DNA of 64,000 nucleotides from Bacteroidota bacterium (GTDB taxonomy: Bacteria; Bacteroidota; Bacteroidia; UKL13-3). Location of the stretch: the NCBI GenBank assembly GCA_947457395.1, contig CANGVA010000001.1, positions 62,001 to 126,000 of the forward strand, read 5' to 3'. Below the pieces are notes generated by a model. That model made no database searches. It was given only the letters and a program-made list of their open reading frames with translations, and was not told the DNA's origin. Position numbers and translations under genes: made by a program. Positions within the stretch are counted from its first letter, which is position 1. The number at the start of each line of letters is the position of its first letter. This document shows positions 1 to 64,000 of this stretch, piece by piece.

Positions 1-267
1 TGTATCCTTATAGAGTATATCGTGCCTTGAGCTTATGTAATTGATGAGAACAGCCTGAACGGAGATAAAGATAATATTAGCTATTAAAGCCCATAATCCG
101 GGAGTACCAAGTGTTTCAAAAAAATTAAAAAGCAATGCGGAGAAAGGCGCACTCTTTATAAATCTATAGCTATGCGGTTGTATAAACTCCGGAATACGCA
201 AGGCTGCTGCCAGAAGAATGGTTAGTATGGCAGCAATAAGTGTATTACGTCTGAATAAGTTTAACAA
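1..267 (-). CDS. partial membrane protein, DUF6427-like (C-terminus off the window)
   Basis: This is an open minus-strand frame running off the left edge, with 89 codons visible. It is absent from the ORF track. A TTG at 265-267 is the probable start and gives MLNLFRRNTLIAAILTILL, a basic N-terminus followed by a hydrophobic segment. A second hydrophobic stretch (LWALIANIIFISVQAVLI) follows, and then the frame reaches the edge. The arrangement resembles the Bacteroidota DUF6427 membrane family; that assignment is by pattern recall only. It begins 10 bases after the stop of the secreted protein at 278-1762, so the two are probably cotranscribed. Function is unknown. Confidence 0.5.
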   Translation of the reverse strand, partial: MLNLFRRNTLIAAILTILLAAALRIPEFIQPHSYRFIKSAPFSALLFNFFETLGTPGLWALIANIIFISVQAVLINYISSRHDILYKDT

Positions 268-277
268 CGCTTTATTA

Positions 278-1762
278 TTAGTAAGTGATACGCAGCAAAG
301 AAAAGCGTTTATCTTTTAAAGTTGAAATGATAACCGAATTGCCTGATACTTGCTTAGACTCGGGTGGCATAATGCTTACATAGTAGCTGAGCGATTTGAT
401 TAAGATTCTTGTATCGATTTCGCCTTTTGGATTAATTGTACTTATCATTACATCGCCATCTTCTCCTGTGTCGCTGTTATAAATAAAAGCAACCCGCTCA
501 TTGCTATTAAGCAGTACAAATGAGGAATAGTAGCCGGCATCAGCAATAGAACTTTGTTTCTTTTTTATAAAATCTCTGAATTGTGTTGTTCCATCACCAT
601 TCTTTGATACAATCACAACTTCATCATAGTTAAATACCATACGCGATTGATTTTGCGGAATGCCATTTACATAATAGGTATACATCTGCTTTGATTCATA
701 ATATTTTTCTCCAACTATCAGACATCCGCCATCACTTCTGGGCAAGATGCGTTTAATTTGCAGATCAGTAATGTTGGCGGCATTTTCATTTTGCATACTA
801 CCGGAAACCTTTGCAACAAAATACTTATCAAACTCCTCAAATGATTTAATCTTTAGCTCATTGGTTTGCAAATCAATTACGTATTGAAAATGCCCGGCTA
901 TTTTATTGTCGTCTTTTTCTTTAGAGTAATAACCTGCAACGCAAACACTCTTATGATAATTATTAACAACCAATGCCAAATCATAAATATGTAATGAGTC
1001 TTTTCCTAACTCATAGCTTATTGGTTTTTTTTCATCTGAGTAAAAGCTATACAGGAAAAAACTTCGTATGGCTTTTTCTTTGCTTCGTCTGAATATATTT
1101 TTAGGATAATCCAAAAGTAAGTGGGCATTGCCGTTGTTATCAGTTTCTGCACCTGAAATAAAAATATCCTCCACCTCATAGTTTAGTACTTGTTCTTTTT
1201 TGTAGGTTTGAACCAGTTGGTCGTTAAAACCATATACATGAAGCATGCTGGTAAACTTATCGTTTCCGTTTGTGGTAATGAATGCAAGCGAAATAAATTT
1301 TTTATCTGCTGACACGCGCAGATAAAATTCTGTATTTTCACTAAAAACAGAGGACGGTAATTGAAGCAGCACGCCTGATGTTACAGGATTCAGGTTGTCA
1401 TCAAGCGTGTAATATAAAAACTCCATCTTCTCCAATTCATAATTTTTTTTGCTGGCAAACATGATTAATCCTGCTTCTTTAAGCATCATCTTTTCAAGGT
1501 ATGTGCCACTATTTATAGGTAGATCTTTTGATAACTCCAGCGTCAGGTTAGCTTTATATCTTTCTATGGTCAGGTCTTTTGCAAAGTCATTTGTTCGGGA
1601 GCGTAACAGAAAAATACCTGATGCATTCTGACCCAGTACTTGCGAGTAATAGGTTTTTGATTTTACTTTTTGCTGATTAGACCACTCTATCATTTGGCCA
1701 CGAGCGTAGCCAAACATGCCTAAAAAAATAAAAAATGGTAGAAGGGGTTTGAAATTTGCCAT
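278..1762 (-). CDS. secreted protein of unknown function
   Basis: A 494-residue protein starting at ATG. It has a clear N-terminal signal peptide (basic start, hydrophobic core LLPFFIFLGMFGY, likely cleavage near residue 22-23) and no lipobox, so it should be periplasmic or secreted. The mature part is rich in aromatic and polar beta-strand-like segments and includes repeated phrases of the type 'LRVSADKKFISLAF' and 'ILPRSDGGCLIVGEKYY', which suggest a beta-propeller. I see no catalytic motif and no T9SS YPNP tail. It is divergent from hflX, with an 81-base shared upstream region, and lies just upstream of the truncated membrane protein. I do not recognise a family. Confidence 0.75.
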   Translation of the reverse strand: MANFKPLLPFFIFLGMFGYARGQMIEWSNQQKVKSKTYYSQVLGQNASGIFLLRSRTNDFAKDLTIERYKANLTLELSKDLPINSGTYLEKMMLKEAGLIMFASKKNYELEKMEFLYYTLDDNLNPVTSGVLLQLPSSVFSENTEFYLRVSADKKFISLAFITTNGNDKFTSMLHVYGFNDQLVQTYKKEQVLNYEVEDIFISGAETDNNGNAHLLLDYPKNIFRRSKEKAIRSFFLYSFYSDEKKPISYELGKDSLHIYDLALVVNNYHKSVCVAGYYSKEKDDNKIAGHFQYVIDLQTNELKIKSFEEFDKYFVAKVSGSMQNENAANITDLQIKRILPRSDGGCLIVGEKYYESKQMYTYYVNGIPQNQSRMVFNYDEVVIVSKNGDGTTQFRDFIKKKQSSIADAGYYSSFVLLNSNERVAFIYNSDTGEDGDVMISTINPKGEIDTRILIKSLSYYVSIMPPESKQVSGNSVIISTLKDKRFSLLRITY

Positions 1763-1843
1763 TTACTTTGCAGCACAAAATAAGTAAGAGTGTGCTAATT
1801 TTTATATCAATGTGTATTTAAATTATTGCATGTTTAAACCTTT

Positions 1844-3010
1844 ATGGCAAAATTAACGGAAACCGCTAAAAAGCAGGAAAAAGTTGCACTGGTTGGAGTA
1901 ATCAATCAGCACCAGCGCTCAGAACAGGCAGAAGAATATCTGGACGAGTTGTCTTTTTTAGCTTATACTGCAGGTGGCCGCGTGATAAAAAGGTTTTTAC
2001 AAAGGTTACCCTATCCGAATCCCCGAACATTCATTGGTGAGGGAAAACTAAATGAAATTGCAGCATACGTTAAAGAACATGAGGCAGATATTGTTGTTTT
2101 TGATGATGAATTATCACCCTCCCAAATCCGTAACCTGGAGCAAAGCCTTAAATGCAAAATACTTGACCGTAGCAATTTAATCTTGGATATTTTTGCAACG
2201 CGGGCGCGCACTGCTCAAGCCAAATACCAGGTTGAACTTGCCCAGGCGCAATATTTATTGCCTAGGCTAACCCGCATGTGGACCCACCTTTCCAAACAAA
2301 AAGGCGGAATTGGCATGAAAGGCCCAGGTGAAACAGAAATAGAAACCGACCGAAGGGCCCTACGAAACAAGATAAGCAAATTGCAGGATAGGCTAAAAGC
2401 CATTGATAAACAAAGCTTTACGCGCAGACAAAATCGAGGCGATAAAATTCGCGTGGCTTTGGTTGGCTATACCAATGTTGGCAAATCAACCATACTTAAT
2501 TTGCTTAGTAAATCTGATGTTCTTGCAGAGGATAAGCTTTTTGCAACACTCGACTCCACAGTTAGAAAGATTGTGATTCAGGATATGCCCATGCTGCTTA
2601 CCGATACGGTTGGGTTTATTCGTAAACTACCCCATCAGCTAGTAGAGTGCTTCAAATCTACGCTTGATGAAATAAGAGAAGCAGATTTACTGCTGCATGT
2701 TGTGGATGTATCTCACCCGAATTTTGAAGAACAGATAGAGGTAGTTAATAAAACCCTGGAAGAAATTGGCGCCCATAGAACCCCGAGGCTTCTCGTTTTC
2801 AATAAAATAGATAAAGCTACAGGGAAACTGATACCTGAACAGCCGGATGAATTACCTTATCTGGAACAGCTGAAAAATACATGGATAGCCAAAGAAAATG
2901 CCCCGGTGGTTTTTATATCAGCAGCTCAAAAACAAAATATCAGCGAACTCAAAAACCGCCTCCTTGAAATGGTCTTAGAACTAAAACGGGATGAGCCTCT
3001 AAAAGCGTAG
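1844..3010 (+). CDS. hflX: GTPase HflX, ribosome-associated
   Basis: A 388-residue OBG/HflX-type GTPase. The HflX N-terminal domain covers residues 13-190, with the family signature GPGETEIETDRR at about 160-171. The G domain follows: G1 GYTNVGKST near 208-216, G3 DTVGF near 254-258 and G4 NKID at 320-323. In known members HflX binds the 50S subunit and splits stalled or heat-damaged ribosomes using GTP. The ATG start gives a normal family length. It is the first gene of a plus-strand run, with 116 bases to the next start. Confidence 0.96.
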   Translation: MAKLTETAKKQEKVALVGVINQHQRSEQAEEYLDELSFLAYTAGGRVIKRFLQRLPYPNPRTFIGEGKLNEIAAYVKEHEADIVVFDDELSPSQIRNLEQSLKCKILDRSNLILDIFATRARTAQAKYQVELAQAQYLLPRLTRMWTHLSKQKGGIGMKGPGETEIETDRRALRNKISKLQDRLKAIDKQSFTRRQNRGDKIRVALVGYTNVGKSTILNLLSKSDVLAEDKLFATLDSTVRKIVIQDMPMLLTDTVGFIRKLPHQLVECFKSTLDEIREADLLLHVVDVSHPNFEEQIEVVNKTLEEIGAHRTPRLLVFNKIDKATGKLIPEQPDELPYLEQLKNTWIAKENAPVVFISAAQKQNISELKNRLLEMVLELKRDEPLKA

Positions 3011-3029
3011 ATAATGTAACATAATTTTA

Positions 3030-3037
3030 TATTTTTG
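3030..3037 (+). promoter_or_regulatory. candidate -7 box TATTTTTG upstream of the PpiC gene
   Basis: The sequence matches the Bacteroidota -7 consensus TAnnTTTG exactly. It lies about 90 bases upstream of the MKKIGI start. No good TTTG -33 element was found at the usual spacing, so this is a weak call in AT-rich DNA. Confidence 0.3.
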
Positions 3038-3126
3038 CGCTTCATTAAAAAATAGGGCATACAAGCTTTTTGGCATTTAAGTTCTGTTTTATTTAAACAA
3101 TAATTTAAACAAACCATTTGAATACA

Positions 3127-5115
3127 ATGAAAAAAATAGGAATTATTCTTTTAATGCTTAGTGTAGTTAGTTTTAATACCTATGCTCAAAAAAGCAAAGT
3201 GTCGGTAAAACCTTTGATTAAACCTGCACCACCTGCTAATCCATGGGTGTTTACCTATGGTCAGGATACAGTATTTAGAAAAGAGTTTGAACGGCTGCTT
3301 AGTAAGAATAGGAATGAAAAGGAAACACCAAACGAAGCAGATGTGAGAGAATATTTGGAGCTGTATCAGAACTTTAAGATGAAAGTAAAGGAGGCACACC
3401 TGATTCAGCTGGATACACTCAATTCATTTAAAACGGAATTGGCAGGATATAGAAAACAGTTGGCAAATCCTTATCTTACAGATAAAAAGGTAACAGAGGG
3501 GTTAATTAAGGAAGCATATGATCGGATGAAAGAAGAAGTAAATGCTAGCCATATTTTGATAAACTGTGCTGAAAATGCATTACCTAAAGATACACTTGAG
3601 GCTTACAATAAGCTTATGGAACTCAGAAAGCGCATACTTAAAGGTGAATCATTTGACAGTCTTGCCTTGCAGCACTCACAAGACCCGTCTGCCCAGAAAA
3701 ATATGGGGTTATTGGGATGGTTCACCGCATTTCATATGATTTATCCATTCGAAAATCAGGCCTATTTAACACCTAAGGGGCAGGTGAGTTTGCCTTTCCG
3801 CACCCGCTATGGCTACCATTTGATTAAGGTAAATGATCGCAGGCCTGCGCGCGGAGAGGTAAGAGTTGCGCATATCATGCTTCAAACAGGCCCAAGCGCA
3901 TCAGAAGAAACCAAAAACGAAGCAAGGCTTAAGGCTGATACGGTTTATATGAAGCTACAAAAAGGCGAATCATTTGAAAGCCTTGTTGCTGAGTATTCTG
4001 CAGATCAGTCAAGCAAAGCCAATGGCGGACTTATGAACTGGTTTAGCAGTTTCAGTAATTTCCCTGATGAGTTCAAATCGGCTGCATTTTCGTTATCTAA
4101 AGGGGAATATTCTAAACCTTTTAAAACCGATTACGGATATCATATCATAAAACTGGCAGACAAAAGACCTGTTGCTGAACTGAAAGAACTGGAAGAAAAT
4201 ATTAAATCTAAAATAAGTCGCGATACACGTGCTGAAAGCAGCAGACTGGTAGTGGCACAACGTATAAAAAAGGAGAGTAAATATACAGAGCATGCGACCG
4301 TACTTAAAGAATTTATTGCAGGTGTAGATTCATCATTTTTAAAAGGCACGTGGACACCAGACGAGAGCAAGATTAATGATAAACCTATCGTTACAATCAA
4401 TTCAAAATCTTTCACCATGCGTCAATTTGCCGATTTTGTTAAATTAATGCAGGAACCAAGGGAAAAAGAGGCTATTCCTATGATTGTAAATGCCTTGTTT
4501 AAAAAGTTTACCGATGAAAAAGCATTGGAATACGAGGAGTCTGTACTTGAAGAAAAATATGAGGATTTCCGCAATCTGATGCAGGAGTACCACGATGGTA
4601 TATTGCTCTTTGATTTGACTGATAAAAAAGTATGGACCAAAGCTGTAACGGATACGGCAGGCTTGCAACAATTTCACGAGGCCAACAGAAACAAGTACAT
4701 GTGGAAAGACCGTGTGCACGTTTACACCTACAGTTGCTTAAATGAAAAAGCTAAAAAAGATGCTATGAAAATGGCGGCAGCCGGTAAAAGTGGGGATGAA
4801 ATTAAAGCAAAACTCAATAAAAAAATAATTGGAACGGTAATCATTACAGAATCAAAGCATGAAAGAGGTGAGAATTCTGAGAAGGATAAATTGTGGGATA
4901 AAAAAGGTGTGGTTGATTTGCCAAATGAAGGGGGAATATTTAAGTTTTATGTTGTTTCCGGAATTATTGCTCCGGAGTCTAAGGCACTGAAAGAAGCACG
5001 TGGAGTAGTAACCAGTGATTATCAAAATCAACTTGAGAAAGATTGGATTCAATCCCTGAGAAGCAAATATCCGGTTAATACAAACGAGGAGGTTATCAAA
5101 ACGCTTTTCAAATAA
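3127..5115 (+). CDS. periplasmic peptidylprolyl isomerase with two parvulin domains
   Basis: A PpiC/SurA-type foldase of 662 residues. The track starts it at TTG 3118; the ATG at 3127 gives a standard signal peptide (MKKIGIILLMLSVVSFNTYA, then Q) and is preferred. A SurA-like N-terminal helical region precedes two parvulin (rotamase) domains at about residues 140-242 and 247-352 in track numbering. Both show the parvulin pattern HILI or HIML, then GGLMNWF or MGLLGWF, then YGYHLIK or YGYHIIK. The C-terminal 300 residues match no family I can name. It heads a foldase run with the SurA-like lipoprotein (9-base gap) and SurA, consistent with folding or delivery of outer-membrane and secreted proteins. 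Confidence 0.92.
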   Translation: MKKIGIILLMLSVVSFNTYAQKSKVSVKPLIKPAPPANPWVFTYGQDTVFRKEFERLLSKNRNEKETPNEADVREYLELYQNFKMKVKEAHLIQLDTLNSFKTELAGYRKQLANPYLTDKKVTEGLIKEAYDRMKEEVNASHILINCAENALPKDTLEAYNKLMELRKRILKGESFDSLALQHSQDPSAQKNMGLLGWFTAFHMIYPFENQAYLTPKGQVSLPFRTRYGYHLIKVNDRRPARGEVRVAHIMLQTGPSASEETKNEARLKADTVYMKLQKGESFESLVAEYSADQSSKANGGLMNWFSSFSNFPDEFKSAAFSLSKGEYSKPFKTDYGYHIIKLADKRPVAELKELEENIKSKISRDTRAESSRLVVAQRIKKESKYTEHATVLKEFIAGVDSSFLKGTWTPDESKINDKPIVTINSKSFTMRQFADFVKLMQEPREKEAIPMIVNALFKKFTDEKALEYEESVLEEKYEDFRNLMQEYHDGILLFDLTDKKVWTKAVTDTAGLQQFHEANRNKYMWKDRVHVYTYSCLNEKAKKDAMKMAAAGKSGDEIKAKLNKKIIGTVIITESKHERGENSEKDKLWDKKGVVDLPNEGGIFKFYVVSGIIAPESKALKEARGVVTSDYQNQLEKDWIQSLRSKYPVNTNEEVIKTLFK

Positions 5116-5124
5116 CAATTACTT

Positions 5125-5979
5125 GTGCAAAATGCTCTCCAGATCTGCGCTATAATAGTCCTGCTTGGGGCGGCATGCAGCAAAAAATCTGCAACGGGTG
5201 AAGAGCCACTTGCTAGGGTAAATAATAAGTACCTTTATCCGACTGATGTGCAGGACTTGTTCTATACAACAAAGGGTGAAACAGATAGCGCAAGGATATT
5301 GCAGGTGTATATTGATAGCTGGATAAAAAATCAATTACTGGCACAAATAGCAGAACAACAGCTAAATGAGAAAGAAAAGAATGTAAGTAGGGAGCTGGAT
5401 GAGTATCGGAACGCTTTGCTCATACACCGCTATCAGTCTCGCTTACTGCAAGAAAGACTGGACACACTAATTACAGAGGAGGAATTACGCACGTATTTTG
5501 AAAAAAATAAGAATAGCTTTGAGCTGGCAAAAAATATTTTACAGCTCAAGTTTATAAAAATAGACCGTAAATCAAGGATTCTCTCGGAAGTAAGACGTTT
5601 GTTTTTATCACCAGACTTGAAGAGTAAAAAAGAACTGGCCTCGCTTTGCGAGAAACACGCTGCAAACTTTTTTCTTGATGATGAGGCCTGGCTTGATTTT
5701 AGCGAGGTGCAGAAAGAACTTCCAATCAAGCAATACGATGAGGAGCATTTTCTAAGAAATAATAAATTTCTTGAAATAAACGAGGGCAAGTATATTTACC
5801 TCATACTTATAATTGCCTATCGGACTAAAAATAGTCTTTCATCGTTTGAGTTTGAAAAGGCGCGGATTAAAAATGTAGTGCTTAATCAACGAAAAAATGA
5901 CTTGCTAAGAAAATTTGAGCAAAGCATGGTAAAAAAAGCGGAAGAAAATAAGGAGATTCAAATATATACTGCTAAATGA
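5125..5979 (+). CDS. SurA N-domain-like lipoprotein lacking an evident PPIase domain
   Basis: A 284-residue protein starting at GTG, 9 bases after the previous stop. The N-terminus is hydrophobic and ends in LLGAAC, a lipobox placing Cys near residue 18, so it should be a membrane-anchored periplasmic lipoprotein. The mature part begins LARVNNKYLYPTDVQDLF, like the N-terminal chaperone segment of SurA/PpiC proteins, followed by long charged helices. The parvulin motifs of its two neighbours are absent, which suggests a chaperone-only member. Its stop overlaps the surA start (ATGA), indicating translational coupling. No other in-frame upstream start gives the lipobox. Confidence 0.82.
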   Translation: MQNALQICAIIVLLGAACSKKSATGEEPLARVNNKYLYPTDVQDLFYTTKGETDSARILQVYIDSWIKNQLLAQIAEQQLNEKEKNVSRELDEYRNALLIHRYQSRLLQERLDTLITEEELRTYFEKNKNSFELAKNILQLKFIKIDRKSRILSEVRRLFLSPDLKSKKELASLCEKHAANFFLDDEAWLDFSEVQKELPIKQYDEEHFLRNNKFLEINEGKYIYLILIIAYRTKNSLSSFEFEKARIKNVVLNQRKNDLLRKFEQSMVKKAEENKEIQIYTAK

Positions 5980-7331
5980 GAAAAATAGCCTGTCTGATAC
6001 TGTTTTTTATGGCATCTTTGCCAGCCATTCTTGCTCAGCAGGCAGGAAAAGCTATAGATCAGATTGTGGCTGTGATAGGCGATAACATTATTCTGCAATC
6101 AGAAATTGAAATGGAATTTGAGCAGCTGAAAAGGCAAGCAGATGAAGCGCTAAGTGATACGCTAAAATGTGAAATACTCAGGCAAAAACTCATTGAACGA
6201 ATATTTTTGAATAAGGCACAACTGGATAGTTTGCCGCTTTCTGAAGAACGTGTTGATGCTGAACTGGAAAAACGAATCAGATACTTTGCTGCCCAATTTG
6301 GCGGAGTAAAGCCCATGGAAGAATTTTATGGCAAAACAGTTACACAGATTAAAGCTGACAATCGGGAGAAAATAAAAAGCAGCATGCTGGTTAATGAGAT
6401 GCAAAGTAAGGTGCTGAAGGATGTAAAAGTTTCGCCAATCGATATAAAGAAATACTACAATGAACTGGCAGCAGAAGATAGTCTTCCGTTTTATAGTGCA
6501 GAGGTAGAAGTAGCACAATTAATAATTGAACCCAAGGTATCTAAAGAAGCCAAGCAATTGGCTTATGAAAAAATATCGGAACTACGGGAACGTATAGTTA
6601 ATGGCGATAATTTTAATTCACTCGCAACATTATATTCCGATGACGGATCCGCATCAAAGGGAGGTGAACTCGGATTTTTTACACGTGGGCAAATGGTTCC
6701 GGAGTTTGAAGCGGCAGCCTTTAAATTGAAACCTGATACCATTTCAAAAATTATTGAAACCAAATACGGATATCATATTTTAAAACTGATTGACAGAAAG
6801 GGTGACAATATTAATGTGAGGCATATTCTTGTCAGACCCAAAATTTTTAAATCGGATATAGCTGCTGCCAAGGAAAAATTGGATAGTATCATCTGGCAAA
6901 TTAAAATAGATAGCATTTCGTTTGAAAAAGCAGTGAAGCGCTTTTCAGATGATAACTTTACCAAAGGCAACGGTGGATTTATTACGGCCGAGCAAACCGG
7001 CTCAACTAAAATTGCCATTGATGAGTTGGATAAAGAAATTTATTACAAGTTGGAAGGATTAAAACCGGGTGATTTGACGGAGCCTGAATTGTTAACTCTT
7101 CCCGGCCCCGACAGGCAGCAGGTATGGCGTGTATTTTATCTGAAAACAGAAAGTAAGCCACACCGTGCCAATCTCAGGGATGATTACCAGAAATTTCAGG
7201 CAATGGCCATGCAACGAAAGCAACAGCGTGCTATGGAAACGTTTATTAATAAAACCAAGAAAGAGCTGTTTATACAAGTAAATGCTCCTTATAAAAATTG
7301 TAACCAGGTTGTTGAATTTTTAAAAAAATAA
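5976..7331 (+). CDS. surA: SurA-type periplasmic chaperone/peptidylprolyl isomerase
   Basis: A 451-residue protein with a signal peptide (cleavage near residue 20, SLPAILA then QQ). A SurA N-terminal domain follows (VAVIGDNIILQSEIE at about 31-45). The first parvulin domain is at about 172-275 (GGELGFFTRGQMVPEF, YGYHILKL). A second lies at about 280-400, beginning VRHILVRP. In known members SurA escorts outer-membrane beta-barrel precursors through the periplasm. The start overlaps the preceding lipoprotein gene by 4 bases, and moxR follows after 3 bases, so the block is an operon. Confidence 0.92.
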   Translation: MRKIACLILFFMASLPAILAQQAGKAIDQIVAVIGDNIILQSEIEMEFEQLKRQADEALSDTLKCEILRQKLIERIFLNKAQLDSLPLSEERVDAELEKRIRYFAAQFGGVKPMEEFYGKTVTQIKADNREKIKSSMLVNEMQSKVLKDVKVSPIDIKKYYNELAAEDSLPFYSAEVEVAQLIIEPKVSKEAKQLAYEKISELRERIVNGDNFNSLATLYSDDGSASKGGELGFFTRGQMVPEFEAAAFKLKPDTISKIIETKYGYHILKLIDRKGDNINVRHILVRPKIFKSDIAAAKEKLDSIIWQIKIDSISFEKAVKRFSDDNFTKGNGGFITAEQTGSTKIAIDELDKEIYYKLEGLKPGDLTEPELLTLPGPDRQQVWRVFYLKTESKPHRANLRDDYQKFQAMAMQRKQQRAMETFINKTKKELFIQVNAPYKNCNQVVEFLKK

Positions 7332-7334
7332 GTC

Positions 7335-8297
7335 ATGCAGTTTTCCAATGATATTGAAGCAGCAAATATGCTGCACGATAAATACAACACACTTAAAAAG
7401 GAAATAGCAAAAGTAATTGTGGGGCAGCATCAGGTAGTGGATACTGTGCTCAATGCCATATTCTCAAACGGACATGTATTGCTGGTTGGTGTGCCCGGTC
7501 TGGCTAAAACATTACTGGTACGAACCATTTCAGAAGTGTTGGATTTAAAATTCAGCCGTATTCAGTTTACACCTGATTTAATGCCAAGTGATATAACAGG
7601 TTCGGAAATTTTGGACGAAAACAGGTCATTTAAATTTATACGTGGTCCATTATTTGCCAATATCGTACTGGCTGATGAGATTAACCGCACGCCACCTAAA
7701 ACCCAGGCAGCCTTGCTTGAGGCCATGCAGGAAAAAAGTGTAACCGTTGGTGGCCACATGCATAAACTGGAGGCTCCGTTTTTTGTACTTGCTACACAAA
7801 ATCCAATAGAACAGGAAGGAACATATCCATTACCAGAGGCCCAACTTGATCGTTTTATGTTTAATGTGGTACTCAATTATCCTACGCTGGAGGAAGAACT
7901 ACAGGTGGTAAAGAACACAACAGGTAACAAGGAGGTAACGCTTAAACCTGTTATTACAGCAAAGGAAATTATAGCGTTTCAGCAATTGGTGCGTAAGGCG
8001 CCTGTTGCTGACAATGTTATGGAATATGCCGTGAAATTGGTAAGTAAAACAAGACCAAATACACCATATGCTACGGCTAAGGTTAATGAGTATATTGGAT
8101 TTGGTGCCGGTCCGCGTGCCGGTCAATTTTTGATTCTTGGCGCCAAAACCCATGCTTTACTTAATGGTGTATACTCACCAGATATTGAGCACGTAAAGGC
8201 AGTAGCAAGAGATGTATTGCGTCATCGCTTAATAAAAAATTACAAGGCAGAAGCGGAGGGCATCAGTGTAGAGCAAATTATTGATGGGCTGTTGTAA
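7335..8297 (+). CDS. MoxR-family AAA+ ATPase
   Basis: A 320-residue cytoplasmic ATPase. Walker A is GVPGLAKT at about 52-59 and Walker B is ADEINRTPPKTQ near 112-123. The MoxR signature ATQNPIEQEGTYPLPEAQLD follows. MoxR proteins act as chaperones that insert metal cofactors or assemble complexes, usually with a DUF58/VWA partner. Here no DUF58 or VWA gene follows in the window; the next genes encode a permease and a YihY protein. Linkage to surA (3-base gap) suggests cotranscription with the envelope folding genes. Confidence 0.93.
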   Translation: MQFSNDIEAANMLHDKYNTLKKEIAKVIVGQHQVVDTVLNAIFSNGHVLLVGVPGLAKTLLVRTISEVLDLKFSRIQFTPDLMPSDITGSEILDENRSFKFIRGPLFANIVLADEINRTPPKTQAALLEAMQEKSVTVGGHMHKLEAPFFVLATQNPIEQEGTYPLPEAQLDRFMFNVVLNYPTLEEELQVVKNTTGNKEVTLKPVITAKEIIAFQQLVRKAPVADNVMEYAVKLVSKTRPNTPYATAKVNEYIGFGAGPRAGQFLILGAKTHALLNGVYSPDIEHVKAVARDVLRHRLIKNYKAEAEGISVEQIIDGLL

Positions 8298-8326
8298 AAC
8301 TGTTTCTTTTTTTATGGCCTCCATTC

Positions 8327-9112
8327 TTGTTAGATTTTTTCAGGTTTCATTGTACATTTATAAAAATAAGATTCTTGGCTGCCGCTGTTTTTTTTCTGCT
8401 TGCTGCACTCATCTGTGAAATTATGGGCACCATTGGTGGCTTTGGTTCGTCTGTATTTTTTGTTCCGGTTGCGCAGTTTTTCTATCCTTTTCAAGTTGTA
8501 TTGGGTTTAACTGGCCTGCTTCATGTTTTTAGTAATATCAGTAAACTCTATTTATTCAGGCAGCATGTTAATTATAAACTGCTTTTTTATTATGGTATTC
8601 CCAGTGTAGGATTTGTAGTGCTTGGGGCATACCTCAATACATTCGTTGAATTAAAGTGGGCACAACTTACACTTGGCATCTTCCTTGTTTGTTTTAGTTT
8701 GTTTATGTTATGGTTCCCATCGTTTGTTTTACCTGCAAGTAAAACTAACGCGGTGGTGTCGGGCGCAAGCGCAGGATTTATTGCAGGCTTTAATGGCACT
8801 GGTGGTGCCATTCGGGGCATGAGCATGGCAGCTTTTGGTTTAAGCAAGAATGTTTTTGTGGCAACTTCTGCTGCCATTGATTTTGGTGTTGATCTAAGTC
8901 GTAGTGCCATTTATCTTGACCACGGTTATTTGAAAAAGGAGCATTTGTATCTAATACCAGGACTCATTATCATTTCTTTTGTTGGCTCATGGATGGGTAA
9001 AAGAATGCTGAATAAAATTGATGAAGTATGGTTTAAAAAGATTGTGCTAACTTTGATTCTTGTAATTGGTGTTTTAATCATTTATAAAGAAACCCTCTCT
9101 TTCTATTCATGA
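8327..9112 (+). CDS. TauE/SafE (TSUP) family membrane permease
   Basis: A 261-residue protein with about seven or eight hydrophobic segments. It carries the family's glycine-rich motifs GTIGGFGSSVFFVPV near 34-48 and AGFIAGFNGTGGAIRG near 149-164. TSUP proteins export or import sulfite, sulfoacetate or related organic anions; the substrate here is unknown. The TTG at 8327 is the only early start that keeps the first membrane segment. The ATG at 8314 is out of frame, and a Met at about residue 33 would cut into the first motif. The stop overlaps the next start (ATGA). Confidence 0.85.
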   Translation: MLDFFRFHCTFIKIRFLAAAVFFLLAALICEIMGTIGGFGSSVFFVPVAQFFYPFQVVLGLTGLLHVFSNISKLYLFRQHVNYKLLFYYGIPSVGFVVLGAYLNTFVELKWAQLTLGIFLVCFSLFMLWFPSFVLPASKTNAVVSGASAGFIAGFNGTGGAIRGMSMAAFGLSKNVFVATSAAIDFGVDLSRSAIYLDHGYLKKEHLYLIPGLIIISFVGSWMGKRMLNKIDEVWFKKIVLTLILVIGVLIIYKETLSFYS

Positions 9113-10437
9113 AACCCACAATTGCCGCATCCATAAAAGAGTTTTTCTCGCATGATATCTGGTATGTAAAACTGGAAAAATTTCCGCGCTGGCAGCGTGG
9201 TGTCATCAAGTTACTGCGCATATTATTGCTTGCTATCAATGATTATACCCAAAAACAGTTAGCGTTGCGGGCTACTGCACTTACGCTGTATACGCTTCTT
9301 TCCATTGTACCGGTAATAGCTATGGTTTTTGGCATTGCACAGGGTTTCGGTTTACAGCAATACCTAACTGATGAATTGAATAAGGCATTTGCCACCCAGC
9401 CTGAAATATTAAATAACCTGCTGCTATATGTACAGAACTTACTGGGCAATACCAAAGGGGGTATCATTGCCGGTTTTGGCTTCGCATTGCTGCTATGGTC
9501 GGTTCTTCAGGTGTTGGCAAATATTGAGGATGCCTTTAATTTTATCTGGCATGTACAAACTCCGCGTACTTGGGCACGTAAGTTCACCGATTATCTTAGC
9601 ATCATAATGTTAGCCCCATTATTTATAGTTTTTTCAGGCGTTGCCACTATTTTCATTAGCACGCAGATAAAATGGGTAGCACAGGAAATTTCTTTTCTCG
9701 GCTCAACCATTTCACAGTTAATTATTATCTCCATAAAGTTTTTACCTTATCTAACCACCTCGCTGCTTTTTTTTCTGCTTTATCTTGTTATGCCCAACAC
9801 AAGGGTTAAGCCATCGGCTGCTATTTATGCAGGTATAGTTGCCGGTATTGTTTTTCAGGTTTTTGAGTGGGCTTATATTGAGTTTCAAATTGGCGTTTCC
9901 AATTACAATACAATTTACGGCAGTTTTGCTTCCATTCCTTTATTTATCACGTTTCTTCAGTTCAGTTGGATTATTGTGCTTATTGGTGCCGAGATATCTT
10001 ATTCTGTTCAGCATGTGGTAGAGTACGAGAGTCGCGTTCAAATGGCAAGCCTCAGTCATGAAATGAAAATGGTGTATTCTTTATATTTACTCCATCATAT
10101 TGCAAACCGATTTAAAGAGGGAGATAAGCCCCCAACCATCAGGGAAATGAGCGGCAGATTAGGCTTGCAGGCAAATATTTGTAAAAATCTGCTGCATCAA
10201 CTAATACGTGCTAAACTTGTTGCCGAGAGCAATGAAGGAAAGAGTAAAGATCCTGTTTATTTGCCTGCCATGGATATTGCCCGACTGAATATTGCGTTTA
10301 TTGTTAGTAAACTGGAAAGTGTTGGTGAGTTAAGAAAATCCGACTCAGATACGCTCACTAAAATTAAATCTCTTTATAATGATCTGGAGCAGGCAACCTT
10401 TAATAGTGCAGCAAATAAGAATATTACTGCAATCTAA
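9109..10437 (+). CDS. YihY/BrkB family inner-membrane protein
   Basis: A 442-residue protein. A cytoplasmic N-terminus is followed by a six-helix core at about 60-300 with family phrases ALRATALTLYTLLSIVP, FNFIWHV, YLVMPNTRVKP and GSFASIPLFITFLQFSWIIV. The C-terminal 130 residues are soluble and resemble a winged helix (REMSGRLGLQANICKNLLHQ), a common extra domain in Bacteroidota members. The family was once called ribonuclease BN in error and its transport role is unclear. It is translationally coupled to the TSUP gene and abuts aat. Confidence 0.88.
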   Translation: MKPTIAASIKEFFSHDIWYVKLEKFPRWQRGVIKLLRILLLAINDYTQKQLALRATALTLYTLLSIVPVIAMVFGIAQGFGLQQYLTDELNKAFATQPEILNNLLLYVQNLLGNTKGGIIAGFGFALLLWSVLQVLANIEDAFNFIWHVQTPRTWARKFTDYLSIIMLAPLFIVFSGVATIFISTQIKWVAQEISFLGSTISQLIIISIKFLPYLTTSLLFFLLYLVMPNTRVKPSAAIYAGIVAGIVFQVFEWAYIEFQIGVSNYNTIYGSFASIPLFITFLQFSWIIVLIGAEISYSVQHVVEYESRVQMASLSHEMKMVYSLYLLHHIANRFKEGDKPPTIREMSGRLGLQANICKNLLHQLIRAKLVAESNEGKSKDPVYLPAMDIARLNIAFIVSKLESVGELRKSDSDTLTKIKSLYNDLEQATFNSAANKNITAI

Positions 10438-11025
10438 ATGTGTATGCTTACTGCTGATGAACTGCTTTTTGGTTACATGTGTGGAGTTTTTCCTATGGCT
10501 GATCCGGGCGATGGAGATGCCATATACTGGTATGATCCCCAGCAAAGGGGCATTATTCCGCTGGATGGACTAAAAATAAGCAACTCACTCAAGCAAACTT
10601 TGCATAGTAACAAATTTCATGTAACAATTAATACTGAGTTTGAAGCTGTGGTAAGGGCGTGCGCCAACCGTACGGAAACTTGGATATCGGAAGAAATTGT
10701 GGAGGCTTACGCATCGTTGCATGAAATGGGGTATGCGTATAGTTTTGAAACACGAAACACCCAAAATCAGTTGGTTGGTGGACTTTATGGTGTGGCCATA
10801 GGTCGTGCTTTTTTTGGAGAATCAATGTTTCATACAGAACGTGACGCTTCCAAGGTGGCATTGGTACATTTGGTTAACTGGCTCAACCAAAACCATTTTA
10901 CACTGCTGGATACGCAATACATAACCCCACATCTACAATCGCTGGGGGGTATTGAAATAAACCGCGATGAATACCGGAGGCGACTGGCTGATGCCTTAGG
11001 TAAAGAAATGCTGAGTAACCACTAA
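10438..11025 (+). CDS. aat: leucyl/phenylalanyl-tRNA--protein transferase
   Basis: A 195-residue Aat enzyme. The family motif is visible as GVFPMADPGDGDAIYWYDP near residues 17-35, then GGLYGVAIGRAFFGESMF near 99-116, and the C-terminal DTQYITPHLQSLGGIEI. Aat adds Leu or Phe to proteins with N-terminal Lys or Arg, marking them for ClpAP through the N-degron pathway. The ATG is immediately after the stop of the YihY gene, so cotranslation is likely. It converges on pnuC with a 4-base overlap. Confidence 0.96.
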   Translation: MCMLTADELLFGYMCGVFPMADPGDGDAIYWYDPQQRGIIPLDGLKISNSLKQTLHSNKFHVTINTEFEAVVRACANRTETWISEEIVEAYASLHEMGYAYSFETRNTQNQLVGGLYGVAIGRAFFGESMFHTERDASKVALVHLVNWLNQNHFTLLDTQYITPHLQSLGGIEINRDEYRRRLADALGKEMLSNH

Positions 11026-11618
11026 GCCATCAACTTGCAAGGATGCTTTGCCAGTAAATATGATTTGCGCCAATTATAAAAACCGCTAATGGATAGAAAG
11101 AAATAGATGGTCGCCATAAAGGCCATTCCTTGTAAATTAGCCTGCATATATAGCCAAGTAGATAGGCCGTTTAAAACGATCCAATAGAGCCAACCCGTTA
11201 AGATCTTTCTTGATTCTTTATAGGTAGCTATTAAGCTAAAAATCGTGATAAAAACATCAAGCGGCTTTAACTCAATACCATCTAAACTAGCTGAAGCGTA
11301 TATTAGCAAAGCTGAAAATAGTAATCCGCAAAGCAGCACCAATATTTGTGTTATTGCAGGCCAGTTTTTAACAGGTCTTTGATGATTTACACCGCCATAC
11401 CAATACCACCAACCATACACGCCCATGGCTGCATAGAATAAATATAATACGAGTTGACCCCAAAGTTGCTTATCGGCAAACAATATGCAACCGGCAACCG
11501 ATGAAAAGATGCCAAATATCCAACAGCTAATTTTTTCGCGTGTAAGTAAGTAGTTATAAATGAATGTGGTGATAATAGCAACCCATTCCAGCAACTCAAA
11601 ATTAAACCAGTTTATCAA
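11022..11618 (-). CDS. pnuC: PnuC-type nicotinamide riboside transporter
   Basis: A 198-residue membrane protein with about seven hydrophobic segments. It carries the PnuC hallmarks: an early EWVAIITTFIYNYLLTREK segment, the aromatic motif GVYGWWYW in the middle, and a C-terminal GLSTWLYMQ-to-YNW region. PnuC moves nicotinamide riboside by facilitated diffusion with intracellular phosphorylation; related PnuT proteins move thiamine, and substrate cannot be told here. There is no room for a riboswitch in the 35 bases upstream of its start before apaG. Confidence 0.88.
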   Translation of the reverse strand: MINWFNFELLEWVAIITTFIYNYLLTREKISCWIFGIFSSVAGCILFADKQLWGQLVLYLFYAAMGVYGWWYWYGGVNHQRPVKNWPAITQILVLLCGLLFSALLIYASASLDGIELKPLDVFITIFSLIATYKESRKILTGWLYWIVLNGLSTWLYMQANLQGMAFMATIYFFLSISGFYNWRKSYLLAKHPCKLMA

Positions 11619-11653
11619 AGTAGTTTAAATAAAGATTGAGAAAACTAGAAAAG

Positions 11654-12055
11654 CTAATTCATCTTAAATGGGGCAATCAGCAAAAATCTTGGAATGCGAA
11701 CTTCAAATCTTTTGCCATCCAGTTGTCTTTCCATCAAGTAAGTGCCATGCATACAGCCGATATCCGAAATCAGGTTACATCCTGATACGTAAGAATGTGA
11801 CTCTCCCGGCTCTAATATTGGTTGTTGGCCCACTACGCCTTCGCCTTCTACCTCACTCTTTTCAAAAGTTACGTCATTAATATACCAATGCCTGCGCAGC
11901 AGCTTCACTGTAAAATCTCCCCGATTTTCAATGGTGATGCGGTAAGCAAACATATGTCCTGCAGATGCGCCCGAAACTCGGTCGTTCTGGTAGGCAGTTT
12001 CTACCGTAATTTTAACATCATGGGTTATTGCTGTAGGCATATGCTTTAAAAACAC
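11654..12055 (-). CDS. apaG: ApaG domain protein
   Basis: A 133-residue single-domain ApaG protein with an Ig-like beta-sandwich pattern. It contains the glycine signature EGEGVVGQQPILEPGESHSY and the ending RIPRFLLIAP. ApaG is linked to Co/Mg resistance and Ap4A metabolism in enterobacteria, but its biochemical role is unsettled. A start at the internal ATG (MPTAITHDV, base 12040) fits family length as well as the first ATG. It lies upstream of pnuC with a 35-base gap. Confidence 0.92.
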   Translation of the reverse strand: MFLKHMPTAITHDVKITVETAYQNDRVSGASAGHMFAYRITIENRGDFTVKLLRRHWYINDVTFEKSEVEGEGVVGQQPILEPGESHSYVSGCNLISDIGCMHGTYLMERQLDGKRFEVRIPRFLLIAPFKMN

Positions 12056-12250
12056 ATCCGAATTACGGTAAACTTTACTCCAATTCCAAAGGCTAAAAGT
12101 AAAAAGTCTCTCATCTTTACTACCTCAAGGTGAAACCCCCTTTGCAGCCCATTTTGTTTAACAATGGCTTCACAATCTAATAGTATTGGGCTAACATGCA
12201 GCTAACACAGGCGTTACAAGCTATGCTCAATTTTGTGAAACTCCAATTAA

Positions 12251-13096
12251 ATGAGTAAACGCAAATTAAAACTGGCTGTATTATCTGATATACACCTTGG
12301 CACCATCGGTTGCAGAGCTGCTGCAGTTAATCAGTATTTAAAATCTATTGACCCTGAAATTTTGGTTTTAAATGGCGACATCATAGATATGTGGCAGTTT
12401 AAAAAACGATACTGGCCAGAGTCTCATATGAAAGTGGTGCAGCGCATTTTTAAAATGATGGCCAATGGTACACGTGTATTTTATCTCACGGGTAATCATG
12501 ATGAAATGCTCAGAAAATTTACTGATTTTAAATTGGGTAATTTAGAGCTGAGAGATAAGCTGGTACTTAATCTGGATGGTAAAAAAGCATGGATTTTTCA
12601 TGGCGATGTATTTGATGTAACCATGAAGCGTAGTAAGTGGCTTGCCAAATTGGGAGCGATTGGCTATGATACGCTCATTTGGATTAATACCATTGTAAAT
12701 GGAGTATCGGAAAATTTTGGCCGGGGTAGGGTTTCACTATCCAAGAAAGTTAAGAATAGTGTAAAGCAAGCCATTAAATTTATTGACGATTTTGAGCAAA
12801 CAGCCATAGATATGGCTATATATCATGAGTATGATTACGTGGTTTGTGGGCATATTCATCAGCCAACCAAGCGCATGCATCAGAGTGAGCATGGGAAAAC
12901 ACTTTACCTCAATTCTGGCGACTGGATTGAAAACTTAACTGCGCTTGAATACAATAACGGAGAGTGGGTCATTTATTATCACACTGATCAAACCGAAGAT
13001 CATGTTATTGATGAAGATGAGCTGAAAGTAAAACTACCATCTATACAAAACATGTATGATTTAATTACCACTCGGCAGGTGGCATTCAATACATAA
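12251..13096 (+). CDS. LpxH-like UDP-2,3-diacylglucosamine diphosphatase / metallophosphoesterase
   Basis: A 281-residue calcineurin-fold phosphoesterase with the full metal-ligand set: SDIHLG at about 11-16, NGDIIDMW near 39-46, GNHDEML near 80-86, HGDVFD near 114-119 and GHIHQPT near 199-205. The COG2908 relatives include LpxH, which cleaves UDP-diacylglucosamine to lipid X in lipid A synthesis. That role is plausible but not proven, since Bacteroidota carry several paralogues. It sits 22 bases upstream of a GT-B glycosyltransferase, supporting an envelope function. Confidence 0.85.
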   Translation: MSKRKLKLAVLSDIHLGTIGCRAAAVNQYLKSIDPEILVLNGDIIDMWQFKKRYWPESHMKVVQRIFKMMANGTRVFYLTGNHDEMLRKFTDFKLGNLELRDKLVLNLDGKKAWIFHGDVFDVTMKRSKWLAKLGAIGYDTLIWINTIVNGVSENFGRGRVSLSKKVKNSVKQAIKFIDDFEQTAIDMAIYHEYDYVVCGHIHQPTKRMHQSEHGKTLYLNSGDWIENLTALEYNNGEWVIYYHTDQTEDHVIDEDELKVKLPSIQNMYDLITTRQVAFNT

Positions 13097-13118
13097 TTTA
13101 AAACTCAATCAGGCGATT

Positions 13119-14126
13119 ATGAAAATTTTATTTGCCATACAGGCTACCGGAAACGGTCATATTAGTCGGGCAAGAGAAGTATTGCCGCATCTACTTAAAC
13201 ATGGAGAGGTGGATGTGCTTACCAGTGGCCGGCAAGCTGAGGTATCACTACCTGTATTGATTAAATACAGGCACAAAGGCATTGGTTTTACATTTGGTAA
13301 AAAAGGCGGTATAGATATAATAGATTCGGTGAAACACTTAAGGCCTTTTCATTTTATAAAAGATATTTTGAATTTTCCCGTTGAACAGTATGATTTGGTA
13401 ATAAATGATTTTGAGCCAGTAACCGCATGGGCATGCAAACTTAAAGGTAAGCCATGCATTGCACTTAGTCATCAGTCATCTTTTTTATCAAAGAAAACAC
13501 CAAGGCCGGTAAACAAAGATGCATTTGCAGAAGGCGTCTTTAGACATTATGCCCCCTCAACCGCGCAGTATGGTTTTCATTTTAAACCCTATGACCATTT
13601 TATCTATACTCCGGTAATACGAAAGGAAATAAGAAGACTGGAACCGCAATTTAAAGAGCACATCACTGTTTATCTGCCTGCACATGCCGATAATTTGCTT
13701 ATACCTCATTTTAAGAAACTAAAAGAGGTAAAATGGCATATTTTTTCCAAGCACAGCAGAACGGCATTCAGCATAGAAAATATAGAAGTAAAGCCGGTAA
13801 CTAACGAGGCTTTCACAGCAAGTCTGGCTGCAGGCAATGGACTGCTAACTGCGGGTGGATTTGAGAGTCCTGCCGAGGCAATTTACCTCCGAAAAAAAGT
13901 TCTGTCGGTTCCTATGCACAATCAGTATGAGCAATTATGTAATGCCGAGGCTATGAAAGGTCTGGGTATAACTGTAGTTAAAAAAGTAGACGATGCGTTT
14001 GCATCACATCTTAGCGGCTGGCTAAATTTTGCAATGCCTCCAGCTATTCATTATGCTGATCATACCGAACGAATTGTTGAGCAACTGGTTTCAGATTATT
14101 GCAGGGAGTGGGCTATTGCTTTTTAA
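13119..14126 (+). CDS. GT-B fold glycosyltransferase family protein
   Basis: A 335-residue protein. It begins MKILFAIQATGNGHISRA, the MurG/GT28-like glycine-rich N-terminal loop with the GNGH motif. The C-terminal half has a nucleotide-sugar-binding style segment AGGFESPAEAIYLRKKVLSVP, like the UDP-binding site of MurG or MGDG synthase relatives. The acceptor is unknown. The upstream LpxH-like gene suggests glycolipid or lipid A related work, which is inference. It overlaps the convergent glycosyltransferase gene by 4 bases. Confidence 0.8.
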   Translation: MKILFAIQATGNGHISRAREVLPHLLKHGEVDVLTSGRQAEVSLPVLIKYRHKGIGFTFGKKGGIDIIDSVKHLRPFHFIKDILNFPVEQYDLVINDFEPVTAWACKLKGKPCIALSHQSSFLSKKTPRPVNKDAFAEGVFRHYAPSTAQYGFHFKPYDHFIYTPVIRKEIRRLEPQFKEHITVYLPAHADNLLIPHFKKLKEVKWHIFSKHSRTAFSIENIEVKPVTNEAFTASLAAGNGLLTAGGFESPAEAIYLRKKVLSVPMHNQYEQLCNAEAMKGLGITVVKKVDDAFASHLSGWLNFAMPPAIHYADHTERIVEQLVSDYCREWAIAF

Positions 14127-16084
14127 TTACCCAATTTTGAAACGGCATTGAGTATAATTGAAAGATCTTTTTCAATAGCGTAATCCCGTGCATACGTAAA
14201 ATTAATTTTATGTAATGCCGCCTCATTCATCTCCCTGTTATGGTAAGCATCAATCGGTGATAATACGTTTTTCTTTAGCTTGGGTAAAGATGTATTACCG
14301 ATATTTTTGGCATATCCAACCCAGGTTTTATCTCCAACGAGAACAGAAAAAATATTAAGGAGTAAATGTGTTCTGTTTTTAACCATCACCAGTAAAAGTG
14401 GCAACAGGGGAATAAATAGCAGGCAGAGTAATACATCAAGTATTCGCTTTTTTCTTAACTGTAAAGAATTATTTAGAGCAAGATTAATTTCAAGTGTATA
14501 AAAATCACCTTGTGTATTTTTATCATTACTTCCAATGATAAACAAGCTTTCTTCAGGGACAATTTTAAACTGGATATCCGGTTTGCTAATTTGACCCATC
14601 CACCCAATAATTTGTTGTGCAGAAACATCTCTGGAGCAAAAGATAATTTCTTCAACCCTAAAAAGGTCAACAACATCCGGAAGATTTTCTATGGTGCCCA
14701 AATAATGATCGTCTGTTACCGAGGGCTTTCCGGTACTCACATATCCGGCATAATCGCATCCTGCCTTTACTTTATTTAGTAAATCATGCACCCTTTCGGC
14801 CTCTTCACGGCTACCCACAATAATTGTTTTGGTAGCAACCTTCATGCTTAAGCTAATCTTTTTAAATTGAGTGGCATACCACCACAACCGGTTTGTAGCT
14901 GCAGCAAGAAAGGCCCATGCAGCACCAAACAAGATAAGTGCCCGCGAGAAACGATATCCTTCAGGAACAAAGGCGTAAAAAACAGCAATAGCAATGGTGC
15001 CATAAAACACACCCTTAAACACTGCAGAAAATGAACGTGTTTTTTCATAAGCCCCGCTCATGTATAATCCGCCCAGCCAAAGCAGTGTATAAATAATCCC
15101 GTTTACTGTCATAAACTCAAGTGGGTATTCAATGCCTTCACCAAATCTCACCCGCTGAGCCCAGTAAGATTGAATGATATACATACCTGCATAAAACAGC
15201 AAAGCATCTGCCAATGGTTTCAGCAGATTTTTTATAAAACGTATAAATAGTGAAAGTGCAGCACGGATATAAATTGCAAGGTTAATAAGTAAACCAAAAG
15301 TGGCTGCATGCTTTTGTGAATAGTGTTTGTGCGCAAACGTTATCATGGCGCGGTAAAACACAAATACATAATTGATGCTTGATTTTTTTGTGCTTTCGCC
15401 CTTATAATGGATAATGGTGGTATGCGGATAATAGTAGTTTTTAAAACCACCCAACGTTATACGGTAACTCAAATCAATATCTTCACCATACATAAAATAA
15501 TCCTCATCTAGCAGGCCTATTTTATCCAGAACCGATTTTCGAAGCATCATGAATGCTCCTGCCAAAACATCTACACTGTGTACCTCATTGTTACTTAAGT
15601 ATCCTAAATGGTAGCGGCCAAAACGTTTTGATTTTGGAAACAATGCTGATAGGCCGAACATTTTATAAAAAGCCACTTCCGGAGTGGGCAGACCTCTTTT
15701 AGATTCAGGCAAAAAATGACCTTTGCCATCAATCATTTTTACACCAGCCGCTCCGGCATCTGGTGTAGCATCCATAAACTGAAGAATTTTTTGAAAACAG
15801 TCTTCCTCTACAACCGTATCGGGGTTAAGCAATAGCACATATTGGCCTTTGCTTTGCTTGATTGCCTGATTATTGGCTTTTGAAAAGCCTACATTTTCTT
15901 TATTTTCAATTAAAATTACCTCAGGAAAATTCCGTCTAACCATTTCGCAGCTACCGTCTGCCGAATGGTTGTCAACCACTAGAACCTCAGCCTCCATGCC
16001 TGCGCAGGCTTTTCTCACAGCATACAACGCCTGCTCCAAGAAATAGCGCACATTATAATTAACAATTACAACAGAAATTTTCAT
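14123..16084 (-). CDS. GT2 glycosyltransferase fused to membrane and sugar-transferase-like region
   Basis: The track begins at TTG (16096); the ATG at 16084 gives MKISVVIVNYNVRYFLEQAL, the canonical GT2 start, and 653 residues. Residues 1-270 are a WbbL-like GT2 domain (VVDNHSADGS, LLNPDTVVE, EDIDLSYRI). Then come several membrane segments (about 270-400) and a soluble Rossmann-like domain (about 420-530, KTIIVGSREEAERVHDLL) like that of WbaP/EpsL sugar transferases. The C-terminus has a membrane-anchored KKRILDVLLCLLFIPLLPLLL segment and VLVGDKTWVGYA, which resembles part of a polyprenyl-phosphate sugar-1-phosphate transferase. The usual catalytic block (KFRSM, GLTG) is not seen. The role is probably in surface polysaccharide assembly. 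Confidence 0.85.
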   Translation of the reverse strand: MKISVVIVNYNVRYFLEQALYAVRKACAGMEAEVLVVDNHSADGSCEMVRRNFPEVILIENKENVGFSKANNQAIKQSKGQYVLLLNPDTVVEEDCFQKILQFMDATPDAGAAGVKMIDGKGHFLPESKRGLPTPEVAFYKMFGLSALFPKSKRFGRYHLGYLSNNEVHSVDVLAGAFMMLRKSVLDKIGLLDEDYFMYGEDIDLSYRITLGGFKNYYYPHTTIIHYKGESTKKSSINYVFVFYRAMITFAHKHYSQKHAATFGLLINLAIYIRAALSLFIRFIKNLLKPLADALLFYAGMYIIQSYWAQRVRFGEGIEYPLEFMTVNGIIYTLLWLGGLYMSGAYEKTRSFSAVFKGVFYGTIAIAVFYAFVPEGYRFSRALILFGAAWAFLAAATNRLWWYATQFKKISLSMKVATKTIIVGSREEAERVHDLLNKVKAGCDYAGYVSTGKPSVTDDHYLGTIENLPDVVDLFRVEEIIFCSRDVSAQQIIGWMGQISKPDIQFKIVPEESLFIIGSNDKNTQGDFYTLEINLALNNSLQLRKKRILDVLLCLLFIPLLPLLLVMVKNRTHLLLNIFSVLVGDKTWVGYAKNIGNTSLPKLKKNVLSPIDAYHNREMNEAALHKINFTYARDYAIEKDLSIILNAVSKLGN

Positions 16085-16222
16085 GTAATAACCCAACGAA
16101 TATATGAATAGTTAAGGGTTTTATTATCAGCTAAGGTGTCACAGATATGTAAGCATAGATAGCCTTTATCATAGCCCTTTCGTTTGTTTAGCTTACGTAT
16201 TAGGTAAACTTACTTTTGCTAA

Positions 16223-16828
16223 TTAATGCTGATAGGGCACCCTCAGTGCAATGCTTCTGCCAAGTGTTATTTCATCAGCATACTCCAGTTCTCCTCCAAT
16301 GGCTATCCCGCGTGAAATGGTGGTTAAGGTTACCCCCAAATCACGCAGTTTTTTGGACAGATAAAAAACGGTGGTATCTCCTTCCATGGTAGCGCTCAGT
16401 GCCATAATTACTTCAGTGGTTCCTTCCGTGCGGATACGCTCAATCAATTTATTGATAAACAAGTTATCAGGACCAATTCCGTTTGCTGGTGATATGAGGC
16501 CACCCAAAATGTGATAGGTTCCTGTAAATTGTCCTGTATTTTCAATAGCAATTACATCGCGCAAATCCTCTACCACACATATGAGTTGTTGGTTGCGTTT
16601 GGGGTTATTACAAATATTACATAATGCTGTGTCACTTACATTGCCGCACCTACTGCAATACTGAACCAATGTGCGCAGGCGAAAAATGGCATCACTCATT
16701 TTTAATACATCAGGCTCTTTTTGTTTGAGTAAAAAAAGCACCATGCGCATGGCTGATTTTTTGCCTATGCCCGGAAACTTGGAAAGTTCATTAACGGCTT
16801 CTTCTATCAGGTGTGACGGATAATTCAT
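16223..16828 (-). CDS. recR: recombination mediator protein RecR
   Basis: A 201-residue RecR. A helix-hairpin-helix is visible at LSKFPGIGKKSAMRM (about 15-29). A four-cysteine zinc finger follows (CSRCGNVSDTALCNIC, about 58-73). The Toprim domain begins ICVVEDLRDVIAIE (about 83-96), and the C-terminus is TLGRSIALRVPY. With RecO and RecF it loads RecA on gapped DNA. The length is normal and the start is ATG. It is divergent from the symporter gene, with about 100 bases between them. Confidence 0.97.
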   Translation of the reverse strand: MNYPSHLIEEAVNELSKFPGIGKKSAMRMVLFLLKQKEPDVLKMSDAIFRLRTLVQYCSRCGNVSDTALCNICNNPKRNQQLICVVEDLRDVIAIENTGQFTGTYHILGGLISPANGIGPDNLFINKLIERIRTEGTTEVIMALSATMEGDTTVFYLSKKLRDLGVTLTTISRGIAIGGELEYADEITLGRSIALRVPYQH

Positions 16829-16916
16829 GCATTACAAATGTAAGTGCAATGTCCTATTTTTTAACGGGTGTGCAAGGGTTGTGGTTAACTATTTTTTAAC
16901 ATGCCCAACTATCAAT

Positions 16917-16924
16917 TAGTTTTG
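16917..16924 (+). promoter_or_regulatory. candidate -7 box TAGTTTTG directly before the symporter start
   Basis: An exact match to TAnnTTTG that ends 5 bases before the ATG at 16930. If real, transcription would start at or beside the start codon, giving a leaderless or near-leaderless mRNA. A T-run about 20 bases upstream is only a poor -33 element. Confidence 0.35.
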
Positions 16925-16929
16925 TTCGC

Positions 16930-18396
16930 ATGTCGCCTTTTTTGTTGTTTTCTTTCGTAATTATCTACTTTCTTGTGCTCCTGGGTGTAGCGTTTTATAC
17001 CTCACGCAACTCCAACAACGAAACTTTTTTTATTGGTAATAAAAGTAGTAACTGGATGCTGGTGGCTTTTGGCATGATCGGCACCTCTCTTAGCGGTGTT
17101 ACTTTCATTTCGGTGCCGGGCACGGTAGGGGCAGCAGGCTTCAGCTACTTTCAGGTGGTGCTGGGTTATTTCATCGGATACTTTGCCGTAGCTTATATTC
17201 TACTGCCACTTTATTATAAACTCAATCTTACTTCCATTTACCACTATTTGGATCATCGCTTTGGTACGAATAGCTATAAAACAGGGGCATTGTTTTTTAT
17301 TATTTCCCGAACCATGGGTGCCACCCTTAGGCTCTATTTGGTAATTAATGTAATGCAGTTGTTTATTTTGGACCAATTGGGTGTGCCTTTTATGGCCACT
17401 ACCCTGATTATATTACTCATGATTTTACTTTATACGTTTAAAGGCGGAGTAAAAACCATTGTTTGGACCGATACGCTGCAAACATTTTTTATGTTACTTG
17501 CACTAGTGGTTTGTGTGGGCTATATTTTAAATGATTTGGATTTATCTTTTGGCAATGCATGGAATCAGCTAAATGAATTGGGGTATACCCATATGTTTGG
17601 AACTGATGTGTTGGATAAAAAATTCTTTTTAAAGCAAATAATTGGCGGTGCCTTTATTACCATCAGTATGACCGGCCTTGATCAGGAAATGATGCAGAAG
17701 AATATCAGTGTTAAAACACTGGGCGATTCGCAAAAAAATATGATTAGCTTCAGTACTATTATGGTTTTGGTCAACTTTTTATTTCTGATTTTAGGTGGGC
17801 TGTTGTATCTGTTTGCTCAAAGTAAAGGTATAGATGTAAAAGGAGACGACCTGTTTCCAACCGTTGCGCTTCAATATTTACCGCCTGCTATTTCTATTAT
17901 ATTTATAATTGGGCTTATATCGGCTTTGTTTCCATCGGCTGATGGCGCCATTACCGCCTTAACCTCTTCTTTTTGTATTGATATATTAGGTATACAGCGT
18001 AATGAAAACTTGAGCGAAACACAAAAGTCAACCACCAGAAAAATGGTACACCTAACGTTTGCTGCAATTTTTGTAGCCTGTGTTTTTGTGTTTAAGTTCA
18101 TTAATAACAAATCCATTATAACAATTTTACTGGATGTGGCAGGATATACCTACGGCCCCTTGCTGGGCTTATTTGCATTTGGTATTTTAACCAAGCGTAG
18201 GCTTAACGATAAACTGGCGCCCGTAATTTGTTTATTGGCACCGGCAATTTGTTATGCTTTACAAATAAATGCGTCATCTGTTTTTGGTAATTATCAGATT
18301 GGTATTGAAATGCTGATTTTAAATGGTGCCATGACCTTTGGCGGATTATGGCTCATAAGCAAGCAAACAAGTAGGTTATTGGTTAAATTGGTATAG
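16930..18396 (+). CDS. sodium:solute symporter (SSS family)
   Basis: A 488-residue integral membrane protein with about 13 hydrophobic segments. Family signatures include GMIGTSLSGVTFISVPG near residues 48-64, the FRxxGA-like phrase YTFKGGVKTIVWTD near 174-187, and ALFPSADGAITALTSSF near 336-352. It uses the Na+ gradient to import a solute such as a sugar, amino acid or carboxylate; the substrate cannot be deduced. The gene is monocistronic, divergent from recR, and ends 1 base before the convergent stop at 18398. Confidence 0.93.
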   Translation: MSPFLLFSFVIIYFLVLLGVAFYTSRNSNNETFFIGNKSSNWMLVAFGMIGTSLSGVTFISVPGTVGAAGFSYFQVVLGYFIGYFAVAYILLPLYYKLNLTSIYHYLDHRFGTNSYKTGALFFIISRTMGATLRLYLVINVMQLFILDQLGVPFMATTLIILLMILLYTFKGGVKTIVWTDTLQTFFMLLALVVCVGYILNDLDLSFGNAWNQLNELGYTHMFGTDVLDKKFFLKQIIGGAFITISMTGLDQEMMQKNISVKTLGDSQKNMISFSTIMVLVNFLFLILGGLLYLFAQSKGIDVKGDDLFPTVALQYLPPAISIIFIIGLISALFPSADGAITALTSSFCIDILGIQRNENLSETQKSTTRKMVHLTFAAIFVACVFVFKFINNKSIITILLDVAGYTYGPLLGLFAFGILTKRRLNDKLAPVICLLAPAICYALQINASSVFGNYQIGIEMLILNGAMTFGGLWLISKQTSRLLVKLV

Positions 18397-18397
18397 C

Positions 18398-18907
18398 CTA
18401 TTTTTGAAGCCGGGCGCGTTGCAGCGACCTTATTTCATAACTATTTATAGTTATTTTCTTTTCATTTATTGCAGAAAGCCCTGCCGGCTTGGCCGGTCCT
18501 GAGGCAATTTCATAGTGCAATTTATCTGCAATAATTTCATAAGTGCACGCAAGTATGCTTCCTTCTACATTAAATAAAGCATAGAGTTTATTGTCCAACC
18601 TGTTTATATGAATTAAAATTCCATCTCCTTCATCCAGCATGTATTTGCCTTCTTCCTCATTGCGCATATGCAACGTGTAGTTTTTAATAATAGGCTTCTC
18701 GGCAGCATAAGTAGTTTTCCATAACCACACACTGTCTGTTAGTTTTTTTATTTCCATTTGCATGGGCACTCTCTGCACTTGCCTGCGCGATCCGATTATT
18801 TCAAGATCGCCTTTCCAGTTTCCTTCAAATGCAGATAAAAAAAAGTGTTGGGCGTAGGCAGGCGATACGGCCGGTAGAAGCAATAGAAGCAGGCAAATCT
18901 TATGCAT
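18398..18907 (-). CDS. small secreted protein, lipocalin-like pattern, unknown function
   Basis: The track ORF (231 residues) runs upstream through the DUF962 gene in another frame. The ATG at 18907 gives 169 residues with a clean signal peptide (MHKICLLLLLLPAVSPAYA, then Q). The mature part (FLSAFEGNWKGDLEII, beta-strand spacing, then KPAGLSAINEKKITI) suggests a small beta-barrel of the lipocalin/DUF1579 type, which is a guess. It lies 34 bases downstream of the DUF962 gene and is likely cotranscribed with it. Confidence 0.75.
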   Translation of the reverse strand: MHKICLLLLLLPAVSPAYAQHFFLSAFEGNWKGDLEIIGSRRQVQRVPMQMEIKKLTDSVWLWKTTYAAEKPIIKNYTLHMRNEEEGKYMLDEGDGILIHINRLDNKLYALFNVEGSILACTYEIIADKLHYEIASGPAKPAGLSAINEKKITINSYEIRSLQRARLQK

Positions 18908-18941
18908 ACGTTTTAAGTTCCATGTTAATGATTGTGTCAAA

Positions 18942-19268
18942 CTAAACCTTGTCCTCAGATGCATCAATAAAACGGGTACCATTAAGTATTTCAAAATACA
19001 ACTTGAAATCTGCCAGCAGGCTGTATAAAGGATACTGAAAAGTGGCAGGTTTGTTTTTTTCAAAAAAGAAATGCCCTGCCCATGCAAAACCATAACCGCT
19101 GATGGGACAAAAAATCAGCCAGAAAAAATCTGCCGACCATATGGCCACCAGTAAAAAGTAAAAAAACAGGGTAGTGCCAATTACGTGCAGTAACCTGCAA
19201 TTTTTATTTTGATGCTCTGAGACATAAAACGGGTAGAATGCTTTAAAACTATCAAACTTTTTTTTCAT
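18942..19268 (-). CDS. DUF962/Mpo1-like membrane protein
   Basis: A 108-residue protein with the family pattern: YPFYVSEHQNKNCRLLHVIG near residues 12-31, two central hydrophobic segments, GYGFAWAGHFFFEKNKPATF near 58-77 and YPLYSLLADF. The conserved histidines correspond to the metal-binding residues of yeast Mpo1, a dioxygenase in alpha-oxidation of 2-hydroxy fatty acids. Whether the bacterial form has that activity is not shown here. It follows the PAP2-like gene with a 1-base gap. Confidence 0.88.
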   Translation of the reverse strand: MKKKFDSFKAFYPFYVSEHQNKNCRLLHVIGTTLFFYFLLVAIWSADFFWLIFCPISGYGFAWAGHFFFEKNKPATFQYPLYSLLADFKLYFEILNGTRFIDASEDKV

Positions 19269-19269
19269 G

Positions 19270-19872
19270 CTACAAAATAAAATACATTACACAAAAACCC
19301 AATGCAAAACCTAAAATGATTTGCTGCGTGGAATGGGCATTTAACCACAAACGTGCAGATGCGGTGAGCCCTGCAGCCAGTAATACAGGAATAAGTAATA
19401 GGCGCACATCTGCAGCTCCGGCTTGCGCAGCAGCGGTGATAACAGCTGTAAGCAAACCAAAGGAGGCCATATGGATACTTATTTTATTAAAATGATTAAT
19501 GATGAGTAAGCCAACCACTATAGCTGCACAACCTAATAGAAACGCATTAACAAGTGCAGGTGAATGTAATCGCTGGAACAAATAAAAATTCATCAGATAC
19601 ATCGCAGCTGTGAGCATATATGGCCCCCTGCGTTCTTCACCCGAATGTAACATCACAGATTTAATCTGACCAAACCATTTCATGACAAGAATATATACAA
19701 CGGGTACAATAGCTGTACTTGTAAATATAAAACCAAGATAAAACAACCGGGCAGGGGTTGTGAGTACGTAATCCAAATAAGGGAATAGTCTAATAAGCGA
19801 ATAAAATGAAATAAGGTTCACAAAAACCGGATGAAATATTATAGAAAGAAACAGTGCAAACCGTGAATTCAT
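19270..19872 (-). CDS. PAP2-like integral membrane protein
   Basis: About 200 residues starting at the ATG at 19872 (MNSRFALFLSIIFHPVFVN); the track start adds 12 residues. It has six or so hydrophobic segments. The C-terminal half carries a weak PAP2 signature: ISIHMASFG in place of PSGH, then SARLWLNAHSTQQIILG matching SRxxxxxHxxxxxxxG. The KxxxxxRP motif is degraded (HSGEERRGPYML). It may be a lipid phosphatase or a non-catalytic relative. It is cotranscribed with DUF962. Confidence 0.72.
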   Translation of the reverse strand: MNSRFALFLSIIFHPVFVNLISFYSLIRLFPYLDYVLTTPARLFYLGFIFTSTAIVPVVYILVMKWFGQIKSVMLHSGEERRGPYMLTAAMYLMNFYLFQRLHSPALVNAFLLGCAAIVVGLLIINHFNKISIHMASFGLLTAVITAAAQAGAADVRLLLIPVLLAAGLTASARLWLNAHSTQQIILGFALGFCVMYFIL

Positions 19873-19910
19873 TTTCAAAATAGATATAAATTTAGGTGCT
19901 CTTTGCAAGA

Positions 19911-22577
19911 CTATGCATCATAACCAAGGTTAGGAGCCAGCCACCTTTCAATGGTGGATATATCCATACCTTTGCGTTTGGCATAATCTTCTACCTGATC
20001 TTTACTGATTTTGCCTAAACCAAAATACTTACTCTCCGGATGGGCAAAGTAGTAACCGCTTACACTGGCTGCAGGATACATGGCAAAGTTTTCTGTAAGC
20101 ATAATTTCTGCTTTTTCTTCGGCTTGTAATAATTCAAACAATAAGCGTTTCTCTGTATGATCTGGGCAGGCAGGATAGCCGGGAGCAGGCCTGATGCCTG
20201 TATAGCTTTCTTTAATCAAATCTTCGTTGCTCAGCTGTTCATCTTTGGCATAACCCCAGAATTCCTTGCGCACGCGTTCGTGCATTCTTTCAGCAAAGGC
20301 TTCTGCCAGCCTATCAGCTACTGCTTTAATCATAATGCTATGGTAATCATCATGGTCTTTCTCGTATTGGGCCACCAACTTTTCAATACCAATACCTGCT
20401 GTTACGGCAAAGCCTCCCATGAAATCATTTTGTTCAGCTACAAAATCGGCTAAGCAATTGTAGGTTTGTCCTTCAGCTTTTTCGCTTTGCTGACGCAGGA
20501 AATGAAATACTGCTTCACCCTGTTCGGTTTGCAATTGCACATCATCATCGTTTTTGTTGGCCGGCCAAAATCCTATAACAGCTTTTGCTTTCAGTAATTT
20601 TTTAGCAATCACCTCATCCAGCATGGCATTGGCATCTGCAAATAGTTTGCGTGCTTCGGTCCCAATAATTTCATCATCTAAAATTTTTGGATAACGCCCT
20701 GCCAGTTCCCAGGTCATAAAAAATGGTGTCCAATCTATATATACGCGCAATTCTTCCAGCGGATAATCTTCGAATACACGGATGCCGGTAAATGTTGGTT
20801 TTACTATATTTTTTGCTGAAACTTTAGTGGCTGTAGTGCGTGCTTTATCTATACTTACAAAATTCTTTTCACGCTTACGGTTTTTATAATCTTCTCTAAA
20901 CTGCGCGTATTCTACTTTAAGTTGCTGTTGTACTACAGGCCTTTGTTCTTTACTAATCAGGGATTGAGCAACGGGAACACTCTTACTGGCATCCAGCACA
21001 TGCACTACGGGGCCACTATAGTTTGGATCTATTTTAACTGCTGTATGCACCCGCGAAGTTGTGGCTCCACCTATAAGCAGCGGAATATTCATACCCATGC
21101 GTTCCATTTCTTTGGCTACAAAAACCATCTCATCAAGGCTGGGGGTAATAAGTCCGCTCAGGCCAATCACATCTACATTTTCCTGTTTGGCTTTTTCTAA
21201 AATTTTATCTGCCGGCACCATTACCCCTAAATCTATAATCTCAAAACTATTGCAGGCCAATACTACGCCAACAATGTTTTTACCAATATCATGTACATCA
21301 CCTTTTACGGTTGCCAGTAGTATTTTTCCCTGCCCACCGCCTTGCGCTGCTCCGGAAAGTCTTTTTTCTTCTTCTAGATAAGGTGTAAGATAGGCTACTG
21401 CTTTTTTCATTACCCTTGCACTCTTCACTACTTGTGGTAAGAACATTTTTCCCTGACCAAATAAATCACCCACCACATTCATGCCAGCCATTAAGGGGCC
21501 TTCTATTACATGCAAGGGTTTACCGTATTTTTTGCGGGCCTCTTCGGTATCGGTATCAATAAAATCAATGATACCTTTAACCAGTGCATGGCTTAAACGT
21601 TCTTCAACCGTGCCTTTGCGCCATTCTTCATCAACAACTTTTTCTTTACCTTTACCTTTTACTTTTTCGGCATATTCAAGTAAACGCTCTGTGGCATCAT
21701 CCTTCCTGTCAAGCAGCACATCCTCCACATAAGTAAGCAATTCTTTATCTATCTCATCATACACCTCTAGCTGGCTTGGATTTACAATGCCCATATCCAT
21801 ACCATTTTTTATGGCATGATAAAGAAATGCCGAGTGCATGGCCTCACGCACCTTATCATTTCCTCTGAAAGAAAAGGATACATTACTAACACCGCCACTT
21901 ACCTTGGCTCCGGGTAGGTTTTCCTTAATCCATTTGGTGGCATTAAAAAAATCGAGGGCATTTTTTCTGTGCTCCTCCATACCGGTTGCTACCGGAAATA
22001 TATTGGGATCAAATATGATATCGCCTGCAGGGAAATGGACTTTCTGTGTAAGAATTTTATAAGCTCTTTCAGCAATTTCAATACGTCTTTCATAATTATC
22101 GGCCTGTCCTTTTTCATCAAATAACATCACAATTACGGCAGCACCAAATCGCTTAATAATTTTGGCTTCACGTATAAATTCTTCTTCGCCTCCTTTTAAT
22201 GAAATAGAATTAACCACGCATTTACCTTGCACACATTTTAATCCGGCCTCAATGATTTCCCATTTAGAAGAGTCAATCATTACTGGCACACGCGCAATAT
22301 CCGGTTCCGACATTACCAGATTTAAAAAACGAGTCATTGCATCAGCACCATCAATCATACCCTCATCCATGTTCACATCAATAATCTGCGCTCCGCCTTG
22401 TACTTGTTCGCGAGCAACTTCCAATGCCTCTTCATACTGGCCTTCTTTAATAAGACGCAAGAACTTTTTAGAGCCGGTAACATTGGTTCTTTCGCCAACA
22501 TTAATAAAGTTCGACCCTTCAAAAATAGTGAGGGGTTCTAAGCCGGATAAACGGAGTGTATATTCAGTTGTGGTCAT
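19911..22577 (-). CDS. metH: methionine synthase lacking the homocysteine-binding domain (MetH C-terminal part)
   Basis: An 888-residue B12-dependent methyltransferase. Domains in order: pterin-binding (about 20-290; [16 protein letters not shown]), cobalamin cap (about 320-410), cobalamin-binding with [11 protein letters not shown] at about 426-436, and the AdoMet activation domain (about 560-888; [11 protein letters not shown]). Full-length MetH is about 1200 residues with an N-terminal homocysteine domain; that domain is absent and no separate gene for it is nearby. In many Bacteroidota it is encoded as a separate protein elsewhere. The ATG start ([10 protein letters not shown]) matches split-type proteins. 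No cobalamin riboswitch is visible in the 204 bases upstream. Confidence 0.95.
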
Positions 22578-22781
22578 GTATGCCTAACAAAATCGCGGCA
22601 AGATAACAAAACCCAGCAAGAGTGCATAGCAGCAGGACCTATTCCTGTAATTATTTAAAGCCTACACAATATATGTGATTGTGATAAGTACCCAAAGGTT
22701 AATTAACATAAGGGTTTAGGGCTTCTCTGCCTTTTTTGTTTAAGACTGCTCAAACAAGTTTCAGGTTGTTTTTAGCGTCTG

Positions 22782-23813
22782 TTAAGCAATTCCTGTTTGC
22801 CAGCCTTTGTTTTTAAGGTAATGCAGCTTACCGGAAGCTACCTCCAGCGGTGACTCAAAGTTATTGGTATATAGCCCGCCCGTGCCCAGGCCCTGTGGTA
22901 AAGGATTTTGTTTAGATGATACCCATTGGGCAATAATGTTTAAACCAATGGCAGATTCTAAAGCAGACGTTGCCCACCAGCCCAAACCCAGTTTTTGAGC
23001 CAGATTAACCCAGGCATCAGCTGCCTGCAAGCCGCCAATCAAAGTTGGTTTCAATATTAAATAAGCAGGTTGGGTTTGCTTAAGCAACTTTTCTCCTTCG
23101 ATAATGGAAAGACCAATTAGCTCCTCGTCTAATGCCACAGGAATGTTTGATTTTTTTACCACTTCTTGCATTAATTCTGTTTGTCCGGGTTTAATGGGCT
23201 GCTCAATGGAGTGAATGTCAAATCGTGACAAGTCCTTTATTTTTTCAACGGCATCATCGGCATTAAATGCACCGTTTGCATCCAAACGAATCTCTATGGT
23301 AAACGCTCCAAACTTAGATCGAAATTTTTCGAGCATGCGGCACTCTTCATCAAAATCAAGTGCGCCAATTTTAAATTTAATACAATCAAAGCCGGCTTCA
23401 ATCTTCTCATATGCCTGCAGCAACATGGCTTCTGCATCATCCATCCAAACAAGGCCGTTAATGGGTATGGGAGTGCCTCTATAAAATGTATTTTGTGAAT
23501 AGCAGAAAGATTCTTCTTGTTTGATGCCCATTAAAGCAGATTCAAATGCAAAACGCAAAGCAGGATAATCTGTAAGAGGCAATAATTCAGCTGGCGCCCC
23601 ATCATTTATGAGGTTACAACACAATTGTAATTGTTTTTCAAATTCATTATTGTCATCAATACTTAAACCCGGCAGTGGCGAAGCTTCTCCGTATGCGGTT
23701 TTACTGCCTTGGGTTAAAACCACAATCCATGCAGTATGCGTTTGCATTTCACCTCTTGAAGTGCGGGCAGGTTTTTTAAACTGCAGCAAATGTTTAAAAT
23801 AGCGTGCCTGCAT
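22782..23813 (-). CDS. menC: o-succinylbenzoate synthase
   Basis: A 343-residue enolase-superfamily enzyme. Active-site elements are visible: IKFKIGALD (the KxK-type lysine), RLDANGAF and SIEQPIKPGQ for the first metal ligands, VALDEELIG, and ILKPTLIGGL for the opposite lysine. MenC dehydrates SHCHC to o-succinylbenzoate in menaquinone synthesis. It begins 2 bases after menA on the same strand, so the two form an operon and support one another's assignment. Confidence 0.93.
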   Translation of the reverse strand: MQARYFKHLLQFKKPARTSRGEMQTHTAWIVVLTQGSKTAYGEASPLPGLSIDDNNEFEKQLQLCCNLINDGAPAELLPLTDYPALRFAFESALMGIKQEESFCYSQNTFYRGTPIPINGLVWMDDAEAMLLQAYEKIEAGFDCIKFKIGALDFDEECRMLEKFRSKFGAFTIEIRLDANGAFNADDAVEKIKDLSRFDIHSIEQPIKPGQTELMQEVVKKSNIPVALDEELIGLSIIEGEKLLKQTQPAYLILKPTLIGGLQAADAWVNLAQKLGLGWWATSALESAIGLNIIAQWVSSKQNPLPQGLGTGGLYTNNFESPLEVASGKLHYLKNKGWQTGIA

Positions 23814-23815
23814 AC

Positions 23816-24772
23816 TTAATTTACCAATTGAATGGCTTGCACAAGCTGAAAAGCTTTTATTAGCGCAAGCGAAGAATAGAAAGCAGCAGCTAGCATCAGT
23901 ATTGCCAGGGAAAGCTGTTTAAGAAAACCATTATAAGCTGCTGAGGGTGCGGTTTGCCATAAACTTATGGCATGCTGCAACAGCATGCTTGCAGGAATAA
24001 GCAATAGGGCATGGGGCCAGTAAAATTTTAATCGGAAATAAAAAAGCCAGCAAATTGTTGCCGCTACTAATAATAGTATGTGGTATATTTTTGCAGCACG
24101 CACACCCCACATAACGGGTAAGGTAAATTTACCGCAGTTCTTATCATTTTCAATATCGCGAATATTATTAACGTTTAGTACACCTGCGCAAAGTAATCCC
24201 ATTGCAGTAGCAGGTAGCAATACCTGCCAGTTTACAGCCCAGTTAAAACGTATACCTGTATTTAACAAAAACGTACCCAATACTGCAACCGGACCAAAGA
24301 ATATAAATACAAACACATCACCCAGTCCCGCATAACCGTAAGCATTTTTGCCTATTGTATATTTTATGGCAGATGCTATGGCAGCCAGACCCAATGTAAA
24401 AAATGCAACAAAAGCATAATTTATTTCACCCTTAGTAGCCACCCAAAGCAATACTATTCCGGAGCAGAGGCTAAACAGCACGAAAAAAACAACCATACGC
24501 AGCATGGCAGCAGGTTTAATTACACCGCTTTGCAGTGCACGCGTGTTACCAATGCGGTTATCATTATCGGTGCCTTTCATAAAATCTCCGTAATCGTTTG
24601 CCAGATTGGAAAGTATTTGAAGGCTGACGGCCGTAATCCAGCATAAAAAAGTAATAAACAGGTTGGCACTGTAAAAGGTATCGGCTAGGGCAAGTCCTGT
24701 TAATACGGATGCAGTAGCCAGCGGCAGTGTTCTGAGCCGGAAAGCTGAAATCCAATTTTTGATGTGTGCCAT
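23816..24772 (-). CDS. menA: 1,4-dihydroxy-2-naphthoate polyprenyltransferase
   Basis: A 318-residue UbiA-family prenyltransferase with about eight or nine membrane segments. The first Asp-rich motif is NLANDYGDFMKGTDNDNR near residues 61-78, and the second is NNIRDIENDK near 200-209. It attaches the polyprenyl tail to DHNA at the membrane, the step before MenG/UbiE methylation. It is upstream of and coupled to menC, so the organism makes menaquinone. The ATG start gives the expected length. Confidence 0.95.
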   Translation of the reverse strand: MAHIKNWISAFRLRTLPLATASVLTGLALADTFYSANLFITFLCWITAVSLQILSNLANDYGDFMKGTDNDNRIGNTRALQSGVIKPAAMLRMVVFFVLFSLCSGIVLLWVATKGEINYAFVAFFTLGLAAIASAIKYTIGKNAYGYAGLGDVFVFIFFGPVAVLGTFLLNTGIRFNWAVNWQVLLPATAMGLLCAGVLNVNNIRDIENDKNCGKFTLPVMWGVRAAKIYHILLLVAATICWLFYFRLKFYWPHALLLIPASMLLQHAISLWQTAPSAAYNGFLKQLSLAILMLAAAFYSSLALIKAFQLVQAIQLVN

Positions 24773-24799
24773 GTTTGTGGCGAAAGTACAGAAAAGGGA

Positions 24800-26074
24800 T
24801 TAGTTTTTGAGCCAGGCCTCGGGATCAAGCTTTTGGCTCATATTCCATATTTCAAGATGCACTTCGGTTACATCTTCTTCTTCGTTGGTAAGCACAGTTC
24901 CTATAGCTTCACGTGTATCAACCTCTTGGCCTTCCTTCACATTTACAGAAGATAGTTTTGCATAGGCGGTAAAATATTTTCCATGACTGATGAGCACAAT
25001 TTTGCCCATACCCGGAATAGAGAAAATGGATTTTACCTTACCTTTAAATACGGCACGCACAATTGCCCCAGGTTGGGTAGAAATATCTACTCCGTTATTA
25101 TTTATCATTACACCCTTTAGAGAAGGGTGCGCATGGGTTCCGAATTGTTCTGAAATATAGCCCTTTTCAACAGGCCAGGGCAGGCTATTTCGGTTACTTT
25201 CAAAGTCGTTGGATAGTTTAAGAGCCTCCGGTGTAAGGTACATCTCTTTTGACGCTGTTTTAGGAACTTCTTTTTTAACTGCACCTGCCGTTTCCTCTTT
25301 TTTGCGTGCTTCCTCCTCACGCCTACGTGCCAGTTCTATTTCGCGGGCAATTAAATCGCCAATGGCTTTATTTAATTTTCTTGCAGACTTCTCATTTTCG
25401 GCAAGAATTTTTCGTAACTCACCCTCGCGTACTTTAAGTTTAGCCAATACCTGACTCTCTTCCTGTTTGTCTTTTTCCAGTTCTTTCTTCTCTTCTTCTT
25501 TCAGCCCTAAAATGGCCATTTTCTCATTTTTAATGGCTATCATTTTTGTGAGCTCTGCCACAATTAGCTGTTGGGTTTGTAAAATTACCTTAGCCTGATT
25601 TTTTCTGTAATCGCTGTATTGATTTAAGTACTCAATACGTTTGAGTGCCTGATTAAAACTTCTGGCAGAGAATACAAACAACATCTTATCATATACATTA
25701 CGTGTTTTATACGAGGCCCTGATGCTTTTGGCATACTCCTCTTTTAACCTTACCATATCTCGTTTCAACGAATCGAGTACGCCCTGCTGTTCAATAATTT
25801 GCAGCGAAACCACACGCAGCTGCTCTTGCACATTATTAATGATTTTTTCGCGTGTGCGAATCTGGTTATTAATTGTTTTTAGCTGCGAAAGTGTGGTTTT
25901 TTGGCGCGTACGGGTTTCTTCTAAAACCTTTTTGGTTTCTTTAATTTTTTCGGTTAACTCCTTGCGCTTATTTTCAAGCTCCTTACGCTGTTGCTGGATA
26001 TTCTGGCTGGCTGCAGAGAGTGATACTATCAGCAGTAATGCAAGTATAGAATATGGTAAACGAATTAAACCCAA
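24800..26074 (-). CDS. EnvC-like murein hydrolase activator (coiled coil plus LytM domain)
   Basis: The track start (ATG 26194) adds 40 unlikely residues before the hydrophobic segment. A TTG at 26074 gives LGLIRLPYSILALLLIVSLS as a signal peptide and is preferred, though not certain. A long coiled coil (about 60-300 in track numbering) precedes a LytM/M23 domain (about 340-460). Metal and catalytic positions look degenerate: NNNGVDI lacks the first His of HxxxD, and YAKL replaces YxHL. EnvC-type proteins with inactive LytM domains switch on amidases at the division site. The gene follows the DUF4292 lipoprotein gene, a common Bacteroidota arrangement. Confidence 0.86.
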   Translation of the reverse strand: MGLIRLPYSILALLLIVSLSAASQNIQQQRKELENKRKELTEKIKETKKVLEETRTRQKTTLSQLKTINNQIRTREKIINNVQEQLRVVSLQIIEQQGVLDSLKRDMVRLKEEYAKSIRASYKTRNVYDKMLFVFSARSFNQALKRIEYLNQYSDYRKNQAKVILQTQQLIVAELTKMIAIKNEKMAILGLKEEEKKELEKDKQEESQVLAKLKVREGELRKILAENEKSARKLNKAIGDLIAREIELARRREEEARKKEETAGAVKKEVPKTASKEMYLTPEALKLSNDFESNRNSLPWPVEKGYISEQFGTHAHPSLKGVMINNNGVDISTQPGAIVRAVFKGKVKSIFSIPGMGKIVLISHGKYFTAYAKLSSVNVKEGQEVDTREAIGTVLTNEEEDVTEVHLEIWNMSQKLDPEAWLKN

Positions 26075-26233
26075 TATGTATTGATTAACTCCTGCAAAAT
26101 TGCTTACTGTACCAATATCTTGCCTGATTTTTTCTGCCGATATGTTGATAAGGTAGCTCTTATTGCACATACAGCATACATGATTACCAGGCATGAATTT
26201 ATTAAGTAGGGTAATGATGATTAAGCATTACCT

Positions 26234-27031
26234 TTAGTGTCTTACCACTTCAAACGTTTTGGGTATACTAAACATCAGCTCCTTCTTCTTTTCAAACACA
26301 AGCGCATCAGTTTCCATTACGCACTGTATAGTTTTTTCTGCTTGTATGCGGATGTTCCATTTGGTAGGGAAGGCTGAAAGCTCATGCAAAACAGGGTTGC
26401 TGTAGTCAATAATTATTTCCTTTTCGCCATTTCTTTCCCAGATTCTAGTTTGAACAGGCTTTAGTGATTTGCTGTCATAAGCTACGGCTTGTGCTCTGTT
26501 TTCAGCTAGAGGTTGGGTGATGGTGATACGCAGCATGGCGGTATCGGCAATACTACCAATGGTATCATGGTTATACAAGGCATTGCCTGCAATCAGGCTT
26601 TGTAGCTGCTTAAAGGTTAAGGGTATTTGCGTGATGCCTTGCAGATAATCATACCCCGTAATGATGGCTTTGCGATGAAGTAGATCCAACAATACAACAG
26701 AGTCTGGCGTTGCAAGTACACGGGCTACGTTTACTCCTAATATAGCTGAAATAGAAAAATATACATACCTGTTTCTTTCCATGGTGATGATTGCATCTAA
26801 CTCCTGCTGCTGCTCACCGTTTGAATAAATTAGCTTGCTTTTGCATTGATAAAATTCAAAAACATTCTCATTATCTTGAATGTTTTTTAACAGGGAAAGT
26901 AATTCATTTTTTCCCGTTGAGGTGATATGTGCTGCAGGTATCTTCTGTGCAGTTTTTTTAGTAAAGGCACAGCTGACTGAAAGCAAAATAATTAGCACTG
27001 CGGATACACATATTAGTTGCTTATTCCACAT
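26234..27031 (-). CDS. DUF4292 lipoprotein, LolB-like
   Basis: A 265-residue lipoprotein with a signal peptide and lipobox ending in SVSC (Cys 21). The mature protein begins with a helix, then beta-strands of the LolB/LolA-like half-barrel type (KLIYSNGEQQQELDAIITM, RYVYFSI, PDSVVLLDLLHRKAIITGYD). The family is thought to resemble outer-membrane lipoprotein acceptors, but its role is unproven. It overlaps the upstream TPR gene by 11 bases and precedes envC, and the three are likely cotranscribed. Confidence 0.86.
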   Translation of the reverse strand: MWNKQLICVSAVLIILLSVSCAFTKKTAQKIPAAHITSTGKNELLSLLKNIQDNENVFEFYQCKSKLIYSNGEQQQELDAIITMERNRYVYFSISAILGVNVARVLATPDSVVLLDLLHRKAIITGYDYLQGITQIPLTFKQLQSLIAGNALYNHDTIGSIADTAMLRITITQPLAENRAQAVAYDSKSLKPVQTRIWERNGEKEIIIDYSNPVLHELSAFPTKWNIRIQAEKTIQCVMETDALVFEKKKELMFSIPKTFEVVRH

Positions 27032-28727
27032 ACTTTTTTTCCGTTATTTTTCTATCCAGCATTTCATTTTCTGAGCCAAGTTCTTTGGCTTTGTTCCAGT
27101 ACTCAAGGGCTTTTTCTGATTTGTTTAGTTTAAACATTACATCGCCCATATGTTCCACTACTTCTGCGCTGTTTGGTGAGACAGCCAGTGATTTTTCTAT
27201 GTATTCTTTTGCCAACTCATATCTCTTTTGTTGAAACAAGATCCAGCCGTATGTGTCAAGATAGGAGGAGTTGCCCGGATCAAGGTCAAGGCTGCGTTTA
27301 GACATTTCTTCGGCTTTTTCCAGTTGCGTTTTGCCGAGACTCAGGAAATAGGCATAATTATTTAATGCATAGGCATTGTTTTTATCAATTGTTAGTGCTT
27401 TCTCATAAGCTGCATAGCAAGCCGAATCATTTTTAAGGTAATGATTGGCATCCCCCAGATTGGAGTATAATTGTATAAGAACCTCGTCATTCCCTTCGGC
27501 AAGCTCTACGCCTTTAGTGGCACTTTTAACGGCTTTTTCATATTCCTTTAGTTGCAGACTGGCAATGGTATGATAGGCATAAAAAAGTACTTCCATCGGA
27601 AAATACTCAATAGCTCTTTCGCAATCTGCCTGAAGCATTTTGTTATCGCGCATCTCGCCACTGCAGTAAATTATTTGCTGCCATGCAACCAATGTGTTGG
27701 GCTCCAGTTCAACTGCGCGCTCATATTTGGATCTGGCCTCCTTAAAGAGTTTATCTTGCACATATAAATCTCCCAGAACCATGTAGGCCGTTGCTTCCTG
27801 AGGATTGCCTTTTACAAAAGCATCAGCAAGTTCATAGCATTTTAACCTGTGACCATCCATTTTTGCATTGGCTATAATGTTCACCAATATTGCCAACTTT
27901 GTTTTTACTTCTACATTGGATGATTGCATACCCAGTAAGGTATGCTTGTACCAGCTTGCCTCATCATTTTTGCTATTATAATAATCTGCATAGGCAAAAT
28001 GCGCATAACCGTTTCCGGGTTCCAGTTCAAGTATTTTATCATATAGCTTAAGTGCTTCTGTAGGTTTGTTGCTGTTCATAAATAAGTCGGCAAGCATACC
28101 CAGATAACGTGTTTCATTAGGCTTGAGTGCAATCAGCTTTTGTACTTCCTTAATGGCTTTAGCTATTTTATTCTGAGCCATGTAAATCTGCTCCTTTTGC
28201 CTAATTATTTCCTCGTTTACACCAATAACTTTCTCTAATCTGTCAAGCGTTTTAATGGCTGCATGATAGTCGCGACCTCTGGCAAATAAATAAGCCGCTT
28301 CAGTTAAATGTCCGGCTTCATTTTCTCGTTTACTCAAAAGCAGGTGTTGCTTGCCTGCTTCTGTGTATTTTTTTCTTGCCTGATAAATTTCGGCTAGCAA
28401 CAGTTGATACCAGATGTTTAGCCCATCTAGTTTAATTGCCTTTTGTGCATACATTTCTGCATCAATAAGAAGCCCTTTGGAGTAGTATACATCAGCCAGC
28501 ATATAATATACTGCAGATTTTGTTTCATCAATATAAAGGCATGCTTTAAATTGATTGATAGCCTCATCATAATTCCCTAGTATTTTTTCTTTATTACCAT
28601 TAAAGAAAGCAGCATCAAACTGCATTTGTTGCAGTTCGCTTAGTGCTTGTTTTTTTTGCCCCATAGCTTGCGGCAGCCTCGTCAGGCAGGCAATAATGAG
28701 GAAAATATAGAAGGCAGAATATTTCAA
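27021..28727 (-). CDS. tetratricopeptide-repeat protein, secreted or periplasmic
   Basis: A 568-residue protein with a signal peptide (MKYSAFYIFLIIACLTRL, cleavage near MGQ at 22-24) and TPR repeats over almost the whole mature length. Examples are NYDEAINQFKACLYIDE, EARSKYERAVELEPNT and LAKEYIEKSLAVSPNSAEV. It is presumably an envelope protein-interaction scaffold. It is 2 bases downstream of the nucleotidyltransferase gene and overlaps the DUF4292 gene, so it sits in the middle of an operon. Confidence 0.9.
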   Translation of the reverse strand: MKYSAFYIFLIIACLTRLPQAMGQKKQALSELQQMQFDAAFFNGNKEKILGNYDEAINQFKACLYIDETKSAVYYMLADVYYSKGLLIDAEMYAQKAIKLDGLNIWYQLLLAEIYQARKKYTEAGKQHLLLSKRENEAGHLTEAAYLFARGRDYHAAIKTLDRLEKVIGVNEEIIRQKEQIYMAQNKIAKAIKEVQKLIALKPNETRYLGMLADLFMNSNKPTEALKLYDKILELEPGNGYAHFAYADYYNSKNDEASWYKHTLLGMQSSNVEVKTKLAILVNIIANAKMDGHRLKCYELADAFVKGNPQEATAYMVLGDLYVQDKLFKEARSKYERAVELEPNTLVAWQQIIYCSGEMRDNKMLQADCERAIEYFPMEVLFYAYHTIASLQLKEYEKAVKSATKGVELAEGNDEVLIQLYSNLGDANHYLKNDSACYAAYEKALTIDKNNAYALNNYAYFLSLGKTQLEKAEEMSKRSLDLDPGNSSYLDTYGWILFQQKRYELAKEYIEKSLAVSPNSAEVVEHMGDVMFKLNKSEKALEYWNKAKELGSENEMLDRKITEKKYVE

Positions 28728-28729
28728 TT

Positions 28730-29743
28730 TCAGGAAATCACTGTTGTAAAATCACCAATGCTCAGGTCTTTGGCTTCACCATGGTATTCAACGTTATTAC
28801 CTATCATGGCATTGTCTATTACTGCATTTTTAATGGTGCTGTTGTTTTGTACAATACAATTCCCAACTACAGCGTTTTCAATAACACATCCGTCACCGAT
28901 GGATGCAAATGGTCCAACCACAGCACGCGTAATTTTTACATTTTTACCTATAAATGATGGTTGAATAATAGTTGCTTGATTTAGCACTGCGCTATCGTCA
29001 ACCATTTTAACCCCGTCATTATGCATATGGTGTAAAATACGACCGTTGGTATATACAGTTGAGTTTTTATTTCCGCAATCCAGCCATTCCTGAACTTTGC
29101 CTGGTTCAAATTTCAGGCCTTTTTGCTTCATATTTTCAAGTGCGTTGGTTAGCTGATACTCGCCTTTCTCCATAATTTTATGATCGAGCAGGTATTGTAA
29201 CTCATTGCGCAGATTGGCGCCATCTTTGAAATAATATATACCAATAATGGCCAAATCACTTACAAAGGTTTGAGGCTTTTCTACAAAGTCAGTAATGATG
29301 CCATTTTCGTCAAGTTTTACAACGCCAAACTGACGCGGGTCTTCAATTTGCTGAACCCAAATGATGCCATCTTTATTTCGGTCAAGTTTAAACCCGGCTT
29401 TAAACAACGTATCGGCAAACACTACCAGCACATTACCATCAAGCGATTCTTTGGCGCACATAATAGCATGGGCTGTACCAAGTGCCTCATGCTGATAGTA
29501 GATGCTGCCTTTGGCTCCTAGTTTTTCAGCAACGGCAATAAGGCTTTGCTCAACTGCTTTACCAAAACTTGGATGTATGATATAGGCAACTTCTTCAATG
29601 CCTTCTCCGCAAACCTCTTCTAGGTCCTCTATGATTTTTTGAACAATAGGTTTTCCTGCAACGGGAATCAACGGCTTGGGAATGGTAAGGGTATGCGGCC
29701 TCATTCTTTTTCCCATACCGGCCATGGGTACGATTATCTTCAT
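28730..29743 (-). CDS. sugar-phosphate nucleotidyltransferase with left-handed beta-helix tail
   Basis: A 337-residue protein. Its nucleotidyltransferase domain (about 1-240) begins MKIIVPMAGMGKRMRPHT with the signature GxGxRxxP, then KPLIPVAGKPI, a metal-binding Asp in VVFADTLF, and VEKP. The C-terminal hexapeptide repeats (about 255-320; FIGKNVKITRAVVGPFASIG) form a left-handed beta-helix. It makes a nucleotide sugar such as dTDP- or GDP-sugar, and the exact substrate is not determinable. It starts 50 bases after the dut stop, in the dut-to-envC operon. Confidence 0.92.
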   Translation of the reverse strand: MKIIVPMAGMGKRMRPHTLTIPKPLIPVAGKPIVQKIIEDLEEVCGEGIEEVAYIIHPSFGKAVEQSLIAVAEKLGAKGSIYYQHEALGTAHAIMCAKESLDGNVLVVFADTLFKAGFKLDRNKDGIIWVQQIEDPRQFGVVKLDENGIITDFVEKPQTFVSDLAIIGIYYFKDGANLRNELQYLLDHKIMEKGEYQLTNALENMKQKGLKFEPGKVQEWLDCGNKNSTVYTNGRILHHMHNDGVKMVDDSAVLNQATIIQPSFIGKNVKITRAVVGPFASIGDGCVIENAVVGNCIVQNNSTIKNAVIDNAMIGNNVEYHGEAKDLSIGDFTTVIS

Positions 29744-29793
29744 TTTTCTTTGCTTCTTATTCTTAGTATAGCCATATAAATAGCCTTTGTTTT

Positions 29794-30225
29794 TTATTTG
29801 CCGGTGCTTCCGTAACCACCTGCTCCACGGCTGGTCTCAGAAAGCACATCCGTTTTATTCCAAACTACACTGACATGTGCTGACACGATCATTTGTGCAA
29901 TGCGTTCACCGTTTGTAACAATAAAATCATCCTCACCATGGTTAATCAGCAGCACCTTTATCTCGCCTCTATAATCGGCATCAATGGTTCCCGGTGCGTT
30001 GAGCACCGTAATGCCATGTTTTAGCGCCAGTCCGCTTCTTGGCCTTATTTGGGCCTCAAATCCAACAGGCAGCTCAATAAATAAACCTGTTGGTATAAGG
30101 GCTCTTTTGCCGGGTTTAATTAATACGGACTCAGCAATAAAAGCCCTCAAATCCATTCCTGCAGCATGAGCTGTTTCATAGGCTGGCAACGCATGGTCTG
30201 ACTTATTGATGATGCTTATTTGCAT
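29794..30225 (-). CDS. dut: dUTP diphosphatase
   Basis: A trimeric dUTPase of 143 residues from the ATG at 30225 (MQISIINKS); the track start adds four. All five motifs are present: AGMDLRAF (1), [12 protein letters not shown] (2), [11 protein letters not shown] (3), GERIAQMIV (4) and [10 protein letters not shown] (5, the glycine-rich P-loop-like tail). It hydrolyses dUTP to dUMP, limiting uracil in DNA and feeding dTMP synthesis. It heads a minus-strand operon with the nucleotidyltransferase and TPR genes. Confidence 0.97.
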
Positions 30226-30378
30226 AGGAATAACCAAGCGAAAATAGGTTTTTTATTTAAATATTCTTGAGGTTGTCCAAAACAAAGCAGGTACTTGCCT
30301 ATTAAGGAATAAATGCATCGTCCATGTAATTTTGATTTGATTCAGCTTTTCAAACAACAAAATTTAATCTGTTTCATA

Positions 30379-30386
30379 TAAATTTG
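30379..30386 (+). promoter_or_regulatory. candidate -7 box TAAATTTG upstream of a T9SS cargo gene
   Basis: An exact TAnnTTTG match 20 bases before the ATG at 30407, implying a short leader. No convincing TTTG -33 element is visible at 19-21 bases spacing. Confidence 0.4.
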
Positions 30387-30406
30387 TGAAGCTAATCACT
30401 TAATAT

Positions 30407-31426
30407 ATGAAAAAACTACTTACTACTATTTTATCACTAGCGCTTTTCACTCATGCTTTTGCTCAAATTCAAATTATACGTACAGATTTCGGAGACACAG
30501 GTGATAAGATTTATATGGGAGGCCGAACAGCATTTGCAGCCCCGCTTTCTGCCGGTCAGGGTGGAGCAAACAGAACATGGGATTTTAGCTCTTTGAAACC
30601 CGAATACTTTGATAGCACTACATTTATATCTGCCACTGGCCTTCCTAATTCACCTGAGGAGGCTACGCATGGTATTATAACAGGAGAAGATACCGCATAT
30701 TTTATTGTTACTAACGATGCCGTTACCACCATAATTCAGCCTGAGGAATTACCAGGTTTTGAAGGTAAACTTAGGGTACTGGCATTCCCTCTGGATTATC
30801 TCGATTCATTTAGCGATACGGTTAAAATAGCCATTTATGGAACACCTGCTGATTTTGGAATACCGTTTCCAGCTGATTCGGTTCGAATTATTGGTAATGT
30901 GATTTCAGAAAGTGTGGCTGATGGCTATGGCACTTTAAAAACACCTACTGATAATTATCAGGTGCTGCGTGTTAAGTCCGAAATTAGAACCAACGTAGCC
31001 ATCGGGTTTAAACTGTTAGGCAACTGGAATACTTTCGGCAATCAGATTGATACTGTAAAAACCGTTTCTTGGTATGCAAAAAATGGTATTAATGCCATTG
31101 CAACGGCTACGCTTGATTCTACTGGTTTTATAAGTGATTTTGAATGGCAGGTTGATTCTATTTATGAAATTATACCTACTGGAATATCTGCAGTGTTAGG
31201 CAATGTGGTAGATTTAAATATATATCCAAATCCTGCATCATCTATTCTTAATATTGAAATGGCTGATTTGGTAAAAGAAGGTGTAATACTTGATTTGAAC
31301 GGAAGAGAAGTAATGCAATTTACCGGCAACACCGTTAATGTAGCACAGCTGGACAATGGTTTGTATCAGGTATTAATAAAAACAGAGAACGGATTAGGTC
31401 ATAAACGGTTACTGGTACAACATTAA
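30407..31426 (+). CDS. secreted T9SS type A sorting-domain protein
   Basis: A 339-residue protein with a signal peptide (MKKLLTTILSLALFTHAFA, then Q) and a T9SS C-terminal domain. The latter starts LNIYPNPASSILNIEM near residue 270 and ends in GHKRLLVQH, with a typical GLYQVLIKT strand. The central 240 residues (RTDFGDTGDKIYMGG, WDFSSLKPEYFDSTTF) match no enzyme family I recognise. The protein should cross the outer membrane through the type IX system and be anchored or released. It stands alone, bounded by a promoter-like box upstream and an intrinsic terminator downstream. Confidence 0.88.
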   Translation: MKKLLTTILSLALFTHAFAQIQIIRTDFGDTGDKIYMGGRTAFAAPLSAGQGGANRTWDFSSLKPEYFDSTTFISATGLPNSPEEATHGIITGEDTAYFIVTNDAVTTIIQPEELPGFEGKLRVLAFPLDYLDSFSDTVKIAIYGTPADFGIPFPADSVRIIGNVISESVADGYGTLKTPTDNYQVLRVKSEIRTNVAIGFKLLGNWNTFGNQIDTVKTVSWYAKNGINAIATATLDSTGFISDFEWQVDSIYEIIPTGISAVLGNVVDLNIYPNPASSILNIEMADLVKEGVILDLNGREVMQFTGNTVNVAQLDNGLYQVLIKTENGLGHKRLLVQH

Positions 31427-31434
31427 TGAATTAT

Positions 31435-31463
31435 AAAAAAGGGCTCACAAGAGCCCTTTTTTA
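31435..31463. terminator. bidirectional intrinsic terminator after the T9SS gene
   Basis: GGGCTC-acaa-GAGCCC flanked by an A-run and a T-run. It can terminate the plus-strand T9SS gene and the convergent aspS transcript from the minus strand. Confidence 0.85.
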
Positions 31464-31486
31464 TTGAATAAACTTGATTGTAAAAG

Positions 31487-33280
31487 TTAGGCCCGCAGAC
31501 TGATGTTTAGTTCCTTCAATTGCTTTTCATCAATACTGCTCGGTGCATCAATCATCATATCGCGGCCGCTGTTATTTTTAGGGAAGGCGATAAAATCTCT
31601 GATGGAATCGGCTCCGCCAAATAATGAGCATAGCCTGTCAAACCCGAAAGCAATACCGGCATGCGGTGGCGCACCGTATTGAAAGGCATCCATTAAAAAG
31701 CCAAACTGTTTCTGTGCTTCTTCTTGCGAAAAGCCCAGCAGTTCAAACATTTTAGACTGCAACTCTTTGTTGTATATACGCACACTACCTCCACCCACTT
31801 CAACTCCGTTTATTACCATATCATAGGCATTGGCACACGGCAATTTTATCTGTCCGGGGTGCCTGTCTGTTATTATTTCTTCTCGGCTTTCTTTAAGCAT
31901 TTGGTCAATCAGAAATAAATCTTCGGGTTTAGGCGAAGTGAAAGGGTGGTGCATGGCAAAGTATCGGCCCTCCTCTCCATTAAATTCCAGCAGCGGAAAG
32001 TCTACCACCCACAAGCAGGCAAATTCATTTTTATCTCTTAACCCAAGTCGAGTGCCCATTTCCAGCCGTAGTTCGCTTAATGCTTTTCTGGTTTTTTCTT
32101 TTTCTCCTGCAAGCACCAATATCAGATCCCCGGAATGAGCTCCACATTTTTCAGCCCATGTTTTTAGTGCAGCTTCATCATAAAACTTATCAACCGATGA
32201 TTTGATGCTGCCATCATTGTTTACCCTTGCATATACCAGTCCACTTGCACCAATTTGCGGACGTTTTACAAAATCAGTTAGCTCATCTAATTGTTTGCGG
32301 GTATAATCGGCACATCCTTTTGCACAAATGCCCACTACCAACTCCGCATCATCAAATACTTTAAAGTTTTTACCTTTAACTACGTCATTCAGCTCCACAA
32401 ACTTCATATCAAAACGTGTATCGGGTTTATCGCTTCCATAGTAACGCATCGCATCCGCGTAAGTCATTCGAGGCAAGGATTCAATATCAATTCCTTTTAC
32501 GGTTTTGAATAAATGTTTCACCAACCCTTCAAACATATTTAGCACATCTTCCTGCTCCACAAAACTCATTTCGCAGTCAATTTGTGTAAATTCAGGTTGA
32601 CGATCGGCACGCAGGTCCTCATCTCTAAAGCATTTTACGATCTGATAATATTTATCAAATCCACTAACCATAAGCAGTTGCTTAAATGTTTGTGGAGATT
32701 GGGGCAAGGCATAAAACTCTCCAGGATTCATGCGGCTTGGCACCACAAAATCTCTTGCACCTTCAGGGGTTGATTTGATTAAGACCGGGGTTTCTACTTC
32801 TATAAATTCTTTTGCATCTAAAAATGTGCGTGTTTGCTGTGCTACTTTATGCCTCAGCTGTAAATTGGCACGTACACTTGCTCTTCTTAAATCAAGGTAG
32901 CGGTATTTCATCCGTAAATCATCCCCCCCATCTGTATTTTCTTCAATGGTAAAGGGTGGCGTTACCGATTCATTCAACACCTCAAAATTGCTAACCACTA
33001 TTTCTGTTTCGCCTGTTGGTATCTGCATGTTCTTACTTTCACGTTCTTTCACCAACCCTGTAACTTTTAACACAAACTCTCTACCCAGTTTTCTTGCAGC
33101 TAAACAGAGCGACTCATCACTATCCATATTAAATGCCAGCTGCGTAATTCCATAGCGGTCGCGCAAGTCAACAAAAGTCATCCCGCCCAAGTCGCGACTT
33201 TTTTGTACCCAGCCGCAAAGGGTTACCGTTTTTCCGGCATCTTGAATTCTGAGCTCCCCGCAGGTATGTGTTCTAAGCAT
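31487..33280 (-). CDS. aspS: aspartyl-tRNA synthetase
   Basis: A 597-residue class II synthetase of bacterial type. An OB-fold anticodon-binding domain (about 1-110; [19 protein letters not shown]) precedes the catalytic core (motif 2 [18 protein letters not shown], motif 3 GIAFGFDRL). An inserted GAD domain lies between (about 290-420). It charges tRNA-Asp. Length and ends match the bacterial family. It is convergent with the T9SS gene, with a shared terminator between them. Confidence 0.98.
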
Positions 33281-33393
33281 ATTGAGTATGTATTCTTAAT
33301 TGTAGTTGGCGAAAATACTAAAAAGCAAAGGTTTATTGTATGCCAAATATGCAGCTATATCTTAAAAAATAGTAAGTTGCATCGTTATACCCC

Positions 33394-33840
33394 ATGAGCG
33401 AAATATTTTCAGATGCGTATTTTATGAAATTGGCACTTGCCGAGGCGCAGAAAGCGTTTGATGCAGGAGAGGTACCCGTTGGTGCCATTGTGGTAGCTAA
33501 CAATAAAATTATCGGTAAGGGGCATAACCTCACTGAGAAACTGAATGATGTTACTGCACATGCCGAAATGCAGGCCATAACCGCTGCTGCAAATTTTATT
33601 GGTGCCAAATATTTAATTGATTGTACGCTGTATGTTACTCTTGAGCCTTGTGTAATGTGTGCCGGTGCACTTTTCTGGAGCCAGGTTTCAAAAGTGGTAT
33701 ACGGGGCAGCTGACGAAAAAAGAGGGTATGGCAAATACGGGCTATTGCTGCATCCTCAAACTAAAATTGTTTCCGGAGTAATGGCTGATGAGTGTAGTAT
33801 ATTATTGAAGGATTTTTTCAAGCAACTGAGACAAACTTAA
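33394..33840 (+). CDS. tadA: tRNA-specific adenosine deaminase
   Basis: A 148-residue cytidine/adenosine deaminase fold protein. The zinc and catalytic residues are in HAEMQAI (about 57-63) and PCVMCAGAL (about 87-95), the TadA pattern. TadA converts A34 to inosine in tRNA-Arg(ACG). A guanine deaminase is a less likely alternative. The start MSEIFSDAYFMKLALAEAQ is typical of Bacteroidota TadA. It is divergent from aspS and followed after 56 bases by the superoxide dismutase gene. Confidence 0.93.
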   Translation: MSEIFSDAYFMKLALAEAQKAFDAGEVPVGAIVVANNKIIGKGHNLTEKLNDVTAHAEMQAITAAANFIGAKYLIDCTLYVTLEPCVMCAGALFWSQVSKVVYGAADEKRGYGKYGLLLHPQTKIVSGVMADECSILLKDFFKQLRQT

Positions 33841-33896
33841 TTACTGCGTACTTGTTTTATTTATATTCGCAACGCTAAAAACCAAACTAAATTTTT

Positions 33897-34502
33897 ATGG
33901 CATTTGAATTACCTAAACTTACTTATGCGTATAACGCATTAGAACCACACATTGATGCTCGCACCATGGAAATACACCACACCAAGCATCATCAGGCTTA
34001 TATCACCAATCTGAATAATGCCACTGCAGGAACAGATGCAGAGCAACTGAGCATTGAAGATATTTGCAAAAACATAAGCAAATACCCGATGCCAGTTCGA
34101 AACAATGGGGGCGGGCATTATAATCATACCTTGTTCTGGTCAATTATGGGGCCGGGTAAAGGCGGAAACCCTTCAGGCAAATTAGCCGAGGCTATTACTA
34201 ATGATTTGGGTGGATTAGATAAATTCAAAGAAGAGTTTAATAAAGCGGCAACCACGCGTTTTGGATCCGGCTGGGCTTGGTTAATTGTTAAAGATGGTAA
34301 GCTGGCTGTTTGCTCCACACCTAATCAGGATAATCCGTTGATGGATATTGCGGAAGTTAAAGGCACCCCAGTGCTGGGTATAGATGTATGGGAACATGCT
34401 TATTATCTGCATTACCAAAACCGCAGACCGGATTACTGTGCTGCTTTTTGGAATGTAATAAACTGGGATGAGGTGAGCCGCAGATACGAAGCAGCTTTGT
34501 AA
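33897..34502 (+). CDS. sodA: superoxide dismutase, Mn-type features
   Basis: A 201-residue Fe/Mn SOD. The metal ligands are the His of [12 protein letters not shown] (about 26), the His of [11 protein letters not shown] (about 77-80), and Asp and His of [18 protein letters not shown]. The Gly-Gly-Gly-His context together with Gln in [12 protein letters not shown] (rather than a Gln in the second region) fits the Mn or cambialistic group, not classic Fe-SOD. No signal peptide is present, so it is cytoplasmic and detoxifies superoxide. It lies 9 bases before a small unknown gene, probably an operon. Confidence 0.95.
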
Positions 34503-34511
34503 TAATAGCTT

Positions 34512-34814
34512 ATGGATAAAGTATTAAACCTTAGAGAAATTAAGGAAATAACCCTTGATGAATTGTTTCAAGCCGATTATGGCAAAGATGATGTTTTGGA
34601 AGCGGAGACAGATAAACGTGTAAGAAGGGTGAATCTGGATAAGGCTGTAACCCTAGGAAGAAGCGCCAAAATAAGAACCAGGCTTGTATTGAAAACTGCC
34701 CAAGGCTATTCACAGGTGAAAGGTGTAGTTCACTTTGTTGCTGATAAAGGAATAACCTTGGAGAAAGACCATTTCATTCCCATGCACGCCATCCATAGTG
34801 TAGATATTTACTAA
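34512..34814 (+). CDS. small protein of unknown function downstream of sodA
   Basis: A 100-residue charged protein with no signal peptide or membrane segment. It starts MDKVLNLREIKEITLDELF and ends with beta-strand-like FIPMHAIHSVDIY. The stop is 16 bases before a strong terminator. Tight spacing to sodA (9 bases) suggests cotranscription. I do not recognise a domain; the alternating hydrophobic pattern in the second half could be a small beta-fold. Length and normal coding style make it likely to be real. Confidence 0.75.
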   Translation: MDKVLNLREIKEITLDELFQADYGKDDVLEAETDKRVRRVNLDKAVTLGRSAKIRTRLVLKTAQGYSQVKGVVHFVADKGITLEKDHFIPMHAIHSVDIY

Positions 34815-34830
34815 AGGAATCTGTAATAGT

Positions 34831-34858
34831 AAAAAAAGGGGCTCTAGCCCCTTTTTTT
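34831..34858. terminator. bidirectional intrinsic terminator between sodA operon and infB
   Basis: GGGGCT-ct-AGCCCC with seven A on the left and seven T on the right. It serves the plus-strand sodA transcript and the convergent rimP-nusA-infB operon. Confidence 0.88.
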
Positions 34859-34919
34859 ATTGCAGGCAACCGCTTTGTTGTGCTGCTGAATGTTGTTATT
34901 GTGTAAAGAGGAAAAAGAT

Positions 34920-37790
34920 TTACTTCAATGAGCGTTTTACTTCCACTTCTTCATATGCTTCTACCATATCTCCAACCTTAATATCGTTGAAGTTTTGGAT
35001 ATTTAAGCCGCACTCAAAACCTTGAGCTACTTCTTTTACGTCATCTTTAAAACGTTTAAGAGAAGCTAGTTCTCCCGTATAAACAACCACACCATCTCTT
35101 ACAATGCGTATTTTGGAGTTTCTGAAAACTTTACCATCGGTAACCATACAACCTGCAATGGTACCCACTTTAGAGATTTTAAATACCTCACGTATTTCAA
35201 CGTTTCCGGTAATTTTTTCTTCCATGGTTGGAGCAAGCATGCCTTCAATAGCAGCCTTAATTTCTTCAATGGCTTTGTAGATAATAGAGTAGAGCCTGAT
35301 GTCTATAGACTCCTGTTCGGCCAATTTACGCGCTTGTGCAGAAGGGCGCACCTGAAAACCAATAATAATGGCATCTGATGCAGAAGCCAGCAATACATCA
35401 CTTTCCGAAATTTGACCTACGCCTTTATAAATTACGCTAACAGCAACTTCCTCGGTAGATAGTTTAATTAATGAATCACTCAACGCCTCAACAGATCCAT
35501 CCACGTCACCTTTCACAATCACTTTTAACTCTTTAAAGTTTCCGATTGCCAGACGCCTGCCAATTTCATCCAGTGTAATATGTTTGTGTGTGCGTATGCC
35601 CTGTTCACGCTGCAACTGTGCGCGTTTATTAGCAATCTCTTTAGATTCCTGTTCTGTTTTACAAACAATAAATTTATCACCTGCCTGAGGAGCGCCATCA
35701 AAACCAAGTATTACAACCGGTGTGGATGGCCCTGCAATATTCATTTTTTTACCACGCTCATCAAACATGGCTTTTACTTTTCCATTGTGTACACCTGCCA
35801 GAATTGGGTCGCCAATTTTTAGCGTACCGGCTTGCACCATAACGGTTGTTGTAATGCCACGACCTTTATCAAGTGTGGCTTCAATTACGCTTCCAACTGC
35901 ACGTTTATCTGGGTTTGCTTTAAGGTCAAGTATTTCAGATTCTAATAAAACTTTTTCAAGCAAGGCATCAATATTTAATCCTTTCTTGGCAGAAATTTCT
36001 TGGCATTGATATTTACCCCCCCATTCTTCAACAAGAATATTCATACCTGCCAGTTGTTCCCTTATTTTATCAGGATTGGCACCTTCGCGATCTATCTTAT
36101 TAATTGCAAACACGATAGGTACTCCGGCTGCCTGCGCATGACTTATAGCCTCACGTGTTTGAGGCATTACACTGTCATCGGCTGCAATAACAATAATTAC
36201 AATATCAGTGATTTTGGCACCACGTGCACGCATGGCAGTAAATGCTTCGTGGCCAGGTGTATCAAGGAAAGTTACACGCTTGCCATTTGCTAGCGCTACT
36301 TCGTATGCGCCAATATGTTGTGTGATACCACCAGCTTCACCGGCAATAACATTAGCCTTACGAACGTAATCGAGTAGAGATGTTTTACCGTGGTCAACGT
36401 GACCCATCACTGTGACAATTGGTGGGCGTGGTTTTAAATCTTCAGGTGCATCGGTGTCTTCTTCAACTTCTTCTACCGCTTCGGCTGATACAAATTCAAC
36501 CTCATATCCAAACTCTTCTGCAACAATGGCTATAGTTTCCGCATCCAATCGCTGGTTAATGGAAACCATCATACCCAATGTCATACATGCACTGATAACA
36601 TTGGTTACCGAAACATCCATCATTTTTGCCAACTCATTGGCTGTTACAAACTCGGTTACTTTTAATTTCTTAGAAGCCAGCTCCTCCTCCATAGCGGCTT
36701 CTTCGCGCTCGGCAGCAGCCGCATCTCGTTTTTGCTTGCGCAATTTGGAACGGATGGTACCAATATTCGGATTCTTGCTACCTGGATTTAACCTGGCAAG
36801 TGTTTCTTTAAGTTTATCCTGAATTTCTTTTTCGGTAATCTCAGCCTTTTCTTCTGCAGGGGCATATTTGTCTCTTCCCTTATTGAATTTACCTTTTTCA
36901 AAACGTTGGCCGGGTTTAAAGTCTTTTTTAGGACCCGTGCCCTGGCCTGCAGGCTTATCTTTACCTAACTGATCTATCTTTTTGGAATCTATATTATCAC
37001 TTCCGCCAACAAAATTTTTCCTGCGTCTTTTTTTCTTAATCAGGCTATTATCTGATGAAGCCACAGGTTGTTTCTTGGGCGGTTCTGCTGGCAACTCAAT
37101 CTTACCCATAACCTTGAGCCCTGACAGTTTCTCATAGTTAGGTTCAAGCAGTTGAGCTTCCTGCTCTTCTTTGACCTCTTTCTCAGGAGTTTCTTGTTTA
37201 ACTTCAATGATTGGAGCAACTTCATCATTGACCTTAACTTCTTTATCTTCTTGTTTCGCTGATTTTTTAGGCTTACCGGCAGTGCTTTTAGTATCTGCGG
37301 ATTTTTTACTCCTCTTCTCGGGCTTGGTTTTGTTATTAATTGCGTCTAAATCAATTTTCCCCAATACCGTAAGACCTGGTTTATCTTCAGCTTCTTCTGT
37401 TTCAGTAGCGTTTACCGGAGGTACTTTACCAACAGGCTCTTCTTTTTTAGGCTCTGTTTTCACAACATCAGGAACCAGACCACTTTTGATGAGTATGCCA
37501 TCATCCTCATCTTCATCTGCACTGGTTGTTTTAGTTTTTGGCAGTGCAATGGCTACTTCCTCTTTTTTTACAGGTTTGGCTTTGCCAAGGCTTTTAGCAT
37601 CCTCTTTGGTTTTCTTATCACTTTGAAAGTCACTGAGCAGGATTCCATATTGCTCATCGGTTATTTTGGAATTAGGGTTTGATTCAATCTTATGCCCCTT
37701 TTTGCCCAAATGCTCCACAATGGTACTAATACCAACCCCAATTTCTTTGGCAGCCTTACTTAATCTTATTGTTCCTGTATTATCGCTCAT
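34920..37790 (-). CDS. infB: translation initiation factor IF-2
   Basis: A 956-residue IF-2. It has a short IF2-N helical motif at the very N-terminus ([20 protein letters not shown]), a long low-complexity Lys/Glu/Pro-rich linker (about 60-370) and a second IF2-N domain ([16 protein letters not shown]). The GTPase core carries [19 protein letters not shown] and NKID, followed by domains II-IV. It places initiator tRNA on the ribosome. Large N-terminal extensions of this kind are usual in Bacteroidota. It is last in the rimP-nusA-infB operon, 129 bases after nusA. Confidence 0.98.
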
Positions 37791-37919
37791 TCAGTTATTA
37801 TACTCCTCTTGTAAACTCCTGCGAATATCGGTTATTTAATTTAAAGTTTAAGTGTTATTAGACAAACAGGGAAGTACAAATGAAACCTCTTTGCCTAATA
37901 ACTTAATAACCAAATAGTC

Positions 37920-39155
37920 TTACTCAAACTCTGATTGTAAAATCTTGCGTATTTCCTTAACAGTTTCTTCCTCCAATTCAGTTCTGCGAACAAGGTCTTC
38001 AACGGTTAAAGCCAGAACGCTTTTTGCAGTATCACAGCCAATTCCTTTCAGCTCATCCAATATCCAGCTATCAATTTCATCTGCAAACTCTTCCAAATCA
38101 ATATCACCTTCATCTTCATCGTCTTCACGGTATACGTCAATTTCTACACCAGCTAGTTTTCCTGCCAATTTAATATTATGACCACCTTTACCAATAGCTA
38201 GTGACACCTGATCAGGCTTAAGATATACTTCTGCGCGTTTTTTCTCTTCATTAATTTTAATGGAAGAGATTTTTGCAGGGCTTAGCGCACGCTGAATAAG
38301 CAATTGTAGGTTAGCTGTAAAGTTAATTACGTCAATATTCTCATTTCTGAGTTCGCGTACAATACCATGAATACGTGAACCTTTCATGCCTACACACGCA
38401 CCAACCGGATCAATCCTGTCATCATAAGACTCAACAGCTACTTTGGCTCTTTCACCCGGCTCACGCACAATTTTCTTAATAGTAATGAGGCCATCCAGAA
38501 TTTCCGGTACTTCCTGTTCAAATAGGCGCTCAAGGAAAATTGGAGAGGTGCGGGAGAGTATAATTCTTGGTGAGCCATTATACATCTCTACCTTCAGTAC
38601 TACGGCTCTGATAGAGTCGCCTTTTTTATAATGGTCGGCTGGAATCATTTCTATTTTTGGTAAAAGCAGTTCATTACCTTCATCATCCAGTACCATCAAT
38701 TCCTTCTTCCAAACCTGGTATACCTCACCGGCAATGATTTCTCCTACACGGTCTTTATATTTTTTGTACAACTCGTCTTTTTCAAGTTCCAGTACCTTAC
38801 TCATGAGGGTTTGGCGTGCAGAAAGTATTGCCCTACGGCCAAATACTTCCAGTTTTACCTCATTGGTTAAATCCTCACCAACCTCAAAATCAGGTTCAAT
38901 TTTTCTTGCATCGGAAATAGAAATCTGACTGCGCTCATTTTCAACTTCACCATCATGTACAATGGTTCTATTTTGCCAAATTTCAAGGTCTCCGTTACTG
39001 TCGTTAATAATTACGTCAAAATTTTCATCTGTTCCGTAACGTTTGCGCAGCATGCTGCGGAAAACGTCTTCCAGCACGCGTTGCATGGTAACGCGGTCGA
39101 TGTTTTTGAACTCTTTAAACTCGCTAAACGAGTCAATTAATCCTACACTGTGCAT
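37920..39155 (-). CDS. nusA: transcription termination/antitermination protein NusA
   Basis: A 411-residue NusA. The N-terminal RNA polymerase-binding domain (about 1-130) precedes an S1 domain (about 135-200; GEIIAGEVYQVWKKELMVL) and two KH domains (ERAKVAVESYDDRIDPVGACVGMKGSRI; VSLAIGKGGHNIKLAGKLAG). The C-terminus is short, with an acidic segment and a helix-hairpin remnant, lacking the two acidic repeats of enterobacterial NusA. It binds RNA polymerase and nascent RNA. It sits between rimP and infB. Confidence 0.97.
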   Translation of the reverse strand: MHSVGLIDSFSEFKEFKNIDRVTMQRVLEDVFRSMLRKRYGTDENFDVIINDSNGDLEIWQNRTIVHDGEVENERSQISISDARKIEPDFEVGEDLTNEVKLEVFGRRAILSARQTLMSKVLELEKDELYKKYKDRVGEIIAGEVYQVWKKELMVLDDEGNELLLPKIEMIPADHYKKGDSIRAVVLKVEMYNGSPRIILSRTSPIFLERLFEQEVPEILDGLITIKKIVREPGERAKVAVESYDDRIDPVGACVGMKGSRIHGIVRELRNENIDVINFTANLQLLIQRALSPAKISSIKINEEKKRAEVYLKPDQVSLAIGKGGHNIKLAGKLAGVEIDVYREDDEDEGDIDLEEFADEIDSWILDELKGIGCDTAKSVLALTVEDLVRRTELEEETVKEIRKILQSEFE

Positions 39156-39199
39156 ATTCTTCAGTTTTTATGTTGTTTAATTTATTGGCTTATAAGTTT

Positions 39200-39658
39200 T
39201 TACTTAAAACTTATAAGTACGTTTGATTCTTTAACTTCCTTAAACAGAATGGCCTTTTCTGCAGCTTCCTTGTAACCCTTTTTTTTGTCTTTCAGTAACA
39301 GCACTATGCCCTCTGTGGTTACTTCTTTCAATTTGCCGGTAATCTCATTATTCCCCGTTAGTTTAACCTGCAACTCTCTTCCAACATGCTTGGGGTATTG
39401 CCTTTGCAGTACCAAAGGCCTATCAACCCCTGGTGAGGAAACCTCCAAATAATATGCGCCATCCCCGTAATCTAATTCGTCCAGTTGTTCAGAGAGCACC
39501 TTGGAAATCAACCTACACGTTTCAATATTCACACCCGTATCACCATCAATAAAAACTGAAATCTTTTTACTGCCCGGTTTTTGTTCTGCTTCTACCAGAA
39601 AGTATCCTTCCTCAAGAGCGGCCTCAGTCCATTGTTTTATTGATGATATGATATCCAT
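39200..39658 (-). CDS. rimP: ribosome maturation factor RimP
   Basis: A protein of 152 residues from the ATG at 39658 (MDIISSIKQWTEAAL). The track start at 39718 reads through a hairpin and is rejected. Its two-domain RimP pattern shows the N-terminal alpha-beta domain ending YYLEVSSPGVDRPL, the most conserved motif, and a C-terminal SH3-like domain (REVQVKL-type strand, then GKLKEVTTEGIVLLLK). RimP assists 30S assembly. First gene of rimP-nusA-infB. Confidence 0.95.
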   Translation of the reverse strand: MDIISSIKQWTEAALEEGYFLVEAEQKPGSKKISVFIDGDTGVNIETCRLISKVLSEQLDELDYGDGAYYLEVSSPGVDRPLVLQRQYPKHVGRELQVKLTGNNEITGKLKEVTTEGIVLLLKDKKKGYKEAAEKAILFKEVKESNVLISFK

Positions 39659-39668
39659 ATGTAATAAG

Positions 39669-39691
39669 AGAGGGGACTTTCGGTCCCCTCT
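39669..39691 (-). terminator. 9-bp hairpin between the lipoprotein gene and rimP
   Basis: A perfect 9-bp stem AGAGGGGAC/GTCCCCTCT with a 5-base loop. On the minus strand it lies about 60 bases after the lipoprotein stop and 10 bases before the rimP ATG, followed by a weak T-rich tail (CTTATT). It could terminate the upstream gene, or act as a leader structure affecting rimP translation. Confidence 0.6.
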
Positions 39692-39748
39692 GCATGCATT
39701 TATATTAATACGCGGCAAATATAGGCCTTATTTTAATATTCACAAATT

Positions 39749-40468
39749 TTAATACCTGATTTCTAGCGTGGGGTTTTGACCACTATGCATAGGGAATTGC
39801 ATGGTATATTTTCTGCGTAGGGGCAGGCCCAATGTATCTTTCGTGATATAATATTCAAAAGTAAAAGGGTTTCTGGGGGATATCTTGCAATCTAAATACT
39901 CATCAATACCCGTTCCGGTAAAATAGTATGCATCATTGGCGTTGTTATAGGTATAGATATCATATTTGGGAATCTGGAGTTTGCCATTTGTTTTTTTCTT
40001 AATCTCAAGCCTGTCTGAGCTGTTTACGGGTCTGATGTTTTTTATGTGTATTTTTACTTTACCAGACCTTTCTAGATAAACCGTGGTGTCTAAACCGGTT
40101 TTGGGAACGGGAATAACCATATTTCCCTCATCCACATAGTTTTCAAAAGTAGGACCTGAAGGTACCAAGTAATATTCATATTTGGCCGATGCTTTAAGGC
40201 TTTCATAAAACGTTAAAATACCTGTGAAAGTCGAGGTTGAACGGTCTACTACGGTAACACCATTAAATGTTGCTTCAACCAATTGATAAGTAATGGGATT
40301 GAAGGCAGGAATGGTATCAGTCATACCTTTAAAAACTACCCGTATAGATGCATTATTTACTTCCTCATCATTATCATCACAGGAACTCAGGTTTAATGTA
40401 AAAATTAAGAAACCTACGTATAACAAAATCCTTGTGGCTATCGTTTGGCTCATCATATATTTTAGCAT
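39749..40468 (-). CDS. lipoprotein of unknown function
   Basis: A 239-residue protein with a lipoprotein signal (ILLYVGFLIFTLNLSSC, then DDNDEE; Cys near residue 30). Met 5 or Met 6 is also a possible start. The acidic residues right after Cys resemble the Bacteroidota lipoprotein export signal for surface exposure. The mature part reads as beta-sandwich strands with repeated Thr/Tyr-rich segments (TSTFTGILTFYESLKASAKYE). I know no family. It is divergent from the DUF2723 gene. Confidence 0.8.
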   Translation of the reverse strand: MLKYMMSQTIATRILLYVGFLIFTLNLSSCDDNDEEVNNASIRVVFKGMTDTIPAFNPITYQLVEATFNGVTVVDRSTSTFTGILTFYESLKASAKYEYYLVPSGPTFENYVDEGNMVIPVPKTGLDTTVYLERSGKVKIHIKNIRPVNSSDRLEIKKKTNGKLQIPKYDIYTYNNANDAYYFTGTGIDEYLDCKISPRNPFTFEYYITKDTLGLPLRRKYTMQFPMHSGQNPTLEIRY

Positions 40469-40503
40469 TTTATCATTTGGTTTTTAAAATAAAGCACAGT
40501 GTA

Positions 40504-40511
40504 TATATTTG
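40504..40511 (+). promoter_or_regulatory. candidate -7 box TATATTTG upstream of the DUF2723 gene
   Basis: An exact TAnnTTTG match 36 bases before the ATG at 40548. A TTTG at 40476-40479 lies 24 bases upstream, slightly more than the 19-21 usual for this promoter class. Confidence 0.45.
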
Positions 40512-40547
40512 TCTCCTTACAATATTAAAGAATAATAACCATTACGC

Positions 40548-43500
40548 ATGAACAATAAGTATAATCTGTTTAACAACATTTTGGGTTGGGTGACATTTGT
40601 GGTTGCTCTTGTAACTTACACTTTAACCCTTGAACCTACCGTAAGTTTCTGGGATTGTGGGGAGTTTATTTCTGCCTCTTTTAAACTGCAGATTTGCCAC
40701 CCGCCAGGGGCACCGCTCTTCCTTATTTTTGGAAGAATCTTTTCCCTAATGGCCGGAGATGATTTGAGTAGGGTAGCTTTTTGGGTAAATATGGTTTCGG
40801 CAGTAACAAGTGCACTTGCCGTAATGTTCTTTTTCTGGACTATTACTCATTTAGCAAAAAAAATCATTGTTAAACATGCTGAGGCAACCATGCAACAAAC
40901 CCTTGCTATTATGGTTAGCGGTCTTGTGGGAGCATTAACCCTTACTTGGAGCGATACATTTTGGTTTTCTGCTGTTGAGGCAGAGGTTTATGCCTCATCT
41001 AGTTTTTTTACTACCCTTACTTTCTGGTGTATTCTAAAGTGGGAGAATGTAGCGAATGAAAAACATGCTGATAGATGGCTGGTGCTTATTGCCTATTTTA
41101 TTGGTCTTGCAATAGGCGTGCATTTACTAAACCTGTTGGTAATCCCGGCTATTGTGTATGTATATTACTATAAAAAATACAATTTTTCCAATATCGGTTT
41201 CATAAAGGCTACCGGGGTTGCAATATTTGCAATTGGTATCGTGCAATTCGGAATTATTCCGGGTCTTCCTTGGCTAATGACCAGGTTAGACTTAATATTT
41301 GTTAATTCGCTTGGTATGGGTTTTAACAGCGGTGCTTATGCCCTGTTGTTACTTCTTTTGGTTGGAATGGGCTATGGGCTTTATTATACCGTAAAAAACA
41401 ACAAGGGTTTTCTTAATACTGCACTCCTCTGTGTTTCATTTATCATCATTGGATATTCATCCTATGCCATGATATTAATCCGTTCAGCTGCGAATCCGCC
41501 AATTGATATGAACGATCCGGAGCATCCCTTTACCTTACTTTCCTATCTGAATCGTGAGCAGTATGGAGAGAATCCGCTTCTTTACGGCCAGTACTTTTAT
41601 GCTAAAGCAATAGATGTTAAAAAAGGTGCTATGCAATACCGCAAGGGTGAAGATGGAAAGTATCAGGAAGCCGGGCCCAAACTAAGCCGTGTTTATGATC
41701 CCAAGGATTGTACCATTTTGCCTCGTATGTGGGCTGACAGACCTGATTATGTGCAAGCTTACCGTCAGTGGGAAAATATTCCTGAAGGCAAGAAGGCTAC
41801 ATTTGCCAAGAATATACATTTCTTCTGGACCTACCAGATGAGTTTCATGTATTTCAGATACTTTGCCTGGAACTTTGTAGGTCGCCAAAATGATGAGCAA
41901 GGCTTTGGCGATGTTACTAGGGGTAACTGGAAATCTGGTATTAAGTTTATTGATGAAATGTTTCTGGGTCCTCAATCAAATATTCCTGATTCCATTTCTA
42001 AAAATAAAGCAAACAACAGCTATTTCGGCTTGCCTTTGTTGCTTGGAATCATAGGACTGATTTGGCATTTCAAAAGAAAAAGAGAAGATGCTCTGGTGGT
42101 TACAACTTTATTTTTATTTACCGGAGCATTCATTATTTTGTATCTGAATTTCCCTGCGCATCAGCCACGTGAGCGAGATTATGCTTATGTTGGCTCCTAT
42201 CAAACATTTATTATTTGGATAGGCTTGGGTGTGCTTGCATTAATTGACTGGCTCTCTAAAAAGATGAATTTAATGTTGGCAACGGGTCTGGTAAGTGTGG
42301 CCACAATTTTTGGAGTGCCTGTTCTAATGGCTAATCAAAATTGGGATGATCACAACAGAAGTAACCGTTATACTGCGCTTGACTTTGCAAGTAATTACCT
42401 AAACTCTTGCCCACCAAATGCAATACTCTTTACAAATGGTGATAACGATACCTATCCTTTGTGGTATGCTCAAAATGTAGAGGGTATTCGATCTGACGTG
42501 CGCGTGATTAATCTGAGCTTATTAAATACCGACTGGTATGCAAATATGCTAAAGCGTAAAGTTTACGACTCAGAGCCTGTTCCGTTCAGTATGACACCTG
42601 ATAAATACATTCAAGGTGTAAGAGATTATGTGATGTATTACAACAGACCGGAAATTGAAGAAAGATACGGCATTAACCAAACAGATTATTACCCGTTAAA
42701 AAATATCATGGCTTTTATTAATGATGATAATGATCCGCTTGCCAAACTCACTTCTCAGGGAGGCGAAACTTACAGTTATTATCCAACCAAAAGATTTTTT
42801 GTTCCGGTTAGCAAAGAGCAGGTTATAAGAGCAGGAGCAGTTAGGCCTGAAGATGCAGCGTTGATGACGGACAGTATTAAGTGGGAAATTGGCAACAATA
42901 ATTTAATGAAAGCTGATTTAATTACACTTGATATTGTTGCCTCTACCGACTGGACAAGGCCTATTTGCTTTGCTATTACCACTGGTAGTGATGTGTATTT
43001 GAATATGCAGAATTATTTCCAGATAAACGGATTGGTTTATCAGTTGGTACCTATTTTGAATACCCAAGGCACAGACGGCACCATGGGGCGTATCAATACA
43101 CATATCTTATATGATAACCTGATGAATAAATTTAAGTGGGGCAATATGGATAAACCCGGAATTTATCTGGATGAAACCATTCTGCGTCAAACCAAAAACC
43201 TACGTAATTTATTCTATCGTTTGGCCATGCGCTTAATTGAAGAGGGTAAAAAAGACACAGCCGTTAAGGTGCTAGATAGGTGCCTAGAGGTAATGCCAAA
43301 GGAAAATGTACCTTATGATGTATTTGTAATCAGATTGGCTGAGGCGTATTACGCAGCCGGCCAGGCTGAAAAAGCAAATACACTTATAAAAGAGGTAGCA
43401 AAGGTTTCTGAGGAGAAGTATGTTTATTATAACACTTTTAGAGGTACTAAGAAACTTAGCAGCGTAAAACAGGATATTCAGGAGAATGTGCAGATATTTG

Positions 43501-43595
43501 GTTATTGCCAGCAAGTGGCTGAAATCAATCAGCAAAAAGCCTTGGCAGATGAGCTAAGAAACAAAATGACTCAATTGCAAATGCCACTGGAATAA
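40548..43595 (+). CDS. DUF2723 (TMEM260-like) multi-pass membrane protein, GT-C-like
   Basis: A 1015-residue protein. The N-terminal half has about 12 membrane segments and the DUF2723 signature YTLTLEPTVSFWDCGEFI (about 23-40) with CHPPGAPLF. The Asp-Cys-Gly-Glu motif resembles the catalytic acidic loop of GT-C mannosyltransferases. After the membrane part, soluble regions include NFPAHQPRERDYAYVGSY and a C-terminal helical repeat region with a TPR-like AVKVLDRCLEVMP. Human TMEM260 is an O-mannosyltransferase, so a bacterial protein O-glycosylation role is a fair inference. It ends before a strong terminator. Confidence 0.9.
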   Translation: MNNKYNLFNNILGWVTFVVALVTYTLTLEPTVSFWDCGEFISASFKLQICHPPGAPLFLIFGRIFSLMAGDDLSRVAFWVNMVSAVTSALAVMFFFWTITHLAKKIIVKHAEATMQQTLAIMVSGLVGALTLTWSDTFWFSAVEAEVYASSSFFTTLTFWCILKWENVANEKHADRWLVLIAYFIGLAIGVHLLNLLVIPAIVYVYYYKKYNFSNIGFIKATGVAIFAIGIVQFGIIPGLPWLMTRLDLIFVNSLGMGFNSGAYALLLLLLVGMGYGLYYTVKNNKGFLNTALLCVSFIIIGYSSYAMILIRSAANPPIDMNDPEHPFTLLSYLNREQYGENPLLYGQYFYAKAIDVKKGAMQYRKGEDGKYQEAGPKLSRVYDPKDCTILPRMWADRPDYVQAYRQWENIPEGKKATFAKNIHFFWTYQMSFMYFRYFAWNFVGRQNDEQGFGDVTRGNWKSGIKFIDEMFLGPQSNIPDSISKNKANNSYFGLPLLLGIIGLIWHFKRKREDALVVTTLFLFTGAFIILYLNFPAHQPRERDYAYVGSYQTFIIWIGLGVLALIDWLSKKMNLMLATGLVSVATIFGVPVLMANQNWDDHNRSNRYTALDFASNYLNSCPPNAILFTNGDNDTYPLWYAQNVEGIRSDVRVINLSLLNTDWYANMLKRKVYDSEPVPFSMTPDKYIQGVRDYVMYYNRPEIEERYGINQTDYYPLKNIMAFINDDNDPLAKLTSQGGETYSYYPTKRFFVPVSKEQVIRAGAVRPEDAALMTDSIKWEIGNNNLMKADLITLDIVASTDWTRPICFAITTGSDVYLNMQNYFQINGLVYQLVPILNTQGTDGTMGRINTHILYDNLMNKFKWGNMDKPGIYLDETILRQTKNLRNLFYRLAMRLIEEGKKDTAVKVLDRCLEVMPKENVPYDVFVIRLAEAYYAAGQAEKANTLIKEVAKVSEEKYVYYNTFRGTKKLSSVKQDIQENVQIFGYCQQVAEINQQKALADELRNKMTQLQMPLE

Positions 43596-43615
43596 AATAA
43601 AGCATTGTATATTTG

Positions 43616-43650
43616 AAGCCCTTCCATACTTGGGAAGGGCTTTATTTTTT
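43616..43650 (+). terminator. intrinsic terminator abutting the rlmB start codon
   Basis: A perfect 10-bp stem AAGCCCTTCC/GGAAGGGCTT with a 7-base loop, followed by TATTTTTT. The last T is immediately before the ATG of rlmB at 43651. It should end the DUF2723 transcript. Confidence 0.85.
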
Positions 43651-44400
43651 ATGAACGAGCGCAAAAAGGAAAACACCCAAATCTACGGCACACATGCAGT
43701 GAATGAGGCATTAAGCAGCGGAACGGAGTTGAATAAAATCATTATTCAGAAAGGGCTGCGTAACCAGTCAATTGATGATTTGATTAAAACAGCCAGAAAG
43801 CGGGGCATCCCTGTTCAGTTTGTTCCCAAAGAGTCGGCTGTGTTTCCTGTAAGCAGAAACCATCAGGGCATAATTGCTACCATTTCTCCTGTACTTTATC
43901 ATAAACTGGAAGATATTATACCGCAATTGTATGAGGCTGGGAGAACCCCCTTTATATTGGTGTTGGATCATATAACCGATGTAAGAAACTTTGGAGCCAT
44001 TGCACGCACTGCTTATTGCGGTGGTGTGCATGCCATTGTTGTGCCTGAGCAGGGTGGTGCCCCTGTAAACGAAGATGCCATCAAAACATCAGCAGGCGCA
44101 TTAATGAAGATTGCCGTTTGCCGTGAAAGAAATTATAAAACGGTTATGGAACTGCTAAATCAGAGTGGCATAAAAACAGTAGGCTGTACTGAAAAAGGGA
44201 ACAAAGATTTACCTTTTGTAGATTTAACAGAGCCTGTTGCCATAATTATGGGAAGCGAGGAAACAGGAATAAGCAATGAAGTATTGCGCAAATGTTCTGT
44301 ATTGGCAAAAATACCTCTAGAGATGGGCGTTTCTTCGCTTAATGTTTCGGTTGCTGCAGGTATTGCTGTTTATGAAACCGTGAGGCAACGCATGAATTAA
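43651..44400 (+). CDS. rlmB: 23S rRNA 2'-O-ribose methyltransferase (TrmH/SpoU family)
   Basis: A 249-residue protein from the ATG at 43651 (MNERKKENTQIYGTHAVNEAL). The track start at TTG 43630 would translate part of a terminator and is rejected. The N-terminal substrate-binding domain is followed by the SPOUT core with motifs DVRNFGAIARTAYCGGVH, IIMGSEETGIS and IPLEMGVSSLNVSVAAGIA. RlmB methylates G2251 in 23S rRNA; a relative acting on tRNA cannot be excluded. No Shine-Dalgarno is possible where the terminator lies. It converges on the M28 gene with a 4-base overlap. Confidence 0.93.
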   Translation: MNERKKENTQIYGTHAVNEALSSGTELNKIIIQKGLRNQSIDDLIKTARKRGIPVQFVPKESAVFPVSRNHQGIIATISPVLYHKLEDIIPQLYEAGRTPFILVLDHITDVRNFGAIARTAYCGGVHAIVVPEQGGAPVNEDAIKTSAGALMKIAVCRERNYKTVMELLNQSGIKTVGCTEKGNKDLPFVDLTEPVAIIMGSEETGISNEVLRKCSVLAKIPLEMGVSSLNVSVAAGIAVYETVRQRMN

Positions 44401-45773
44401 TTTACACCATGCTCACTGAGTAGCCAAACCAATGCAGCCATTGAAGCTGCACCCAACTCCAGTTCACGTTTATTCACTTTATCAAATGTGTCGATTGTAG
44501 TGTGGTGGTAGTCAAAATAACGTTGCGAATCTGGAACGAGTCCAATGGTAATAACACCCTGCTTGCTAAGCGGCCCAATATCTGCGCCACCTCCGGGCCA
44601 TGTTATTTTTTCAATGCCATAAGGTTTAAGTAATGGCAGCCAGCTTTGAAATCTCACCATGGTATCACCAACAGCACTGCAATTAAATCCTCTCGGAGTA
44701 AAACCTCCTGCATCACTTTCAATGGCTGCTAGGTGTTTTTCTTTATTGGCAGCAGCCAGTTCGGCATATTTTAGTCCGCCTCTTAATCCGTTTTCTTCAT
44801 TCATGAACAACACACACCTGAGGGTTCTTTTGGGTTTTATGCCAAGTGTTTTAAACAAGCGTAACACCTCTAAGCTTTGCACACAACCCGCTCCGTCATC
44901 ATGTGCGCCATCCCCATTGTCCCATGCATCTAGATGGCCACCAACCAAAATAATCTCGTTGGGTTTTTCTGCGCCCTTAATTTCACCAATTACATTGTAT
45001 GATTTTTCATCTGCCAGCATGCGGCAATTTTGTTTAAAGTAAAATTTAATGCTGCCTGCAACTCGCAAATGCATGGCTTTACTCAACTGCTCCGCACCTT
45101 TTGTACTAATGGCACAGGCCGGAATTTTAGGGAAAGAGTCATTATAATTCATGGCACCTGTATGCGGGTTGTCATCTAGAGCAAGTGTCATGGAACGAAC
45201 TACCACACCAATTGCACCATATTTTGCAGCCATGCTTGCTCCTCTGGATCGCTGATCAACTGCACCACCGTATGCAGTGCCGGTATGAATATGTATGGGG
45301 TCCATAGGCCTGTTAAAGAAAACAATCTTACCCTGAATTTTTTCTTTACCCAGCTTCTTTACCTCTTCTAATCCTTTTACTTCTATAACCTGTGCTTCAA
45401 GGCCTCCATCGGGTGTGCCAACAGAGTTGCCCAAGGCACAAATATTGACCGAGATTCTGTCTTTGGTGGTAACAATTGCTCCCTCTTCTTTTTCGCCACG
45501 CACCCAATGAGGAACCATCACCTCTTGCAGCCAAACAGAATCTAAACCAACATCTTTCATGGTTTGCTGCATGTAGCTAACTGCCCGGGCTGCCTCGGGA
45601 GAACCACTTAAACGGCCTCCAATCTGATTGCTTAGATAATCCAGTGTTTGATAACATTGGCCTTTGGTTAATACTTCAGTAAATAATTTTCTAATAATGA
45701 GTGAATCATTTTGTTGTGCCGAGATTGAGTATGCAGCACTAAAAAACCAAAGAAGGAGTAGTAATTTTTTCAC
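44397..45773 (-). CDS. M28 family metallopeptidase, secreted
   Basis: A 458-residue protein with a signal peptide (MKKLLLLLWFFSAAYSISA, then Q). The M28 zinc ligands are visible: GGHLDAWDNGDGAHDDGAG with His, Asp and the bridging Asp, NEENGLRGG with the catalytic Glu, ESDAG, and YHHTTIDTFDKV with the C-terminal His. A PA-like inserted region lies around residues 110-230. It is an aminopeptidase or carboxypeptidase acting in the periplasm or outside. It is last in a three-gene run with the M1 peptidase (1-base gap) and the 3HCDH-domain gene. There is no sorting domain. Confidence 0.93.
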   Translation of the reverse strand: MKKLLLLLWFFSAAYSISAQQNDSLIIRKLFTEVLTKGQCYQTLDYLSNQIGGRLSGSPEAARAVSYMQQTMKDVGLDSVWLQEVMVPHWVRGEKEEGAIVTTKDRISVNICALGNSVGTPDGGLEAQVIEVKGLEEVKKLGKEKIQGKIVFFNRPMDPIHIHTGTAYGGAVDQRSRGASMAAKYGAIGVVVRSMTLALDDNPHTGAMNYNDSFPKIPACAISTKGAEQLSKAMHLRVAGSIKFYFKQNCRMLADEKSYNVIGEIKGAEKPNEIILVGGHLDAWDNGDGAHDDGAGCVQSLEVLRLFKTLGIKPKRTLRCVLFMNEENGLRGGLKYAELAAANKEKHLAAIESDAGGFTPRGFNCSAVGDTMVRFQSWLPLLKPYGIEKITWPGGGADIGPLSKQGVITIGLVPDSQRYFDYHHTTIDTFDKVNKRELELGAASMAALVWLLSEHGVN

Positions 45774-45774
45774 G

Positions 45775-47727
45775 TTATGGTTGTTTTAATATTTTAAGAA
45801 CCTGTTGAGTGCCATTATTGATATTGGTTAATTCAATTATATAATTCCCTGTTTCTAGTAGTGAAATATCCAATTGATTATCCTGCAAAAATGCATCCTT
45901 TACGTCTTTACCAAGGGCGTCCCATATTTTTACTTTCCATTTGCCAGGCGGCAGTCCATAAAAACATAAGTGTGATTGTGCCGGATTGGGATATACACCT
46001 ATATTGTATGTTTGAGATGTTTCATTGATGCTAACCCAGCCATTATCTTTTCTTAAACTATCAACCCATTTTAATATCCAGTTATCAGGGTCTAATGCGA
46101 TATTGCTAATCGGTTTGTTTACTACAACCTCATATGTTTCTATTCGTTGGTTATGGTTTAAAATTATGGTAGTATCACCACCGCCTATAAAATATAATCG
46201 GTACGGAACAGGTAAGGTAAAGAGTGTGGTATCAGATGTTGCACTGTTTTTTTGTCTGGCTTCCAAATAAAACATGTTACCTAATTGGTTCCATTTTAAA
46301 CTAAAAATTGGAATGCCTTTGGCATAATACCACTGTTTAAAGAAATAGGTAAAGTCTTTTCCTGAAAGTTCTTCGGCAAGGGCCTTAAACTGCATGGTAT
46401 TGGCAGTGCCATACTTATACCGGTCAATAAAAGTTTTCATTACATTAAAAAACAATGAATCGTTATTAATAAGGTATCGTATGGTGTGAAGTACCGCAGC
46501 CCCTTTTCTGTAGGTTGTTCGATAATCAAATATTCTGCTCACATCCGTGGTATCATTTACCCATAAACTGAGTTGTGTATTGTAGCGCGCATTGGTGTGA
46601 ATATTGCTCATAATTTGCGCTGCCTGCGATGGTTTTAAAAATTCATAAGCCAAGTATTCGCAGTATGATGCAAATCCTTCATTTAGCCAAATATCCTGCC
46701 AGTTGCTGCAGGTAACGGCATCACCAAACCACTGATGGCCCAATTCATGTGCTATAATATCAAAATTAAAGATACCCTGTGTGGTAATGGTTTGATGCTC
46801 CATACCACCGGAGAAAGGAGCCATGGCATGGCCATACTTTTCTTTATAGAACGGATACAAACCAAAACGAGCAGAAAAAGCTTCGAGCATGGGCCCGGTA
46901 GAAAAAATAATATCCTTATTATTATTAAAGGCTGCCGGGTTGCTATATATAAAATTTTGAATAAATAGCGAGTCGGTGCGGCCTGTAGGCTTTGCATATT
47001 GATTGTATTGTTTGTAGTTGCCAACTGATACTGAAACCAAGTAATAGGCAATTGGGTAAGAAGAACGCCAATGGTATCGCACCTTTCCTGCCGGCAAATT
47101 TTCTATACTGATGAGGTTACCATGAGAGGCCCCTGTGTTTGGTGCACTGGTTGTGATGGTTACCCAAACCGAATCTAGTTTATCCTGTAATGATTGTTTG
47201 CAAGGCCACCACTCATAAGCCGAGTAGGGTTGACTGAGCGACCAGGTAATGCGATTACCGTAAGTTGGTGAAGCCCTATTATTAAAGCCTGCAACTCCTG
47301 CTGCAGATTTTGCGCCTCTAGTTGGCGTGCCATGATAATTAACAATAAAGGTTATTTGCTCATCGGGCTGCAATTGCCTTGTGGGTTTTATACAAATAAA
47401 ATGGCTGATTCGTGTATATGAGAGAATATTAAAACCGGTAATGGAATCAACCATCAGGGTATCATGCAGCTCAATTAATATACTATCTAAGCTTTGCTTT
47501 ATCTGAATGGTAGTTTCTGCGCTACCTACCAGATAGGTGCTTGAGGTGTCTACCGTTAATCTAAGGTGAACAAACTTCATGTCATACTTATCCATGTAAT
47601 CAGTTTGCCATGCAGAGGCAGTTGACTTTCCAAATGCAGCATTAAAGTGTTTAATCTTACCTTCTACACAGGCGTGTTGTGCAAATAACCCTGACGAAAA
47701 AAGTAATAAAATTACCAGGCACCTCAT
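45775..47727 (-). CDS. M1 family aminopeptidase with T9SS sorting domain
   Basis: A 650-residue protein with a signal peptide (MRCLVILLLFSSGLFA, then Q). The M1 catalytic core carries HELGHQWFGD (HExxH), 18 residues on WLNEGFASY with the third ligand Glu, and GGMEHQT in the exopeptidase-motif position. That position is usually GAMEN; here the last residue is His. The C-terminal T9SS domain starts NIGVYPNPAQSHLCFYGLPP near 575. It should be exported across the outer membrane and degrade peptides there. It overlaps the upstream 3HCDH gene by 4 bases (ATGA). Confidence 0.94.
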   Translation of the reverse strand: MRCLVILLLFSSGLFAQHACVEGKIKHFNAAFGKSTASAWQTDYMDKYDMKFVHLRLTVDTSSTYLVGSAETTIQIKQSLDSILIELHDTLMVDSITGFNILSYTRISHFICIKPTRQLQPDEQITFIVNYHGTPTRGAKSAAGVAGFNNRASPTYGNRITWSLSQPYSAYEWWPCKQSLQDKLDSVWVTITTSAPNTGASHGNLISIENLPAGKVRYHWRSSYPIAYYLVSVSVGNYKQYNQYAKPTGRTDSLFIQNFIYSNPAAFNNNKDIIFSTGPMLEAFSARFGLYPFYKEKYGHAMAPFSGGMEHQTITTQGIFNFDIIAHELGHQWFGDAVTCSNWQDIWLNEGFASYCEYLAYEFLKPSQAAQIMSNIHTNARYNTQLSLWVNDTTDVSRIFDYRTTYRKGAAVLHTIRYLINNDSLFFNVMKTFIDRYKYGTANTMQFKALAEELSGKDFTYFFKQWYYAKGIPIFSLKWNQLGNMFYLEARQKNSATSDTTLFTLPVPYRLYFIGGGDTTIILNHNQRIETYEVVVNKPISNIALDPDNWILKWVDSLRKDNGWVSINETSQTYNIGVYPNPAQSHLCFYGLPPGKWKVKIWDALGKDVKDAFLQDNQLDISLLETGNYIIELTNINNGTQQVLKILKQP

Positions 47728-48407
47728 GAATAAAAAGACTCTCCTTTCAGGTATTTGGTTTTAAGAAGTGAGCATATTTTATAACGCTCCTCACGGGTGT
47801 CCAAATACAGGGCTTCCAGTGTTTCATAGACATGTTTTATACCTATTTTGTCGGCCCACTCCAGAGGACCAAATGGATAGTTGGTTCCCAGTTTCATAGC
47901 TGTATCAATATCTGCTACAGAGGCAGTGCCCTCCTGTAGGGTATAACACGCCTCGTTTATTATCATGAATAAAATCCGTGGTGTTACCATACCCACACGG
48001 TCAGTTACCAGGTAATATTCCAAGGATAATGCTGCCATAGTGGCTTTAAGTGCTGATTCGTTTTCTCTTTGGTAAAGAGATACTTCTGCTGTAGTTCTAT
48101 TAATAAACCCGGGAAGCGCGTTAAGGCCAAAAAGCAAACATTCCGGTTTGCGTCCGTACTCATAAGTGGCAGCAGCCAGTTGTATTTTTACCGCAGATAA
48201 AAAGACTGGCTTATTTTTAAGACCAGCATAATATTTAAGTTGAGCCGGGTGTTCATCAAAATCCAGGTCGAAAATGATATCAAACAACTGCAAATCGAAA
48301 TTTGATAAATTTGTATCATCAATAATCGTCCACTCACATGAAACGTTTGCCAATCTGTTTTTCAGTTCTGATGTGCGTATTTTTTCTCCACGTACAAAAA
48401 TCTTCAT
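47724..48407 (-). CDS. short 3-hydroxyacyl-CoA dehydrogenase family protein, C-terminal domain only
   Basis: A 227-residue protein. The C-terminal part (about 105-227) matches the 3HCDH C-terminal helical domain: GFINRTTAEVSLYQRE, RVGMVTPRILFMIINEACY, and GTNYPFGPLEWADKIG. The first 100 residues are a degraded Rossmann-like region without the GxGxxG NAD loop. It is therefore unlikely to be a normal dehydrogenase alone, though it may pair with another subunit or act as a structural paralogue. It heads the M1/M28 operon and is divergent from ridA. Confidence 0.8.
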   Translation of the reverse strand: MKIFVRGEKIRTSELKNRLANVSCEWTIIDDTNLSNFDLQLFDIIFDLDFDEHPAQLKYYAGLKNKPVFLSAVKIQLAAATYEYGRKPECLLFGLNALPGFINRTTAEVSLYQRENESALKATMAALSLEYYLVTDRVGMVTPRILFMIINEACYTLQEGTASVADIDTAMKLGTNYPFGPLEWADKIGIKHVYETLEALYLDTREERYKICSLLKTKYLKGESFYS

Positions 48408-48417
48408 TTGCGCAAGT

Positions 48418-48425
48418 TAAATTTG
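48418..48425 (+). promoter_or_regulatory. candidate -7 box TAAATTTG for ridA
   Basis: An exact TAnnTTTG match 32 bases before the ATG at 48458. It implies a start of transcription inside the long-form reading frame and so favours the short RidA. It also lies within the divergent intergenic boundary. Confidence 0.4.
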
Positions 48426-48457
48426 TTTCCTCAAACAAAGATAAAAAACCCAAAAGC

Positions 48458-48841
48458 ATGGAAAAGAAAATCATTACTAGCAGCAAAGCCCCTGCTCCCA
48501 TAGGGCCATACAGCCATGCCAATTTAATTGGCAATACCCTTTATGTTTCAGGTCAGGTAGCCAAAGATGCCCAAACCGGGGAAATGGTACAAACCGATAT
48601 AAAGGCGGAAACCCGTAAGGTTATGGAAAATGTTTTGGCTATCTTACAAGAGGCAGGAATGGACCAGACCCACATTGTAAAGACCACTATATTCTGCACC
48701 GATTTGGCACACTTTACCCAAATTAATGAGGTTTATGGTAGTTTTTTCAGCGGAAATTATCCGGCCCGTGAAACAGTTCAGGTTGTAAAGTTGCCATTAA
48801 ATGCCAATGTAGAAATATCTGTAGTAGCCGTTAGACAATAG
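48458..48841 (+). CDS. ridA: RidA family enamine/imine deaminase
   Basis: A protein of 127 residues from the ATG at 48458 (MEKKIITSSKAPAPIGPYSHA). The YjgF/RidA signature is complete, with GQVAKDAQTG, the Arg/Glu-bearing PARETVQVVKLPLNANVEIS and C-terminal VVAVRQ. RidA hydrolyses reactive 2-aminoacrylate-type enamines, protecting PLP enzymes. The track ORF starts at 48338 and would add 40 residues that look like a signal peptide. I prefer the short form because it has canonical family length, a promoter box lies between the two starts, and the long form overlaps the divergent gene by 70 bases. Confidence 0.92.
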   Translation: MEKKIITSSKAPAPIGPYSHANLIGNTLYVSGQVAKDAQTGEMVQTDIKAETRKVMENVLAILQEAGMDQTHIVKTTIFCTDLAHFTQINEVYGSFFSGNYPARETVQVVKLPLNANVEISVVAVRQ

Positions 48842-48949
48842 CATCTTGACGCCCGCCTAAAAAATTTTAAATAATTTAAAACAATTTTTAATTTAATCAC
48901 GTTATCCATGCATAACTCATTCAGAGTTTTTTTCATAGTGTGGTGAAAA

Positions 48950-48981
48950 AGGGCAGAACGCTTATGTTCTGCCTTTTTTTT
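48950..48981 (+). terminator. intrinsic terminator downstream of ridA
   Basis: GGCAGAAC-gcttat-GTTCTGCC followed by eight or nine T, about 110 bases after the ridA stop and about 135 bases before the DUF4397 gene. Confidence 0.85.
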
Positions 48982-49116
48982 GTCTGATTTTGGTAACTTC
49001 TACTTATGTATAAAACCATTAAGGCTTGAAACAAAGCCTTTTGCATTGTCTACCATGTTTATCCAATAAAACTTTAGATCAAATTCTTTTGTCTTTATTA
49101 TTCATTTGATTTAATC

Positions 49117-50865
49117 ATGAAAAAATTACTACTAAATTTATTAGGCGTGACGGCAATGGTTTTACCGTTAAGCCTCTCTGCTCAAACGGCTAGAGTTATG
49201 GCCATTCACAACAGTGCCGATCCGGCTGTGGATACAGTGGACGTGTGGCTCACTGTTTCAGGAGTTTCAACCAAAATTGCGGATAATCTGGCTTTCAGAC
49301 AGTCTACAGGCTTTATTAATGCCCCTGCCGGTGTTAGTATTCGCCTGGCTTTCGCTCCCAAAACAAGTACCGTTATTGGCGATACTTTATTAGGGTTTGG
49401 CTATAATCTGGTTGCCAATGAGCGTTATGTATTATTGGCACAAGGGCATGTTGGAACAGGATTTAATCCACAATTCCCCTTTAACCTACATGTGGTTAAC
49501 CCTGTGCTTGAAAGATATACCGGTGCCGGAGACTCAACAAGCCTATCTGTTGTGCATGGCGCAACAGATGCCCCTACAGTGGACGTGTCATTAAGGATTG
49601 GGAATGAAGATGCAGGTTATTTGACAAATCTCGACTACAACAATAATTATAAGAACGTTCTATTACCAGTAGAAAACTATTTTATTGATTTGATACCATC
49701 TAATACAGAGGAAGTTTTGATTACCTATGCAGCACCAATTAAAGCGCTAAATCTTCAAGATAGCGCAGTAGTTGTTTTTGCATCCGGATTTTTGGATCCT
49801 TCTAAAAATAAGAATGGTAAACCTTTCGGATTATTTGCGGCACTATCTAACGGTACTGTTGTTGCACTTCCGGTGCAAAATACTTTCAGGCTTCAAGCGT
49901 TTCACAACTGCGCTGATCCTGCAGCAGATACGGTTGATGTATGGCTTATTAATAATGACAATGATACCAAAACTAAACTTATTCCTGATTTTGTTTTCAG
50001 AAAAGCTACGCCATTCATTAATGCCCCTGCTGGTGTTGACATAGGTATTGGTGTTGCTCCACGCAACTCAACTGAAAATGATATTATTTATACTGAGGAG
50101 GTTGGTAGGGTTCCAGGAGGATATTCTGCAATTGCAGTGGCTGGTGGTGTATTGGATACTTCTAAATTCCAGGCTAATCCTTCAGGTGTTGAAATAAGTT
50201 TTGCAATCAATGGAGCATCTGCATTAGAAAAATCTCCTGTGGCAGGTAAAGTTTGGCTGAATGTATATCATGGATCAACCGATGCCCCAGCTGTAGATGT
50301 GAAGGTAAAAAATGGTCCAACACTGTTTAGTGGGTTGGAATTTACAGATGGTGGCGAAACAGGGATAGCAGTGACCGCGCAATCTTACACAATAGATATT
50401 ACACCTGCAGGCAGCTCCACTGTGGTGGCATCATACACTGCGCCACTCACAGGTTTTGCTGATAGCGGAATTGTAGTTATTGCCTCAGGCTTTTTAACGC
50501 CCAACGTCCCAACCGGCAGAGATGCAGGTGCACCATTTGGTTTGTTTGCTGTTACCCCATCGGGTAATGTAATAGCATTGCCTGCTATAAGCACATCGGT
50601 TAATGATATCAGAAAAAGCTTCAGTAATTTGCAATTGTACCCAAATCCTGCAACCAGCAATATTGTTATTGCATCAAAAGAGTTAACAAGCGGAACAAAC
50701 ATATCCTTAATGGATATTACAGGAAGAGTAGTATTGAGTTATGAATTAAGTCAGGAAAACAAAGAAGAAGTTAGCCTGAACATTGATGGTTTAAACAAAG
50801 GTATGTATATGGTACATATCCAAAACGCATCATCTTCATCAGTATATAAATTGATTAAGCAATAG
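49117..50865 (+). CDS. DUF4397 T9SS-sorted surface protein with internal duplication
   Basis: A 582-residue protein with a signal peptide (MKKLLLNLLGVTAMVLPLSLSA, then Q). Four DUF4397-like beta-domains are arranged A-B-A'-B'. A units begin AIHNSADPAVDTVDVWL (residue 29) and AFHNCADPAADTVDVWL (residue 261); B units carry VVHGATDAPTVDV (about 147) and VYHGSTDAPAVDV (about 385). Each B unit ends FGLFA-TPSGNVIALP style. The C-terminal T9SS domain starts LQLYPNPATSNIVI near 505 and ends SVYKLIKQ. It is probably a cell-surface or matrix protein of unknown binding target. It is monocistronic, with terminators on both sides. Confidence 0.9.
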   Translation: MKKLLLNLLGVTAMVLPLSLSAQTARVMAIHNSADPAVDTVDVWLTVSGVSTKIADNLAFRQSTGFINAPAGVSIRLAFAPKTSTVIGDTLLGFGYNLVANERYVLLAQGHVGTGFNPQFPFNLHVVNPVLERYTGAGDSTSLSVVHGATDAPTVDVSLRIGNEDAGYLTNLDYNNNYKNVLLPVENYFIDLIPSNTEEVLITYAAPIKALNLQDSAVVVFASGFLDPSKNKNGKPFGLFAALSNGTVVALPVQNTFRLQAFHNCADPAADTVDVWLINNDNDTKTKLIPDFVFRKATPFINAPAGVDIGIGVAPRNSTENDIIYTEEVGRVPGGYSAIAVAGGVLDTSKFQANPSGVEISFAINGASALEKSPVAGKVWLNVYHGSTDAPAVDVKVKNGPTLFSGLEFTDGGETGIAVTAQSYTIDITPAGSSTVVASYTAPLTGFADSGIVVIASGFLTPNVPTGRDAGAPFGLFAVTPSGNVIALPAISTSVNDIRKSFSNLQLYPNPATSNIVIASKELTSGTNISLMDITGRVVLSYELSQENKEEVSLNIDGLNKGMYMVHIQNASSSSVYKLIKQ

Positions 50866-50881
50866 TTTCTTATTTTGCCAT

Positions 50882-50917
50882 AAAAAAAGGCGGTTCTATT
50901 AGAGCCGCCTTTTTTTA
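50882..50917. terminator. bidirectional terminator between DUF4397 gene and the barrel fusion
   Basis: GGCGGTTCT-att-AGAGCCGCC (one G-T pair) between an A-run and a T-run. It serves both convergent genes. Confidence 0.85.
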
Positions 50918-50956
50918 TGACAAAATGCAATTGGATCAGTAATGATTTGAGTTATC

Positions 50957-53900
50957 CTAGAAATCCATGCTGAGTGATAAATAGTAAACCGGTTTTCTGT
51001 TAACCTCTCGATCTTGAATGCCCCATGCGGTATCAAATCTCACAAAGTAACCGAATAACTTGGTACGCAAGCCACCGCCCATTCCTGCTACAATAGGCTC
51101 CCTAACATTAATTACTGTAACACGGATATATTTTTTTTCAACGACCTTTAAATTATTGGTATTTTCCTCCGAATAAGGATCGCTTCCTACCCAAGCAGTT
51201 CCAATATCAAAGAAAGGTACCACTTGAAAGTTGTTGATAAACTCAGAACGTATTGGTCTGTTAAATAAATAGGAGAAAACAGGGAAACGAATTTCATTGC
51301 TGATACATGCGAATGAATTTCCGTTTCTAATGTTTTGATTAAACCCCCTCATATTGGTTGCCAGCGCCTGAAAGGCATAATTTTCTGTAGCGATGGTTCC
51401 TTGTGAGTTATCAAACTGTGCAAAGAGCCAGTTATCAACGCCACCCATAACATACTTCACCTTAGCTGGCCCGAATGAAGTATTATATGTGATACGTGTT
51501 GCAAAAATTAATTGCCTATGTAATGGTTCATAGTGCCTGAAGTCAAAACCTACTGCATTGAGTTGCACATCCTCATTATCCCAATTTTGATATCGCTCGT
51601 AAAAAATTTTGAAACGGGTACCATTCCATAGGTTTAAGCCTTTGGGCACAGTATTATCAAAAACAAATTCTGCTTTACCTCCATACCAGTAATTTAAATT
51701 ATCAGGCCTTTCAAGAGAAGTTCTGGATGTTGCCAAAAATATATCGCGGTCGGCTCTGCCAAAAATGCTAAGCCTTAAACTCATAACCGGATTAAAAGGA
51801 TATTTTATCTGGTATCTTATTTCATTGGAGATGCTATTTACTGCCGTGTTTTCTGCTTGCCCCTCTCGTACCTGTCTGTAAAAAGTAAATTTATGATCCA
51901 GTTTTTTCTTTAGGTTTTCATATGACAGGAAATAGTCGGCACCTGTAAAATCCAAGGTAAACCTAACCCCGCCTACAATGCGATAGTCCTCAAATAAATC
52001 TATTAACCCTACCTTAAACATGCCGTTTAATCCGGGATTAAACATATTTTGGCCACTGGGCACAATTGGCTGATAATAGGTGTTTATAATGGAGTTATCC
52101 AATTGCGTAACCAGAAAGTCAGAGAAAAAGGTAACATCATAAAAGCGAGGCGCGGCCAGTTTAAAGTTTTTTCCCAGGCCCGATGCAGGTAGTTTATATT
52201 CCTGCTGAACTTTTATATCCTCAGGTTTCGCGGTAGGAGATGTAAATTCATTAACAAAGAAATAAGCATATTTTTCAACCACTACCTCTTTCTCAGCTAC
52301 GATTGGTTGTATGTCTGCTTTTTTTCTGCGCTTGCTGTATACAACCGGTCCGGAAACGAATGACTTATTTACAGGACCTGATTTTAGCCTGTACATATTT
52401 GGGTAAGTTTCAATTTTTCTGCTATCGGCTTCTACTGTTTTTGAAACAGAGACATTCTTTATGTGAAATTTTTGCTCATCAAAAATGACTTCATACAGCT
52501 GCTGAGTTTGCCTTGCCACATCATGTGAGAGAATACTCCTTTTATAATTGGTAAGTGGGTATGTATATACAATATCTTTATTATGGATAATGGTATCTAT
52601 TTTAACCACATTACTATCCAGCACCATTCTTTTACCTTCATATTCAAACTCGCTGCCCTGGTCTTTGAGTTCATCATAAAACAAGGTATCTGCTGGTATT
52701 TCAGGATTGCGGTAGTGTATATTTAACTCTGTAAAATCATACTCAGTTTCTACGCGCACGGCATACCTGTTTTTAATGCCATTATAATCTGTAAGGTAAC
52801 CGAAATAATTATTGCTGTATTCAATTGGGTGTGTCTCATTTATTCCGGGTGAGTAGGTTAGCCGTTTTAATTCAGTACCCGGATCTTCAAAATCATATAA
52901 GTAAATATCAAGATTGTTTCCTTGCTGCAGGGTAGGTGTGGATGGCGCCCCAATTAAATTACTGTTTCGGTTAGAGGAGAATATGATTTTTGATGAGCCA
53001 TCTACAAACCTAGGGTAGAGATCATCATGCATGTCATTTGTAAGTTGCCGCTCTCTGCGGCTTTGGATATCATATGAGTAGAGGTCTGACTGTCCTTTTC
53101 TGACGGCCGATAAAACAAGGGTGCGCTGATTATCTGAATAAGTGAATGATAAAATTTTATCAAATTTCAGGAAAGGTGTGTGCTGTTTCTTTTTGGTGAT
53201 GAGGTCTACAGTTGTAAGAATTACTTTCCCTCTTTTCTCATGTATATATGCAAATTTTTCGCCTCCGGGATGCCATGCAACCATTGGATAAGAGTGGTCA
53301 AGTTCTTTTTGGTGATATTTTAAGCCACCCTTATGGATTTTTTTGCTTTTACCAGTTTGTGTGTTAAGCATCCATATTTTGTATTTGCCGTTGCGGTTTG
53401 TTTTGTAAATCAACCGATCACCTTTTGGGCTTACGCTCAAATCAGGCTCTACATAAGGCATCAAACGCTTCTTAACTTTAAAACCGTTATTAGGCAAGGT
53501 TCTGCCATTGTCTTCTTTGGCATATTGATCTCTATAATATTGGAGCCAGTCTTTGCTGCTTTGCTTAAGTGATGTTCCGGTAACATAAATAAGTGCAGTT
53601 TCAAAATTACGACTGATTCTTGTTACGTAAAGCATTTGGGCTACTACCTCTATGCCATATTTTTCTATCAAAAATCTCCAGTATGAGCTGCCTGCCAGCA
53701 GATAATCTTGCTGAATTAGGCGGTTAAACTTTTTAAACTTAGGCTTTGCTATGATATCTTTTAGCAGATTATCTTTCTCAACGTCCCACGGGTTTCCAAT
53801 ATACTCGGATAGGCCAAACAAATACCAATCTGGCAGATTAAGCAATGCTGCATTTTGAATCCGCTCCTGAATATTTCCGCCAAAAAGCAGCTCGTTAATA

Positions 53901-54343
53901 AGCACTAGTGCAATACCTGAGCGTATTTGTTTTTTAAAATCGGCATGGTTGCCTGTGAAATACACGAATACCTTATTGCTATTAACTTGGGATGTGCCAC
54001 CGGTATTCACCGGTTCATCGGTTAGGTTAAAATTGCCTTGTTTATAATCACTCAGGTTGTTGTAGCAAATAATTTCAACCCTGCCGCTCAGTCGGTGGTC
54101 TAAAATATTCTCAATCTCATTTAATTCAGCTTCAGCGGTGCGTGCTGCAAAGGTTGCAAGCTCTCTTCCCCCTGAATAAAAGTAAGCGTCATAATTCTCT
54201 GAACGCAGATAAGACCATTCAAACCTACCATATTGCACCCTGTTTTGACCAAAAGTAGTATACATGCCCTGTCCCTGCACCCTAAATATTCCAAGCAGGG
54301 AAATACCGCATAGAACTAAGAATATGTTTTTACGATGTCTGAT
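50957..54343 (-). CDS. peptidase-like / TolB propeller / outer-membrane beta-barrel fusion
   Basis: The track starts this ORF at GTG 54280 (1107 residues), but the frame stays open upstream. It encodes RKNIFLVLCGISLLGIFRVQ, a clear signal peptide, with ATC 54343 as the first possible (non-standard) start after the stop. The N-terminal 250 residues resemble a peptidase MA-like domain, with the HExxH position occupied by LVLINEL and LPDWYLFGLSEYIG in the WLxEGxAxY position, so it is probably inactive. Residues 280-560 form TolB/WD40-like propeller repeats (SPKGDRLIYKTNRNGKYKIWML). The C-terminal 400 residues look like a BamA/surface-antigen barrel ending in an aromatic YYLSLSMDF. It is probably an outer-membrane protein. 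Confidence 0.82.
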   Translation of the reverse strand: MRHRKNIFLVLCGISLLGIFRVQGQGMYTTFGQNRVQYGRFEWSYLRSENYDAYFYSGGRELATFAARTAEAELNEIENILDHRLSGRVEIICYNNLSDYKQGNFNLTDEPVNTGGTSQVNSNKVFVYFTGNHADFKKQIRSGIALVLINELLFGGNIQERIQNAALLNLPDWYLFGLSEYIGNPWDVEKDNLLKDIIAKPKFKKFNRLIQQDYLLAGSSYWRFLIEKYGIEVVAQMLYVTRISRNFETALIYVTGTSLKQSSKDWLQYYRDQYAKEDNGRTLPNNGFKVKKRLMPYVEPDLSVSPKGDRLIYKTNRNGKYKIWMLNTQTGKSKKIHKGGLKYHQKELDHSYPMVAWHPGGEKFAYIHEKRGKVILTTVDLITKKKQHTPFLKFDKILSFTYSDNQRTLVLSAVRKGQSDLYSYDIQSRRERQLTNDMHDDLYPRFVDGSSKIIFSSNRNSNLIGAPSTPTLQQGNNLDIYLYDFEDPGTELKRLTYSPGINETHPIEYSNNYFGYLTDYNGIKNRYAVRVETEYDFTELNIHYRNPEIPADTLFYDELKDQGSEFEYEGKRMVLDSNVVKIDTIIHNKDIVYTYPLTNYKRSILSHDVARQTQQLYEVIFDEQKFHIKNVSVSKTVEADSRKIETYPNMYRLKSGPVNKSFVSGPVVYSKRRKKADIQPIVAEKEVVVEKYAYFFVNEFTSPTAKPEDIKVQQEYKLPASGLGKNFKLAAPRFYDVTFFSDFLVTQLDNSIINTYYQPIVPSGQNMFNPGLNGMFKVGLIDLFEDYRIVGGVRFTLDFTGADYFLSYENLKKKLDHKFTFYRQVREGQAENTAVNSISNEIRYQIKYPFNPVMSLRLSIFGRADRDIFLATSRTSLERPDNLNYWYGGKAEFVFDNTVPKGLNLWNGTRFKIFYERYQNWDNEDVQLNAVGFDFRHYEPLHRQLIFATRITYNTSFGPAKVKYVMGGVDNWLFAQFDNSQGTIATENYAFQALATNMRGFNQNIRNGNSFACISNEIRFPVFSYLFNRPIRSEFINNFQVVPFFDIGTAWVGSDPYSEENTNNLKVVEKKYIRVTVINVREPIVAGMGGGLRTKLFGYFVRFDTAWGIQDREVNRKPVYYLSLSMDF

Positions 54344-54504
54344 AAGGCTGAATCTTTAGCTATCAAAGTTTAATAATCTTAAACATTTAAACAAATAAAT
54401 ACCATAAAGTTTATGGCATATTTAGACATAGTAATCATAGAAAAGCAAGAAATTACTTTTTTATATGGATTTGTTTTTTAAATTTTGATTTTCAGGGTTT
54501 TTTG

Positions 54505-54519
54505 ACTTTTGGCAAAAGT
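54505..54519. promoter_or_regulatory. palindrome ACTTTTGGCAAAAGT upstream of the giant gene
   Basis: Perfect 7-base arms around one central G, 28 bases before the ATG at 54547 and in the shared upstream region of two divergent genes. It could be an operator for a dimeric regulator, or chance in AT-rich DNA. Confidence 0.3.
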
Positions 54520-54546
54520 ACCTGAATACCATAACCCACTTATACT

Positions 54547-57500
54547 ATGAAAAACCTCAATTCTCCTCTCAGAGTTGTTACTCTGCTATTCTTTTTTATT
54601 ATTCAGGCAATTCCTTCAACAACCTATGCAGCACTCTCAGGTAATTATACCATCGATTCATCTCAAGCTGCTACGTTAACCAATTACCGCGACTTTGTAT
54701 CTGCTATTAGTGATATGCGGATTGGAACGCGCTCAGACGGAGGCACGCCTAATGGGGCAGGACTTACCGGCCCCGTTGTTTTTAATGTGGCTGCGGGCAC
54801 GTGGGTTGGGCAACTGGATATTACCGGAATAACCGGTGTAAGTGCAACTAATCAAATAACGTTTGATGGCGGAAACGGAAATGCTGCTACCCGTATCATT
54901 CAGTTTAGTGCTACTTCACTTGCTTCGGCATTTACCGTGCGGATTAACAATCAGCAATTTGTTAATCTTAGAAATTTAACCATTATTGGCTCAGGTCCAA
55001 GTTTTGCATGGCCTTTGCACATTTTCAACACCTCAAGCAACGTCAAGGTTAAGAATTGTATTATTCAATTTACATCAGCATTTTCTGCACACACAAGTAC
55101 CAATTTTGCCGCAGTGGTTCTTAACAACAGCACAGCCAGTCCAACTTCTGGAGGCTCAGCAGCGGTTAATGTAGAAATTGACAGCAATCGCATTGTGGGT
55201 GGGAATGGAAATTATTTAATAGGTAACGGATTAAATACAGGGATCTTTTTCAGAAGAAATCAGGTTGACAGTTCATTTCTTTATGGTGTTTTTGCCCAGG
55301 CTGTTGGGAGTTTAACCATCAACAATAACAGTTTGAACATGCTGAGTGCGGGGAATATTTCATCTGCAGGTATTTATTTAAACAGCACCCCTCCAACTAC
55401 ATCCAGTTTTCATCAAATTAACGGCAACAGTATTATTCAGGCTGGTCTATACGGCATATTTATATCTGGAACAAATGCACAGTCTACTCCGCGCTGTCAA
55501 CTAATCAATAATGCAATTGGAGGTGGCTTCAGGAATACAGGCAATCCTGCAGGAATTTATTTTACTTCTACATATGGTTGGGATGTGTTTTATAACAGTG
55601 TTAATCTAGATAATGTTGCAACTGGTAGTCAGGCTGCTGCTTTTTTCTTTAATAATTGTTGTACAACAGGCTCAACCTTGCTCGATATCAGAAACAACAT
55701 ATTTGCAGTAACTTCTCCATCAAGTTCAGCATTTACTTTTTACTACGTCAATACCAGTTCGTTCCAATATGTAGTAACAACAACGGCTGCATTAAATTTT
55801 AATAATTATTTTAAAGCGGGTATTCAATCTACTCAACCTACGGTATATTTTGGCGGAAGTGTACTAACACCTGCAAACCTGATTGGTAACGGAGGGTACA
55901 ATACCAATTCAATCATTACTGATCCTACGTTTACCAGCAGGTTCAACCTCAGGCCACTCAATCCTTGCAACAATGGAACGGCCATCGCTGGTATTATTAC
56001 TGATCTTGCGGGAGCAACAAGGAATATGCCTCCTGATATTGGTGCCTATGAAGTTACACCTGTTAACAATGATATAGGAGTGGAGCGCATTACCTCGCCT
56101 GCTTTGCCATTTAGTGCCGGTAATCAAAACATAACAGTTGTGCTCAGGAATTATGGGTCCAACACTATTACAAGCGCCAATGTTAGTTATTCAATTAACG
56201 GAGGTTTCCCGGTTACACTGCCTTTTAGCGGAAGTTTAGCCCCTTGCGGTACAGCAACTTTTACTTTTTCTGGTGGCAGCCAGTTTAACTTCTTGCCCAA
56301 CACACCATATCAAATAAAGGTTTATACTGATAATCCAAATAATAATGCAGATGCAGTGCCCGCAAATGATACTGCAAGTATTCCTTTAATATATTCAGGT
56401 TTATCAGGAAATTATACCATTGACCAATCACAGCCTGCAAGCCCAACCAACTTTACCTCGTTTACATCAGCAGCGCTTGCATTGAATAATGGTGGTGTAT
56501 CAGGTCCGGTTTTCTTTTCAGTTCAGGGATCAACGCCTTATGTTGAACAAATCAAGTTAGTAAATGTATCGGGCAGCTCAGCTACTAATACCATTACTTT
56601 TGATGGTGGTGCAGGTAATGCTGCTAACAGAATAATCACATTTGCTGCAACCTTGCAGGCAGAGAGCCATACCATACGTATTGAGAATACGCCTTGGGTA
56701 AATATTAGAAATCTTACAATCAGAGGAACAGGAGCATCTTTTGCCTGGCCAATGCACATATTTGGTAATAGTGCATCCAACATCAAGGTAAAAAATTGTG
56801 TGATGAATTTTACTGGTGGTAATGGTGTTAACGGAACCAATGACAATTTCACAGGATTGGTATTGAACGGATCAACTACGAGTGTATACAGTAATAGTTC
56901 TGCTTTTAATATTGAGCTTGATAGCAATACCATTGATGGTGGCAACAATGGTATGTTTATTTATACCCAAAACAGCAATAATATTACCATGAACAATAAC
57001 CGCATTAATAATGCGAATTTGTATGGCATTTATTTTTACTACACAACGGCCTTTCGTTGTAATAATAATATCATTAACATGAGGCCAACGGGTGCATCAA
57101 ACTCAATGGGTATTTATGCAAATTTTCCTGCCAACTCCGGTACTTATGCCAAAGAAATTATAGGTAATGTAATTACAGATGCCGGCCAGTATGGATTGAA
57201 CCTATATTACATGCAAGGTACCACCGCTCAGCGGGCAAGAGTGGTAAATAACATGATTGGAGGAAATTTCAGAAGTACAGATCCTGCCGGTATTTACATG
57301 AACCAAAATTGTACGAACGTAGATGTATGGTTTAACAGCGTAAATTTAGATAACGCTGCAACATCTACTCAGACTGCCGCCCTTGAGATTTTATTTAATT
57401 GCTCTGGATTAGATGTGCGTAATAATAATCTTGTAGTTACCAATGCTAACTCAACAGCTTTTGCATTGTTGTGCGATAATCAAAGCAGTTTCAATCAACT

Positions 57501-60500
57501 GGATTACAACAATTACTTTAAGGCTGGCAGTCCGCTAAGGCTGGTTGGTATAGGCACCAATGTATACTCACCAGCATCCATGAGAGGAGCCCTAGGTTTT
57601 AACAGCAACTCGGTTAGTATTAATCCTTCCTATGTATCTACAAAAAATCTGGCTACCAATCTTGTGTGTAACAATGGTATTGCAATCCCTGGTATTACAA
57701 CCGACTATGAAGGTCAAACGCGGAATAATCCACCTGATATTGGTGCAGATGAAAATATCAGTGTAGCAGCACTTGACCTAAGCCTGCAGCAAATTACAGC
57801 ACCACAAATTCCGATGCCTGTTGGCACACAAAACATCAGGGTGGTAGTGCGAAATAATGGTAGCTCACCTGTTACCACGGCTTCAGTATATTACAGTGTT
57901 AATGGCGGAACACTTCAAACCATTAATTGGGGTGGTACCTTGGCCCCATGTGATAGTGTTACTGTAGAGTTTAATGCCACGAGTGGTCCGGGTGCTTCAG
58001 ATCAGCGCTTCACATTCCTTCCGGGAACCAGCTATACCATATTGGCTTTTGTTGCGAATCCGAATGGTTCACCTGATTTACTCACAGTAAATGATTCGTT
58101 AATTATGGGTCCTGTTTGTGCTGCATTGGCAGGAAACTACATTATTGACAGTTCTGCTTCTGCACAAACAGCTACTACATTCACCAGTGTTTCCGCTGCA
58201 GCCAATGCTTTGAGTTGCGGTGGCATTACAGGGGCTGTTAATTTTGAAGTACTTCAGGGAACATATATTGGTCAGGTAGATATTTCCAATGTTTCAGGCG
58301 TATCTGCTATCAATACCATAGAGTTTAATGGTGGTAATGGCAATGCTGCTAGTCGTATCTTAAGCTTTGGAGCAACGACAACTAATTCACTTCATACCCT
58401 ACGTGTCAACAATACGCAGTTTGTTACCCTACGTAACCTTACTATTCGCGGAACAGGTGCAAGCTTTGGATGGCCGCTTCATTTACTTAATAATACCAGT
58501 AATACAAGAATCAAGAATTGTATTATAGACTTTATCGGTAATGGATTAAATGGCACTTCAGATAATTACGTGGGTATTGTTATGAATAATTGGAGTGCTT
58601 CTGCCTCACCCACCAATTCATCTTCATCATCTATAAATGTTGAGATTGATAGCAATACGATCCGTGGTGCCAACTCATCAGTTTACCTTGTAGGTAATGG
58701 AAATAACACAAATATCTTTTTTAGAAACAATACTTTAGATAGTGCCAATTTTTATGGCTTGTATGCACAAAGTTTAGTAGGTGCAAAAATGAATAACAAC
58801 ACCATAAACATGAGGACTAATGGAAGCACTTCAAGTTATGGCTTTTTCCTTTCAAGTATCAGCGGAACTGCAAGTGCCTTCGCGGAGCTAAACAGAAATA
58901 AGATAATTAATGCAGGCCAATATGGTATTTATGTTGCCAGTTCCACAGCAAACATTGCTAACCGAGCGCAATTGATAAATAATGCTGTTGGAGGTGGGTT
59001 CAGAAATAGCACACCATATGGTATATTCCTAACATCTAGCAGTAACTGGAATATTTGGTTTAACTCTGTGAATATTGACAACGTAGCTTCAGGAACTGCA
59101 GGTGCATTGTTTATCCAGTCAACATCTACTTTGAATGATGTGAGAAACAATAATCTTGCATTAACTCAACCATCTGTAGGAGCAAATATGCTGCCATTAC
59201 GTGCAGCAGCCGGCTGTACTTTTACTACACTTAATTTTAATAACTATTTCAGGCCCGCAACAACTAACCAGCTAATTAATGTAAACGGCACCAATTTTGA
59301 CACCCTAAACTACAATACATTGGCTGCAGGAGGAGTAAACTCGATTAGGAACAATCCGCAGTTCGCAGGGTCAAGAGATTTAACAATCAATACTGGTGCT
59401 AATAATGGAGTATTTATTTCTTCTGTTACAACAGACATAAATAATAATATTCGCAACAACCCGCCAGATATCGGATCTTATGAAACTACTTCAGGATTGG
59501 CGGTTGATTTAGGAATAGTTAGCCTTATTTCTCCTGATACCTTTCTTTCATCAGGTTTAAGAGATGTAACAGTATTGGTAAGAAATTTCGGAACTACACC
59601 TATAACGTCATTTAATTTAAGGCATACAGTAAACGGTACTGCTATGCAAGACAGTATATTTACAGGTTTAAATCTGGCAATAAATGATACACTGCGTATA
59701 ACGCTTAGCGGATCCAAAAGGGCAAATTTCCTTACGGGTATATTAAATTCTTTCAGGGTATATATTCATCAGCCTAATGGGGGCGTAGATAATAATAATA
59801 TCAATGATACCATTACCGTTGGGCCAAAATTTTCAGCACTCAATGGAAACTATACCATCAATCCTTCAGGTTCAGGAGCAACCAATTTTACTACTTTTCG
59901 TGCTGCTGTTAACGCACTGAATTTAGCAGGTGTAGCAGGCCCGGTTGTGTTTACAGTTTCTCCGGCAACGTATAATGAGCAGGTAAATATTGGTATAGTT
60001 GCAGGAGCTTCTGCAACCAATGCCATTTCGTTTACAGGAACAAATGTGGCAACATGTATCATAGATACGGCAGCCAATACTGCTACAAATTATCATACAA
60101 TAAGGCTAACAGATGCGGCATTTGTGAGTTTACGTAATTTAACCATCCGCTCATCAGGCGCTTCATTTGGTGTTGCACTGCAAATTAGCGGCAATAGCAA
60201 CTTTAGTCGTGTAAAGAATTGTGTAATTGAAATTTCTGGAGCAGCCGCAGCCAGCACTAGTTCTAATTTTATTGCTGTGCTTATGGGCAATACAACGAAT
60301 GTGACCTCTCCTTTTTTCAGTGGCCAGCAGATAACGGGTTTTGAGCTAGATAGTAATATTATTAATAATGGGTATTACGGAATATTTATGTTTGGTCGAT
60401 TCAGCACGCCCTTTCCTTTTGATAACATGATTAGAAGAAACCAGATAATGAATGCTTTTTATTATGGTGTTTATGTTTCAAATTTTGAGGCGCTTAATTT

Positions 60501-63500
60501 TAGTAATAATATAGTAAACATGAGAAACCCGGGCACAACCAATGCTTATGGTTTTTATATGCAGAGTTCACAGAACACCCTTGATAGAATTCATAGAATA
60601 AATGGCAACCGATTTTTTAATAGTGGTAATTTTGGAATCTATATTACCAGTTCCGGTTCAGGTACCACAGGAAGAAATCAGCTTATTAATAACATGATTG
60701 CAGGAGGCTTCCGGACATCAAATGCCTATGGTATTTTCCTTAGTGCGGTTGATAATTTTGACATTCTGCATAACTCTGTGAATATTGATATCTCTACCAG
60801 TAATATTCAGTTTGCGTCACTATTTTTAAGTGGCGGCAATAACCTGGATATTCGTAATAATATTTTTGCACATACAGGTGGTGCAGGAAGTGCAGGTATA
60901 CCCGTTTATATCTCAAATCTTCCCGGAGGCTTATTCCGCTTTGATTTCAATAATTATTTTAAAACTTCTACAGCTAATAACACACTTTTATATATAGCAG
61001 GTCCAACATTTAACAGTTTAAATTATAAAGGGGCACTTGGCTATAACACCAACTCTATTGATGTAAATCCTCAGTTTGTTTCATCGGTTGATTTACGAAT
61101 AGGAAATGGCTGTTTAAATGGATTGAATACCGGACAGGTAGCCACAGATATAGATGGAGATATCCGCAATAATCCTCCGGATATTGGCTGTGATGAGTAC
61201 ATTGGGCTAAATAATGATATTGGGGTGGTTTCTGTTACACCGTTTGGTGCGGGTACTCAAAATGTGCGAGTCCTTATAAGAAACTTTGGAGGCAACACAG
61301 TTACATCAGCATTGGTTGGTTACGCTGTTAATGGTGGTCTTGCGAGGGTTGTTACCTTCAACGGTAGTTTGGCACCATGCGATACTGCTACGGTTGTATT
61401 TAGTGGCACCAATCAGTTTACATTTAATTTTGGTGTAAGCTACACCATAGCCGCTTACACGTCTGCACCTAATGGATTATTAGATTCCCGTCAGTCAAAC
61501 GATACATCAATACTTGGACCAACATGCGTTTTCTTAAATGGCGCATACACTATTAACCCTTCTGGTAGCGGATCAGCCAATTTTACATCCTTTACCGCAG
61601 CAGTTGCTGCTCTTAATTGTGGGGGCGTTTCCGCTCCTGTAGTTTTCAATGTAGCTGCCGGTACATATAATGAGCAAGTTGCATTACTTTCTTCTGTTAT
61701 TGGTAGCCCTGCAAATAGCATCACCTTCCAATCAGCAACTGGTCTTGCATCGAGCGTAACCTTAACATTTAATGCCACATCATCTGCGGCAAATTACACC
61801 CTTAACCTTTCAGGTGCCTCAAACATCAGATTCAGAAATATGACTATCAGTGCAACTAATTCATCTTTTGGAACAGCACTGTTACTGAATAATAATGCAT
61901 CAAACGATTCATTCATTAATGTAGTTTTTAATTCTCCTGTTACCACATCAACCAGTAGTAACATGTCTGTTATTATCTGTCCTAGTCCAACAATATCAAA
62001 TTTTATTTCATTTGATACCTGCCGCATAAATAACGGTGCATATGGAGCATTTTTTACTTCATCCGGCAGCAGTACTTTGGGTCAAAGTTCACAAACGCCA
62101 ACTTTTAATAATTGTGATTTTACCAATCAGTATGCCTATGGTATTTACCTTTCAAATATGGAAGGCGTGAGAATGACAAGGAACAGGATACAAACCAATT
62201 CAGCCTTTATTTCATACGCAGGTATTTATAACTATTGGATTACAATTCAGGCAGATTTCAGTAGGCCATTAATTACACAAAATATTATTTCAGGAGGGGC
62301 AGGTGGCTTTGGTATATATAATAATTATCTAGGTGTAAATTCATCCATGTCTGTTGCACGCAGGCCACTCATCGCGAACAACATGGTTTCAATTGGCACA
62401 GGTGCTAATGCTACAAATGGAATATATGATGCTAATAGCAATTGGGCAGATTATTTCCATAATACTGTAAATATTGGATGTAGCCAAACCGGAAATACAT
62501 CGGCAGCCGGCTGCTTTGTTTCTACATCGTATGGTAACTCAACAATCCTCAATAATATATTTGCAGCTTCTAATGGTGCGCCTGCTTTCAGAATGGATAA
62601 TAATACCTTTTATCCAACCTGTAACTTCAATAACTTTTATACCACCGGACCTAATTTAGCATTTCTTTCTTCATCTCCTTTTGCATCAATGCCTGCTTGG
62701 AGAGTTGCTTCCGCAAGAGATGCCAACTCCGTTAACCTTCCTCCCAACTTTCTTTCATTAACAGATTTACGTATTACTTCTGGCTGTATAAATGGTACCC
62801 TAATTGCCGGACTTAATACAGATATTGATGGGAAAACAAGGTCAAATCCTCCTGATATAGGTGCATCAGAATTTACCGGTTCCATTCTTAACGATATTGG
62901 TTTATCGATGTTGCAATCTCCAACTATTCCTTTTTCACCGGGCTTGCAAGATATACGGGTTGTGGTGAGTAACTATGGTTCAAACACTGTGTCATCAGCA
63001 ACAGTAAGATACCGTGTAAATGGTGGCCTACCTGTTACAGCGTCATATAGTGGTGCGTTGGTTGCTTGCGATACTGCAGGTATTTTATTTACCGGTGCAA
63101 ACAGAGTAAATTTTGTATTGGGTACAAGCTATATGCTACAGATTTGGACTGAGCAACCGAATGGTGTAGCAGATAATAACCGCACAAACGATACCATTAC
63201 AGTTACAATCTGTCCTGCATTAAATGGTCCTTATACCATTAATCCTTCAGGCAGTGGCCCAACAAATTTTACCTCTTTTTCGGCAGCAGCGGCAGCACTT
63301 AATTGCGGAGGCATGAATGGTCCTGTAACCTTTACGGTATCACCTGGCATATACAATGAGCAATTTACACTGAGCGGAATTCAGGGTCTTTCAGCGGTTA
63401 ACCGACTTACCATTAATGGTGTGAGTGCAGCAAACAGAACCATCACATTTAACCCAACCGTCAATTCAATGGGTCATACAATCAGGATACAGAATGCACC

Positions 63501-64000
63501 TTTTGTAAGTATCAGAAACCTAACCATTCTTTCCTCAGGTGCAAGCTTTGGTGCACCTGTACATATCCTTGGTTCGAGCAGTAACGCTTCAGTTAAAAAC
63601 TGTATCATTGGCTTTACGGGCAGTGCTGTGAGCAGCACATCATCGGCATATAATGCTGTAATCATTAATAACAATGCTGATGTTACCAATCCTACAGGAA
63701 CAGGTTCAGCAGGATCGGGTATTGAGATAGATAGTAATAATATCCGATTTGGGTTTTATGGTATTTGTATAAGCGGACAAACCAATACACCATACTTAAA
63801 CAGCATATTCGTTCGTAATAATGTTATTGATAGTGCATTTTCGTCAGGTATTTACACCTACTATACAGAAGCATGTAAGTTTTCTAGTAATACCATTCGT
63901 ATGCGTATTACAGGTAACACCAATTCGTTTGGCATGAGTCTTAATTTTGGCTTCTCATCAAACAGCACCTTATTTCATGAGATTGTTGGTAATGCTATTT
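54547..64000 (+). CDS. giant modular beta-helix/CARDB surface protein, 3' end beyond the window
   Basis: This ORF is missing from the supplied track because it has no stop in the window. Reading the frame from the ATG at 54547 by eye gives an uninterrupted protein of at least 3151 codons. A signal peptide (LRVVTLLFFFIIQAIP, cleavage near TYA) is followed by five complete modules and part of a sixth. A module begins (L)xGNYTI-(D/N)-S-like and carries the TNFTSFTAA helix, a GPVVFNVAAGTY strand and RNLTIRGTGASFGWPLHI. Then come right-handed beta-helix rungs rich in NNN, the motif FNSVNLDN, NNYFK, the closing motif RNNPPDIG and a CARDB-like domain (NxGSSPVTTASVYYSVNGG). I expect a T9SS tail but cannot see it. 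Role is unknown; adhesin or extracellular matrix are likely. Confidence 0.88.
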   Translation, partial: MKNLNSPLRVVTLLFFFIIQAIPSTTYAALSGNYTIDSSQAATLTNYRDFVSAISDMRIGTRSDGGTPNGAGLTGPVVFNVAAGTWVGQLDITGITGVSATNQITFDGGNGNAATRIIQFSATSLASAFTVRINNQQFVNLRNLTIIGSGPSFAWPLHIFNTSSNVKVKNCIIQFTSAFSAHTSTNFAAVVLNNSTASPTSGGSAAVNVEIDSNRIVGGNGNYLIGNGLNTGIFFRRNQVDSSFLYGVFAQAVGSLTINNNSLNMLSAGNISSAGIYLNSTPPTTSSFHQINGNSIIQAGLYGIFISGTNAQSTPRCQLINNAIGGGFRNTGNPAGIYFTSTYGWDVFYNSVNLDNVATGSQAAAFFFNNCCTTGSTLLDIRNNIFAVTSPSSSAFTFYYVNTSSFQYVVTTTAALNFNNYFKAGIQSTQPTVYFGGSVLTPANLIGNGGYNTNSIITDPTFTSRFNLRPLNPCNNGTAIAGIITDLAGATRNMPPDIGAYEVTPVNNDIGVERITSPALPFSAGNQNITVVLRNYGSNTITSANVSYSINGGFPVTLPFSGSLAPCGTATFTFSGGSQFNFLPNTPYQIKVYTDNPNNNADAVPANDTASIPLIYSGLSGNYTIDQSQPASPTNFTSFTSAALALNNGGVSGPVFFSVQGSTPYVEQIKLVNVSGSSATNTITFDGGAGNAANRIITFAATLQAESHTIRIENTPWVNIRNLTIRGTGASFAWPMHIFGNSASNIKVKNCVMNFTGGNGVNGTNDNFTGLVLNGSTTSVYSNSSAFNIELDSNTIDGGNNGMFIYTQNSNNITMNNNRINNANLYGIYFYYTTAFRCNNNIINMRPTGASNSMGIYANFPANSGTYAKEIIGNVITDAGQYGLNLYYMQGTTAQRARVVNNMIGGNFRSTDPAGIYMNQNCTNVDVWFNSVNLDNAATSTQTAALEILFNCSGLDVRNNNLVVTNANSTAFALLCDNQSSFNQLDYNNYFKAGSPLRLVGIGTNVYSPASMRGALGFNSNSVSINPSYVSTKNLATNLVCNNGIAIPGITTDYEGQTRNNPPDIGADENISVAALDLSLQQITAPQIPMPVGTQNIRVVVRNNGSSPVTTASVYYSVNGGTLQTINWGGTLAPCDSVTVEFNATSGPGASDQRFTFLPGTSYTILAFVANPNGSPDLLTVNDSLIMGPVCAALAGNYIIDSSASAQTATTFTSVSAAANALSCGGITGAVNFEVLQGTYIGQVDISNVSGVSAINTIEFNGGNGNAASRILSFGATTTNSLHTLRVNNTQFVTLRNLTIRGTGASFGWPLHLLNNTSNTRIKNCIIDFIGNGLNGTSDNYVGIVMNNWSASASPTNSSSSSINVEIDSNTIRGANSSVYLVGNGNNTNIFFRNNTLDSANFYGLYAQSLVGAKMNNNTINMRTNGSTSSYGFFLSSISGTASAFAELNRNKIINAGQYGIYVASSTANIANRAQLINNAVGGGFRNSTPYGIFLTSSSNWNIWFNSVNIDNVASGTAGALFIQSTSTLNDVRNNNLALTQPSVGANMLPLRAAAGCTFTTLNFNNYFRPATTNQLINVNGTNFDTLNYNTLAAGGVNSIRNNPQFAGSRDLTINTGANNGVFISSVTTDINNNIRNNPPDIGSYETTSGLAVDLGIVSLISPDTFLSSGLRDVTVLVRNFGTTPITSFNLRHTVNGTAMQDSIFTGLNLAINDTLRITLSGSKRANFLTGILNSFRVYIHQPNGGVDNNNINDTITVGPKFSALNGNYTINPSGSGATNFTTFRAAVNALNLAGVAGPVVFTVSPATYNEQVNIGIVAGASATNAISFTGTNVATCIIDTAANTATNYHTIRLTDAAFVSLRNLTIRSSGASFGVALQISGNSNFSRVKNCVIEISGAAAASTSSNFIAVLMGNTTNVTSPFFSGQQITGFELDSNIINNGYYGIFMFGRFSTPFPFDNMIRRNQIMNAFYYGVYVSNFEALNFSNNIVNMRNPGTTNAYGFYMQSSQNTLDRIHRINGNRFFNSGNFGIYITSSGSGTTGRNQLINNMIAGGFRTSNAYGIFLSAVDNFDILHNSVNIDISTSNIQFASLFLSGGNNLDIRNNIFAHTGGAGSAGIPVYISNLPGGLFRFDFNNYFKTSTANNTLLYIAGPTFNSLNYKGALGYNTNSIDVNPQFVSSVDLRIGNGCLNGLNTGQVATDIDGDIRNNPPDIGCDEYIGLNNDIGVVSVTPFGAGTQNVRVLIRNFGGNTVTSALVGYAVNGGLARVVTFNGSLAPCDTATVVFSGTNQFTFNFGVSYTIAAYTSAPNGLLDSRQSNDTSILGPTCVFLNGAYTINPSGSGSANFTSFTAAVAALNCGGVSAPVVFNVAAGTYNEQVALLSSVIGSPANSITFQSATGLASSVTLTFNATSSAANYTLNLSGASNIRFRNMTISATNSSFGTALLLNNNASNDSFINVVFNSPVTTSTSSNMSVIICPSPTISNFISFDTCRINNGAYGAFFTSSGSSTLGQSSQTPTFNNCDFTNQYAYGIYLSNMEGVRMTRNRIQTNSAFISYAGIYNYWITIQADFSRPLITQNIISGGAGGFGIYNNYLGVNSSMSVARRPLIANNMVSIGTGANATNGIYDANSNWADYFHNTVNIGCSQTGNTSAAGCFVSTSYGNSTILNNIFAASNGAPAFRMDNNTFYPTCNFNNFYTTGPNLAFLSSSPFASMPAWRVASARDANSVNLPPNFLSLTDLRITSGCINGTLIAGLNTDIDGKTRSNPPDIGASEFTGSILNDIGLSMLQSPTIPFSPGLQDIRVVVSNYGSNTVSSATVRYRVNGGLPVTASYSGALVACDTAGILFTGANRVNFVLGTSYMLQIWTEQPNGVADNNRTNDTITVTICPALNGPYTINPSGSGPTNFTSFSAAAAALNCGGMNGPVTFTVSPGIYNEQFTLSGIQGLSAVNRLTINGVSAANRTITFNPTVNSMGHTIRIQNAPFVSIRNLTILSSGASFGAPVHILGSSSNASVKNCIIGFTGSAVSSTSSAYNAVIINNNADVTNPTGTGSAGSGIEIDSNNIRFGFYGICISGQTNTPYLNSIFVRNNVIDSAFSSGIYTYYTEACKFSSNTIRMRITGNTNSFGMSLNFGFSSNSTLFHEIVGNAI
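54634..56400 (+). repeat. giant protein module 1 (589 residues)
   Basis: Opens LSGNYTIDSSQAATLTN. Its helix region closes with RNMPPDIGAYE, followed by the CARDB-like NNDIGVERITSPALPF and SLAPCGTATFTF. It has an extra segment (IGTRSDGGTPNGAG) early on, which partly explains its greater length. Confidence 0.85.
56401..58125 (+). repeat. giant protein module 2 (575 residues)
   Basis: Opens LSGNYTIDQSQPASPTNFTS. It contains RNLTIRGTGASFAWPMHIFG, FNSVNLDNAATSTQTAAL and RNNPPDIGADE, and ends with TLAPCDSVTVEF in its CARDB-like domain. Confidence 0.85.
58126..59838 (+). repeat. giant protein module 3 (571 residues)
   Basis: Opens LAGNYIIDSSASAQTATTF. It keeps RNLTIRGTGASFGWPLHL, FNSVNIDNVASG and RNNPPDIGSYE. 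Its CARDB-like domain lacks the LAPCD cysteine seen in modules 1, 2 and 4 (NLAINDTLRI here). Confidence 0.85.
59839..61533 (+). repeat. giant protein module 4 (565 residues)
   Basis: Opens LNGNYTINPSGSGATNF, the first of the three modules with the NPSGSG variant. RNNPPDIGCDEY closes the helix region, and SLAPCDTATVVF marks its CARDB-like domain. Confidence 0.85.
61534..63219 (+). repeat. giant protein module 5 (562 residues)
   Basis: Opens LNGAYTINPSGSGSANF. It is the most divergent module in its centre: RFRNMTISATNSSFGTALLL replaces RNLTIRGTGASF, and FHNTVNIGCSQTG replaces FNSVNLDN. It closes with RSNPPDIGASEF and ALVACDTAGILF. Confidence 0.8.
63220..64000 (+). repeat. giant protein module 6, truncated by the window (260 residues seen)
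   Basis: Opens LNGPYTINPSGSGPTNF and reads on through RNLTILSSGASFGAPVHILG before the edge. The closing motif and CARDB-like domain lie outside the window. Confidence 0.8.

Follow-up and report, generated by a model that had tools for sequence, protein, structure and literature searches.

A minus-strand gene in the 64,000-nucleotide window (the whole stretch of DNA that was analysed) encodes a conserved signal peptide, has no canonical start codon in front of it, and retains a conserved promoter and start position. From comparison with related genomes, the gene is probably intact and would start at the AUC codon at 54343, read by the initiator tRNA; this reading is given a probability of roughly 65%. 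To our knowledge, hardly any natural AUC start has been documented, and such starts escape standard gene callers. In the present gene, a caller truncates the exported protein, deletes the signal peptide and would misplace the protein in the cell. The coordinates of the features are collected in Table 1.

Table 1. Features at the 5′ end of the gene and its extent (positions within the window)
Feature	Position	Strand	Remarks
-33 TTG element	54392..54394	-	20 nt before the -7 box; conserved
-7 promoter box AAACTTTG	54364..54371	-	Conserved with the sister species; spacing shared in the family
5′ leader (predicted), 16 nt	54344..54359	-	Little structure; A at -6, -12, -13 and -14 from the ATC
In-frame TAA	54356..54358	-	Upstream bound of the frame
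Proposed start codon ATC	54341..54343	-	Context rank 1 of 37; 20 nt after the -7 box
Signal peptide IRHRKNIFLVLCGISLLGIFRVQG	54272..54343	-	Cleavage before QGMYT, by homology
GTG, start called by standard ORF finding	54278..54280	-	Rejected as the real start
Coding sequence, proposed AUC start to stop	50957..54343	-	1128 aa; signal peptide, TolB-like propeller segment, probable C-terminal outer-membrane beta-barrel

Reading frame and signal peptide in the family

The frame ends at 50957 and is bounded upstream by the in-frame TAA at 54358-54356, from which it reads RFSL-IRHRKNIFLVLCGISLLGIFRVQGQGM. The codons after the TAA are AGA TTC AGC CTT ATC AGA CAT CGT AAA AAC ATA TTC TTA GTT CTA TGC GGT ATT TCC CTG CTT GGA ATA TTT AGG GTG, in which the ATC occupies 54343-54341 and the final GTG 54280-54278; the next ATG is found at 54265-54263. 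The preliminary description had held that the frame upstream of this GTG contains no ATG, GTG or TTG and that the ATC is the first usable codon. The former is confirmed to the exact coordinate for the interval between the TAA and the GTG, and spacing, context and relatives all point to the same ATC. Across all three frames of the leader, no ATG, GTG or TTG occurs from 54363, just past the -7 box, to 54312. The first such codon is an out-of-frame ATG at 54311, which opens a 9-codon ORF (MRYFPAWNI), and the sole nearby upstream TTG, at 54366, is out of frame and lies within the -7 box. The identity of the focal base rests on one draft genome of the species.

The family was sampled in 64 genomes, of which 53 carry the gene and 49 have a readable 5′ end. 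A signal peptide, as judged by hydropathy and inspection, is encoded in all 49 of these orthologs, with a 10-residue Kyte–Doolittle maximum of the hydrophobic core between 1.85 and 3.61 (n = 49). The core ends in (A/G/S)QG directly before the conserved start of the mature protein, typically (M/I)(Y/N)TxFGQNR. The focal protein has a positively charged n-region, a hydrophobic core and a small residue at the cleavage site, all kept in the orthologs, and is thus predicted to be exported to the envelope via Sec. The signal peptide that had been proposed upstream of the GTG at 54280 is therefore borne out. Relatives that began at this GTG with no conserved signal peptide ahead of it would have spoken against it; the comparison gives the opposite pattern, as every readable ortholog encodes the upstream signal peptide. 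It follows that translation does not naturally begin at the called GTG.

The codon with which these orthologs begin is variable: ATG precedes the signal peptide in 29, GTG in 12 and TTG in 6, while two have no canonical start (n = 49). The start codon therefore turns over quickly in this family. The two orthologs without a canonical start are the focal gene and L005, from a species of another genus (genome G020), in which codons 1434-1476 contain no canonical start before the signal peptide, and ATT codons are located 18 and 30 nt past its own -7 box. A separate pair of related species carries ATG CCA TTG (L048, genome G043) and ATA CCA TTG (L051, genome G055) at the focal ortholog; the start of the latter is either the ATA or the TTG two codons later.

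One genome alone, a Sphingobacteriales MAG that represents the sister species, matched in a scan of named genomes, and its protein is 90% identical to the focal gene product. In this species a TTG lies two codons before the position aligned to the focal ATC, so the AUC itself is not conserved. Across the rest of the gene, the changes between the two species number 110, 48 and 480 at codon positions 1, 2 and 3, a distribution that indicates strong purifying selection. At the search threshold used, the genome contains one copy of the gene.

Promoter, leader and start context

In the alignment of the two sister species, a strongly conserved block, TTGTTTAAATGT...AGATTATTAAACTTTG, has the arrangement TTG-N20-AAACTTTG, and conservation drops just downstream. 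This arrangement fits the Bacteroidota promoter. The -7 box of Bacteroidota has the consensus TAnnTTTG, and in Flavobacterium psychrophilum it spans -12 to -5 (PMC9723704); the focal promoter matches the consensus at 5 of 6 positions. When the box is placed at -12 to -5, transcription would start near 54359. The predicted leader is less structured than most of its shuffled versions, 183 of 200 of which fold at least as well.

The distance from box to start in the relatives is mostly 12-27 nt, with a few at 8-10 nt (8-27 nt overall), as counted where a box was found beside an unambiguous start; some relatives yielded no box. The corresponding distance is 20 nt for the focal ATC, 15 nt for the TTG of the sister species and 18 nt for the ATT of L005, compared with 83 nt for the GTG at 54280.

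Start context was scored with a position matrix trained on 292 ATG starts that are conserved in both sister species, covering 20 bases before and 6 bases after the start codon, which was itself excluded. The training set probably holds one wrong case, the focal ATG at 54265, with no material effect. The ATC at 54343 ranks top of the 37 in-frame codons tested and falls at the 51st percentile of true starts, while the GTG at 54280 and the ATG at 54265 are both at the 1st percentile of start contexts. In the benchmark, the top rank went to the true ATG in 69 of 292 genes and to internal near-cognate codons in 29 of 1115, giving a likelihood ratio near 9. Initiation in Flavobacterium johnsoniae is Kozak-like and free of Shine–Dalgarno pairing, and A at -6, -12, -13 and 0 raises it (PMC6847099). 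The focal ATC shares A at all four positions but lacks the favourable A at -3, and the starts described there are ordinary ones.

Near-cognate starts in nrnA and in other systems

About 1 Mb of the genome was screened against the sister species; the screen covered about 367 genes with a usable ortholog and was blind to rare starts with a canonical codon soon after. Convincing near-cognate starts were found only in the focal gene and in nrnA, which encodes an NrnA-like DHH/DHHA1 phosphoesterase on the minus strand of the same contig, outside the window (G000:C1:13683-14687). The other candidates were rejected, having either no clear upstream third-position bias or a canonical start at a plausible N-terminus. 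With two cases among about 367 genes, near-cognate starts are rare, and their use as a lineage-wide rule is rejected.

The upstream codons of nrnA are coding, as their changes at codon positions 1, 2 and 3 number 0, 1 and 6. In 11 species of four genera, the focal one among them (loci L140-L169), the gene opens with CTG AAY AAY AT(T/A), and at the same place ATG AAY AAT AT(T/A) is found in species of genus g6 and TTG in species of genus g3. The CTG has the best context among the in-frame codons of this gene. Conserved to this extent, it cannot be a sequencing error, and the family thus very probably makes use of near-cognate starts, if rarely. For near-cognate initiation, the nrnA CTG makes a stronger case than the focal gene.

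Natural AUU start codons are present in infC and pcnB of E. coli. The infC gene is under autoregulation by IF3, and initiation in E. coli relies on Shine–Dalgarno sites, whereas Bacteroidota are largely without them. The focal gene resembles infC and pcnB in that a third-base near-cognate of AUG would be the only start of an intact gene, with low initiation expected, and differs in that the codon is AUC and not AUU. The IF3 gene of this genome does not have a near-cognate start: in both species of the genus, infC (L070, L071) opens with a conserved TTG (LAAPINPTN), and regulation by IF3 in the manner of E. coli infC was rejected on this account.

Of 61,358 ancestral AUG starts, 2 have switched to CUG and 1 to AUU, with AUC unmentioned in the text of that study (PMC5622118). 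As proposed for the focal gene, near-cognate codons there replace start codons in otherwise conserved genes; the focal case differs in being one genome and in that its proposed codon is AUC. One AUC start has been reported in E. coli from an N-terminal proteomics peptide using TRAINSPOTTER (PMC13245402). That codon yields an N-terminally extended form, whereas the focal AUC would be the sole start. Taken by its own features, the focal gene has conserved coding sequence that no canonical start precedes, and a near-cognate codon where relatives start. The near-cognate codon itself is not conserved, as 47 of the 49 family orthologs have canonical starts; its conservation would add support but is not needed for a gene of this kind. 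It is likely that the gene joins a known but rare kind, that of genes with a near-cognate start codon.

Proposed initiation at AUC, competing explanations and the encoded protein

In the favoured reading, the conserved sigma-A type promoter would direct transcription from near 54359, and a short leader, about 16 nt long and with weak structure, would lead to translation at the AUC. This codon would be read as formyl-methionine by the initiator tRNA through a third-base mismatch, giving a normal signal peptide and an exported outer-membrane protein, probably at a low but sufficient level. Near-cognate starts give low expression. IF3 acts against weak third-base pairs, and such pairs were excluded in PMC10158994; a low output would thus be expected from the AUC. 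The same property counts against the proposal, as a C-C third-base mismatch should be disfavoured by IF3.

The preliminary description had left three options: a rare start codon, an error in a single base, or damage to the 5′ end of the gene. The rare start codon is favoured by the promoter spacing, the start context, the independent L005 ortholog and the nrnA CTG, while damage is the least supported because of the strong purifying selection apparent in the rest of the gene. A consensus or assembly error would place a true canonical start at or near 54343, with one base of the draft wrong or drawn from a minor strain. This is unlikely, yet carries appreciable weight, as the ATC is one base from ATG exactly where a start is expected, and switches to near-cognate codons are very rare elsewhere (PMC5622118). 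Against it stand L005, which in another genus independently lacks a canonical start, and the nrnA CTG, which cannot be an error and makes near-cognate starts very probably real in the family. A missing base was also considered: a one-base shift puts the TTG at 54366 in frame, and at this place the sister species carries a TTG that is already in frame. No other start could be brought in by the loss of a single base, and since this TTG belongs to the conserved -7 box, transcripts from this promoter should not include it. A frameshift from an upstream start was rejected by inspection, the TAA at 54358 and the stops in the other frames leaving only the same TTG.

Recent loss, in which the start codon was destroyed by a point mutation and the gene has newly fallen silent or nearly so, is improbable. 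The 1128-codon frame is open, with changes concentrated at third codon positions, the promoter and signal peptide are intact and the gene is single-copy at the search threshold. Even so, start-codon turnover in the family is fast, and a very recent loss would look alike despite the signal of purifying selection. A start at the GTG at 54280 or the ATG at 54265 is very improbable: it would remove the signal peptide common to all readable family orthologs, both contexts are at the bottom of the range, and the GTG lies far beyond the box-to-start distances of relatives with a box. These are nonetheless the first canonical in-frame codons, and the stop (TAG) of the 9-codon ORF at 54311 lies just upstream of the GTG, which would suit re-initiation; the out-of-frame ATG of this ORF is absent in the sister species. 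Use of another in-frame non-standard codon is hardly credible. Before the hydrophobic core, the ATA at 54325 is the sole near-cognate codon besides the ATC, but its context is at the 7th percentile and a start there would cost the signal peptide its positively charged n-region.

Beyond the proposed initiation at AUC in this one gene, it may tentatively be postulated that the family tolerates near-cognate codons as sole starts, with AUC or AUU in the outer-membrane gene and CUG fixed in nrnA across four genera. Such starts would be chosen by their promoter-proximal position and A-rich context and not by codon identity, with initiation proceeding without Shine–Dalgarno pairing, and could be kept for low expression. 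Together, the focal AUC and the conserved nrnA CTG allow near-cognate initiation to be tested in a phylum whose ribosomes make no use of Shine–Dalgarno sequences.

The encoded protein contains a TolB-like propeller segment in its middle, seen as weak matches to NCBIfam and to solved TolB structures, and in this it resembles the TolB-like propeller proteins of the Bacteroidota envelope. The match to TIGR02800 covers only residues 356-461 and scores 64.3 bits against a cut-off of 343.15; falling so far below this equivalog cut-off, identity as TolB of the Tol-Pal system was rejected. A strict Pfam search of the protein gave no match, with PD40 sub-threshold. The C-terminal half is probably an outer-membrane beta-barrel, as expected from the family. 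On the plus strand, a divergent ORF (54547-64000) starts MKNLNSPLRVVTLLFFF with a signal peptide and is open to the window end over more than 3150 codons; its product is predicted to be a giant secreted or surface protein.
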